From positions 1 through 38,188 of IMG/VR virus record IMGVR_UViG_3300043409_000989: a stretch of 38,188 bases of DNA. One strand, given 5' to 3'. Positions 1-38,188 of the stretch are shown here, one piece after another. The number at the start of each line of letters is the position of its first letter. The first letter of the stretch is position 1. Both the position numbers and the translations under genes were made by a program. Below the pieces are notes generated by a model, which saw nothing but the letters and a program-made list of their open reading frames with translations, had not been told where the DNA came from and did not search any database. Source of the stretch: a virus.

Positions 1-127
1 CATTGCGGCAACGTGCTCATAAGTGTGCGGCATTTCTGCCCCAGTATCCGCAAAAGATATAAAGTCTGGCCGGATGTTGCGATCACGGAATCCACAAAGC
101 ATAGCCGTTGAGTTTACCCCCCCCCCC
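1..127. repeat. Direct terminal repeat, left copy (circular assembly overlap)
   Basis: Bases 1-127 are identical to 38062-38188, including the final run of 11 C. An exact overlap of 127 bases is a typical assembler k-mer length, so this is best read as proof that the contig is circular (38061 bp unique) and not as a biological terminal repeat. A circular map can come from a circularly permuted or cohesive-ended linear virion DNA; the sequence alone cannot say which. The overlap lies inside the PAPS-reductase-like gene. Confidence 0.93.
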
Positions 128-232
128 GAATGAAACGCCAAGCCAAGCCCCACCTGAAATCGGAGCCAGCCCGATTGCGGGTTGAAACGTATCCTCGCCC
201 AAGAGGTTAAGGTCTTCAGCGTTGTTTGTCAT
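1..232 (-). CDS. PAPS-reductase-like protein, N-terminal part, frame broken at a poly-G tract
   Basis: This is the start of the gene that continues across the circle junction at 38061-37420. The ATG at 232 opens a frame that reaches a nucleotide-binding loop of the PP-loop type (S-F-G-G-G...). With the assembled 11 G (complement of 117-127) the frame runs on to a stop at 83-85. With 10 G it continues as V-N-S-T-A-M-L-C-G into the long downstream frame, giving a protein of about 290 aa. The S-F-G-G-G-V-N-S-T loop is the form seen in phage members of the PAPS reductase/ATP pyrophosphatase family. The ATG overlaps the preceding 41-aa gene by 17 bases and has no Shine-Dalgarno sequence. The break is either an assembly or sequencing length error or a real ON/OFF slippage switch. 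Confidence 0.75.
117..127 (-). repeat. Poly-G tract (11 G on the coding strand)
   Basis: Eleven C on the plus strand, read as G in the minus-strand gene. It encodes the glycines of the nucleotide-binding loop. Lengths of 10, 7 or 13 keep the PAPS-reductase-like gene in frame; 11 does not. The assembly begins and ends at this tract, as expected if read-level length variation stopped the assembler. Confidence 0.85.
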
Positions 233-341
233 TGGAGCGGGGTTTCCTAGCCTTCTTGGGCTTCTTGGCAAAAACCGTGTCGTAATTGGCGTGCCACTTG
301 GCGCGGTTGTAGCCGTTTTGCGGCCTCATTCCTTTACTCAT
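216..341 (-). CDS. Small basic phage protein, 41 aa
   Basis: A short frame beginning M-S-K-G-M-R-P-Q-N-G-Y-N and ending in a Lys/Arg-rich tail (K-K-P-K-K-A-R-K-P-R). It fits the gap between the 200-aa gene and the PAPS-reductase-like gene and overlaps the latter by 17 bases. Short, basic proteins of this look (R-P-x-x-G-Y-N near the start, F-A-K-K-P-K-K near the end) are frequent in phage genomes without a known role. The second ATG (M-R-P, base 329) is an alternative start. Real gene by position and composition; function unknown. Confidence 0.65.
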   Translation of the reverse strand: MSKGMRPQNGYNRAKWHANYDTVFAKKPKKARKPRSNDKQR

Positions 342-353
342 TGGTGTTCTTTG

Positions 354-956
354 TTATTCCTTAGCCATCTTGTTTAGGTCGGCGTTGCGACCCAGTTCTG
401 CGTGCCACGTTTTCTCGGGCATCACCCGATATTCCGCAAGTATATTGGGATTAGGCCGAACGAAGCTATCGTCCCTCCATAGAATGCGGTTGTTAGGCTG
501 GGCGGCGATCTGACCAGACCCATCCTCAAGCAGCAGTAAGTGGTAGCACTTGTGCTCTGGCGGGTACTGGCTGTAGCCGTTGTCCGTGTGATCGAGGGTA
601 AACCAGTAACTTGCGGGGACCATCACCCCATCCCGGCTGCGGTAGTGGCAACCCATCTCCCTCAGATACTCGTATTGTGTTACACAGAAGTCCCATCCGT
701 GGCAGTCCCATGACTGCAATTGCGGGAGGTTGTGGACAACCTCAGAGGTAGGCTGCTCGTGCCGTAACTTGTTGAGCGGAATCCTTGCCCACTGTGCCCC
801 GCTCTCGCAGAGGATCGAGAAGTGCAAGGCTCGCGACGGTATGGACGTAGCCCCAAAGATTACGCACCGCTCGTACTCACGCGCATCCTCAGTCTGGCCG
901 CGCAGAATAGACTGGTCAACAAACCCGTAGGTGTGCTGGGGGATGGATTTATTCAT
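354..956 (-). CDS. Conserved phage protein of unknown function, 200 aa
   Basis: A soluble 200-aa protein rich in Trp, Tyr, His and Cys (for example W-D-C-H-G-W-D-F-C-V and H-T-D-N-G-Y). No catalytic motif, signal peptide or membrane segment is recognised. It starts at ATG 956, overlapping the end of the SWIM-like gene by 8 bases, and ends 12 bases before the 41-aa gene, so it belongs to the same leftward transcript. Function is not recognised. Confidence 0.8.
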   Translation of the reverse strand: MNKSIPQHTYGFVDQSILRGQTEDAREYERCVIFGATSIPSRALHFSILCESGAQWARIPLNKLRHEQPTSEVVHNLPQLQSWDCHGWDFCVTQYEYLREMGCHYRSRDGVMVPASYWFTLDHTDNGYSQYPPEHKCYHLLLLEDGSGQIAAQPNNRILWRDDSFVRPNPNILAEYRVMPEKTWHAELGRNADLNKMAKE

Positions 957-1230
957 GCGGGCTCATTTGGTTTCTTGCTTGTTCCACCACCTGTGCTCCC
1001 AAGTGTAACAGGACAGCGTGGATGTGCTTGCACTGCGTGGCCTTGGGCTTGCCGTATGGCACAACAACCTTCTGTTCGTCGTAGAGGGCTTGGCGGCGGG
1101 AGACGAAGTCCCAGCAATGGCACAAGCCATTCTCTCCGTTCTCCTCGAGGTCAACGATGTAGCCTTCCCCACCCTTGCTGCTAGGGACGCGGAATTGGAG
1201 TCTGCCGAGGGGTTGGATCATAACAGCCAT
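949..1230 (-). CDS. SWIM-type zinc-finger protein, 93 aa
   Basis: The protein carries C-H-C at residues 37-39 and C-K-H at 67-69, which is the CxCx(n)CxH pattern of SWIM zinc fingers. These are small zinc-binding modules found in recombination and chromatin proteins and as stand-alone phage proteins, where they are thought to bind DNA or protein. The N-terminal third (M-I-Q-P-L-G-R-L-Q-F-R-V) looks like beta strands, also usual for the family. ATG 1230 is used; an internal ATG at 1221 is possible. It overlaps its neighbours on both sides (13 and 8 bases). The SWIM call rests on the spacing of four ligands only. Confidence 0.7.
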   Translation of the reverse strand: MAVMIQPLGRLQFRVPSSKGGEGYIVDLEENGENGLCHCWDFVSRRQALYDEQKVVVPYGKPKATQCKHIHAVLLHLGAQVVEQARNQMSPHE

Positions 1231-1571
1231 CCCATCTCGCGGGACTTTTTAGGGTTATTGTGAATCCAGGTGTGCGCTTTTCGGCTCACAGCCATCCATG
1301 TATGGATGTCTAGGTAGTTGGTGCCGCTGCGTCCCTTAACGTGGTGAACGTCGCGGGAGTAGGCCGGTGGACCCCAATTAGCCCCAAACACCTCTTCGCA
1401 AAGGGTGAGCTTGTCGGCACACAGACTTTGGGACAGTTGACGCCACACTTCGCAAATGGGGCGTAGCTCCAAATACTCCTTGCGACTGACGGCGTAGATG
1501 GCCCCTTCAGCGCGACGCTTCTTGGACACGCGGGCCAGCCGGGATTTGCGCTTAATTGGCGTTCGTTTCAT
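1218..1571 (-). CDS. HNH-like nuclease, 117 aa
   Basis: A very basic N-terminus (M-K-R-T-P-I-K-R-K-S-R-L) is followed by Cys40, a D-V-H-H-V-K-G-R motif at residues 74-81, N-Y-L-D at 85-88 and A-H-T-W-I-H-N at 99-105. D-V-H-H...N...H matches the core of small phage HNH-type proteins, which cut DNA during recombination or packaging. Fewer zinc-binding cysteines are visible than in the two other HNH genes here. ATG 1571 has a strong ribosome site (GGAGG, 7-base spacer) inside the 35-aa gene before it, with ATGA stop-start coupling. Confidence 0.65.
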   Translation of the reverse strand: MKRTPIKRKSRLARVSKKRRAEGAIYAVSRKEYLELRPICEVWRQLSQSLCADKLTLCEEVFGANWGPPAYSRDVHHVKGRSGTNYLDIHTWMAVSRKAHTWIHNNPKKSREMGWLL

Positions 1572-1675
1572 GGCTTGTCCTCCTTCTTCATTGCGGCGTC
1601 GCGGGCGGCGGCGCGGGCGCGGGCGTAGGCGTCGGCAATGAGCTTCGCCTCCGTGTCGGGAGTGGTCTTGCTCAT
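1568..1675 (-). CDS. Very small Ala/Arg-rich protein, 35 aa
   Basis: The frame reads M-S-K-T-T-P-D-T-E-A-K-L, then an A-Y-A-R-A-R-A-A-A-R-D-A-A stretch, then K-K-E-D-K-P. It has a strong ribosome site (GGGAGG, about 7 bases before the ATG) and ATGA overlaps with both neighbours (1672-1675 and 1568-1571). It fills exactly the space between the 119-aa and HNH-like genes, so it is very likely translated. A single helix is expected. Function unknown. Confidence 0.65.
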   Translation of the reverse strand: MSKTTPDTEAKLIADAYARARAAARDAAMKKEDKP

Positions 1676-2031
1676 GGCGTGGCCTCCCGTGCGGCGAGCG
1701 ACTTTTCGCTAAGTCGAGGAAGACTTAAAGCACGTACGACTCGGAACTCTACGTCATATGGAAGTCCGCCGCAGTGTTCACGGTATTGCAACCGTTCATA
1801 GCATTCCGCGAGTAACGACCGAAGGTTGGCAGCTTCTTCGGTATCTGCTGTCACCGTGGTTGTGGCCAACTCCGGTTTTTCTATGTGTCTTGCGTATCGT
1901 CTACGGTCTTTCCATCTCGCAAGGTGCGTCTCTGCGTCTGCGCCGTCTCCATCCAGCATCGCCTCTATCACGAAAAGCATCTCGGCCTGTGCGTCAAATC
2001 TGGCCTTTACTGCCTCGGGATGAGTGTTCAT
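1672..2031 (-). CDS. Hypothetical helical protein, 119 aa
   Basis: ATG 2031 is chosen over upstream in-frame codons because it has GGGAGG seven bases before it and overlaps the previous gene's stop as ATGA. The protein begins M-N-T-H-P-E-A-V-K-A and is charged and mainly helical, with H-L-A-R-W-K-D-R-R-R-Y-A-R-H in the middle and L-R-S-L-L-A-E-C-Y-E-R-L towards the end. No known domain recognised. Confidence 0.7.
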   Translation of the reverse strand: MNTHPEAVKARFDAQAEMLFVIEAMLDGDGADAETHLARWKDRRRYARHIEKPELATTTVTADTEEAANLRSLLAECYERLQYREHCGGLPYDVEFRVVRALSLPRLSEKSLAAREATP

Positions 2032-2408
2032 GGCTTGGCCTCCCACTTCCCGATTGTGCGAAGGAACGCCTCGGCACGTTGGGCGGCAGTGGAGTGGTAC
2101 GTCTTGAACGCATCGGCCTGCGACTCCTCCAGCCATGAGCCGTTGGGTTCCCGGTTGCCGGGCAACTCCGGGCTCTTGTACCAATCGTATTTTCCCCAGC
2201 ACAGGTGCCACGCGAAGGCTTCCCGCTGTGTCGGCGTCAGCACCTTTTCCGCTTCGTGCATAGCGTTGAGGTCGTTGAGGTAGTCGGGAACTACTTCAAA
2301 GCGATCTGTCGTCTCAGGCGGTCTGCCCATTGGGTCTTCATTGACGATTCTCGGGTACGTCCACCCACACGCCACCGCGATGGCGATGCGTTGCGCGTTT
2401 GGGCTCAT
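2028..2408 (-). CDS. Conserved phage protein, 126 aa
   Basis: Contains the stretch V-P-D-Y-L-N-D-L-N-A-M-H-E-A-E-K-V-L, which I associate with a family of short phage accessory proteins of unknown role. The rest is rich in Trp and charged residues, ending A-E-A-F-L-R-T-I-G-K-W-E. ATG 2408 has GGAGG seven bases upstream. It couples by 4-base ATGA overlaps to the genes before and after. Function unknown. Confidence 0.75.
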   Translation of the reverse strand: MSPNAQRIAIAVACGWTYPRIVNEDPMGRPPETTDRFEVVPDYLNDLNAMHEAEKVLTPTQREAFAWHLCWGKYDWYKSPELPGNREPNGSWLEESQADAFKTYHSTAAQRAEAFLRTIGKWEAKP

Positions 2409-2599
2409 TGCTTGTCCTCCTTGTGAACAGGCTTCGTGTAAATCACCACGCCGCCACCCTCGTCCGATAGCTCGTATGGGATGCCGCCCTTTTCAAGCTG
2501 GAGGCGGGCACGCCAGAACATCTCTCCTTCGTCCTCCGTGTAGGGGTGGGTGAGAGGTTCAAATCCTGATTCTGTAAGTTGCTTTGTTGTCATGTTCAT
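2405..2599 (-). CDS. Hypothetical acidic protein, 64 aa
   Basis: Short acidic protein (F-E-P-L-T-H-P-Y-T-E-D-E-G-E-M). First gene of the ATGA-coupled string that runs down to 949, beginning 69 bases after the helicase stop codon. Two ATGs lie close together (2599 and 2593). The leader before the start is of the C/A-rich type (CACCCAATAA) with no Shine-Dalgarno sequence. Function unknown. Confidence 0.65.
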   Translation of the reverse strand: MNMTTKQLTESGFEPLTHPYTEDEGEMFWRARLQLEKGGIPYELSDEGGGVVIYTKPVHKEDKQ

Positions 2600-2627
2600 T
2601 TATTGGGTGGAGTTGTTTATGTCGCAG

Positions 2628-2644
2628 CTTGCGTTAGTCGCAAG
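2628..2644. other. Small hairpin after the helicase gene
   Basis: Inverted repeat CTTGCG-TTAGT-CGCAAG in the 68-base gap between the helicase stop (2668) and the next gene start (2599). There is no U-run on the minus-strand side, so it is not a good intrinsic terminator. It could stabilise or attenuate the transcript. Confidence 0.35.
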
Positions 2645-2667
2645 AACAAAATGGGTGTTTGTGAAGA

Positions 2668-3945
2668 TTATTTCGCTTCCCGCCAAGTGGTGGTGGGGGC
2701 GTTAAACTCGATGCCGTCAACGGATGTCGTTCTGCCGTCGCGCAGCTTGGGCTGGAGAATCCTGTAGGCACGGATTTCACGGTCTAGGATGTTGCTATCC
2801 TTCCAATGCAGCATGACGCAGCGGTGAGCATCCTCTTCTAGCTGTCCGCTGTCTCGAAGGTCTCCCAAGGTGGGCTCGCGTTCCTGTGCCTCTGACGCCC
2901 GATTAAGCTGCTGGCCTACGACTAGAGCGCAGCCAAGAGCCTTGCGGAGCGGGATCATGGCCTTGGAGACAAGGCTGACGCGCTCGTATGGCGTGCGCCC
3001 GTTCGTGGCCACTAAGCCGAGGTAGTCGATGATCACTAGGTCTGGCTTGAAGCTCCCAGCCAAGAGCCTGCAACGGGCTGTAATAGCGTCTAAGGACATG
3101 TCCCGGTCGAACACCATCAGGCGTTTGCTGTCCTTCAGCTTGGCACGGGCTGAGTTGAACAAGCGGAATTGGTCTGGCATCCATTGGGACATGCTATCCA
3201 GCCGCACCCCTGCAATCTGCGCGGCCATCTGCTGAACAACGGCCTTGTCGGACGTTTCGAGCGTGAAGAAGGCGACGCGCTTCCCCTGCATGAGGTTGGC
3301 CCCGGCGATGAAAGCCAGCATGGACGACTTGCCCCGCGACGGCCTGGCGCACACCAAGACGTATTCATGGCGACGAATCGGGCGCAGGAAGGCGTCCAAC
3401 TTGGGCAGGCCCCATGTCAGCGATCCCTCGTCCCCGGTCTTGCCTTCCATTGCCGCCTTAACGTCAGCGTCAATCTCCGCGTCGATGTCCGCAATGCTGC
3501 GGTGATGATTCTGCTTCCCGGCGCAGATGGTGGTGAGGTTGTCCGCAAGCTCCCTAATGTCGGCCATCTCTAGCGTTTGCTTGGCAAGCCCCTCCATGCC
3601 CCGCTTAAGGAGCTTGTAAGCCTCGCGCTTGCCGTAGGCATCGATCAGGGAGGCAAGCGTTTGCTCGTAGCCAAGGGCGCTGCCTGTCCCCGTGCTAAGG
3701 AGCCTATCCATGCCCCCAAGGTTGGCGAGGATGCCTAGGCCGTGCGCCTTCGCGTAAAGCCCCGCATCTGACACTTCTGCCCCTTCCGTTCGCATCTCCA
3801 CGGCGAGCTTCCATTGCTCCCGGTTGGGGATGTCGGCAAAGTGTCCTGCCGTCAGGCCCGCTTGCAGGGCTTTGTCGATGATGGCGTTGTCAATGCGGAT
3901 CGCGCCAAGGAAGCCCGCTTCCAGCTTGTCAGAGGATCGCTCCAC
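2668..3945 (-). CDS. Replicative DNA helicase, DnaB-like
   Basis: 425 aa, close to the usual DnaB size. Residues 1-140 form the helical N-terminal domain that joins primase and loader. The RecA-like motor follows: C-A-R-P-S-R-G-K-S-S (Walker A, 199-208), T-L-E-T-S (228-232), L-V-I-I-D-Y-L-G-L-V (Walker B, 303-312), Q-Q-L-N-R (345-349) and G-D-L-R-D-S-G-Q-L-E-E-D-A (361-373), all standard DnaB landmarks. It unwinds the phage replication fork. The start is GTG at 3945, one base after the TAA of the loader gene, giving the spacing taa-c-GTG found elsewhere in this genome. With no phage polymerase present it must work with the host replisome. Confidence 0.93.
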   Translation of the reverse strand: MERSSDKLEAGFLGAIRIDNAIIDKALQAGLTAGHFADIPNREQWKLAVEMRTEGAEVSDAGLYAKAHGLGILANLGGMDRLLSTGTGSALGYEQTLASLIDAYGKREAYKLLKRGMEGLAKQTLEMADIRELADNLTTICAGKQNHHRSIADIDAEIDADVKAAMEGKTGDEGSLTWGLPKLDAFLRPIRRHEYVLVCARPSRGKSSMLAFIAGANLMQGKRVAFFTLETSDKAVVQQMAAQIAGVRLDSMSQWMPDQFRLFNSARAKLKDSKRLMVFDRDMSLDAITARCRLLAGSFKPDLVIIDYLGLVATNGRTPYERVSLVSKAMIPLRKALGCALVVGQQLNRASEAQEREPTLGDLRDSGQLEEDAHRCVMLHWKDSNILDREIRAYRILQPKLRDGRTTSVDGIEFNAPTTTWREAK

Positions 3946-3946
3946 G

Positions 3947-4366
3947 TTAGTGGGAGACGCTGAATTGGCTCACCTCTGGAGTGCCCCACTCGGCGGGATC
4001 GTCGTCATAGCTCCCCCGGTTGAACCACGTTGCCGGATGCGGGATGAATTTGCGTTCCTCCAAGGGGCATTTAGCCATAGCCGCCGCATATTGCTTTGTT
4101 GCGACTAGCAGCTTCTCCCGGCCCGCCGTCTTCATGGCGTTGCAAATAGCCCTTAGCGCATCCTTCTTTGCCACCTTGCGGGGGTAGGCGGCATAGATGT
4201 CCTCTGCCGTGCTAGCGCCCCCGGCGGGGCGAACACCTTCCGTTTGTGCGCTGGCAGCGTTCCAGCCGGCCTCAAATATGTCGAGGGCATGGCGTATTGC
4301 TACATCGTTGGCCAGATAGTGTTTTGGATACCACTTATCAAACGCCTGTTGGATTGCCGGGCTCAT
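3947..4366 (-). CDS. Putative replication initiation / helicase-loader protein, 139 aa
   Basis: The C-terminal half (Y-A-A-Y-P-R-K-V-A-K-K-D-A, then a helix, then E-E-R-K-F-I-P-H-P-A-T-W-F-N-R-G-S) matches the conserved tail of many phage replication organisers: YP.K..K..A ... FIP.P.TWLN. The N-terminal initiator DNA-binding domain of larger relatives is absent; only a short helical segment precedes. Lying directly before a DnaB helicase and one base apart from it supports a loader role. ATG 4366 overlaps the exonuclease stop (taATG). Function is inferred from motif and position. Confidence 0.65.
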   Translation of the reverse strand: MSPAIQQAFDKWYPKHYLANDVAIRHALDIFEAGWNAASAQTEGVRPAGGASTAEDIYAAYPRKVAKKDALRAICNAMKTAGREKLLVATKQYAAAMAKCPLEERKFIPHPATWFNRGSYDDDPAEWGTPEVSQFSVSH

Positions 4367-5187
4367 TAGACAGCCCCCTTCCGTGGATCGTGCTTGTTCA
4401 CCACGCGCCAGAGCACCAGGCAGGCTTTGAATGCCTCCCAAGCCTCGGCAAGCTCCGCCCCGTTGTATTCGATGACATCCACCCGCCCCGGCTCCGTAGT
4501 GGAGATGAAGACGTTCTGGGCGCGGATTGGCGAATACGCAGCTTCTTCCCCTGAATGGGCCTGTATCCCCGCCGCAAGCTGCATGGCATGGGACAAGCGC
4601 GGAATGACAGGCTCTCCCGGCTTGGTTTTCGTGGTCTTGTAGTCCATCACGCCGACAACCCAGCCTTGCTGCCACGGCATATCCAGCGTCCCAGCGTAGC
4701 CATGTTCCGCGTTCACCGCCACCACCTCGTGTCCCAGCGCGATGACGCCAAGGGAGGCAACGCGGGCCAAGACGGGCTGAATAACGTCCCTTGCGGGCAC
4801 TTTCTCGCCCGTTGAGGGGAATGTCAGCAACTCTTCCATGTCCACCGCTTCGCCCTTGCCGTGGGCCTCTAAGAGCGCGTGAATCTTGCTTCCAAGCTCT
4901 GCCGCTTCTTTGGCTGGGGTAGACGCCTTGTCGATGAGGAAGTTGGTGTATTCCTGGAGGTCTTCCCCGCCAATGGGAGGGCGCTTAAAAGCCTCTTCCG
5001 CGATCATCATCTGCTTGTAGCGGGTGAGGCCGTCATTCGCCAGCATAGCTGTGATGCCGGTGATGGAGGGGTAGAGGTTGAGACGGCGAGCGTCCCTAAC
5101 ATCTGTTGGTCTATCTGGATTCTTGGCCCCTTTCTTAGTGGGCTGAGTGTGACAGGCTTTGCCGTCTAGGGTGTAATAGTGGGACAT
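4366..5187 (-). CDS. PD-(D/E)XK exonuclease, RecB/Cas4-like, 273 aa
   Basis: RecB-family nuclease motifs occur in order: G-S-K-I-H at 99-103, Glu154 in L-G-H-E-V, G-T-L-D-M with Asp169, V-M-D-Y-K-T-T with Asp182 and Lys184, and M-Q-L-A-A-G-I-Q from 202. These residues bind metal and cut DNA ends. In phages such enzymes serve recombination, end processing or degradation of host DNA. It lies between the ssDNA-binding protein and the helicase loader. ATG 5187 has no Shine-Dalgarno sequence but follows a CAACCCACCC leader. An N-terminal region of about 40 aa with no recognised fold precedes the nuclease core. Confidence 0.85.
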   Translation of the reverse strand: MSHYYTLDGKACHTQPTKKGAKNPDRPTDVRDARRLNLYPSITGITAMLANDGLTRYKQMMIAEEAFKRPPIGGEDLQEYTNFLIDKASTPAKEAAELGSKIHALLEAHGKGEAVDMEELLTFPSTGEKVPARDVIQPVLARVASLGVIALGHEVVAVNAEHGYAGTLDMPWQQGWVVGVMDYKTTKTKPGEPVIPRLSHAMQLAAGIQAHSGEEAAYSPIRAQNVFISTTEPGRVDVIEYNGAELAEAWEAFKACLVLWRVVNKHDPRKGAV

Positions 5188-5232
5188 GGGTGGGTTGTGT
5201 GGGTGTTGCTATGGTTGTGGCGAGGTAATTCG

Positions 5233-5418
5233 TTACGGCTGGTTCAGCCGGTCGCACAGGTCTTGTGATGCCCGGCGGGTGCGGCGTGCGCTGGAGTAGA
5301 TACGCCGCCCATCGCTTGCCCGATAGCACACCCAGAGCCTAGCGCAACCGCCAAGCAAGGGAACGTAGCGATAGCGCGGATTAAATCGGCACAGCCATTC
5401 AACGAGTCGCTTAATCAT
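5233..5418 (-). CDS. Small basic protein, 61 aa
   Basis: Arg-rich protein beginning M-I-K-R-L-V-E-W-L-C-R-F-N-P-R, with many Arg, Tyr and Trp residues. It starts at ATG 5418 with GGAGG seven bases upstream and overlaps the preceding gene by 8 bases. No domain recognised. It may bind nucleic acid by charge, but that is only a guess. Confidence 0.6.
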   Translation of the reverse strand: MIKRLVEWLCRFNPRYRYVPLLGGCARLWVCYRASDGRRIYSSARRTRRASQDLCDRLNQP

Positions 5419-5584
5419 GGCCTTTCCTCCGCTCGATCTCGTAGGCGCCCCAGCGGTTGTCCTCTTTCCTGCGCCAATAGTTGGCGTTGTCTGCCGTGTC
5501 CGCGCTCGTCTTGAGCCGTTCCATTAAAGGCTTTTTGTCGTCAAGGGCGGGGTTCGCCGCGTCCTGTGGTTGAATGTCGTTCAT
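5411..5584 (-). CDS. Hypothetical charged protein, 57 aa
   Basis: ATG 5584 (M-N-D-I-Q-P-Q-D-A-A-N-P) is chosen over an upstream in-frame ATG at 5632 because it lies one base after the TAA of the ssDNA-binding protein gene in the recurrent ctaacATG arrangement. The protein is hydrophilic and ends E-I-E-R-R-K-G-H-D. Function unknown; it may be a replication accessory given its neighbours. Confidence 0.65.
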   Translation of the reverse strand: MNDIQPQDAANPALDDKKPLMERLKTSADTADNANYWRRKEDNRWGAYEIERRKGHD

Positions 5585-5585
5585 G

Positions 5586-6233
5586 TTAGTAGGGAATTTC
5601 TTCGGTGGAGGTGAACGCGGGCGGATTGGCACCCAAACCGCTCTTGTTGGCCTCGATGAACAGGGAGGTGGCCACGTTTCGCAGGCTTTCAGGGTCTGTG
5701 AGCTTGCTCCCGTTTAGAGCCGTGCCCGCATAGAACAGGCAATGCTTGTAAAGCGTGGCCATTTTAGCCATTCGCTCGTCAAATGAGGCTCCAGACACGG
5801 GCGGGGGCGCGGAAGGGCTAGAATGAGCAGGAATAGCCGTTTGCGGGGCCATTGGCTTGGTGCTTTCAGGGCTTGGCGTGCTGCCGCCAATGAATCCGCC
5901 CGTTTTATGCCCTACTTTAAGCTCCAAACGTGCCGTGCCGTCCTTCCCCTTGCCCTCCACAAGCTCGACGCCTTGGGTCTTGCCGGTCTTGTGGTTCTTG
6001 CCCGTGGACGCCACCGCTACGGCTTGGCCCTTGATGTAGGAAAGGTCGTCAAAGCCCCAACAGGATGCTTGGATTTCGTCGCCCGTTTCGTCGGCTAGGA
6101 CTACCCCTTGGACAGACCAAGGCCCGTATTGCCCTTCACCGGTCTTGCGAGCAAAAACAACCTTGGCCGTAGCCGACAGGTTGGGGATGATGGTGCCTAC
6201 TGGCCAGCTTTTGATCTCTTTGATGGTGCTCAT
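5586..6233 (-). CDS. OB-fold single-stranded DNA-binding protein, 215 aa
   Basis: Residues about 10-85 look like an OB fold: N-L-S-A-T-A-K-V-V-F-A-R-K-T-G-E-G, then W-S-V-Q-G-V-V-L-A-D-E-T-G-D-E-I-Q-A, then a G-Q-A-V-A-V-A strand. The pattern 'sequence of strand, D-x-x-G, strand, C-W-G' is that of RPA/SSB-like nucleic-acid binders. A Pro/Ser-rich linker (about 115-150) and a helical tail follow. The tail ends E-E-I-P-Y, resembling the acidic, proline-containing tips of SSB proteins that recruit partners. Its place beside the exonuclease, loader and helicase supports an ssDNA-binding role. ATG 6233 has no Shine-Dalgarno sequence. Confidence 0.72.
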   Translation of the reverse strand: MSTIKEIKSWPVGTIIPNLSATAKVVFARKTGEGQYGPWSVQGVVLADETGDEIQASCWGFDDLSYIKGQAVAVASTGKNHKTGKTQGVELVEGKGKDGTARLELKVGHKTGGFIGGSTPSPESTKPMAPQTAIPAHSSPSAPPPVSGASFDERMAKMATLYKHCLFYAGTALNGSKLTDPESLRNVATSLFIEANKSGLGANPPAFTSTEEIPY

Positions 6234-6268
6234 AGAATTATTTGGTTAGTGTTTAAGGAATGTTTGAT

Positions 6269-6832
6269 TCAGCGGGCAACCTCTTTGTCGCAAACGCCAA
6301 GATCGTCTAGTTCAATAGGCAACAGCCCGGCGCGAATCCTCTCCATTGTCGTAATGTAGCCAAAGGCATTCCACGCCACCGCCGCCGCATGATCCTCGTC
6401 AAATGCGTATGCTACCTGACAGGCGTGCCGCGTGAGGCTGTTCTTGAACACGGAAAGCGGCTGGCCGAGTTCCCAATTCCTGTCCCCGTGTGCAGCCGCC
6501 CCGCGCTCGTAGTGCATCGCCAAAGCCCGCATTCCCTCTAGCGGCAAAAGGTCGTATCGCCCCTTGCCGGTCTTGTTCTGCCGAATAGACCCGCTGTTAA
6601 ACCTGTCCATTTGTGGTTCGCGGCCCACGATAGCCATAGGGAATCTGTATTCAAACTCATCCTCCTGATCCACGACCAAGCCGCTTGCTACCGTGTCCGC
6701 GTCTATTAGCGTCCACGAGTCTTCAAAGTCTATATTGCGCCAATAAACGCCGGGGAAAACGGGCTCCCCGTTGCCGAGCAAACGACTATTATCATCCGTT
6801 AAATCAATTCTGATGGTTGGGTTGTTTTGCAT
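6269..6832 (-). CDS. dATP/dGTP diphosphohydrolase-like protein (MazG-related), 187 aa
   Basis: The C-terminal half shows K-G-R-Y-D-L-L-P-L-E-G-M-R-A-L-A, H-Y-E-R-G-A-A-A-H-G-D-R-N-W-E and D-E-D-H-A-A-A-V-A-W-N, the signature of the dATP/dGTP diphosphohydrolase family (MazZ-like, all-alpha NTP pyrophosphatase). Such enzymes release pyrophosphate from (d)NTPs and shape nucleotide pools during phage infection. In 2-aminoadenine phages they act with PurZ, but no PurZ-like gene is present here. The first 80-90 residues (L-L-G-N-G-E-P-V-F-P-G-V-Y-W) are an extra domain I do not recognise. The start overlaps the HTH gene by 34 bases. ATG 6832 is the first plausible codon; there is no Shine-Dalgarno sequence. 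Confidence 0.78.
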   Translation of the reverse strand: MQNNPTIRIDLTDDNSRLLGNGEPVFPGVYWRNIDFEDSWTLIDADTVASGLVVDQEDEFEYRFPMAIVGREPQMDRFNSGSIRQNKTGKGRYDLLPLEGMRALAMHYERGAAAHGDRNWELGQPLSVFKNSLTRHACQVAYAFDEDHAAAVAWNAFGYITTMERIRAGLLPIELDDLGVCDKEVAR

Positions 6833-7146
6833 ATGTTCCTCACTGTGTTGATGTGGATGCCAAACTCGGTGGCAATTGCTTTTTGTGTCCGTTTTTCCTG
6901 TTGAGACAAGAATAAAATGCGCTCTTTCTGCTCTTTGTTGAGCGGCGTGCGATGCCCGCGCCGGGGCGTGTCGTCTGGAGCCGGTGCCTGGATCGAGAAG
7001 TCTGGATGCGAGGCGCAGAAACGGATGGCCGCGTCGATGCTCTTTCCGATGCTCAGGCGATAGGTGGCCCGCCAGTGGCAAAGAATCGCGTCCACCTCGG
7101 CGGAAACAAGCGGCCCGTTGCCGTGTAGTCTGATAAGGTTGCTCAT
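6799..7146 (-). CDS. Helix-turn-helix DNA-binding protein, 115 aa
   Basis: The C-terminus, L-N-K-E-Q-K-E-R-I-L-F-L followed by K-A-I-A-T-E-F-G-I-H-I-N-T-V-R-N-I-C-K, is a clear helix-turn-helix of the resolvase/Hin kind. A basic linker (P-R-R-G-H-R-T-P) precedes it. The N-terminal 65 residues are an unassigned helical region. The protein has no catalytic part, so it is likely a transcriptional regulator. ATG 7146 forms an ATGA overlap with the methyltransferase stop and carries the ctaacATG leader. Confidence 0.75.
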   Translation of the reverse strand: MSNLIRLHGNGPLVSAEVDAILCHWRATYRLSIGKSIDAAIRFCASHPDFSIQAPAPDDTPRRGHRTPLNKEQKERILFLSQQEKRTQKAIATEFGIHINTVRNICKTTQPSELI

Positions 7147-7751
7147 GTTAGTTTTCCCCATTGCGTTGCCATTGCTAAAGCGATCCCGCTGAATGTGCGG
7201 CTTCTCTCTCTCTCGCGGTCTGGACCGGGAGGCATCAGCCAAATGCGTTGTTCGCGGCCTGTGACAATGTTTGAGGGTAGGAGCATAGGTAGATTCTTTA
7301 GCCAAAGCCAAGTGGCTTTTTGCTCTCCGTGTCCGTGTTGCCAAGGGTGGATCACTTGGGTCTTTCGCGTTACAAGCGTGCTGGCCATGCTCATTGGGTT
7401 TTCTAAGCAAATTCTCGGGATTGGTGCTTCCCATAGCGTGCGGAAAAATGCTGCTGCTTCATCGCGAAGCCTGCGCTTTTCGGTGCCGTCATGCCAGCGT
7501 CCCGCCGTTCCCTTAACCTTTACCATGTGATCCGTGGCCCATCGTGCGCCGGAAAGGGATAGATGCGTGCAAGGTGGGTGGCCGATCATCATGTCCCAAC
7601 CGGCAGACAGGTGCGGCAAGACATCCCCTTCGATGTGCCAAGCGGGATCGCCCTCCGTTGGGCGCAGATCGCACGACCATGCATCATGCCCGGTGGCCCT
7701 GAACGCATCCCGCACGGTTGCGCTGTACTCGCACGCGATGAGGACGCGCAC
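7143..7751 (-). CDS. DNA cytosine-type methyltransferase-like protein, 202 aa
   Basis: Begins M-R-V-L-I-A-C-E-Y-S with a Rossmann-type SAM-binding strand, then D-A-W-S-C-D-L (acidic residue that would contact SAM). P-P-C-T-H-L-S at 59-65 matches the catalytic P-C of C5-methyltransferases, and L-E-N-P-M near 117-119 matches the E-N motif. The end (R-E-Q-R-I-W and R-S-R-T-F-S-G-I-A) is typical of a compact phage family annotated as cytosine methyltransferases. At 202 aa it lacks a large target-recognition domain. The start is GTG at 7751, placed directly after the TAG stop of the upstream gene and 5 bases after a 13-G tract that could act as its ribosome site. Its target is unknown. Confidence 0.78.
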   Translation of the reverse strand: MRVLIACEYSATVRDAFRATGHDAWSCDLRPTEGDPAWHIEGDVLPHLSAGWDMMIGHPPCTHLSLSGARWATDHMVKVKGTAGRWHDGTEKRRLRDEAAAFFRTLWEAPIPRICLENPMSMASTLVTRKTQVIHPWQHGHGEQKATWLWLKNLPMLLPSNIVTGREQRIWLMPPGPDRERERSRTFSGIALAMATQWGKLT

Positions 7752-7967
7752 CTAGTCCCCCCCCCCCCCGTTAAATGCGTCCTCGAAGGCCCAGGCAGCC
7801 GCAAGCTTGTGCTCCACGAGCCTAGCCTCGCGCTTCGCGGCCTTGTTGCCCTTGCCGGGTGCGCGGCGTTCCATGTTATCGGCCATTATGTAAGCGAAAG
7901 CGCGGCGCTTGGTGATGTTGTACAAAAAGTAGCTTTTGACTAGCTCTGGCAGGGGTAGTTTGCTCAT
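7752..7967 (-). CDS. Hypothetical protein ending in a poly-glycine tract, 71 aa
   Basis: Basic helical protein (R-R-A-P-G-K-G-N-K-A-A-K-R-E-A-R) whose last codons are aac, four ggg, gac and the TAG stop. The terminal glycines are encoded by the 13-G tract. Its TAG stop touches the methyltransferase GTG in the same reading frame, so amber read-through would give a fusion of about 274 aa. ATG 7967 forms an ATGA overlap with the gene before it. Function unknown. Confidence 0.7.
   Translation of the reverse strand: MSKLPLPELVKSYFLYNITKRRAFAYIMADNMERRAPGKGNKAAKREARLVEHKLAAAWAFEDAFNGGGGD
7757..7769 (-). repeat. Poly-G tract (13 G on the coding strand) before the methyltransferase
   Basis: Thirteen C on the plus strand, the longest homopolymer in the window. 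The present length places the upstream gene's TAG stop next to the GTG start. With 12 G the upstream frame would continue about 50 codons into the methyltransferase gene in the wrong frame; with 14 it would run about 20-30 codons further. Length change would therefore alter translational coupling. Confidence 0.9.
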
Positions 7968-8275
7968 GGCGTGGTCTTTCTCTTATCGTGCCGCCCGTCG
8001 CGCAACTTAAATCCGTTCCGCACGACCAAAAGTTTATGCGTGGCCGATTGCGTATGGCCGATAATATGGGCAATCTGCGACACTGTATGCTCGCCTGCCT
8101 TAGCCAACAGGATCGCGTCGTCCTTCTGCGTGTTGCTCATTTTTGCGTACTTGTGAACAGGAGCCCGCCGTTCGCGCTCGGCACCAGATTGCAGCGAATA
8201 AAGCCGTTCACAGCCGCGCCGAACCATGTCTAAGAGGCCGGGAATGTCGGACCTGTCGTTGTATTGGAAGCTCAT
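7964..8275 (-). CDS. HTH-like DNA-binding protein, 103 aa
   Basis: ATG 8275 (M-S-F-Q-Y-N-D-R-S-D-I-P) forms an ATGA overlap with the stop of the repeat protein, which fixes the start. Residues 47-85 (Q-K-D-D-A-I-L-L-A-K-A-G, then V-S-Q-I-A-H-I-I-G-H-T-Q-S-A-T-H-K-L-L) look like a helix-turn-helix in which the second helix reads T-Q-S-A-T-H-K-L-L. A strongly basic tail (R-D-G-R-H-D-K-R-K) follows. Probably binds DNA and may regulate the cassette. The HTH call is by eye. Confidence 0.65.
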   Translation of the reverse strand: MSFQYNDRSDIPGLLDMVRRGCERLYSLQSGAERERRAPVHKYAKMSNTQKDDAILLAKAGEHTVSQIAHIIGHTQSATHKLLVVRNGFKLRDGRHDKRKTTP

Positions 8276-8859
8276 TTTTGGGAGATAAAAGGGTTGGCCA
8301 CCATTTTGCGGAATTGGGCTGATTGGGCCGACTCCGCAGCCGACCACGCAGCCGACTCCGCAGCCGAACCCGCAGCCGAACCCGACCTCGCAGCCGACTC
8401 CGCAGCCGAACCCGCAGCCGAACCCGACCTCGCAGCCGACCACGCAGCCGACCACGCAGCCGACTCCGCAGCCGAACCCGCAGCCGAACCCGACCTCGCA
8501 GCCCACTCCGCAGCCGACCACGCAGCCGACAACTCCTCTTGCGTGGCGTTGCCGTTAGCAAATCGAGCCGCAACGTCCAGCGCGGCCAAGCTGCGCCGAT
8601 CCGTAAGCAGCGTGCCCGTAGTCCGACCATCGGCAAGCGGCGTGTTTCTCGCGCACCACACCATAAAAAGGCGGCACTTTTTTTCGTCCCGTGGAGCGTC
8701 AACCGCGTTCAGCATCCAGACGAGCCAATCGACACGCTGGCAGTTGTCCCAAACGTCCCGCATCGTCGCGTATTTGGCGGCAAACTCCGCGCCATCGCTA
8801 CACGCCCGAGTCGCTTTGCAAAACTCAGCCGGGGAAAGAGAGAGGAGGCGTTTTTTCAT
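8272..8859 (-). CDS. Ala/Ser tandem-repeat protein, 195 aa
   Basis: The N-terminal half (about 100 aa) contains C-K-A-T-R-A-C, W-D-N-C-Q-R-V-D-W-L-V-W-M-L and many helices. The C-terminal half is built of 4-residue units such as W-S-A-A, E-S-A-A, G-S-A-A and 6-residue R-S-G-S-A-A units, repeated about 15 times. Phage proteins with a 'CxR.DW.LW' region followed by (x-S-A-A)n repeats are common and have been grouped with putative immunity proteins; the role is unproven. ATG 8859 is preferred over ATG 8895 because it has GGGGGAAG five bases upstream and overlaps the previous stop as TGATG. The repeat number may vary between isolates. Confidence 0.75.
   Translation of the reverse strand: MKKRLLSLSPAEFCKATRACSDGAEFAAKYATMRDVWDNCQRVDWLVWMLNAVDAPRDEKKCRLFMVWCARNTPLADGRTTGTLLTDRRSLAALDVAARFANGNATQEELSAAWSAAEWAARSGSAAGSAAESAAWSAAWSAARSGSAAGSAAESAARSGSAAGSAAESAAWSAAESAQSAQFRKMVANPFISQK
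8336..8531. repeat. Tandem array of 12- and 18-bp units inside the repeat gene
   Basis: Units of the form GCAGCCGAxxxx follow one another without gaps: 12-bp types ending CCAC, CTCC or ACCC and an 18-bp type ending ACCCGACCTC. The 42-bp block (CTCC + ACCC + 18-bp type) occurs three times. All unit lengths are multiples of three, so copy-number change keeps the frame. It also keeps all six frames open, which creates long false ORFs on both strands. Confidence 0.9.
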
Positions 8860-9086
8860 CAGAACTTCCCCCATTTGATGATATAGGCGTGCCACCAGCG
8901 AACGCCGGAAGCGGAAGCTACAAGCGACTCGCGGAACGTCGCGTTTCGATATTTACGGAAGGCAACGACGCAAAAAGCGTGATGGCCGAGGGCTCGCGAA
9001 TACGCGGCAAGCGCATCTTCGAGGGGATTGTGTTTGGTTGTTTGCACGTTCCCAACATGAGTCGCGTGTTCACTGGCCACAAGCAC
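8859..9086 (-). CDS. Hypothetical protein, 75 aa
   Basis: Short protein with H-N-P-L-E-D-A-L-A-A-Y and a Trp/Tyr-rich end (R-W-W-H-A-Y-I-I-K-W-G-K-F). The start is probably GTG at 9086, with AAGGA about 12 bases upstream; GTG 9080 is an alternative. Its TGA stop overlaps the ATG of the repeat protein. First gene of the coupled cassette 9086-6269. Function unknown. Confidence 0.6.
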   Translation of the reverse strand: MLVASEHATHVGNVQTTKHNPLEDALAAYSRALGHHAFCVVAFRKYRNATFRESLVASASGVRWWHAYIIKWGKF

Positions 9087-9164
9087 AATCGAATTGTTCC
9101 TTGATCTTTCTTCCGAGATTTAGGCTTGACTTCTTTCGTATTTCACCCTCAGTGTTCCTATGAC

Positions 9165-9686
9165 TCAGGCGTAAATGTTCCTTCCTAAAAGCGCGGCCTG
9201 GTATTGGTCCCGGCTCACCTTCTTTCCCTCTAGGCGAGCACGCCAACCTGATTTAAGCGGGAAATCCACGCCAACGGCTCTCAGCGTGGCGTTGGTGAAC
9301 GCTCCGCATTTCGTAGCCATGCGAAAGATCAACTCCCGTGTCAAAATCCCGTCCCACCAATGCCCCGGCATATCGCCTTCGTGGTCGTAAACGTGCCGCG
9401 CCGCCTTCTGCTCTTTCTTTCTAGCAATGCGTTCCCTGTTTTTGTTGACGTCGGGCGCTGGAGCGGGCGCAGCGTCTTTCCCGTGAAAAACGGCATGGCA
9501 ACGACGGCAAAGGCATATCAGGTCATCTAGGTGGTTCAGTTCGTCTCCCCGGTGGTCGTAAGTCCTGTGATGAGCGTTTAGATCGAGCGGACTATTGCAA
9601 ACCTGGCATTTCCAGTTGGCTCGCGCCTTCACCGCGCCCGCAACCGCTTTCCAGTAATCCGTGTTTAGGTAATCGTTGTAACTCAT
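9165..9686 (-). CDS. HNH endonuclease, 173 aa
   Basis: The N-terminal half is a textbook HNH module: W-K-C-Q-V-C (Cys27, Cys30), A-H-H-R-T-Y (39-44), L-N-H-L-D-D-L (50-56) and C-R-R-C-H-A-V-F-H (60-68). After a basic linker the C-terminal half (M-P-G-H-W-W-D-G-I-L...W-R-A-R-L-E-G-K) may provide DNA specificity. Such genes are often free-standing homing-type or packaging-related nickases. It stands alone, preceded by a long non-coding stretch, which suits a mobile gene. ATG 9686 is chosen because M-S-Y-N-D-Y-L begins the conserved part. Confidence 0.85.
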   Translation of the reverse strand: MSYNDYLNTDYWKAVAGAVKARANWKCQVCNSPLDLNAHHRTYDHRGDELNHLDDLICLCRRCHAVFHGKDAAPAPAPDVNKNRERIARKKEQKAARHVYDHEGDMPGHWWDGILTRELIFRMATKCGAFTNATLRAVGVDFPLKSGWRARLEGKKVSRDQYQAALLGRNIYA

Positions 9687-10074
9687 AGTAGTAAATCGCG
9701 CCTTCGTAACCTTCCCTTCCTGCCACCCCTCTGAGCATAGCAAGCCCCCTAAAAGAGCCTGCTACTTCGTAAGGTTCCCTTTCCCGGTGCCGGATGACGC
9801 TCGGCACTACGCCTTGCCAATCTCTCCCCACCTCAGCGTGTATTAACCCTAATTCGCCTTGGCTGTTTCTCGTAGCCTGTGGGATGCAGTAGCATTCACC
9901 GGGGAAAAGAGACTGGCTGAACCCCCGGCTTCGTTTGCTGTTTCAGGAATCTTGCGATTCCCGCTAGGCTTTGGATCGGCCTAGAAACACCTTCCCGCAT
10001 CTATCAGCCGCCCGACTGTTTGGGGCTGTGCGGTACACGTTTCCTTCTTATGCGCCAGACTCGGGAAAAGAAAA
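9687..10074. other. Non-coding, hairpin-rich stretch
   Basis: No convincing gene on either strand for nearly 390 bases. Inverted repeats seen: GTGCCG/CGGCAC (9787-9807), CCGGGG/CCCCGG (9899-9928), GGAATC-TTGC-GATTCC (9946-9961) and CTAGGC/GCCTAG (9964-9984). It lies between the minus-strand terminators at 10075-10235 and the HNH gene, so in the minus sense it is a candidate structured leader or small RNA. Confidence 0.5.
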
Positions 10075-10107
10075 AGCCCGGTGCGAGGGTGCATCTCGAA
10101 CCGGGCT
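10075..10107 (-). terminator. Intrinsic terminator, leftward
   Basis: Eight-base perfect arms (AGCCCGGT/ACCGGGCT), one mismatch, then an inner four-base stem (CGAG/CTCG) with a 7-base loop. On the minus strand it is followed by TTTTTCTTTTC. A strong rho-independent terminator for leftward transcription; the plus-strand side lacks a T-run. Confidence 0.8.
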
Positions 10108-10209
10108 CCTTACAACTGACAAAGAGTTCAGCGGATTTGCACCCCGCACAACTGACAAGGACCACTCTATCATGGCCGCTTTTCCGTTTGTCAACTTCGG
10201 CTAACAAGA

Positions 10210-10235
10210 AGCCCGGCCCACCTAGGGACCGGGCT
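10210..10235 (-). terminator. Second, weaker leftward terminator hairpin
   Basis: Arms AGCCCGG/CCGGGCT with an inner CCC/GGG pairing and a bulged A. The minus-strand continuation TTCTTGTT is T-rich. The stem sequence nearly matches that of the hairpin at 10075-10107, so the two look like a duplicated terminator. Between them lies a direct repeat of ACAACTGACAA (10113 and 10147 areas). Confidence 0.55.
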
Positions 10236-10460
10236 CTTGATGCAACTCACACAAAACAACCAAGGGCAAGGATCGGCCCCATTGGCCGTTTGTCAAGCCA
10301 TTGGCCCCAGGAATCGGCCCATTGGCCCGTTTGCCCTCATTAGCCCGTACGCCCCATTGGCCGATCCCGTGGGTAGCCCGTGGGTTGCCGTCCGGTTCGC
10401 GCCCGGTTTGCGCCCGGTTCCCTTCCGTTCCCTTCTGTTCCGTTCGCTTCCGTTCGCCCT
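10236..10460. repeat. Non-coding stretch with four CCATTGGCC repeats
   Basis: CCATTGGCC occurs at 10279-10287, 10298-10306, 10319-10327 and 10354-10362 (steps of 19, 21 and 35 bases). A wider context (ATCGGCCC... before, CGTTTG after) is shared by the first and third copies. It is followed at 10395-10460 by a pyrimidine-rich run with repeated GTTCC/CGTTC. No gene is visible. Possible protein-binding iterons downstream of the 59-aa gene. Confidence 0.5.
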
Positions 10461-10640
10461 TTAAGGGTAGCGTCCGGACGTGATCAAAAGCCTGACATCG
10501 AGCAGGGAGTCAATTTGCGCCAGGCGATCCTCGCGCTCTTCTGGGTAATTGCGGGCAAACCAATAGGCCACCTCGCAGGCAGCATCGATCCCTGCCAAAT
10601 CTACGGCCTTTTGCGTCGAAACTGTGGGAAAGTAGGCCAT
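10461..10640 (-). CDS. Hypothetical protein, 59 aa
   Basis: A clean frame from ATG 10640 to TAA 10461 beginning M-A-Y-F-P-T-V-S-T-Q-K-A-V-D-L-A and continuing with an amphipathic helix (A-C-E-V-A-Y-W-F-A-R-N-Y-P-E-E-R). Composition is that of a real soluble protein and the frame fills a gap between terminators. It lies just after the strong terminator at 10768-10791, so it would need its own promoter; the preceding bases contain TGATAA as a possible -10 element with no good -35. Function unknown. Confidence 0.6.
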   Translation of the reverse strand: MAYFPTVSTQKAVDLAGIDAACEVAYWFARNYPEEREDRLAQIDSLLDVRLLITSGRYP

Positions 10641-10767
10641 GAGCGGGATCGGCCCTTAGTTTATCACGGAATGGCGGGCGAAGGCGGGCAAGAAAAGCGT
10701 GACAAGGGGAGGCCAAACGACAGGCCCCCTATTGACGCGAGCAAGCCGGGCAAGCCGGGCAAGAAAA

Positions 10768-10791
10768 GGCCCCAGGATTGCGCCTGGGGCC
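10768..10791 (-). terminator. Strong intrinsic terminator after the lysozyme gene
   Basis: A perfect nine-base stem GGCCCCAGG/CCTGGGGCC with a six-base loop. On the minus strand it is followed by TTTTCTT. It sits 24 bases after the lysozyme stop codon (10816), closing the transcript that starts near 13158. Best-formed minus-strand terminator in the window. Confidence 0.88.
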
Positions 10792-10815
10792 GTTTCCTTG
10801 CGATTTAAGACGATT

Positions 10816-11202
10816 TCACGGGCGATGCGATAGACGGCGCACCTTGGCCGCATAAATTAGCGTGGCGCTCTTGTTTGCCCCCATTGGCCCCCCATTGTGA
10901 ACGCGGGCAAGCGTGTGAACGTCCCCATTGCGCCACGCCGTGGGCGCGTAGTGTTTCAGATAGGCGCTGACAACGCGCTTGGAATAGGCCAAATCAGCGC
11001 AACGCGAATAATCGCCCGCAATCTTGCTGTCCTTGTGATAATTCCGGTGGATTTGCAACGGCCCCAATGCCCGGCCATTATCGCCAAGGATCGGACCCGT
11101 TCGCCCGCTTGTTTCGACTAGGTGCAAAGCGCGGAAAAACGATTCAGGTGGATCGGCTTGCGCTGTAAGGGCGAACGCGAAAATAAGGGCGAATGCTTTC
11201 AT
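10816..11202 (-). CDS. Secreted lysozyme / transglycosylase-like endolysin, 128 aa
   Basis: ATG 11202 opens a signal peptide (M-K-A-F-A-L-I-F-A-F-A-L-T-A-Q-A, cut likely after A-Q-A at 16). The mature part has L-V-E-T-S-G with catalytic Glu30, G-P-L-Q-I at 47-51, Y-S-K-R-V-V-S-A-Y-L near 73-82 and A-R-V-H-N-G-G-P at 99-106. This is the lysozyme-like fold of small phage muramidases and transglycosylases (E-x-S-G ... G-x-L-Q-I). It cuts peptidoglycan from outside the membrane after export. The start overlaps the previous stop as ATGA. It is far from the holin-like genes and on the opposite strand. Confidence 0.82.
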   Translation of the reverse strand: MKAFALIFAFALTAQADPPESFFRALHLVETSGRTGPILGDNGRALGPLQIHRNYHKDSKIAGDYSRCADLAYSKRVVSAYLKHYAPTAWRNGDVHTLARVHNGGPMGANKSATLIYAAKVRRLSHRP

Positions 11203-11456
11203 TTGATAAAGTCGCAACAATGTTCTTCGAGTTTGTAAAGTTCGTCAGCAACGGATCGCAACTTGTCAAATTCCGCGCTTCGCTCATTTACAGCCAAATT
11301 CCAGGCATCCGGCCCTTGCGTGTAATAATCGCGGGCATTGAATTCAACCTTGGACAGAATTTCAATAGCGTTTTGGACAGCCAAGCGGGCATTAGAGTAC
11401 CCTCTGGCAAGTTCGCGGGCACTTGTTCCGTTTGTGTGAATAGTGGGAAGAGTCAT
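11199..11456 (-). CDS. Hypothetical protein, 85 aa
   Basis: Helical soluble protein (A-R-L-A-V-Q-N-A-I-E-I-L-S-K, then A-E-F-D-K-L-R-S-V-A-D-E-L-Y-K-L-E-E-H-C-C). Start ATG 11456, with a GTG just before it at 11459; no Shine-Dalgarno sequence. ATGA coupling to the lysozyme gene suggests co-translation, possibly a lysis-timing or regulatory partner, but nothing in the sequence proves that. Confidence 0.65.
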   Translation of the reverse strand: MTLPTIHTNGTSARELARGYSNARLAVQNAIEILSKVEFNARDYYTQGPDAWNLAVNERSAEFDKLRSVADELYKLEEHCCDFIK

Positions 11457-11466
11457 CACGGGAAAG

Positions 11467-11712
11467 TTAACAAAAGGTTTTGAAGCCGTCGCGGGCGCCT
11501 TGCGCGTTCGCTCCGGCTTCGATTAAGGCAAGAACTAGGATCGCGGCATTAGTCGCGTTCCCGTTGCTAAGTTGAGAGAGAAGCGATCCGTACCTTCCGT
11601 AGTGGCCCCTAGTAGTAGGGATCGAACTTTCGATCTTTGCCACCGTTGGCCTAAGATCGTCCGCGAGGTCTGAAATCATAGCAATTTGGGCGGCTGTCAT
11701 TTGTGTGTGCAT
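11467..11712 (-). CDS. Hypothetical protein, 81 aa
   Basis: Contains A-Q-I-A-M-I-S-D-L-A-D-D-L-R-P-T, a Gly/Tyr-rich turn (R-G-H-Y-G-R-Y-G) and a hydrophobic helix (A-A-I-L-V-L-A-L-I-E-A-G-A). The hydrophobic stretch is too short and interrupted for a clear membrane span. The leader upstream has AACCCAACC then A-rich bases before the ATG. Function unknown. Confidence 0.65.
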   Translation of the reverse strand: MHTQMTAAQIAMISDLADDLRPTVAKIESSIPTTRGHYGRYGSLLSQLSNGNATNAAILVLALIEAGANAQGARDGFKTFC

Positions 11713-11733
11713 TTGTTTTCTTGGTTGGGTTGC

Positions 11734-12444
11734 TTAGACTGAAAGAGCTACGACCATTGCTTTAGCCGTTCCGTTCCCGTGAGGGTTGATCCAGATTGAA
11801 GCCTGATTCACTTTTGAAAGACCGGCGCAAAGGCGACAATTGGCGCAGGCCAATTTGTGCGTTTCGGACAAGCATTCCCTCGCGTTGTCCGGTTTCACCG
11901 GCGAAGCGTGAAAGTAGCGGAAGCCTAGACTTTCCGCCTGTGCGCGACTGTTTTCTGTCTCCGTCGAGGCCATGAAAAACTCGGCGTACTGCGCGGCCAA
12001 GGGGTTTTCCCGCCAGTCGTGGAAATAACCAGTCCAGCCCGCTGAAACTTTGGCAATTGCGCGAACCATAGCGATCGGCATAAGACTAGGGTTGCCGTAT
12101 GCGCCGAATCGGATTTTCCGCCCGCCGAAGGCATTGCGATAACCGCTAGGGTTCAACAATGGATAGCTTCCGCGTTTGTAAGCTTTCCAAACGCTAAGGG
12201 GCGCGTGATGCGTGGTAACGTAGCAACCATTACCCGACGCAAAAGGGCATCCGGCGCAGATTGTTTCCGCGTCTATCCCTTCCTTTACAACATGGACAGG
12301 ATTTACATCACGCAAAAGAAACCAAATTTGAACCATATCGCCCGTCTTAGGGTTGCGCGAATGCATGGTTGCAATGGCCACGAAAGGCGCGCCACTTGGC
12401 GTGATGCCTTCGTGCAGCAAGAATCCGGTTGGATTGGTAGTCAT
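11734..12444 (-). CDS. Conserved Cys-rich phage protein, 236 aa
   Basis: ATG 12444 begins M-T-T-N-P-T-G-F-L-L-H-E-G. Middle and end carry I-C-A-G-C-P-F-A-S-G-N-G-C-Y-V and L-A-C-A-N-C-R-L-C-A-G-L, which look like two metal-binding cysteine clusters. W-K-A-Y-K-R-G-S-Y-P-L-L and I-R-F-G-A-Y-G-N-P also look conserved. Phage proteins with the C-x-x-C-P ... C-Y-V-x pattern are known but not assigned a role. The frame is open upstream to 12729, so a 331-aa fusion is formally possible; the separate start is preferred because the upstream part looks like the wrong frame of another gene. Confidence 0.7.
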   Translation of the reverse strand: MTTNPTGFLLHEGITPSGAPFVAIATMHSRNPKTGDMVQIWFLLRDVNPVHVVKEGIDAETICAGCPFASGNGCYVTTHHAPLSVWKAYKRGSYPLLNPSGYRNAFGGRKIRFGAYGNPSLMPIAMVRAIAKVSAGWTGYFHDWRENPLAAQYAEFFMASTETENSRAQAESLGFRYFHASPVKPDNARECLSETHKLACANCRLCAGLSKVNQASIWINPHGNGTAKAMVVALSV

Positions 12445-12461
12445 TTTGGGAAGGGTTAAGA

Positions 12462-12720
12462 TTAGAGGGAAGCGGGGATAATCGTAATGATTCCCGCGCC
12501 CATTTCCAACGCGATGCGGCCCACTTGCCCGAATCTTGCCCGAAACTGTCCGCGATTTCACGCAGGGCAAAGCGCCAAGGGTAAGGATAATCCGGCCCGG
12601 TGCGAATGATGCGTGAAAGGGAAGGCCCGGCGCAAATCCCGCCGCCAGCAAGGCGCGCCCTTCGATCCAAATGCGGGGTTTGCCCCGATTGGTGCCGAGC
12701 TTCAGTTCTAGCGTGGTCAT
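12462..12720 (-). CDS. Small RGKPRIWIEG-domain protein, apparently frame-disrupted
   Basis: From ATG 12720 the protein reads K-L-G-T-N-R-G-K-P-R-I-W-I-E-G-R-A-L-L-A-A-G-F, the start of a small beta-rich domain I recall from phage and plasmid proteins, followed by G-R-I-I-L-T-L and V-S-G-K-I-R-A-S-G. The expected ending, R-I-A-L-E-M-G-A-G-I-I-T-I-I-P-A with a TAA at 12462-12464, lies one base forward in another frame. So either a +1 shift near 12530 is needed, or the in-frame continuation into the next gene is real. An ATG at 12729 is an alternative start. Function unknown. Confidence 0.45.
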
Positions 12721-12759
12721 TGCGGTCATTTTGTTTTTGGGTTGGGGGTTGGGGTTGAA

Positions 12760-12978
12760 TTAGCGGGAAGCCAAGGCAAATTCCTCCGCGCAAATTTCAT
12801 CCGATATGTCGGCACCGTCAGAGGCTGTGATCGAATACGTGATGTAGCTGCCCGGCCCGTTCGCCCGCGCCCACGCCCGCGAATGCCGAGCCCGTGACGC
12901 GACTGCGGCGCCCACCGTGCGATGGGAAGAAATCTTGTGAGAGTTGAAGGTGTCGGTGAGGGTGATGATCGTTTTCAT
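12760..12978 (-). CDS. Hypothetical protein, 72 aa
   Basis: Starts M-K-T-I-I-T-L-T-D-T-F-N-S-H and ends with an acidic helix (S-D-E-I-C-A-E-E-F-A-L-A). An S-H-R-T-V-G-A-A-V-A-S-R-A-R-H region lies between. Preceded by the AACCCAACCCAAAAA leader, which is shared with two neighbouring genes, and no Shine-Dalgarno sequence. Function unknown. Confidence 0.6.
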   Translation of the reverse strand: MKTIITLTDTFNSHKISSHRTVGAAVASRARHSRAWARANGPGSYITYSITASDGADISDEICAEEFALASR

Positions 12979-12999
12979 TTTTTGGGTTGGGTTGCGGGA

Positions 13000-13158
13000 T
13001 TATCGGGAGGAAAGAGCAGCGAGAGCGAGAGCGAAAAACTTTTCCGCCTGCGCCGTGGTCATTCTCTCCACGAACTTTTCTTGCTCGGCAACGGAGAGAG
13101 CGAAAACCTGCGAGACAATCGCGGGGGTGATTTGGGTGAGGGAGTTGATGTGTTCCAT
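13000..13158 (-). CDS. Hypothetical small helical protein, 52 aa; first gene of the leftward block
   Basis: ATG 13158 (M-E-H-I-N-S-L-T-Q-I-T-P-A-I-V-S-Q-V-F) is preferred to an upstream TTG at 13215, since AGAGGG precedes it directly and the upstream bases hold repeated operator-like sites. The protein is an amphipathic helical string with E-Q-E-K-F-V-E-R and A-E-K-F-F-A-L-A-L-A-A-L. Could be an early regulator; no known motif. Confidence 0.55.
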   Translation of the reverse strand: MEHINSLTQITPAIVSQVFALSVAEQEKFVERMTTAQAEKFFALALAALSSR

Positions 13159-13191
13159 GCCCTCTACAATGCACGCGCACCGCTCACGCTC

Positions 13192-13227
13192 AAGATAATT
13201 CGCACGCAATCGCAAAGATAGTTCGCA
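13192..13227. promoter_or_regulatory. Pair of operator-like direct repeats
   Basis: AAGATAATTCGCA (13192-13204) and AAGATAGTTCGCA (13215-13227) differ at one base and start 23 bases apart, about two helical turns. They sit just upstream of the first leftward gene. Read on the minus strand each contains TATCTT, which could also serve as a weak -10 element. Confidence 0.45.
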
Positions 13228-13500
13228 AGTGTGAGCAAGCCCAAGGGTTTACGTGCGATCAAACTTTCGGCATCCAGCGCAAGCGATCGGAAATCTCGCC
13301 CCTACACTCTCTAGAATGTATAGAGAAAAAGGGAGCGAAGGAAGGGAGCGCATCGCCCCACGGCCAAAGGTGGGAAGGGAAAGGAAAGCTAGTGCAAGCT
13401 AGCGGTTCAATAGTGTCCTAATCCATCACCCTCCCATTCCATCGTCACGCGATCGCACGCATGGGCCGGCCCGATCGCCCGCTACCCTAGGCCCAGGCAG
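13228..13500. other. Divergent non-coding region, left part
   Basis: No gene on either strand. GATC-containing sites are frequent (for example GCGATCGG, GCGATCGC, CCGATCGC). A short inverted repeat GCTAG-TGCAAG-CTAGC lies at 13388-13403 and an imperfect one at 13308-13326. No confident promoter was identified. Confidence 0.4.
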
Positions 13501-13604
13501 TGTGCCATTTTGTCGCAGTGTTCAGGTGGACACTAGTGTCCGTCCGTACACTATGCCATCCTGTCCCTACGTACTGTGCCAATTTGTCACTGTGCCAATT
13601 TGTC
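13501..13604. repeat. Four TGTGCCAxTTTGTC iteron-like repeats
   Basis: TGTGCCATTTTGTC (13501-13514), a diverged copy TATGCCATCCTGTC (13552-13565), TGTGCCAATTTGTC (13575-13588) and TGTGCCAATTTGTC (13591-13604). The last two are identical and 16 bases apart. The palindrome GGACACTAGTGTCC lies between the first and second copies. Typical of initiator or repressor binding arrays. Confidence 0.65.
13528..13541. promoter_or_regulatory. Perfect 14-bp palindrome
   Basis: GGACACTAGTGTCC is fully self-complementary and lies between the first and second iteron copies. Half-site TAGTGTCC recurs at 13411-13418. A good operator candidate for a dimeric regulator. Confidence 0.5.
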
Positions 13605-13665
13605 CCACTAGGGGGGAGGGGGTCGCAGCCGGGCAGCGGGAGCAGGATTAGGATTGGTCCAGACC

Positions 13666-13846
13666 ACCGTTAAAAAAAGTGCCAAAGGACGGTCTAGGCA
13701 AGCTGTAAAAAAATAGCCAAGAGGGGTTTAAGTCACCGTTAAAAAAGTGCCAAAACAACGCCTTAATTGGATTTTTTGGAGTAGATGAAGTGACGTTTTA
13801 TCTATCGCTATAGGACGGTTAGGACGACCTGTAAAAAAATATGGCC
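13666..13846. repeat. Two interleaved A-tract repeat families
   Basis: Family 1, ACCGTTAAAAAA(A)GTGCCAAA, at 13666-13686 and 13735-13754. Family 2, starting GGACGGT and ending CTGTAAAAAAATA(T)GGCC or TAGCC, at 13687-13718 and 13813-13846. The A-tracts make this the most AT-rich part of the region, suited to strand opening. The order is 1-2-1-2. Candidate origin or control array for rightward transcription. Confidence 0.6.
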
Positions 13847-13862
13847 TTACGCGGGCATAGGC

Positions 13863-13891
13863 TTGACAATGTGAGGGATGGGGGTGTAGAT
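13863..13891 (+). promoter_or_regulatory. Possible promoter for the rightward block
   Basis: A perfect TTGACA at 13863-13868 is followed 17 bases later by GTAGAT, a poor -10 match. If used, transcription would begin close to the ATG at 13898, giving a nearly leaderless message. Weak evidence beyond the -35 box and position. Confidence 0.3.
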
Positions 13892-13897
13892 GGCTGT

Positions 13898-14212
13898 ATG
13901 GCAAAAAAAGCTCTTAAAACGCAAGGAACCCCCGTAGGAACGCAAAAGCAGATGGCGGGGGACATTGAATACCTGTTTAAGCTCTATCGGGAGGTGCATG
14001 AGCGGGTGGCTAAGTTGGAGGATGAGGGGGTGGCGTTGGGGGAGTGTTTGGCTAACGAGGCGTTGGATCGGATGGAGGAAGAGGAGAGGGCGTCAAGGCC
14101 GTGGTATGCGAAGGTAGGGGTGTGGCTGCGGGCTGGAGACAATGGGCTGCTTGTGGCCTCTATTGGCTGTGCCACTGTTTTCTTAGTGGCTGTTATAATT
14201 TTGGTGGCATGA
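13898..14212 (+). CDS. Membrane-anchored coiled-coil protein, 104 aa
   Basis: Starts M-A-K-K-A-L-K-T-Q-G-T-P. A charged helix likely to form a coiled coil (Y-R-E-V-H-E-R-V-A-K-L-E-D-E) leads to a C-terminal membrane span (G-L-L-V-A-S-I-G-C-A-T-V-F-L-V-A-V-I-I-L). First gene of the rightward block, directly before the small terminase. Could be a holin- or spanin-related protein or a membrane-tethered packaging accessory. An ATG at 13841 gives a 19-aa extension but lies inside the A-tract repeat, so the shorter form is preferred. Confidence 0.65.
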   Translation: MAKKALKTQGTPVGTQKQMAGDIEYLFKLYREVHERVAKLEDEGVALGECLANEALDRMEEEERASRPWYAKVGVWLRAGDNGLLVASIGCATVFLVAVIILVA

Positions 14213-14727
14213 GCGGGACGGTGAAGGTGCTTCCGGCGCTGGCTACAGCGGTGGCTACGTCCACGGTGGGGGTGAACGCCATAGAAAAGCGTGAGCCTGT
14301 TAAGGCTACGTTAGCTCTGGAGATGCTGGCAGGAGGGGAGACGTATGAGGCGGTGGCTCGGGCTACGGGGCTTAGTTTTACGTCTATTGCCGCGCTAAGG
14401 GCTAGGAATGACAAGCCGTTGGAGGAACGTCGGAAGCAGCTTGCCGTTGATGGGTTTGAGATGGCGGAAGGGCTTAGGTTGTTGGCAAAGCAGAAGATGC
14501 AGAGCTTGGCTGACAACCCAGACGAGCTTGCCAAGGTGAATCTACGGGACTTGGTGCTGCCTTATGCCATAGCCCAGGACAAGGCGTTTGCGGCCTTGGG
14601 GGAGAACAAGGTGATTGTGGAGCACAGGAGAGGGGCGTCGTTGGAGGATGCTATGCGGGAGATTGAAGCTGTGCGGGCCAAGATACGGCAAAGTGCTATT
14701 GAGGTGGATGTTACGCCAAAGGAATGA
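14209..14727 (+). CDS. Putative terminase small subunit, 172 aa
   Basis: An N-terminal helix-turn-helix (G-G-E-T-Y-E-A-V-A-R-A-T-G-L-S-F-T-S-I-A-A-L-R) is followed by long helices suited to ring assembly and a C-terminal R-R-G-A-S-L-E-D-A-M-R-E-I-E region that could contact the large subunit. Position just before the large terminase, size and domain order all fit the small subunit that recognises phage DNA for packaging. ATG 14209 overlaps the previous stop as ATGA and has GGTGG before it. Confidence 0.7.
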   Translation: MSGTVKVLPALATAVATSTVGVNAIEKREPVKATLALEMLAGGETYEAVARATGLSFTSIAALRARNDKPLEERRKQLAVDGFEMAEGLRLLAKQKMQSLADNPDELAKVNLRDLVLPYAIAQDKAFAALGENKVIVEHRRGASLEDAMREIEAVRAKIRQSAIEVDVTPKE

Positions 14728-14850
14728 ATGAACGCGCACAGGGACACGCCGGATTGGTATAAGAAGAATGAAAGAAAAATGAGGGCGTATTTCTTACAGG
14801 ATGGTCCGCTAGACGACGAGGATGAGAAGGAATGGGAAGAGCTTCCCTAG
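14728..14850 (+). CDS. Tiny acidic protein, 40 aa
   Basis: ATG 14728 lies immediately after the small-terminase stop with AAGGA four bases before it. The frame reads M-N-A-H-R-D-T-P-D-W-Y-K-K-N-E-R-K and ends D-D-E-D-E-K-E-W-E-E-L-P. It fills the gap before the methyltransferase (ATG 14856). The strongly acidic tail hints at a protein-binding or DNA-mimic role, which is speculation. Confidence 0.55.
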   Translation: MNAHRDTPDWYKKNERKMRAYFLQDGPLDDEDEKEWEELP

Positions 14851-14855
14851 AACGC

Positions 14856-15278
14856 ATGAACACCGCCGTACACTTTAGCAGCGCAACCGACCTGTGGTCT
14901 ACACCGCAGGACTTCTTCGATAAAATCAACGAAGAGTTTGGTTTTGAGACAGACGTTTGCGCTTCGGTTGAGAACGCTAAGTGCAAGAGGTTTTTTACCA
15001 AGGAAGACGACGGGTTGGCCCAAGTATGGATGGGTGTCTGTTGGATGAACCCACCTTATGGCCGCAAGATTAACCAATGGATGGAAAAGGCTTACAAATC
15101 TTCATTGGATGGCGCAACAGTTGTTTGCCTAGTGCCAGCAAGGACTGATACCGCGTGGTGGCACGATTACGCCGCCAAGGGCAAGGTGCGGTTTATTCGA
15201 GGCCGTCTCAAGTTTGGTGAACACGCCAACTCAGCACCGTTCCCGTCTGCTGTAGTGGTGTTTAAAGCAATAGCATAA
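14856..15278 (+). CDS. DNA N6-adenine methyltransferase, phage Dam family, 140 aa
   Basis: Residues W-S-T-P-Q-D-F-F-D-K-I near the start, D-V-C-A at 33-36 and the catalytic N-P-P-Y-G at 65-69 mark the phage N-6-adenine methyltransferase family, which uses SAM to methylate adenine in DNA. Later L-V-P-A-R-T-D-T-A-W-W-H and R-F-I-R-G-R-L-K-F-G are also typical. The gene probably protects virion DNA from host restriction. ATG 14856 is chosen over 14832, which would overlap the 40-aa gene. It lies between the two terminase genes. Confidence 0.9.
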   Translation: MNTAVHFSSATDLWSTPQDFFDKINEEFGFETDVCASVENAKCKRFFTKEDDGLAQVWMGVCWMNPPYGRKINQWMEKAYKSSLDGATVVCLVPARTDTAWWHDYAAKGKVRFIRGRLKFGEHANSAPFPSAVVVFKAIA

Positions 15279-15289
15279 TCCAACCGGAA

Positions 15290-16927
15290 ATGGCATTTGT
15301 TTGGCGTAAACACCCCATCCTGCTACCACCTACGGAGGCCGAGACTGCCATGATGGAGCCGGAACAGCTTGTCTCCCTGCACACGCTCTACCATTCGGCA
15401 ATTGCAAATAGCGAACAAGACCCCTATCGCTACGGGTTCATCCTAGACAACTGGCGTAGGTGCGAGGAGTTGCTTTTGCAACATGATGCTGTGATGGCAC
15501 TTGGTGGAAACAGAGCATCGAAAACTCAGCTGGGTGCTTGGCTAACAATCAAATGCGCCATGCAGAACGAGGGCAGCTTGATTGTGTGCTTTGCCCAAAA
15601 CGCTGAGTTGTCGGTGCTTGTGCAGCAGAGTGCCATCTTCCACCAGCTTCCAGCGGAGTATAAGCACAAGACGCTTGGGCAGGACGAATACATCTCCTAC
15701 ACCAAGCAGAACGGCTTTGCCGGGAATAGCCTCATCTTCCCCAATGGGAGCCGCATCCTGTTTAAGACCTACTCGCAATATACGCAGAATCAAACTGTCC
15801 TAGAGGGGTTGGAGCTTGGTGCGTTCTCCCCTACGGCGGTTAATCTAGGGGCGTGGTGCGACGAATACCTCGGTGGCCCCGAGTTGGTGGACACCCTAGC
15901 TTTCCGTTTAGCCACCCGTAACAGCAAGATGCTGCTGACGTTCACCCCGATTGATGGCTACTCGGAGACGGTGCGACAGTTCCTCGATGGCGCGAAAACC
16001 ATCGAAACCAAGAACGCCGAGCTTCTGCACAACAGGGCACTTCCTTACGTCCAGGAGTGCTCTAACAGGGATGCAGCCATCATCTACCTCCACACAAAGG
16101 ACAACCCCTTTAGCGGCTACGAACGGGTGGCTAAGGAGGCTGTGGCGAAGGGGGACGAGAGTTGGATTCTGTGCCGGGTGTATGGCGTGCCAACGAAAAG
16201 CATTTCCAGCAAGTTCCCCTGCTTTAGCCGCGAGACTAACGTGGTGAAGCATGAGGACATTCCTTGGGTAAAAGACCCAACAAACAACCCTTGCACGCTC
16301 TATCAGGTTCTTGACCCCGCTGGACGTAAGAAGTGGTTTATGGCGTGGATTGCCGTAGATGCCACGGATACATGGTGGGTGTATCGGGAATGGCCGGATG
16401 CTAGCCACGGGGATTGGGCTGAGTGGCGCAACGGAAAATGGGGTGCCGGGGAAGGCGCAAAGCGGGATGGGCAGATTGAGGGGGTCCAGCAGTATGTCTC
16501 CCTCATCACCACCCTAGAAGGCGAATACCGCGAAGACATCATGGAACGGCTGATCGACCCGCGTTTGGGTGCCGCCAAGTATCAGGGAGCTACGGGAGCC
16601 TCCAGCATCATTGACGACCTTGCAGATGCCGGGCTTTCCTTTGTTCCGGCCCCCGGTTTGGACATTGAAGACGGCTTGCAGGCGTTACAGAACAAGATGG
16701 CCTACAACCGCAAGCTACCCCTAGATGGTAGCAACAGGCCACGCTTTTACATCTCCGACAGATGCGAGAACATTATCCGTTCCATCCAAGAATACACGGG
16801 TGACGGTGGCAAAGACGAGGCATGGAAAGACCCTTTGGATTGTGTGCGGTATGCTGCTATTGCCGACATTCGGTACGTTGACCCCAAGTGGCTAGGTGCC
16901 ATGAAACAATCAGGAGGAAGTTATTAA
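15290..16927 (+). CDS. Terminase large subunit, 545 aa
   Basis: The ATPase part shows Walker A G-G-N-R-A-S-K-T at 72-79, Walker B W-C-D-E-Y-L at 189-194 and a coupling motif L-L-T-F-T-P at 215-220. The nuclease part has Y-Q-V-L-D-P-A-G with Asp342 and W-K-D-P-L-D-C-V-R-Y near the end (Asp515, Asp518), as in RNase H-like terminase nucleases. The protein pumps DNA into the procapsid and cuts it. Length is in the usual range. Start ATG 15290 has GGAA just before it. Confidence 0.93.
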   Translation: MAFVWRKHPILLPPTEAETAMMEPEQLVSLHTLYHSAIANSEQDPYRYGFILDNWRRCEELLLQHDAVMALGGNRASKTQLGAWLTIKCAMQNEGSLIVCFAQNAELSVLVQQSAIFHQLPAEYKHKTLGQDEYISYTKQNGFAGNSLIFPNGSRILFKTYSQYTQNQTVLEGLELGAFSPTAVNLGAWCDEYLGGPELVDTLAFRLATRNSKMLLTFTPIDGYSETVRQFLDGAKTIETKNAELLHNRALPYVQECSNRDAAIIYLHTKDNPFSGYERVAKEAVAKGDESWILCRVYGVPTKSISSKFPCFSRETNVVKHEDIPWVKDPTNNPCTLYQVLDPAGRKKWFMAWIAVDATDTWWVYREWPDASHGDWAEWRNGKWGAGEGAKRDGQIEGVQQYVSLITTLEGEYREDIMERLIDPRLGAAKYQGATGASSIIDDLADAGLSFVPAPGLDIEDGLQALQNKMAYNRKLPLDGSNRPRFYISDRCENIIRSIQEYTGDGGKDEAWKDPLDCVRYAAIADIRYVDPKWLGAMKQSGGSY

Positions 16928-16929
16928 CC

Positions 16930-17172
16930 ATGAACAAGAACGAGATGAAATGTAATGTTCCGCGCCGTGACCTAAAGGGCGGAAAGAAGTCTGTTGTTAA
17001 AGCCTGCGCTAACGGTGTGGAAAAGATTGTCCGATTTGGCGATGCCAACATGAGCATTAAGAAGAGCAGCCCCGCTCGCAAAAAGAGCTACTGCGCCCGT
17101 TCTGCTGGTATTAAGGGTGGCGAAGGAAAGCTGTCTGCAAACTACTGGTCTAGACGCGCTTGGGATTGTTAA
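16930..17172 (+). CDS. Small basic phage structural-region protein, 80 aa
   Basis: Begins M-N-K-N-E-M-K-C-N-V-P-R-R-D-L-K and contains I-V-R-F-G-D-A-N-M-S-I-K-K, then K-K-S-Y-C-A-R-S-A and L-S-A-N-Y-W-S-R-R-A-W. I recall a conserved short family with RFGD.NM and YWS.R.W motifs next to terminase or portal genes in several phages; its role is unknown. GGAGG lies 10-14 bases before ATG 16930 inside the terminase end. Confidence 0.7.
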   Translation: MNKNEMKCNVPRRDLKGGKKSVVKACANGVEKIVRFGDANMSIKKSSPARKKSYCARSAGIKGGEGKLSANYWSRRAWDC

Positions 17173-17182
17173 GAGAAACAAA

Positions 17183-17560
17183 ATGAAGATTAAATGCACG
17201 GCTTTGGCCGAGGAAATGGGGATGGAAATTGGACAGCTAATGGCAAGGGCTGAACGTGTATTGCAGCCAATCCACAGTAAGGGAAAGGGAAAGAACACAT
17301 GGTTTACGGAGGATGGGGCAGACCTTATCCGTCAGAGCGAGGAAGCCCCGCTTACCGTAGCTCATCGCTACGAAGCCTACGGCATTAAGACAGCACCCAA
17401 CCCCCGCTGGCTGTATTGCACCATTGACACGTTTAAGGGCAAGATTCCAGTGGCTATCCCCCGCAAGATGCAGGATAGGCTTGTAGGCAAATACTTTACC
17501 GTAGAAGCAATCCAAGACATTAAAGGAACGACGTTTAGACATGAAGTCCTCTCACGCTGA
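17183..17560 (+). CDS. Hypothetical protein, 125 aa
   Basis: Begins M-K-I-K-C-T-A-L-A-E-E-M-G-M. The N-terminal third could be a small HTH-like helical domain; the C-terminal half has strands (W-L-Y-C-T-I-D-T-F, K-I-P-V-A-I-P-R-K, R-L-V-G-K-Y-F-T-V-E). ATG 17183 follows an A-rich leader. Between terminase and portal, so possibly a head accessory. Not recognised. Confidence 0.65.
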   Translation: MKIKCTALAEEMGMEIGQLMARAERVLQPIHSKGKGKNTWFTEDGADLIRQSEEAPLTVAHRYEAYGIKTAPNPRWLYCTIDTFKGKIPVAIPRKMQDRLVGKYFTVEAIQDIKGTTFRHEVLSR

Positions 17561-17756
17561 CATTACGACAGACCCTAAGTGGATTGCCGAGCAAACCGAC
17601 CGGCTGGCTGGCTGGGAGCTTCTTCAACGGCATTGCGGGCGCGGGGGACATGAGTTGTCTGAACGTGTTCTAACAGATAAGTTAGCTATGCCAGTATCAT
17701 TTTGGCATGGTATGATTCGTCAGATAAAACGCCGACATCCTAATGCAAAAAAGTAA
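17541..17756 (+). CDS. Hypothetical protein, 71 aa
   Basis: Small protein with W-I-A-E-Q-T-D-R-L-A-G-W-E-L-L, H-C-G-R-G-G-H-E-L and a basic end (I-R-Q-I-K-R-R-H-P-N-A-K-K). It overlaps the previous gene by 20 bases and the portal start by 14, which supports translation as part of the late operon. Function unknown. Confidence 0.6.
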   Translation: MKSSHADITTDPKWIAEQTDRLAGWELLQRHCGRGGHELSERVLTDKLAMPVSFWHGMIRQIKRRHPNAKK

Positions 17757-19839
17757 CGAAGAGAAAGCCCTGACGTTTTATAGCGAAAAGGGTCCAGATC
17801 ATGTTGCGTTAAAGAATGCTTACGACAGCACCCTAACCGAGCTTGCTGAGTATTTTAATCAATGTAGGCGTTCCTACGATGAACGGCGCAATTACTGGCC
17901 GGGCAAGACTGAAGACCTTCGCAAGCATGGATCAGACTCTTTTCCGTGGGAAGGAGCGTCAGACACTGAGGTTCATGTTATCAATGAACGGATTAACAGC
18001 TACGTTGCCCTTTGTCTTACGTCTCTCAACCGTGCTAACATTCGTGCCTATCCAGTAGCTGTAGGTGATATGGCACAAGCTAAAGTAACATCTAGCTTCC
18101 TAAAGTGGATGATTGCTTCCTACATTCCCCGCTTTAAGCAGGAGATGGAGCTTGCATCTAACTACCTTTTTGAACGCGGGTTAATGATTACCTACGTTGG
18201 TTGGGACCGGGAAAAGAACAAGTACCTCCAGAAGTTTTCTCTTGAAGACATTGCCACTAGCAATCCCCGCCTTGCCTCTGTCATCTTAGACGGTAGCGAC
18301 GATGTAGGGGTAATTGCCATGCTCAAGTCAGTGTTTCCTGACCTTAAGGACAAGCGGGCAAAGAAGGCAATTAATGAGCTTCGCGCCAAGGGCACTTGTG
18401 AGCTTACGGTGACACGCCGCGACATTGATCGTCCTTGCATTAAAACTTGTGCGCCAGATGGGGATGTAATCTTTCCGCCTTATTGCATGGACCCCCAGAA
18501 GGCTCCTTACGTTTTCTACAAGATTAGGATGACGGTGCAGGAGATTTTGAATAAGGTAGAAGTGTCTGGTTGGAACCGTGAATGGGCCGACTATTGCATT
18601 GAGCATTACAGAGGACAGAGCACAGACATATTTAACGGCAATGCAGCAGAGCAGGCTACCCGATCCAGCGTTGCCGAGTGGCAAAATGACGACTTGGTTG
18701 ACGTTTTGTATGTCTATCAACGCCTTGTTGATGAAGAAGATGGAAGTCAGGGTATCTACCAAACAGTAATGTCCCCGCTGTTTACAGGGAAAGGAGATGT
18801 TCCCGGCCATGCAAAGTTTGAGCTAATGAACGGCTACGAGGACTACCCATTTATTGTCACCCGGCTTTCTGAGGACAATAAACGACTTTACGATCTCCAG
18901 ACCATTCCCGAACTACTTCGTGGTATTCAGTACGGAGTGAAAGTAGAACGGGATAGCCGCACTGACCGTAACAGCATGGCCACCATGCCACCGCTTATGC
19001 ACCCTATTGGCAAGCCACCGCCAGATTGGGGTCCAGGCAAGAAGATTGGCCGGATGCGTCAGGGAGACTACGAGTGGGGTCCAACCCCGGCTTACAATCC
19101 TGGCAGCGTAGAAATGGAGCAATCGCTTCTTTCTAGCGCAGACAAGCTAATGGGGCTTGATTTCGCTAACCCGCTTTCTGCCTCCCGGCGTCAGTACTTT
19201 GTAGATAAGTTCTTGGCCCACGTTCAGGGCGTAATTAAGGCTGCTTACAACTGTTTTCAGCGGTTTGGCCCAGACCAACTGTATTTCAGGGTTACGGGTG
19301 TTCCAGATGCTCAAACCTACAGCAAGGGAGACCCAGATGTTGATGTAGACATCTCTATCTCGTTTGACGTTCAAAACACGGACCCAGAAACAGGTGAGAA
19401 GCAGATTGAGCAGCTTTTGGCTTTGGTGCCTTACGACCGCAGTGGCCGTATTAACCTCGATAGTGCCATTGAATTTGCTGCTAATGCTATCAATCCAATG
19501 CTTGCAGATGCTATTCTTCAGCCTGTAGAAGCCGCGCAGGATAAGATGGTTAAGGATGTTACGGACGATCTTACTAAAATCTTCTCTGGCATTGAGGTAG
19601 GCGCACGGCCTAATGGGGCAACATCAGCCCTAGACATCATTAAGCAATACGCCGCGCAGCCTGACATTACCCAGAGGTTGCAACAGGACGAGGCATTCCG
19701 CACCCGCCTAGAGAAGTATTCCGCCCAGTATTCGTTTGCTATCCAGCAGCAGCAAAACGCTGAGATTGGTAGAGTTGGCACCGCGCCAGCCAGCATGGGA
19801 CAGGTTGCCACTCAACAGGCTAATACGGTAAACCAATAG
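17743..19839 (+). CDS. Portal protein, 698 aa
   Basis: Size, place after the terminase and composition fit a podovirus portal, the dodecameric ring through which DNA enters. The N-terminus carries D-S-F-P-W-E-G-A-S-D-T-E-V-H and I-N-S-Y-V-A-L, then a long beta/alpha body with D-R-N-S-M-A-T-M-P-P-L and D-K-L-M-G-L. The end is Gln/Ala-rich (S-F-A-I-Q-Q-Q-Q-N-A), suitable for a barrel extension. Identification is by size, order and the W-E-G-A-S-D-T-E region. Confidence 0.85.
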   Translation: MQKSNEEKALTFYSEKGPDHVALKNAYDSTLTELAEYFNQCRRSYDERRNYWPGKTEDLRKHGSDSFPWEGASDTEVHVINERINSYVALCLTSLNRANIRAYPVAVGDMAQAKVTSSFLKWMIASYIPRFKQEMELASNYLFERGLMITYVGWDREKNKYLQKFSLEDIATSNPRLASVILDGSDDVGVIAMLKSVFPDLKDKRAKKAINELRAKGTCELTVTRRDIDRPCIKTCAPDGDVIFPPYCMDPQKAPYVFYKIRMTVQEILNKVEVSGWNREWADYCIEHYRGQSTDIFNGNAAEQATRSSVAEWQNDDLVDVLYVYQRLVDEEDGSQGIYQTVMSPLFTGKGDVPGHAKFELMNGYEDYPFIVTRLSEDNKRLYDLQTIPELLRGIQYGVKVERDSRTDRNSMATMPPLMHPIGKPPPDWGPGKKIGRMRQGDYEWGPTPAYNPGSVEMEQSLLSSADKLMGLDFANPLSASRRQYFVDKFLAHVQGVIKAAYNCFQRFGPDQLYFRVTGVPDAQTYSKGDPDVDVDISISFDVQNTDPETGEKQIEQLLALVPYDRSGRINLDSAIEFAANAINPMLADAILQPVEAAQDKMVKDVTDDLTKIFSGIEVGARPNGATSALDIIKQYAAQPDITQRLQQDEAFRTRLEKYSAQYSFAIQQQQNAEIGRVGTAPASMGQVATQQANTVNQ

Positions 19840-19847
19840 AAAGCCTA

Positions 19848-20060
19848 ATGACTCAGGACGAAAAGGATTTAGACCATCTTGGGCATATTGAGGCGTTTCA
19901 ACGCTTTATGTCTCAAGTGCATGTTTCCCGTGAGACCGCTATTGGCGACTTGCGGGGTGCTTCCACCGACCAAGTGCAGCAGATTGCTGGCAGGATTCAG
20001 GCTTACGATGACATCCTTCGCTATGGCGATTGGGAGAACATCCGTAGGCGGATGAAATAG
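19848..20060 (+). CDS. Hypothetical helical protein after the portal, 70 aa
   Basis: Helical protein (H-I-E-A-F-Q-R-F-M-S-Q-V-H) with R-I-Q-A-Y-D-D-I-L-R-Y-G-D-W near its end. Short proteins with an 'AGRI.AYDDIL' stretch are common between portal and scaffold in podovirus-type gene orders. ATG 19848 follows cctaATG spacing with no Shine-Dalgarno sequence. Role unknown. Confidence 0.7.
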   Translation: MTQDEKDLDHLGHIEAFQRFMSQVHVSRETAIGDLRGASTDQVQQIAGRIQAYDDILRYGDWENIRRRMK

Positions 20061-20154
20061 GCGGGCGGGTCGTTAATCCGCTACCCTGCAAAGGGCCATC
20101 GACACGGGTACGGTTTCTACGTGCTGCCGCCTATAAAGCCAATAAATGGCAAAG

Positions 20155-20176
20155 ATATGCTATCTGTCAAGCATAT
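20155..20176. promoter_or_regulatory. Inverted repeat in the 170-bp gap before the scaffold gene
   Basis: ATATGCT-ATCTGTCA-AGCATAT: seven-base arms with an eight-base centre. TACAAT, close to a -10 box, follows at 20180-20185 without a good -35. The gap (20061-20229) is the largest in the rightward block and holds no gene, so an internal promoter or regulator site is plausible. Confidence 0.4.
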
Positions 20177-20229
20177 GCCTTACAATGCGTCCATCGTAGT
20201 CGCCATGACGTTAAGTTGGCGGAACAAAT

Positions 20230-21315
20230 ATGTCTGAACCAGAATCGGGGTCCACCGCTACGGCCCAAGAAAAAGTAGTGAAAACAGATAACATGTCTGA
20301 GGGTGATTTCATCCAACGACGACTCGCCGGTAAGGGTACTGCGAAAGCAGAATCTGAGGCCGAAAAGCAGAAGGAGGTGGAATCCACGGAAAAGGCTGAA
20401 AAGCCAGAAGCCGGGGAGGAAACGCCAGAAGCTCAGAAACAGGACGTTCTTTCAAAAGCTAAGTCTGGAAACTTGGATGACCTTTCGGAAGATGAGCTTA
20501 GTCAACTGGCTAAGTCCATCGGAAGTAAGGCGGTAGCTCGCTACGGTGAGCTAACGGCAAAGCGGAAGGCTGCTGAGGAGCGCGTGCGCTTCTTGGAAAC
20601 CGAGCTTGCTCGTCGAAGTGATACCACTGCCAAAGCGGTAGAAGAGGTGAAGGACAACCCATTTGCGTCTATCAAGGATGCGGCTGGGCTCTCCGAAAAA
20701 GCCAAGGAAATCAAGGAAGTGATTGAGTTTGCGGAAATGCGGCTTGATGACTCCTCGGACATTGGCCCCGACGACATCGCTGCAACGGTGGATGGCAAGG
20801 AATATACGAAGCGTCAGCTACGAGAGACGTTGCGCCGCGCCCGCAAAGCTCGTGATGAGTATTTGCCGGATGTGGGACGACGCCTCTCGGTTGTAGAAAA
20901 CAGCAAGAAATTGCGAGTTACTATGGACGAGCAGACGCGGAAGGAAATTCCTTGGCTGGAAGATGTTAACGACGAAAGGAAGAAGCAATATGACGCCATC
21001 ATTGCCGACCCGCGACTCAAGAAACTTGAGGAATTCGCGCCCGACATTGCTGCTCAGTTGCCTTATTTCTTCGCCCACGCCTCTAACAGCATCTATGGAC
21101 GTAAGGAAATTGCCCTATCGGAAACGACGCCGGGCAAGAAACTTAGTTCACGGCCACCTGAAAATCCTGAGTCTGGTGCGGCTGCAAGCCGTAAGCCGGA
21201 AAGCATCCAGACCAAGCAGATAGGGGAACTTCAGTCCAAGTTCAAAGCGAGTGGCGATAAAGGCGATTGGCTCAAACTCCGTACAGCACAAATCTCAAAA
21301 CGTAAAGTTCTCTAA
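20230..21315 (+). CDS. Head scaffolding protein, 361 aa
   Basis: Highly charged, Glu/Lys/Ala-rich protein with a disordered N-terminal 100 residues (E-K-A-E-K-P-E-A-G-E-E-T-P-E) and long helices (A-A-E-E-R-V-R-F-L-E-T-E-L). A C-terminal basic tail (L-K-L-R-T-A-Q-I-S-K-R-K-V-L) would bind the capsid protein. Composition and place directly before the major capsid gene define it as the scaffold that shapes the procapsid and is then removed. Confidence 0.82.
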   Translation: MSEPESGSTATAQEKVVKTDNMSEGDFIQRRLAGKGTAKAESEAEKQKEVESTEKAEKPEAGEETPEAQKQDVLSKAKSGNLDDLSEDELSQLAKSIGSKAVARYGELTAKRKAAEERVRFLETELARRSDTTAKAVEEVKDNPFASIKDAAGLSEKAKEIKEVIEFAEMRLDDSSDIGPDDIAATVDGKEYTKRQLRETLRRARKARDEYLPDVGRRLSVVENSKKLRVTMDEQTRKEIPWLEDVNDERKKQYDAIIADPRLKKLEEFAPDIAAQLPYFFAHASNSIYGRKEIALSETTPGKKLSSRPPENPESGAAASRKPESIQTKQIGELQSKFKASGDKGDWLKLRTAQISKRKVL

Positions 21316-21326
21316 CACCGCCTAAC

Positions 21327-22310
21327 ATGGCTTTTTCAAACACCTACGATACCACCAACCCCGGCTCTGGGGTTAGCAACCGCGAGGATCTCCTCGACGT
21401 TATTACGACTCTTGCCCCGCAAGATACGCCTATCCTCTCGATGGCCCCGAAGCGTAAAGCTACGGCGACCTTTCACGAGTGGACCGTTGACAGCTTGGCT
21501 TCTGTCTCGACCACGGGCGTCTCCGAAGGTTCGGATGTCACCGCGTTCACCGACAAGTTCTCTGGCCGGGCGCGTTTGGGCAATTATGTCCAGAAGCTCC
21601 GGCGTTCGTTCATGGTTAGCGACTTGCAGCAGGCCGTCGATAGCGTCGGTCCAGCCAAGATTGCTCAGGCTGAGATGAAGGCTGTCAAAGAACTGAAGCG
21701 TGACATCGAGGCCACCATCTGCTCTACCAATGACCGCTCTGCGGAAAATGGTGGAGGCACGGCCTACGGGCTGCGTGGTCTGGGCGACTGGATTGATAGC
21801 GGCGGTCCTTCGGATGTTCCTGCGGCGTTCCGCACTCCTTCGGGCAGCATTCACGCCTCGGGCGCGTTCACCGAAACCGTCCTTAACAGCCTGATCACCT
21901 CGATCTACCGCGTTAATGGCATGGCAAACGACCTGACGCTGGTGGCTGACACCGCGCTTCGGGCTGTCATCGCTGACTTTGCTCGCACCTCTGGCAGCAC
22001 CAACACGGTGTATCGCCAGATTCAGCAGAGCGCGGACAGCGCGACGATCAAGCTCACCGTGGATTTCTACGAGTCTGACAACGGCATCGTGTCCATCGTG
22101 AACATGAATCCTGATTGCGCTCCTGACACCTCGGCCAAGGACACCGGCTACATCCTCAACCCCGATTACATGGGCGTTGCGGACCTGATTGCCCTTGGTA
22201 GCTCCCGCGTCCCAAATCTGGGCGGCGGAGACCGTGGCTTTGTGGACTGGACCGGCACGCTTGAGGTGCTGCATCCTGGTGCGCATGGCAAGATCACCGT
22301 TCTCACCTAA
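21327..22310 (+). CDS. Major capsid protein, SU10/DUF5309-like, 327 aa
   Basis: The N-terminus (N-T-Y-D-T-T-N-P-G-S-G-V-S-N-R-E-D-L-L-D) followed by L-A-P-Q-D-T-P-I-L-S-M resembles the SU10-type major capsid family (DUF5309), an HK97-fold shell protein. V-Q-K-L-R-R-S-F-M-V-S-D-L and the C-terminal H-P-G-A-H-G-K-I-T-V-L also fit. It builds the icosahedral head together with the scaffold. ATG 21327 is preceded by CCTAAC and no Shine-Dalgarno sequence, notable for what should be the most expressed gene. Confidence 0.88.
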   Translation: MAFSNTYDTTNPGSGVSNREDLLDVITTLAPQDTPILSMAPKRKATATFHEWTVDSLASVSTTGVSEGSDVTAFTDKFSGRARLGNYVQKLRRSFMVSDLQQAVDSVGPAKIAQAEMKAVKELKRDIEATICSTNDRSAENGGGTAYGLRGLGDWIDSGGPSDVPAAFRTPSGSIHASGAFTETVLNSLITSIYRVNGMANDLTLVADTALRAVIADFARTSGSTNTVYRQIQQSADSATIKLTVDFYESDNGIVSIVNMNPDCAPDTSAKDTGYILNPDYMGVADLIALGSSRVPNLGGGDRGFVDWTGTLEVLHPGAHGKITVLT

Positions 22311-22329
22311 TCCCTAAATAATCACTAAC

Positions 22330-22764
22330 ATGGCTAAACTTAGCATTAATGAATCCGCCAATTCTTTTTGGACGGATGTTGTCATTGTTGACTTCAACGA
22401 TCTGATTGCCATCGGCAACGGTGGTCAGCGCACGATTGCCGCTATTCCTCCAAATGGTGCGCTTGAAGGTGCGTGCGTCTGGAAGATTACGGCTGCGGCG
22501 GGCTCTACCTCGGTAGTGCTTGACGTTGGGACCACGGCTGCGGACCCAGATGAATTCATCGACGCCTTGGATGCGGACGGTATGACTGTCCCTGTGTTTA
22601 ACACGGGTGATTTGTTTACGACCAATGGCAGCAAGTTTGTTGGCGGCTCCGTTGCTGGTGCGCCTGTATTGCTTGAGGTGACCGATGCGGCTGTTACCTC
22701 GTTGACCGCTGGCAAGTGGGGCATTGGTCTACGAATCATCAACCTCTCGCAGTACAACGACTAG
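22330..22764 (+). CDS. Putative head decoration / structural protein, 144 aa
   Basis: Beta-rich, acidic protein (V-V-I-V-D-F-N-D-L-I-A-I, S-T-S-V-V-L-D-V-G-T-T-A, W-G-I-G-L-R-I-I-N-L). It lies 20 bases after the capsid gene and before a strong terminator, so the two form the high-expression unit of the operon. This suggests a cementing or decoration protein; homology is not recognised. ACTAAC precedes the ATG. Confidence 0.65.
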   Translation: MAKLSINESANSFWTDVVIVDFNDLIAIGNGGQRTIAAIPPNGALEGACVWKITAAAGSTSVVLDVGTTAADPDEFIDALDADGMTVPVFNTGDLFTTNGSKFVGGSVAGAPVLLEVTDAAVTSLTAGKWGIGLRIINLSQYND

Positions 22765-22789
22765 TTGTAAGCAAGTAGGATAGAATCAT

Positions 22790-22822
22790 GGGGCATAGGG
22801 CTTCGGCCTTGTGCCCCTTTTT
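22790..22822 (+). terminator. Intrinsic terminator with a UUCG loop
   Basis: A 12-pair stem (outer GGGGCA/TGCCCC, two G-T pairs, inner GGC/GCC-type pairing) closed by TTCG and followed by TTTTT at 22818-22822. Tetraloop, GC-rich stem and T-run make this the best terminator on the plus strand. It lies 26 bases after the decoration gene and just before the ATG at 22824, so it reduces, or with antitermination controls, transcription of the tail genes. Confidence 0.88.
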
Positions 22823-22823
22823 C

Positions 22824-23132
22824 ATGGAAATTATCATCCCGCCCAAGAGGTTTAGTGTTGGTGACAGGTGGAAGGCTATTGAGCGCGAGTTCCGCACGGG
22901 AGTTGAGCTAAAGAAGGCAACGGAGGCAAAACGCGAGGCTGTAGCCCGTCAGTCGGCACAGGAGATGCGTGGGGCTGGCAAAGTGGCTGGATTGGGCAGG
23001 AATGTGGGTGTAATGCCTGATTGGGAGTATTTCCGCCTACTTCAGAAGTATGGGCACAAGGAAGTACATTCCCGCGAGTTTTTGAAGCATTTCCAAAAAA
23101 CCAACCCTGATTTGGTAGTTCATAAGCTCTAA
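22824..23132 (+). CDS. Hypothetical protein, 102 aa
   Basis: Begins M-E-I-I-I-P-P-K-R-F-S-V-G-D-R-W-K, then a long charged helix (A-T-E-A-K-R-E-A-V-A-R-Q-S-A-Q) and P-D-W-E-Y-F-R-L-L-Q-K-Y. An upstream in-frame ATG at 22788 would put the terminator hairpin inside the coding region, so 22824 is preferred. Its stop overlaps the next start (taATG). Place suggests a head completion role; unproven. Confidence 0.65.
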   Translation: MEIIIPPKRFSVGDRWKAIEREFRTGVELKKATEAKREAVARQSAQEMRGAGKVAGLGRNVGVMPDWEYFRLLQKYGHKEVHSREFLKHFQKTNPDLVVHKL

Positions 23133-23992
23133 TGCAAAGCGGAACATACGCCGACCTCCTTGTTAGGATTCGCGCCTTAGCTGGCGTAGATGCTTTCACA
23201 ACCAGTGAATTAACACTGATTAACAGCTTAATCAACCGGCGTGGCTACCAAGCCTACCGGGAGAGCGATACATGGGTACGATTCATTGTGGCTGCGGAAG
23301 CCCGTCCCGGCCCCCTAAACATCATTCCGTTCGCCTATACGGCTAACGACGGCAATCGAAGCATATCCGCTGCCTCTCGCAGTGGGACTACGGTGACAGT
23401 GACGGTGACGGCGGACATTGATGGCGACTTTGTTACCGGCCAATACCTTACAATGGCTGGCATGACGGGGACTGTTGAGCCAGATGGCAGCTATCAGGTG
23501 ACGGTGACTGATGACGCGGAGTTCACCTACGAACTCACCACTACCAACACGGCTACTGAAACCTACTCCCTTAGCACGGCAACGGCGCAACCTGACGACA
23601 TTTCAGAGGTGGACACATTTATCCGCGTGTTCAACGCCTTCCCTTACAATCTTATTGGGGGCGGGGAGTACACGTTTTACGTCCAAAGCGATGGTTGCCA
23701 TGTTGTTGGCAATTACACGGAAGCTCCCGGCTTCTATGTGTCTTACAAAAAACAATGGGACGGACCATACGACGCCACCACCAACACCGACATTCCACTG
23801 GAGTTCTTTAACTACATGGCCCACGCCGCATATGCAGACTTTATGCGTATGGATGGACAGGTAGACAAGGCTCTAGTTGAGGAACAAGTAGCCAAGGAGT
23901 ATTTGGCATTGGAGCTTATGAGGCCACAGAATCAGGCAAATGGGCAAATTCTCTCTCGTTTTCAATCTCACGGAAGTCGTCAAAGTCGTTAA
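23132..23992 (+). CDS. Head-tail adaptor-like structural protein, 286 aa
   Basis: The N-terminus (Y-A-D-L-L-V-R-I-R-A-L-A-G...L-I-N-S-L-I-N-R-R-G-Y-Q-A-Y) and C-terminus (E-F-F-N-Y-M-A-H-A-A-Y-A-D-F, Y-L-A-L-E-L) are helical, as in podovirus adaptor or gatekeeper proteins that join portal to tail. Between them, residues about 80-150 form an inserted beta domain (D-F-V-T-G-Q-Y-L-T-M-A-G-M-T-G-T-V-E, then D-G-S-Y-Q-V-T-V-T) that recurs in the 723-aa tail protein. Adaptor assignment is from order and shape. Confidence 0.65.
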   Translation: MQSGTYADLLVRIRALAGVDAFTTSELTLINSLINRRGYQAYRESDTWVRFIVAAEARPGPLNIIPFAYTANDGNRSISAASRSGTTVTVTVTADIDGDFVTGQYLTMAGMTGTVEPDGSYQVTVTDDAEFTYELTTTNTATETYSLSTATAQPDDISEVDTFIRVFNAFPYNLIGGGEYTFYVQSDGCHVVGNYTEAPGFYVSYKKQWDGPYDATTNTDIPLEFFNYMAHAAYADFMRMDGQVDKALVEEQVAKEYLALELMRPQNQANGQILSRFQSHGSRQSR

Positions 23993-24018
23993 CCTAATAG
24001 TGTAAAATCACCCCCAAT

Positions 24019-24603
24019 ATGGGCCAAGCCACCGTAAATCTCCAAAACCTCGGGCGTCTCGTAAGCGTTAGCAACGCGCTGCCAGTGGTCCTTTCTTCCC
24101 CAACGTCCACGGCCACGGAGGGAGCGGTGTCTACCGTTTCCTTTGTTCGTACGGCTGATGCCACTGCCTACGCTGCTAACGACGTTATTGGCATTAATGC
24201 GGCTGGCGTAGCTGGTAGTGCCATCCATACCTTTGCTTTGGCGGGGCCAGCGGGTGGTAATGTGATTGTCACTGGCTACGACTTGACCATTGATGCAACG
24301 GCTATCCCAGCCGGAATGACCACCTTTCGTCTCCATATTTACGACGCAAGCCCAACGGCTATTGTTGACAATGCGGCCTTTAACTTGGTGACGGCAGATC
24401 AGCTTAAGCATCTTGCTGTCTTGGATAATGTAACGATGGTTGATTACGGAAATTCCCTGTTTGGGATTAATGCTAACATTGGTCATCAAGTGAAGTTGGC
24501 TTCTGGCGTCACCTCTTTGTTTGGTCAACTTGTTACTAATGCTGCCTTTACGCCAGCCAGCGGCACTGCTTTCCAGATTCGGCTTCGCACCCGTGCGATT
24601 TAA
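24019..24603 (+). CDS. Beta-rich virion protein, 194 aa
   Basis: Ala/Thr/Val-rich with few charges (A-I-H-T-F-A-L-A-G-P-A-G-G-N-V-I-V-T-G-Y), consistent with a beta-sandwich structural protein. F-R-L-H-I-Y-D-A-S-P-T-A suggests a carbohydrate-module-like strand pattern, though this is weak. Sits between the adaptor and the lysis-type genes. No Shine-Dalgarno sequence before ATG 24019. Confidence 0.65.
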   Translation: MGQATVNLQNLGRLVSVSNALPVVLSSPTSTATEGAVSTVSFVRTADATAYAANDVIGINAAGVAGSAIHTFALAGPAGGNVIVTGYDLTIDATAIPAGMTTFRLHIYDASPTAIVDNAAFNLVTADQLKHLAVLDNVTMVDYGNSLFGINANIGHQVKLASGVTSLFGQLVTNAAFTPASGTAFQIRLRTRAI

Positions 24604-24668
24604 TGGCCCTTGTTTTTCTTAACGCTCTCCCCGCAGGAGCGGCGTCAATTAACCACTTGCGGTTCTAA
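24603..24668 (+). CDS. 21-aa mini-ORF coupled at both ends
   Basis: M-A-L-V-F-L-N-A-L-P-A-G-A-A-S-I-N-H-L-R-F. The ATG shares a base with the stop of the gene before (taATG), and its TAA shares a base with the ATG of the gene after (taATG). The chance of exact filling at both ends is low, so translation is likely. It may be a leader for the holin-like gene; the hydrophobic start is compatible with membrane contact. Confidence 0.45.
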   Translation: MALVFLNALPAGAASINHLRF

Positions 24669-25102
24669 TGGCCCTTACAGACATACTGTTTAACGCAGCG
24701 GGTGGTGGGGTGTTTGGGTCCATCCTCCATCTTGGCACTGGCATCTTTGAGGCTTGGCGTAAGAAGAAGGACGCCGAGGTAGAAATCATGCTTATGCGGG
24801 CTAAGACAGAATCCGCTGAGAAGGCGGCAGCTTGGGATGCCTTTGGCAAATCACAGGAGTCGCAAGCTGCGTTTACGGTGCCTTTTGGGGTTGTTCCTTG
24901 GGTGGCCTCTGTCTTTACCCTTGTAGAGGCATTCCGCAGCTTCACCCGCCCCGGCCTTACTTGGGCACTCCTTTGTGTTTTGGTTTATGTGTTTTCTGTG
25001 TCCCCAGAAGCAGCCCGGCAAACAATGCTGGGCGAAATAACCTTTGGGGCTTTTACCGCGCTTTTCTGGTGGTATGGAAGCCGTTACTCAGCAAAGCGAT
25101 GA
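24668..25102 (+). CDS. Putative holin with three membrane segments, 144 aa
   Basis: After a short amphipathic N-terminus (D-I-L-F-N-A-A-G-G-G-V-F-G-S-I-L) and a charged helix comes V-P-F-G-V-V-P-W-V-A-S-V-F-T-L-V-E-A-F, then L-T-W-A-L-L-C-V-L-V-Y-V-F-S-V, then G-A-F-T-A-L-F-W-W-Y-G-S-R. Three segments near the C-terminus with R-P-G-L-T between them resemble the '3TM holin' family of phages and gene-transfer agents. It would make the membrane holes for lysis. Position in the tail region with another small membrane gene supports this. Confidence 0.68.
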   Translation: MALTDILFNAAGGGVFGSILHLGTGIFEAWRKKKDAEVEIMLMRAKTESAEKAAAWDAFGKSQESQAAFTVPFGVVPWVASVFTLVEAFRSFTRPGLTWALLCVLVYVFSVSPEAARQTMLGEITFGAFTALFWWYGSRYSAKR

Positions 25103-25281
25103 TTAAAGAACATCCAATTACTATTTCAACCATTGGAGCCATTTCAGGTTGGTTTTCCGTGAATCTAGTGCAGACAGCTCAATTTGTAGCCGCTGCCTTG
25201 GCCGGACTTGTTTCTTTATGCGCCCTTATCTTAGCTACCCCCAAGGCAATCCGCGAGGTGCGTAGCTGGTTTAAGCCATAA
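25099..25281 (+). CDS. Small membrane protein, possible second holin, 60 aa
   Basis: Two hydrophobic stretches (I-S-T-I-G-A-I-S-G-W-F-S-V, and F-V-A-A-A-L-A-G-L-V-S-L-C-A-L-I-L-A) followed by a basic tail (K-A-I-R-E-V-R-S-W-F-K-P). Size, two segments and a positively charged end fit a class II holin or antiholin. It overlaps the previous gene by the ATGA sequence. Confidence 0.65.
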   Translation: MIKEHPITISTIGAISGWFSVNLVQTAQFVAAALAGLVSLCALILATPKAIREVRSWFKP

Positions 25282-25285
25282 CCAT

Positions 25286-27457
25286 ATGTCGAGATATGAC
25301 AAGTACGGAGATCGAGATACGGCCATAGTCTCGGCTGGCGATTCGTTCTTCCTTGGGATGAACAATCGTTTGCGTCCCGACCAACTGGAACCCGGCATTA
25401 TGGCCTACAGCCAGAATGGGCGAATGAGCGTAAACGGGGCATGGCAACCCCGCAAAGGCATTGATTTCTTCTCTGGCCTCATAGACACAAGCAGCGAAGC
25501 GTTGATTCTTCCATTTTACGTCTATGCTAGCAAAAACATTTCAACGGCAGTTCGGGTGGCTGAAACGGTAACTATCACTACTACAACAAGTCACGGGTTT
25601 ACCACGGCAACACAGGTGGGTATTGCCGGCCTTACGGGAACAGTAGATCCTAATGGCAATAGGACTGTTACGGTGACTGGAGCTACGACGTTTACAATCT
25701 TTCTTGGTGGGGCACCGGGTAGTGAAACCTACACTGGAACAGGAACAGCAGGGTCGCCATTTATTTCTGCTTTGGTTAATGCGGCCTATGGCTCATGCCT
25801 GTTTTCTAACCCATTAGATGACAACGAGGAATACATCATTGTCGCGCTTTATGACAAAGCAATGGCGGTGAATCTAACCACCGGGGTTGAAACCAACATC
25901 ACCTATCCCGCTTCCCTTACAATCACCGAAAACGTCAATCTGTTGCAGGCGTTTAATAAGGTTTACATTTTTCGGGACGGTCTCACCGCCCTAGAGTTTG
26001 ACGGGGACATTGCCTCAACGCCTACGTTTACCAAGGTGGCTAATGGAGATTACACCCAGCCATTGGTGTTTACGGCAGCTACTAACACAGCTTGCTCGGC
26101 TGGCGTGGTGACGGTAACAGAAACAGCGCACGGCCTGTCCGTTGGCGACATTGTTACAATCATGGACAAGGGTAGTTCTCCCCTAACGAACGGAGCCACC
26201 TATGTTGTCAAAAGCGTGCCAACGTCTGGCACATTTACATTCTTTGCTAGCGTAGATGACTTTTCAGCAACATCCGTTGTCCTTGGAAAGGCTCAAAGCG
26301 TTGGACTTGGGTTTGTTCATTCTCCCGCGCCCGCGTGGGCGGCCTACCATCAACGTCGCCTGATTGTCCCCTACCGCTACACGTCTACGGGGACTAGCGG
26401 GAGCGAGGTTATTACGGATCGTAGCGTATACGACGAAATCCTTATCAGCGACATCCTGGATGCTGACACCTACGATCAGCTTCAGAATCAACTCAAGGTG
26501 ACGGCTGGTATTTCGGACTACTTGCAATTTGTTCATCCTTTTACGGATGACAATGCCGTGGTGTTTAACCGTAACTCCATCCACCTTCTAGATGGGTTGT
26601 CAGGCTCGCTCACCGATGTCTCGCTCAAAGAAATCACGCGGGAGGCCGGATTGGTGGCTCAAAAGAGCGTTGTCACCATTGGGAACAAAATCTTCTTCCT
26701 GTCTGATAACGGGGTGTATGCCACGCAGTTTGGCGACCTTTACAATTTGCGGGGGGCCGGACTGCCATTGTCTGACCCCATTGACCCCATTATCAAGCGA
26801 ATCAACTCAGATTACGCCCAGAACTCCGTAGCCATCTACCACGACAATCGTTACTTCCTTGCGGTTCCCCTTGATTCAGCGACCACGAATAACGCCATCC
26901 TTGTCTTCAACCTGTTAAACCAGCAATGGGAGAGCATTGACATTGTGGCGGGGTCTGGGTGGGACGTTTCTAACCTGATTAGTGCCGGGGCCGGGGGAAT
27001 AAACAAGCTCTACGCCGTCAATCGTTTAGGTGGCATTCACATCCTGGAAGAGCGAGAAGATGACGTAGACGTGGTAGCTTTGGGAATAGCCGTTCCTCCC
27101 ACTTCTGTGCGGCCAACGTCTTACGGCCAAACACGGCAATACAACATGGGAGACACCGACCGTAAGAAGTTTAACAGCTTTGAGTTACACACGGAAAGTA
27201 GCTCCACCAACACCTCAAATGCTACAATCTCTGTTGAGACGGAGAACGTAGACAGCACCGCTACGCTTGGCACTTTAGGCGGCTATCTTGGTGCTGTGCT
27301 GGCAATCAGTGAAGACGCATCCGTGCGTGGTAGAATCGGGAATATGCGAGGCTACGGCATTCAAATGACTTTTACGCCAACTCAAGGGCGCCCATTGCTT
27401 AGAATGGCGAAAATCAATGCTATGTCGTCGTTTAACTCTTTAACACAAGCATCCTAA
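25286..27457 (+). CDS. Large tail structural protein (tube/nozzle position), 723 aa
   Basis: The start S-A-G-D-S-F-F-L-G-M-N-N-R-L-R-P-D-Q-L is typical of phage tail-tube or stabilisation proteins that bind the adaptor ring. Two copies of the beta domain seen in the adaptor occur near residues 85-155 (A-G-L-T-G-T-V-D-P-N-G) and 260-335 (S-V-G-D-I-V-T-I-M-D-K-G). A beta-propeller-like body follows (repeated K-I-F-F-L-S-D-N-G-V-Y-A, H-D-N-R-Y-F-L-A-V-P). By order and length it occupies the T7 gp12/P22 gp10-like position, though direct homology cannot be shown here. Confidence 0.68.
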   Translation: MSRYDKYGDRDTAIVSAGDSFFLGMNNRLRPDQLEPGIMAYSQNGRMSVNGAWQPRKGIDFFSGLIDTSSEALILPFYVYASKNISTAVRVAETVTITTTTSHGFTTATQVGIAGLTGTVDPNGNRTVTVTGATTFTIFLGGAPGSETYTGTGTAGSPFISALVNAAYGSCLFSNPLDDNEEYIIVALYDKAMAVNLTTGVETNITYPASLTITENVNLLQAFNKVYIFRDGLTALEFDGDIASTPTFTKVANGDYTQPLVFTAATNTACSAGVVTVTETAHGLSVGDIVTIMDKGSSPLTNGATYVVKSVPTSGTFTFFASVDDFSATSVVLGKAQSVGLGFVHSPAPAWAAYHQRRLIVPYRYTSTGTSGSEVITDRSVYDEILISDILDADTYDQLQNQLKVTAGISDYLQFVHPFTDDNAVVFNRNSIHLLDGLSGSLTDVSLKEITREAGLVAQKSVVTIGNKIFFLSDNGVYATQFGDLYNLRGAGLPLSDPIDPIIKRINSDYAQNSVAIYHDNRYFLAVPLDSATTNNAILVFNLLNQQWESIDIVAGSGWDVSNLISAGAGGINKLYAVNRLGGIHILEEREDDVDVVALGIAVPPTSVRPTSYGQTRQYNMGDTDRKKFNSFELHTESSSTNTSNATISVETENVDSTATLGTLGGYLGAVLAISEDASVRGRIGNMRGYGIQMTFTPTQGRPLLRMAKINAMSSFNSLTQAS

Positions 27458-29670
27458 TGGCTATTCTAGCGACAGGCAATTCGTTTACAAACGGTGATCA
27501 AGTTACGGCAGCCACCCTTAACGCCGCTGTTAATAGCTCTACGTTTGTTTCAGGGGCTGTTGATGCCAGCACCACTGCGCTTTCTGGCGGGGCTATCATT
27601 GTCAAAGACCTTGGTATTACGGCTGCAAAGCTGGAAACCGCCACCAACGGTCAGTTGATGATTGGCAATGGCACTGGCTTTACCAAGGCCGCGTTGACAG
27701 CCGGAACCAATATTGCCGTTACTAACGCCTCTGGAGCCGTTACGCTTGGACTCACAGGCACGGTAGCAGCGGCTAATGGTGGCACGGGCCTTTCGGCGTC
27801 AGGCACATCTGGCAACGTACTCACTTCAAATGGCACTACTTGGACAAGTTCACTACCTTCTGGAATAAGCTCTGTTGGTGCCACAATTACAACAAACACC
27901 ACGCTAACGGCTGCTTCTCCCGGCTATCAGCCAATTGCCATGACCGCGCTTGGCAAGTCAGTGACGCTGCCTGACGCTACCACGGTGACAGTTGGTTCGC
28001 CTAAGTTCTATCTCAACAACGCAAGCGGTGCTTATCCCGTGGGCATTCGGAACACTAGCGGAACATTGCTTATGGCGATTGCTGCTGGTGGCACCGCGTT
28101 TGTTTCGTGCCAAGACGTTTCTACCGCCGCAGGCGTCTGGAACATCACTGGCGACAACCTGGAACCCGGCCTTATTACCATTGATAGCACGTTTAGTTCT
28201 ACTTACGCGGGCACTCGGTATCTTCCTTTTTTAGCTTTTGACTCTAATAAGTCGCTTCACTTTCTTGCGTTATCCAGCGGGTTTGCTGCTGTAGCGGTTG
28301 ATAACACCACGGGCGCAGTGGGCACGCCGGTAACAGTATCGGCTACGGCGAGCATGGTGCCGCGCTCAGTGTTCTTAATTACAAGCACAACGGCAATTGT
28401 GTTTTACAGCAGTTCAACCGGCACATTAATTGGCGTAGTAATTTCACTTTCTGGTGCAACCACTTTAACCGTTGGAACGGCGTCATCTACACTAACAGAC
28501 ACTGGCGTTGGAGTTGAGGATTTTTCTGGTGCGCCTAAGATTGCCCAACTTGCGGCAACGCTTTATCTGGTTAGTTGGGCCACTGCTACAGGTGCCGGCA
28601 ATACCTCAGTTGCAGCGTTTCAAGTATCTGGTGGAACAACGGTTAATCTCGGCAGCGCGGTTAACATTATTGCGACAAACAATGTCGTTGATAGCACTAC
28701 GACCTACCCGTTAACGGCGACTACTGGATTGGTGATTTATATGAGCGGAGCTGCTGCTCCCTACACCATTAGCGCAGTGGTGGTAAGCGTTACCAATGCC
28801 AATCCTCCGGTTTGCACCGTTGCAACTTCGACTGCTGGCGGTACAAGATTAACCGCGGGGCCTGTTGCTTCGTGTTTGTTATCAACAACAAAAGCACTGA
28901 TTGCTCCAGACACAAACGATACTATTACAGGCGCTCAAGCATTTACAATTTCAGGAACAACGGTAACTGTTGGTGCGGTATTAACGGTAGAAACAATTGC
29001 GGGTCTTAGCCCCACCTTAACTTATGCTGCTACCATTGGTTCTTATAACCGTTACAAGCCTATTCTATTTCCACTTACCGCTACCACAGTTTTATTTTCT
29101 TATTTTAACCTCACTTCGGTAAGCCGCGCTGTAATTCTTACAGAAAGCGCAGGAACTGTTACTGCGGGAACCATACTTTTTAATAGCATTAGTACGGCCG
29201 GTAGCGGAAGTAGAGGAGCAGGAGCTATTCTTCCACAAGGAACAAGTGATTTTATATCGGTAATGGAAAGCGTTACCGTAACCACTTCAGTTTATGAATT
29301 AGCTCTTGTCCCACATAAAATTTCTGGCACCACAATTACTTCTGGTGCATTAAAAACTAATTTAAGTATCGTAAACTCAGCCATAAGCAGTTTTCGTAGC
29401 GTTCGGCTTTCTAGCGGTGATTACGTTTTTATTAGCAACTTTAGCAACGCTGCGGCGGGGGGATCGGGCGTTATTGTATTAAGGTCAAATGGGGATTATT
29501 TTTATGATAGAGGCTTTATTAGTACGCCTTCGCAGCTTATTGCTCAATTCCCAATCCCGGCGGTAGCAAGCAATAGAGTTATTCTTCTTGGGCAAGCAAG
29601 TCGAGGCTCTACTGTTAACTCTGCCTCAACCTATCAAATGCGCCTACTTAACATTGAGATTGCCGCATGA
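27457..29670 (+). CDS. Tail fibre protein, 737 aa
   Basis: The N-terminus has fibre-like repeats: N-G-D-Q-V-T-A-A-T-L-N-A, T-T-A-L-S-G-G, N-G-Q-L-M-I-G-N-G-T-G-F and A-A-N-G-G-T-G-L-S. Most of the rest is Thr/Ala/Ser/Val-rich beta structure, low in charge, as in phage fibre shafts and receptor-binding tips. The C-terminal two thirds (from about 28200) is visibly more AT-rich than flanking genes. The start overlaps the previous stop (taATG) and the end overlaps the chaperone gene (ATGA). It binds the host surface. Confidence 0.8.
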   Translation: MAILATGNSFTNGDQVTAATLNAAVNSSTFVSGAVDASTTALSGGAIIVKDLGITAAKLETATNGQLMIGNGTGFTKAALTAGTNIAVTNASGAVTLGLTGTVAAANGGTGLSASGTSGNVLTSNGTTWTSSLPSGISSVGATITTNTTLTAASPGYQPIAMTALGKSVTLPDATTVTVGSPKFYLNNASGAYPVGIRNTSGTLLMAIAAGGTAFVSCQDVSTAAGVWNITGDNLEPGLITIDSTFSSTYAGTRYLPFLAFDSNKSLHFLALSSGFAAVAVDNTTGAVGTPVTVSATASMVPRSVFLITSTTAIVFYSSSTGTLIGVVISLSGATTLTVGTASSTLTDTGVGVEDFSGAPKIAQLAATLYLVSWATATGAGNTSVAAFQVSGGTTVNLGSAVNIIATNNVVDSTTTYPLTATTGLVIYMSGAAAPYTISAVVVSVTNANPPVCTVATSTAGGTRLTAGPVASCLLSTTKALIAPDTNDTITGAQAFTISGTTVTVGAVLTVETIAGLSPTLTYAATIGSYNRYKPILFPLTATTVLFSYFNLTSVSRAVILTESAGTVTAGTILFNSISTAGSGSRGAGAILPQGTSDFISVMESVTVTTSVYELALVPHKISGTTITSGALKTNLSIVNSAISSFRSVRLSSGDYVFISNFSNAAAGGSGVIVLRSNGDYFYDRGFISTPSQLIAQFPIPAVASNRVILLGQASRGSTVNSASTYQMRLLNIEIAA

Positions 29671-30062
29671 AAATCCTAATCCAAGGTTCAAACATTCTTG
29701 CGGTGGGCAGCCTTACGGAAACGGCTGACGCCATTGCGTCCTCAGATGCCGTCTATCCCAAGCACATTATTGCGGGCTGGCAGATAGTGGAGGCTACGCT
29801 TCCAGCGGACTATGCGCCGGGGAAGTATTCGTTTAACGCAGGGGTGTTTTCCATCATTCCTTTTTCTGCAACCCCAGAGGAACACAAGGCTAAAGCTATT
29901 GAGGTTCGTGAGGCGCGGGATTTGTTGATTGCCAAGTCCGATTGGACCCAATGCGCGGACGTTAGCGCAGTTGTTAAAGCTAAATGGGCTCCCTATCGTG
30001 CGGCCTTGCGGGATGTTCCACAGCAAGCCGGATTCCCGTTCTCAGTTATTTGGCCAACTTAA
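29667..30062 (+). CDS. Tail fibre assembly chaperone-like protein, 131 aa
   Basis: The C-terminal half, R-E-A-R-D-L-L-I-A-K-S-D-W-T-Q-C, then W-A-P-Y-R-A-A-L-R-D-V-P-Q-Q-A-G-F-P, then V-I-W-P, is the signature of the phage tail assembly chaperone family found next to fibre genes. The N-terminal part is beta-rich and may mimic or bind the fibre. Overlap with the fibre stop codon supports co-production. Confidence 0.88.
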   Translation: MKILIQGSNILAVGSLTETADAIASSDAVYPKHIIAGWQIVEATLPADYAPGKYSFNAGVFSIIPFSATPEEHKAKAIEVREARDLLIAKSDWTQCADVSAVVKAKWAPYRAALRDVPQQAGFPFSVIWPT

Positions 30063-30080
30063 AACCCGCTACCACCTAAC

Positions 30081-32060
30081 ATGGCCGACATTAAAACAGG
30101 AAACATTCTTGATGATGCAGTTGCCGGATATGGGCAAACGACGGATGCTGTCCGTGATCGTGTTGGTACAGAGCGGGCAACGGGGCAGGAGCGTCTGCAA
30201 GGCACCACTGAGGCTGCGCTAGGAATGATTGATGAGCAGGCGTTCCTTGCTCAACACCCTGAGTTTCAAGAGGGATACGACCGGGAAAAGGCAAAAGGTA
30301 CAAATGTAACCAACTGGCTTGAAGATGCTATCCGAGCGGCGTCTTACATTAAGCCGGGTGATGTTCCCCGCTCTGGTGGCATTGCTGACACGGTAGGGGC
30401 GATTGCAGGCAAACTTGGAGCCGTTGAGAATGCCGCTAATACGGCTGCGCGAGCGGCTGGTGCAGCCGACGTAACAGCCCTTTCCCCGCAACTAGCAGCA
30501 GCCTACCGCGCAAACAATTCTGAGTTATTTGGGGCTCTAGGCAAGGCTGGGGGCATGGTGGACAGCGGAGACCCCTACGCAGCCTATCGTGGGGCTGTTC
30601 TAGGGCAGCAAGCGGTGGGTCCAGCGGCAACGCAGGGCTACGGGGCTAGCTTGGCTGCTTCACAGGGTTATGGGGCTACAAACGCCACCTCGCAGGGCTA
30701 TACATCCAGAGATGCTACTTCGCAGGGATATACGGCAGAACAGGCTGCAATGCGGGAATATGCCGCAAGCCAAGCCGCAAGTCAGGGATACACGGCGGCA
30801 AACGCCCGTGCGGTTGAAGATGCTAATGCCCAGATGATTGGGCGGGGTTTGCTTGGACAGTCGCTTTATGGGCAGGGTCTTACTGCTGGTCCTAGCGGCG
30901 CAGCCCAAACCCTTCAACAGCGGGCGCAACAGCTTGCAGCCTCTACGGGTCAGCTTTCACAGGAGGAACTTCGTTCCATTCAGCAGGGAAGCCGTGAAGC
31001 ATTTGCTTCTCGCGGCCTTGAGATGTCCAACCCTGCTATTTCTGCTGAGATTGGGGCTCGTATTGCTGCTCAGCGTGCCCGGCAAATGGAAGACTTGCAA
31101 GCGGCTGCTGCTCTTAATCAGGCATACACGCAAGACCTTACCGCCAATCGTGGCTTTGCTACGGGTCTTTACGGGCAAGATGTCTCCCTTCAGTCCCAGA
31201 ATCAAAGTGCGGCGCTTCAAGTGGCATTGGCTAAACAGCAGGCTGGGCTCTCGCTTTCGTTGGCGGATCAACAGGCACTTAACGCCTCCAGCCAATTTGG
31301 GGCTAATGCGGCAAACGAACAGGCTCGTTTTAACGCGCAATCATTGAATGCAGCGGGTCAATTCAACGCCGGGTCGTTTAACGAACAGGCCCGGTACAAC
31401 GCACAAGCGGTTAACGCTGCAAGTCAATTTGGAGCTAGCGCGGCTAATCAAGCCTCGCTCTACAATGCTCAATCGGCCAATACCGCTGCCCAATTTGGTG
31501 CCAGCGCATATAATCAAGCCTCGCTTCAAAATGCTCAATTAGGTAGCGCGGCCAGCCAGTTTGGGGCATCGGCTGCTAATCAGGCGTCGCAGTACAATGC
31601 TGGGTCAGTTAATCAGGCGAGCATGTTTGGCGCGAACGCGGCTAATGAGCAGGCTCGTTACAATCAACAGCTTGCGGCCCAACAGCAACAGCAAGGAATC
31701 ACCAACCTTGGCTTGCTAGGCCAAACCACGATGGGGCAGACGGAGTCCAATCGCAACTATCAGATGAACGTCGCCGGGGGCTATCAGAATGCCGCCTATG
31801 ACCCGTCTAGCCTTGTCCTTGGGCAGCGGAGTAATGCAATGCAGAACGCTGGCGGGGTGTATAACGCTGCTGCTGGAGCCAATCCTGACTTCTCGGGTCA
31901 GCTTGGTCTTGTTACGGGCGTTGCAACAGACGCCAACATGACGGCATTTAACGCTGCTGAAGCGGCACGCATTGCCAAGATGAACAACAAAAACGCCCTT
32001 ATTGCTGCCGGAATTTCGGCCACTGGAAATGTTCTCGGGGCAAAACTTGGAGCGGGTTAA
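30081..32060 (+). CDS. Internal virion / ejection protein with two repeat arrays, 659 aa
   Basis: Ala/Gln/Asn-rich helical protein. Residues 186-245 hold six 10-residue units of the G-Y-G-A-x-x-A-x-S-Q kind. Residues 400-531 hold six 22-residue units of the form N-A-A-S-Q-F-G-A-S-A-A-N-Q-A-S-x-Y-N-A-Q. The end carries a hydrophobic stretch (A-L-I-A-A-G-I-S-A-T-G-N-V-L-G-A). Location after the fibre genes, with two further large helical proteins, matches podovirus internal proteins that form a conduit on DNA ejection. CCTAAC precedes the ATG. Confidence 0.7.
   Translation: MADIKTGNILDDAVAGYGQTTDAVRDRVGTERATGQERLQGTTEAALGMIDEQAFLAQHPEFQEGYDREKAKGTNVTNWLEDAIRAASYIKPGDVPRSGGIADTVGAIAGKLGAVENAANTAARAAGAADVTALSPQLAAAYRANNSELFGALGKAGGMVDSGDPYAAYRGAVLGQQAVGPAATQGYGASLAASQGYGATNATSQGYTSRDATSQGYTAEQAAMREYAASQAASQGYTAANARAVEDANAQMIGRGLLGQSLYGQGLTAGPSGAAQTLQQRAQQLAASTGQLSQEELRSIQQGSREAFASRGLEMSNPAISAEIGARIAAQRARQMEDLQAAAALNQAYTQDLTANRGFATGLYGQDVSLQSQNQSAALQVALAKQQAGLSLSLADQQALNASSQFGANAANEQARFNAQSLNAAGQFNAGSFNEQARYNAQAVNAASQFGASAANQASLYNAQSANTAAQFGASAYNQASLQNAQLGSAASQFGASAANQASQYNAGSVNQASMFGANAANEQARYNQQLAAQQQQQGITNLGLLGQTTMGQTESNRNYQMNVAGGYQNAAYDPSSLVLGQRSNAMQNAGGVYNAAAGANPDFSGQLGLVTGVATDANMTAFNAAEAARIAKMNNKNALIAAGISATGNVLGAKLGAG
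30636..30815. repeat. Six 30-bp units coding 10-aa repeats
   Basis: Consecutive codons for G-Y-(G/T)-A-x-x-A-x-S-Q occur six times, the fifth beginning E-Y. The units are diverged at DNA level, so it is an old protein repeat and not a recent slippage array. Confidence 0.75.
31278..31673. repeat. Six 66-bp units coding 22-aa repeats
   Basis: Six units in exact 66-base register, with Q-F-G-A, N-A, N-E-Q-A or N-Q-A-S and Y/F-N positions conserved. They suggest a regular helical rod with a hydrophobic face formed by F and Y/L of each repeat. Confidence 0.8.
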
Positions 32061-32069
32061 TCTACTAAA

Positions 32070-33389
32070 ATGGCCTACAATCCTGGAGTTCAAGACAGAA
32101 GCGGCGAAATCCTGGCCCAAGGCATCTCGCAAGGGTTTTCCTCGCTCACTAGAGGCATTGAGCTTGGTGCTCAACGGCGCAAGGAAAAAGAAGATGAGAT
32201 AAAAACCTCTAATGCCGCCCTTAAGTCGTTTGAATCCACGATGAAGGGGTTGATTGATGCTGGCATGATGAAACCAGAGATGCTTGATTCCATTACGGAT
32301 GCTAGGGGCATGGACTCAAAAGGAAGAATGGAGTTTGTAACGCGAGGATTTCAGTCGTTGCCTGCTTTCTTGTCGGCCAATCAAATTCAGACAGAGCGCG
32401 CTAAAAACGCAGCCGCTTTGGAGCAAAACAGGCTTGCCCAACAAGACTTTGCTAACATAAACGCCCCAACGCAAAGCCTGGTGCCGAACCAAATGGGAAT
32501 GGGGGCGTCGTTTGAGCAGCTTTCACAGGGTCCAGGGGCATTTCAACAAAAAACGGCAGACCTAAACGCAAAGATTCAACGCGTTTACGCTGCGCCAAAC
32601 ATTGATCCAGACAAAAAGCCGGGCATCATTAATGCGCTTATTGCTCAAGATGAAGCAGGAAAGCCGCCAAAGCCACAGAATCTAGGCTTTAATGAGCAGG
32701 CTGTTGCCGCAGAAATAGCCGCCCAGAGGGCATCTTTAGGCCGCGAGCCTACGCCAGCAGAAACTTCTGCAATTTACAAAGATGTTGCACAGCGCAGTAA
32801 TCCCTCTGGAGACCCAGAAGCTACGGCCCGCATAGCAATGTTAGCAAAAGAACTTCCCCTTACGGGAGACCGGGCTGACGTTGCTTTGCGAATCCTGCCA
32901 ACCATTAACTCCCTTAGCAGCAAGCTAGACAAAGGGTTGAAAACTGGAAAACTTGAAGACTTTAAGATGTCGGTTGTTGGCTATGCTAAGGGTTTAGGCA
33001 TTCCGGTGGATGAAGCCGCTCTTGGAAGCAGTGAGGCCGCTCAAGCCCAATTTGGACAGTTTCTTTTTCAGCTAATAGCTTTATCAAAGGGTTCAACTAG
33101 TGAGCGTGAAAATTCTTTGTTTACGGCACTTGGCCCAGAACTTGGCAAGAGTCCTGCGGCTAATAAAGAGTTGCTTGGGCTGCTTAAAGCGCAAACAGAC
33201 TTGGATGTTGAGCTTGGAAGAATTTATCGCACAGGTAGAAATAAGGATGATAAGTTGACTGCCATAGCCGCCAAACAGCAAGAAGCCCGCGACAGATTTG
33301 CCAAGAAATACGACGATATGCTTTCTAAGGCCGAAGATACTTTTGGCGTAACGTATGAGGATAAGGTTAAAGCCGCCATTGGCAACTAA
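32070..33389 (+). CDS. Internal virion / ejection protein, 439 aa
   Basis: Long, soluble, mainly helical protein beginning M-A-Y-N-P-G-V-Q-D-R-S-G-E-I-L-A-Q-G. Repeated coiled segments (R-R-K-E-K-E-D-E-I-K-T-S-N-A-A-L-K) and A-A-L-E-Q-N-R-L-A-Q-Q suggest oligomeric rods. No catalytic motif is seen. It sits between two other putative ejection proteins. ACTAAA lies before the ATG. Confidence 0.62.
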   Translation: MAYNPGVQDRSGEILAQGISQGFSSLTRGIELGAQRRKEKEDEIKTSNAALKSFESTMKGLIDAGMMKPEMLDSITDARGMDSKGRMEFVTRGFQSLPAFLSANQIQTERAKNAAALEQNRLAQQDFANINAPTQSLVPNQMGMGASFEQLSQGPGAFQQKTADLNAKIQRVYAAPNIDPDKKPGIINALIAQDEAGKPPKPQNLGFNEQAVAAEIAAQRASLGREPTPAETSAIYKDVAQRSNPSGDPEATARIAMLAKELPLTGDRADVALRILPTINSLSSKLDKGLKTGKLEDFKMSVVGYAKGLGIPVDEAALGSSEAAQAQFGQFLFQLIALSKGSTSERENSLFTALGPELGKSPAANKELLGLLKAQTDLDVELGRIYRTGRNKDDKLTAIAAKQQEARDRFAKKYDDMLSKAEDTFGVTYEDKVKAAIGN

Positions 33390-33391
33390 AC

Positions 33392-35137
33392 ATGGACGAA
33401 TCAAAAACTTACGGGGACTGGATTCTGGCTAATACCGATAAGAAGGGAACGCCGGAATTTGCTGAAAAGGTTGCCTCCTATCGGCAAGCAAAGGTTCAGG
33501 AGGTTGCTGGCACGCGGGAGGCGATGGAACAGAACGCATCTGACAACGCGGCTTTGGCAAGAGAGAATCAAGCTGCTTTTGAGCGCAAGAAGGAATGGGA
33601 TGCTGCTGGCACTGCTCCCGCACGCCTTGCTGTGTTAATGCGTGAGATTGCCCCTAAAGCCATTGAAACGGCTACGCGGGCGGGGTTTGCTGGCGGAACC
33701 ACCGCCGTTGGCCAGATTGCAGGAAAACGGATGGGCGGGACGCCAGGGGCCATTGTTGGTGGTGCTGTGGCCGGGGCCATGGCTGAGTTGATGCAGCAGG
33801 GCATTGATGTGTCCTCAGACCCAAATGCTCGTATGCAGCCCGGTAGAGTGTATGGCGCGGCCATTCAGGGGGCGTTCCCAACGCAAGGCCCAAAGACTAA
33901 TGCTTTTGCAAATGCGGCGGCTGAGATGGTGCATAGCCTTGTGGATCAGAAACGGTTTCCCGAGTTAAGCCAGCTTTCGCAGGCGGCGGCTACGGGATAT
34001 GTTGCCGGGAAAGTGTCTCAGGCAATTAGTGGAAAGGCTCTTGCAAGAAACGAGGCGCTTCTTCAGTTTAAGTATGACACCTTTAGAAAGATGCGGTCGG
34101 AAGGTTTAGTAGTAAATCCCGCTGAACTTGAAATAACGGGTCCATTGATTGAAGGAGCTACCGTGCTTTCTGGAGGAAATCAAGCCGTTGCTGCTAGGGC
34201 TATTAACGAAAACCAATACATTTTTCAAGAGTTGGCTCGCAAAGAAATTGGGCTGTCAAGGCAACAGATTCCGTTTAGACCCACGCGCCTTCTTCGTAGC
34301 GGCAATGTCATAAAAGGCGACATTGATACCGTAATTGAAAAGGCTTCTGCCCCCTACGAAGAAATCAGGGCGATTAGCACTCAAGCGGCAAAGGAAATTG
34401 CTGACTTTAAGGCTGGCAAGGTGCCGACGTTCTCGTTTGCGTCTAAAACCCCGCAAGAAATAGACGTTATTCTTAAGGCAGGAGACAATCTTGACGCTCT
34501 CAAGCGTTCGCGCATTGAGATTAAAGAGGCTGTGCAGGCAATGAAAGCGGCAGAGCAAGGTGCCTTGGGTCGTTTTGAGGCCGCAAAAGCCCTTGAAGAC
34601 TCGCTGGAGAATCAGATTGACGCCGCCGCAAATCTAATGGGCAAGAAGGGTCTTTTGAATCGACTGCTAAAGTCGCGTGTTCTGATGGCCAAGGCTTTTG
34701 CCCTAAAAAACTCGGTGGATGATGTCACCGGAATTCTTGACGTTCAAGCACTTGACTCTCTTCGTGCTACGGGAACCAAGCCTGGCATTAGGCTTACTGG
34801 CAAACTTGCCGACATTGCTGACTTTGCGCGGGCCTTTGGCCGCAATGCCCAAGATGCTGTAAACGCACCAATGCCCGGTGTTCCAGGTGCTGCCGTGAAT
34901 TATACGGCTCGTAATTTGGCGCAGGGTAATGCTGCTGGTTTGGTTTCTGCTGGCGTGCCGTTAGTTGGGCGTCCTTCTCAAAATTACCTTTTGTCTAAAG
35001 GGGTCCAAGACGAATTGGTTGATCGGGTATTTATGACCAACGCAGACAAATTGCCATCTGCTGGAGCCAGGAACATGTTGATGCAGATGGGGCGTGGCAA
35101 CCTTCCGCCAGAGCAGCGTCCCGTTCCTCTGCGATAG
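33392..35137 (+). CDS. Internal virion / DNA-ejection protein with membrane-active region, 581 aa
   Basis: Residues about 90-135 are Gly/Ala-rich (A-G-F-A-G-G-T-T-A-V-G, G-A-I-V-G-G-A-V-A-G-A-M-A), a glycine-zipper-like stretch able to insert in membranes, as in phage ejection proteins. The rest is helical and charged, ending G-R-G-N-L-P-P-E-Q-R-P-V-P. It is the last gene of the rightward block. Family assignment is by context and the glycine zipper. The start is two bases after the previous stop (taaacATG). Confidence 0.62.
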   Translation: MDESKTYGDWILANTDKKGTPEFAEKVASYRQAKVQEVAGTREAMEQNASDNAALARENQAAFERKKEWDAAGTAPARLAVLMREIAPKAIETATRAGFAGGTTAVGQIAGKRMGGTPGAIVGGAVAGAMAELMQQGIDVSSDPNARMQPGRVYGAAIQGAFPTQGPKTNAFANAAAEMVHSLVDQKRFPELSQLSQAAATGYVAGKVSQAISGKALARNEALLQFKYDTFRKMRSEGLVVNPAELEITGPLIEGATVLSGGNQAVAARAINENQYIFQELARKEIGLSRQQIPFRPTRLLRSGNVIKGDIDTVIEKASAPYEEIRAISTQAAKEIADFKAGKVPTFSFASKTPQEIDVILKAGDNLDALKRSRIEIKEAVQAMKAAEQGALGRFEAAKALEDSLENQIDAAANLMGKKGLLNRLLKSRVLMAKAFALKNSVDDVTGILDVQALDSLRATGTKPGIRLTGKLADIADFARAFGRNAQDAVNAPMPGVPGAAVNYTARNLAQGNAAGLVSAGVPLVGRPSQNYLLSKGVQDELVDRVFMTNADKLPSAGARNMLMQMGRGNLPPEQRPVPLR

Positions 35138-35147
35138 GGCTTAAAAC

Positions 35148-35200
35148 GCCATACAATGCAGATTAAGGGCATTTCCCGCCCTTTCTCTGCAAGATATGGC
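35148..35200. terminator. Nested hairpin at the end of the rightward block
   Basis: Three concentric inverted repeats: GCCATA/TATGGC (outer), GCAGA/TCTGC and AAGGGC/GCCCTT (inner, 7-base loop), separated by small unpaired steps (4, 2 bases each side). It lies between the convergent genes ending at 35137 and 35230. On the plus strand no T-run directly follows the whole structure, although TTTCTCT follows the inner stem. Probably a bidirectional terminator or RNA-protecting fold. Confidence 0.65.
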
Positions 35201-35224
35201 ATTCTAGCTCAGAATGGCTAGAAT
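35201..35224. terminator. Second hairpin between the convergent blocks
   Basis: ATTCTAGC-TCAGAATG-GCTAGAAT: eight perfect pairs with an eight-base loop, directly adjoining the nested hairpin. Weak T-content follows on either strand. It fills nearly all of the remaining gap before the stop codon at 35230-35232. Confidence 0.55.
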
Positions 35225-35229
35225 CGCCC

Positions 35230-35469
35230 CTAAACGGGTTTTACACGCCATTTAGCTATCACCCGTTGCTTAGGCCCGCCGTTCCCGCTCCAATGCTCTA
35301 CCAGTCCCCGGTCTTTCATGCCGCAAAGCCGGTTGTGGGCTGAATCGCGGGTGCATTTGTAGCGTTCAACGTATTCCTGGGTGGAGAACCACCCATTCCC
35401 CATTGGCTCTGGGTTGGCGTTAACGATGGCATCCATTGCCGCCCAAGGGTTGTTTTTTCTAATTTTCAT
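35230..35469 (-). CDS. Winged-helix-like DNA-binding protein, 79 aa
   Basis: Residues 29-60 (S-T-Q-E-Y-V-E-R-Y-K-C-T-R-D-S-A-H-N-R-L, then L-V-E-H-W) look like a winged helix-turn-helix: recognition helix D-S-A-H-N-R-L-C-G-M followed by a wing. The tail is basic (P-K-Q-R-V-I-A-K-W-R). Last gene of the leftward block and preceded by a tandem-repeat/inverted-repeat site that it could bind. Likely a regulator. Confidence 0.65.
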   Translation of the reverse strand: MKIRKNNPWAAMDAIVNANPEPMGNGWFSTQEYVERYKCTRDSAHNRLCGMKDRGLVEHWSGNGGPKQRVIAKWRVKPV

Positions 35470-35474
35470 GTGAG

Positions 35475-35506
35475 AAAACAGATAAAATGGCTGTTATGGC
35501 TGTTTT
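35475..35506. promoter_or_regulatory. Operator-like site before the winged-helix gene
   Basis: ATGGCTGTT occurs twice in tandem (35487-35495, 35496-35504), within an inverted repeat AAAACAG (35475-35481) / CTGTTTT (35500-35506). It covers the short gap upstream of the start codon of the 79-aa protein at 35469. Suits autoregulation. Confidence 0.45.
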
Positions 35507-35512
35507 AACCAA

Positions 35513-36253
35513 TCAGAAGCATTGCAGACCAGTGGGGGCGTAGAACTTGCCGTTTAGTCCCCGTATCTGCCAGAGGGTGTAGGTGCCGTCCTCGAAGAGG
35601 TAGCCAGCAGCCCAGCCGTGCGCCCAGCGTAGCTTGCCGGTCTTCCTGTTAACGTAGTCCATGTCCAGCTTGCAGAGGCATCCAATGGCGCGGGCTTCCT
35701 GCTGTTGGAGGCCGGGGGTCTGGAAGCTCTCGATGGAGTGGACGTGGCCGAATATGACGTTGCCGTAGATGCGGGAGTGGGCGGCACAGGCTGACATGCC
35801 CGTGTGATAGCCATGAACCACGCGGAGCTTGCCAATCTCCAGCACCCCTTCCCGGCTGTCGTAGGGCCAGAGCTTGGCCTTGTTCTTGCGGGCAAGGGCT
35901 TGAACGTCTGCCACCATTCGATGCCCAAGGTCTTGTTTCACCCCTTCCTTGGACTCGGCCAGGTCAAAGATGCGGACATCGTGATTGCCTAGCATGAGGT
36001 GGTTGTCGGTGCCACCCTTGAAAAAACGGTTGGCAAATCGCACCCCGGCCTCGTAGTCCTCCGCCATGCTCTTAGCCTGTTCGTCCGCGCTTGCACCCTT
36101 GCGAATGGCCGAGAAGTCCCACAGATCGCCTGCAATCACCCGTATCTTGGGCTTAAAGCTCTCTGTGAAGGCTAGGCAGGCATCTACAGCCCGTTCGTCT
36201 AGCTCGCTGCCGTGGATGTCGCTAACTACTTGGAACGGGATTGGTGGTTTCAT
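35513..36253 (-). CDS. Metallophosphoesterase, 246 aa
   Basis: All calcineurin-like metallophosphoesterase motifs are present in order: S-D-I-H-G (Asp12, His14), G-D-L-W-D (42-46), G-N-H-D (89-92), V-H-G-Y-H (His147) and G-H-V-H (169-172). They bind two metal ions that hydrolyse phosphoesters. The substrate is unknown; phage relatives include nucleases and ligase-associated phosphatases. The start overlaps the upstream gene by 4 bases (ATGA). Confidence 0.9.
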   Translation of the reverse strand: MKPPIPFQVVSDIHGSELDERAVDACLAFTESFKPKIRVIAGDLWDFSAIRKGASADEQAKSMAEDYEAGVRFANRFFKGGTDNHLMLGNHDVRIFDLAESKEGVKQDLGHRMVADVQALARKNKAKLWPYDSREGVLEIGKLRVVHGYHTGMSACAAHSRIYGNVIFGHVHSIESFQTPGLQQQEARAIGCLCKLDMDYVNRKTGKLRWAHGWAAGYLFEDGTYTLWQIRGLNGKFYAPTGLQCF

Positions 36254-36597
36254 GTGGCTAGGTTTAACACCTCTTGACCCATTCTTCGGGCATTTAGAGC
36301 CCGGCCAATCAATGATGCGTTTTTCATCATCTTTACGGCCTGATTACCAAAGGAGGCGCGGGCATGGCAAAGCTCTTCGTCGCTTGCCCAATTCAGATGT
36401 TTGTAGCCGCAGCTGGGGGCCGAGATGATTGTCGGCTTTAGTTGGGACGCAATGGCGCGGACCTTGCGTTTCGCGCTTTCGCTTGAGGTGCCGAAAAGCG
36501 CAACGGCAATCTCCCAACCAAGCAGTCCGTCAGAATGCTCTAGGAGCAGCGATTCCATGCGGGCAGAGGTGACGGGGTCAACTTTGGGTGCGCTCAT
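36250..36597 (-). CDS. Hypothetical helical protein, 115 aa
   Basis: Begins M-S-A-P-K-V-D-P-V-T-S-A-R-M-E. A central region (L-L-G-W-E-I-A-V-A-L-F-G-T-S-S-E-S-A-K-R-K-V) could be a winged-helix DNA-binding domain, with H-L-N-W-A-S as the wing. Coupled by ATGA to the metallophosphoesterase. ATG 36597 carries the leader gctaaccATG. Function unknown. Confidence 0.65.
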   Translation of the reverse strand: MSAPKVDPVTSARMESLLLEHSDGLLGWEIAVALFGTSSESAKRKVRAIASQLKPTIISAPSCGYKHLNWASDEELCHARASFGNQAVKMMKNASLIGRALNARRMGQEVLNLAT

Positions 36598-36599
36598 GG

Positions 36600-36833
36600 T
36601 TAGCGGTAGCGGGCTGTTTTCTTAGCAATGGCTTTGGGCTGGGAAACAAACTGCTTCCCCGCTTTCATGCCCTTTCTCTTAGCTGCGTTGGTGGCGGCAA
36701 TTTCGGCCTTGCTTAAACCATTGAATGCGCTGTCCGGCAGATACCGCTCTCCGGTTTTAAGGCTTGGTTTGCCAGAGGATGTCCGCCACTTCTGGCGTCC
36801 CCAATCTGAAAGGCTACGTTGTGGTGCTTTCAT
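36600..36833 (-). CDS. Conserved small phage protein, 77 aa
   Basis: Starts M-K-A-P-Q-R-S-L-S-D-W-G-R-Q-K-W. The stretch S-G-K-P-S-L-K-T-G-E-R-Y-L-P and the end A-K-R-K-G-M-K-A-G-K-Q-F-V-S-Q-P-K are a well-known conserved pattern in short phage proteins of unknown function. ATG 36833 shares a base with the stop of the gene before (taATG). The protein is basic, so nucleic-acid binding is possible. Confidence 0.78.
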   Translation of the reverse strand: MKAPQRSLSDWGRQKWRTSSGKPSLKTGERYLPDSAFNGLSKAEIAATNAAKRKGMKAGKQFVSQPKAIAKKTARYR

Positions 36834-37012
36834 TAGTTTGTGTAGCCGCCGCCAGCCTTCTTGTAGTTGTTGGCGAGTAGCTGGGCCTTTCTTCCGCTCC
36901 ATTGACCTGGGTTGCCGCCTTTGCTTCCGGCCTTAATGGACGAAAACATTCGCTTTCGCATGGCTGGTTTAGTGTAGTTGCCAGAGGCATTTACGGTGGA
37001 TTTAGCTTTCAT
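36833..37012 (-). CDS. Conserved small phage protein, 59 aa
   Basis: Starts M-K-A-K-S-T-V-N-A-S-G-N-Y-T-K-P. The pattern G-N-Y-T-K-P-x-M-R-K-R-x-F, I-K-A-G-S-K-G-G-N-P-G-Q-W-S-G-R-K-A-Q and Y-K-K-A-G-G-G-Y recurs in many phages. Its role is unknown. ATG 37012 follows aataac, one base after the TAA of the HNH gene, so the three genes are translated as one string. Confidence 0.78.
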   Translation of the reverse strand: MKAKSTVNASGNYTKPAMRKRMFSSIKAGSKGGNPGQWSGRKAQLLANNYKKAGGGYTN

Positions 37013-37013
37013 G

Positions 37014-37400
37014 TTATTGTTCAGCTTTGCGCTGCGCTCTCTCTTCGTTAGTCTTTTTTTGGTGGCACGGTTTGCATGTGATCTGGAGCCCGCTTGCCTC
37101 GCATAACAGGCGTTCCGTGAATCCCGGCAGATCGTCAAAGTTGCGGAGGCTTCCACAGCTTACGATGTGATCCACTTGGGTCTCTTTTTGCATGAACCAG
37201 AGGTTGCAAGCACAACACTGGAACTGCCACTTCTGACGGACGTTGGGTCCGCTGTATGGCTTCCTTGCTGCTTTCCTTGCGGCATAGACGGGAGGCCAGC
37301 GTGTATAGGCGCGTCGCAATGCGGAACGGATAAAGGCGAAGAATCTTGGGGTAGTCCAAGTGCATCCGGCGTGGGTTTTCTGGGGTTTGGGTCGTTTCAA
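37014..37400 (-). CDS. HNH endonuclease, 128 aa
   Basis: F-Q-C-C-A-C-N-L-W-F, V-D-H-I-V-S at about 77-82, then L-C-E-A-S-G-L-Q-I-T-C-K-P-C-H-Q-K-K-T form an HNH nuclease with zinc-binding Cys pairs. The N-terminal basic helix (F-I-R-S-A-L-R-R-A-Y-T-R-W) is typical of a phage subfamily. The start is probably TTG at 37400, as no ATG or GTG precedes the conserved part; this is uncommon. Likely a DNA-nicking enzyme for packaging or recombination. Confidence 0.82.
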   Translation of the reverse strand: MKRPKPQKTHAGCTWTTPRFFAFIRSALRRAYTRWPPVYAARKAARKPYSGPNVRQKWQFQCCACNLWFMQKETQVDHIVSCGSLRNFDDLPGFTERLLCEASGLQITCKPCHQKKTNEERAQRKAEQ

Positions 37401-37419
37401 GACTTGGGGCGGGGTTTAG

Positions 37420-38188
37420 TTACCCACCATCATAGCAGCCGCATGGAACGTGCGATGGCTCAATGCCGTCAAACAGCTTTTGTTGCGCTGCGTCCATTGC
37501 TAGCCAGTTACGCCAAAGGTTGTTTTGCCCACCAAGCCCGCGCTTAGTTCTATTCGTAAGCTGGGCCGCATCTTCAATCTCCAAAGCGCGGGCAAGAAGT
37601 TCTGGGTATTTGTCACGCAATTCATACACTTCTCTTTTCTTCATTGCAGGACAGAAGTAGCAGGCGCTTTTGCCAGCTTGTGGAAGGCCGTGGCGTTTGA
37701 TGGCTGCAACGCAATCTTCCCTGCGCCAGCCCCATTCTATTAACGGATACCACGCTTGCCAGCGTTGTCCTTTACCTAATTTGCGGGGCAGCATATGCGC
37801 TTCCTTTACACGATGGGCTTCGTTTGCGTCAAATCCAATCGCCCGCCTTACTTCCACAACTCCCGCAGTACGCATTGCCTTACCAAGCGCTCTTTCTTGG
37901 GGTTCATGCTTGTATTTCATAGAGCATGAGCGACGGCCATAGGCAAGGCTGGGCATTTGTTTATGGCGGCGGCATTGCCCCTCAAGTCCTTCAAACCCCC
38001 CTTGATAGGTTTGTCTCACAGTCAATAACTCAATTCCCCACCACGCTTTGACCTGGGTGTGCATTGCGGCAACGTGCTCATAAGTGTGCGGCATTTCTGC
38101 CCCAGTATCCGCAAAAGATATAAAGTCTGGCCGGATGTTGCGATCACGGAATCCACAAAGCATAGCCGTTGAGTTTACCCCCCCCCCC
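37420..38188 (-). CDS. PAPS-reductase-like (ATP pyrophosphatase) protein, main part
   Basis: Continues the gene that starts at 232 on the circle. After the nucleotide-binding loop come F-A-D-T-G-A-E-M-P-H-T-Y (the substrate-side motif of PAPS/adenylyl-sulfate enzymes), S-C-S-M-K-Y-K, W-Y-P-L-I-E-W-G-W and a C-terminal C-Y-F-C-P-A-M-K-K. The P-C-G-C end may add a metal or thiol site. Such phage proteins activate a substrate with ATP and have been linked to sulfur transfer or nucleic-acid modification; the true substrate here is unknown. Bases 38062-38188 repeat 1-127. An internal ATG at 38163 can start a truncated product lacking the loop. Confidence 0.8.
   Translation of the reverse strand, partial: GGGVNSTAMLCGFRDRNIRPDFISFADTGAEMPHTYEHVAAMHTQVKAWWGIELLTVRQTYQGGFEGLEGQCRRHKQMPSLAYGRRSCSMKYKHEPQERALGKAMRTAGVVEVRRAIGFDANEAHRVKEAHMLPRKLGKGQRWQAWYPLIEWGWRREDCVAAIKRHGLPQAGKSACYFCPAMKKREVYELRDKYPELLARALEIEDAAQLTNRTKRGLGGQNNLWRNWLAMDAAQQKLFDGIEPSHVPCGCYDGG
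38062..38188. repeat. Direct terminal repeat, right copy
   Basis: Exact copy of 1-127, including the final 11 C. Collapsing the two copies gives the closed 38061-bp circle. Confidence 0.93.

Follow-up and report, generated by a model that had tools for sequence, protein, structure and literature searches.

The window, that is, the whole 38,188-nt stretch of viral DNA analysed here (IMG/VR record IMGVR_UViG_3300043409_000989), carries on its minus strand a PAPS-reductase-like gene interrupted by a run of 11 Gs, hereafter tract 1. A second long run, tract 2, which the first-pass annotation had overlooked, lies at the end of a 71-aa ORF, just ahead of a DNA methyltransferase-like gene (Table 1). 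Window positions 1–127 are repeated exactly at 38062–38188, which gives a circle of 38,061 bp. The largest k of SPAdes-type assemblies is 127, and this 127-bp repeat is therefore most likely an assembly overlap and not a biological terminal repeat.

Table 1. Poly-G tracts of the window and the features around them
Feature	Position	Strand	Remark
Poly-G tract 1 (G11 on coding strand; C11 as shown)	117..127	-	in nucleotide-binding loop of PAPS-reductase-like gene
Tract 1, second copy at far contig end	38178..38188	-	within 127-bp terminal overlap
Terminal overlap, identical to 1-127	38062..38188	.	ends exactly on last C of tract 1
N-terminal part from ATG232, 35 codons ending GAWLGVSF	128..232	-	VSF fits family consensus
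GTG153 and TTG141, possible starts in the frame that 11 Gs connect to the core	141..153	-	264 or 260 aa, loop FHSGGGVNST
247-aa frame from ATG38163, C-terminal body (phrog_424)	37420..38163	-	loop missing, every motif retained
Poly-G tract 2 (G13 on coding strand; C13)	7757..7769	-	end of 71-aa ORF, Shine-Dalgarno region of next gene
71-aa ORF ending FEDAFNGGGGD*	7752..7967	-	tail past FEDAFN varies among relatives
DNA methyltransferase-like gene (phrog_757)	7143..7751	-	GTG start directly after TAG, few nt past tract 2

Long G runs and contig ends

The window contains approximately 15,000 G/C runs. Five of them have a length of 6, none a length of 7–10, and there is a single run each of 11 and 13. 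Given this gap in the distribution, the length of tract 1 is beyond chance. A general inflation of G runs in the assembly was also considered and rejected: runs of 7–10 are absent, and a G6AG5 sequence near 13,610 is not inflated.

The contig is broken precisely where tract 1 ends, which places the tract at the assembly junction. A randomly placed junction would be expected to meet this end with a probability of the order of 1e–4 (a few positions out of 38,061). Contig ends in G-rich runs are also found among relatives sharing the capsid gene, namely in G035 (one end), G037 (both ends), G039 and G044. Reads carrying more than one length, which would make an assembly graph branch at such a run, are the simplest explanation; biological variation and PCR or sequencing slippage are not separated by contig ends. 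When IMG/VR was searched with the flanks and a variable gap between them, no further copy of this phage with another tract length turned up for either tract.

Two other repeats of the window were recorded. A G-rich element, AGGGGGGAGGGGGTC, with TTGGT and A-runs downstream of it, occupies approximately 13,600–13,680 in the intergenic space between divergent gene arms. It recurs in eight related records (L031, L034, L050, L052, L059, L076, L083 and G037) with G runs of 6 to 27, and contigs often end within it. A short-period tandem repeat at approximately 8327–8530 is open in several frames, being Pro/Gln/Asn/Thr-rich in one and Gly/Cys/Val-rich in another. Parts of it are matched more than once by the relative L115.

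The PAPS-reductase-like gene and its reading frame

The body of the gene matches phrog_424 (E = 8.8e–30), and the loop-less 247-aa fragment scores just under the PF01507 cut-off (22.3 versus 22.5 bits). The product is probably a phage PAPS-reductase-like enzyme, with the function taken from annotation. A sequence-profile search of solved structures returned no PDB relative. In an eight-sequence alignment that includes the window as one of the eight, the invariant positions covered by the window fragment are all kept. Divergence from the nearest relatives, L003 and L004, is much lower at nonsynonymous than at synonymous sites (pN ∼0.25, pS 0.80–0.84). The body of the gene has thus evolved under purifying selection, and the gene is otherwise intact. 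A shift in a gene that is conserved and undamaged elsewhere would have occurred recently or affect only a fraction of the phages.

The body, the loop and the conserved Cys motifs are like those of phage PAPS-reductase-like proteins (phrog_424/PF01507), but the assembled sequence puts the loop of the window out of frame. The loop [SA]-[YF]-G-G-G-x-N-S-T is encoded, yet at 11 Gs it is not joined to the body from ATG232, as it would be at a length of 1 mod 3. After the tract, the conserved frame starts with (G)TA AAC TCA ACG (V N S T), and only tract lengths of 1 mod 3 (10, 13) join it to the part read from ATG232. At 11 Gs the ATG232 protein stops after 49 codons, whereas the in-frame product would have 290 aa, compared with 286 and 289 aa in L003 and L004. 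The poly-G itself encodes Gly-Gly-Gly whichever frame is read.

To identify the native frame we compared 95 sampled homologous loops from IMG/VR, in which the family loop is [SA]-[YF]-G-G-G-[TV]-N-S-T. Directly before GGG, 94 of the 95 have Y or F; position –2 holds S or A in 93, and position –3 is one of V, A, I and L in 94. The V-S-F of the 10-G frame fits the consensus at all three positions. The F-H-S of the 11-G frame fits at none, loses the aromatic residue and occurs in 0 of the 95 loops. By this match of V-S-F, the homologous loops identify the frame joined to ATG232 as the native one. The first-pass annotation had claimed that 11 Gs break the gene and that 10 would join its halves, and both the frame reading and the homologous loops bear this out; the sound 247-aa C-terminal frame that it described is likewise present and conserved. 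The closest relatives carrying the gene reach only 64–67% protein identity and nothing closer was found, so the length before the slip is deduced from the frame.

The disruption at 11 Gs is not complete. Read upstream, the core frame continues without a stop past the loop as far as TTG141 and GTG153, and a GGTGGGG sequence lies upstream of TTG141. GTG and TTG starts are usually weak. Many relatives have only 6–12 residues before GGG, so a short N-terminus is not by itself disqualifying. The 'OFF' state at 11 Gs is thus not clean, since GTG153 or TTG141 could keep a loop-containing protein. The earlier proposal of a loop-less product from ATG38163 in the OFF state holds in part: the ORF is real and lacks the loop, but the two upstream starts still allow it. 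Together, these three weak starts (GTG153, TTG141 and ATG38163) may supply small amounts of a protein that is altered or lacks the loop.

Twelve records have the capsid gene in common with the window at ≥94% protein identity; none of them, the 39.3-kb L023 included, carries the PAPS-reductase-like gene, although many are fragments. The methyltransferase is present in 2 of 27 related records. Both genes look accessory, with the same reservation that many records are fragments.

Origin of tract 1 and comparison with tract 2

In the native frame the loop would read GGG GGG GGG GTA, which is exactly 10 Gs. A homologue, L013, has GGG GGG GGG GTG, also 10 Gs in frame, and its near twin L015 has GGG GGG GGT GTG; the pair shows the codon changes that build such a run. 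GGG makes up 28% of Gly codons in the minus-strand genes, and synonymous shuffling produced a loop run of at least 10 in 32 of 2000 trials (1.6%). As the choice of codons for Gly-Gly-Gly-Val alone yields 10 Gs, tract 1 is explicable without selection.

Runs of at least 8 Gs occur in only 3 of the 95 sampled loops, all of them in frame, and no homologue with an out-of-frame run of this size was found. A search for long-G-run loops elsewhere gave four viral matches. Three (L013, L014 and L015) are homologous loops in frame and the fourth (L016) belongs to an unrelated protein. Three matches in bacterial genomes were judged by eye to be chance matches outside the homologues and were set aside. 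With the tract not conserved across homologues, selection for switching is not indicated.

The situation at tract 2 is different in that a relative can be compared directly. The closest relative, L116, shares 85% DNA identity with the window over 6633–7962 and has G6 at the tract 2 site (around L116 3196–3201). A difference of seven bases exceeds read noise, and therefore the change in poly-G length between the two lineages is real. It breaks no conserved frame or domain, because the 71-aa ORF varies in its tail (GGGGD, GGTKCAS or KRTA after FEDAFN) and the methyltransferase start lies past the tract. Passive slippage where it is tolerated is thereby favoured over a designed switch. Fusion of the 71-aa ORF to the methyltransferase through tract 2 was rejected: at 13 Gs a TAG separates them, and adjacent tract lengths do not keep the frame. 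A search for long G runs before other methyltransferase starts found none.

In total, this 38-kb genome has two coding-strand runs of at least 10. Of 44 related records, only three carry a run this long, either at the end of a contig or inside the intergenic G-rich element. Two long runs in one genome are unusual, and more than neutral expectation alone suggests.

Explanations for the out-of-frame run

We favour, with a probability of about one half, the reading that tract 1 is a slip-prone poly-G run built by codon choice and now one base out of frame, in a phage population that is mixed or has recently shifted. Codon choice in the conserved Gly-Gly-Gly loop would seed an in-frame run of 10 Gs that is intrinsically prone to slip, and the assembled 11 would lie one slip step away. 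At 11 Gs the usual 290-aa product would be replaced by a 49-aa peptide from ATG232. Reads of more than one tract length may then have split the assembly graph and cut the contig at tract 1, as the position of the break suggests. Length switching would be passive, through replication slippage. The 13 versus 6 Gs at tract 2 speak for this reading, as a real poly-G expansion in the lineage. The excess of runs of at least 10 over neutral expectation (two here, against 3 of 44 related records with any) speaks against it.

The serious rival is a sequencing or assembly artefact, in which practically every copy of the phage DNA would have an in-frame length and the 11 would stem from PCR or sequencing slippage. 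We regard this as possible, if on balance unlikely. A contig end placed precisely on tract 1 would worsen slippage, poly-G runs of relatives likewise lie at contig ends, the gene is intact and conserved elsewhere, and only an in-frame length restores the family consensus. However, a C11-G path with both flanks is assembled inside the contig (1–250), and assemblers normally take the length with the best coverage. Between the window and L116, tract 2 differs by seven Gs, far beyond read-level slippage, and other G runs such as the G6AG5 are not inflated.

Adaptive phase variation, in which tract 1 would be kept as a contingency locus switching the PAPS-reductase-like protein on and off, is doubtful. 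The likeness to the bacterial loci of Neisseria, Campylobacter and Helicobacter is evident: tract 1 is a long homopolymer of comparable length, its length sets the coding frame, and it is one out of register in an otherwise intact gene, long enough for hypermutability. A second long run stands beside the methyltransferase-like gene. But bacterial poly-G contingency loci typically keep their tract across strains, whereas nearly all homologues here are without it (a G run of at least 8 in 3 of 95 loops). Codon choice accounts for the run, the length of tract 2 leaves the frame of conserved domains untouched, and the gene does not encode a surface or receptor protein. The contingency-locus switching proposed by the first-pass annotation is consequently not supported in its adaptive sense: few homologues have the tract, codon choice explains it, and the 'OFF' state is not clean.

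Poly-G phase variation is established in phages, and this counts for an adaptive reading. It is known in Campylobacter phages, and the phase-variable genes of Fletchervirus are described as receptor-binding proteins (Sorensen et al. 2021, Cell Rep 35:109214, as cited in PMC10877375 and PMC10579305). Both cases have a poly-G run in a phage coding frame in which one-base changes shift the frame. The differences are that Fletchervirus has receptor-binding proteins with phase-variable expression, whereas here an accessory enzyme carries the run, which sits in a catalytic loop, stems from Gly codons and is only putatively variable.

A broader version would have the phage vary, via slippage, two hypermutable poly-G tracts on accessory genes annotated as PAPS-reductase-type and DNA methylation; at tract 1 the loop would be kept in every frame, while the N-terminus and expression level change. 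We consider this improbable. More improbable still is that tract 1 switches the N-terminus and not the gene as a whole, 11 Gs linking the core to GTG153 or TTG141 and yielding a loop-containing enzyme with a short N-terminus. The in-frame starts, the GGTGGGG upstream of TTG141 and the relatives with 6–12 residues before GGG would permit this, but F-H-S before GGG is seen in none of the 95 loops, such starts are usually weak, and it is the 290-aa ATG232 product that matches the nearest relatives in size. Recent fixed loss of function, with the 11-G state fixed and the gene decaying, is the least likely of all: the assembled consensus is out of frame and the gene looks dispensable from its absence in the available sequence of capsid-gene-sharing relatives, but it has no second lesion, and many records without it are fragments.

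For annotation in general, a homopolymer-broken gene at the junction of a circular contig calls for a check of the reads before it is called a pseudogene. If tract lengths truly vary, phage poly-G phase variation would reach from receptor-binding proteins to an accessory enzyme, and the choice of codons in a glycine-rich active-site loop would prove able to give rise to a hypermutable tract.
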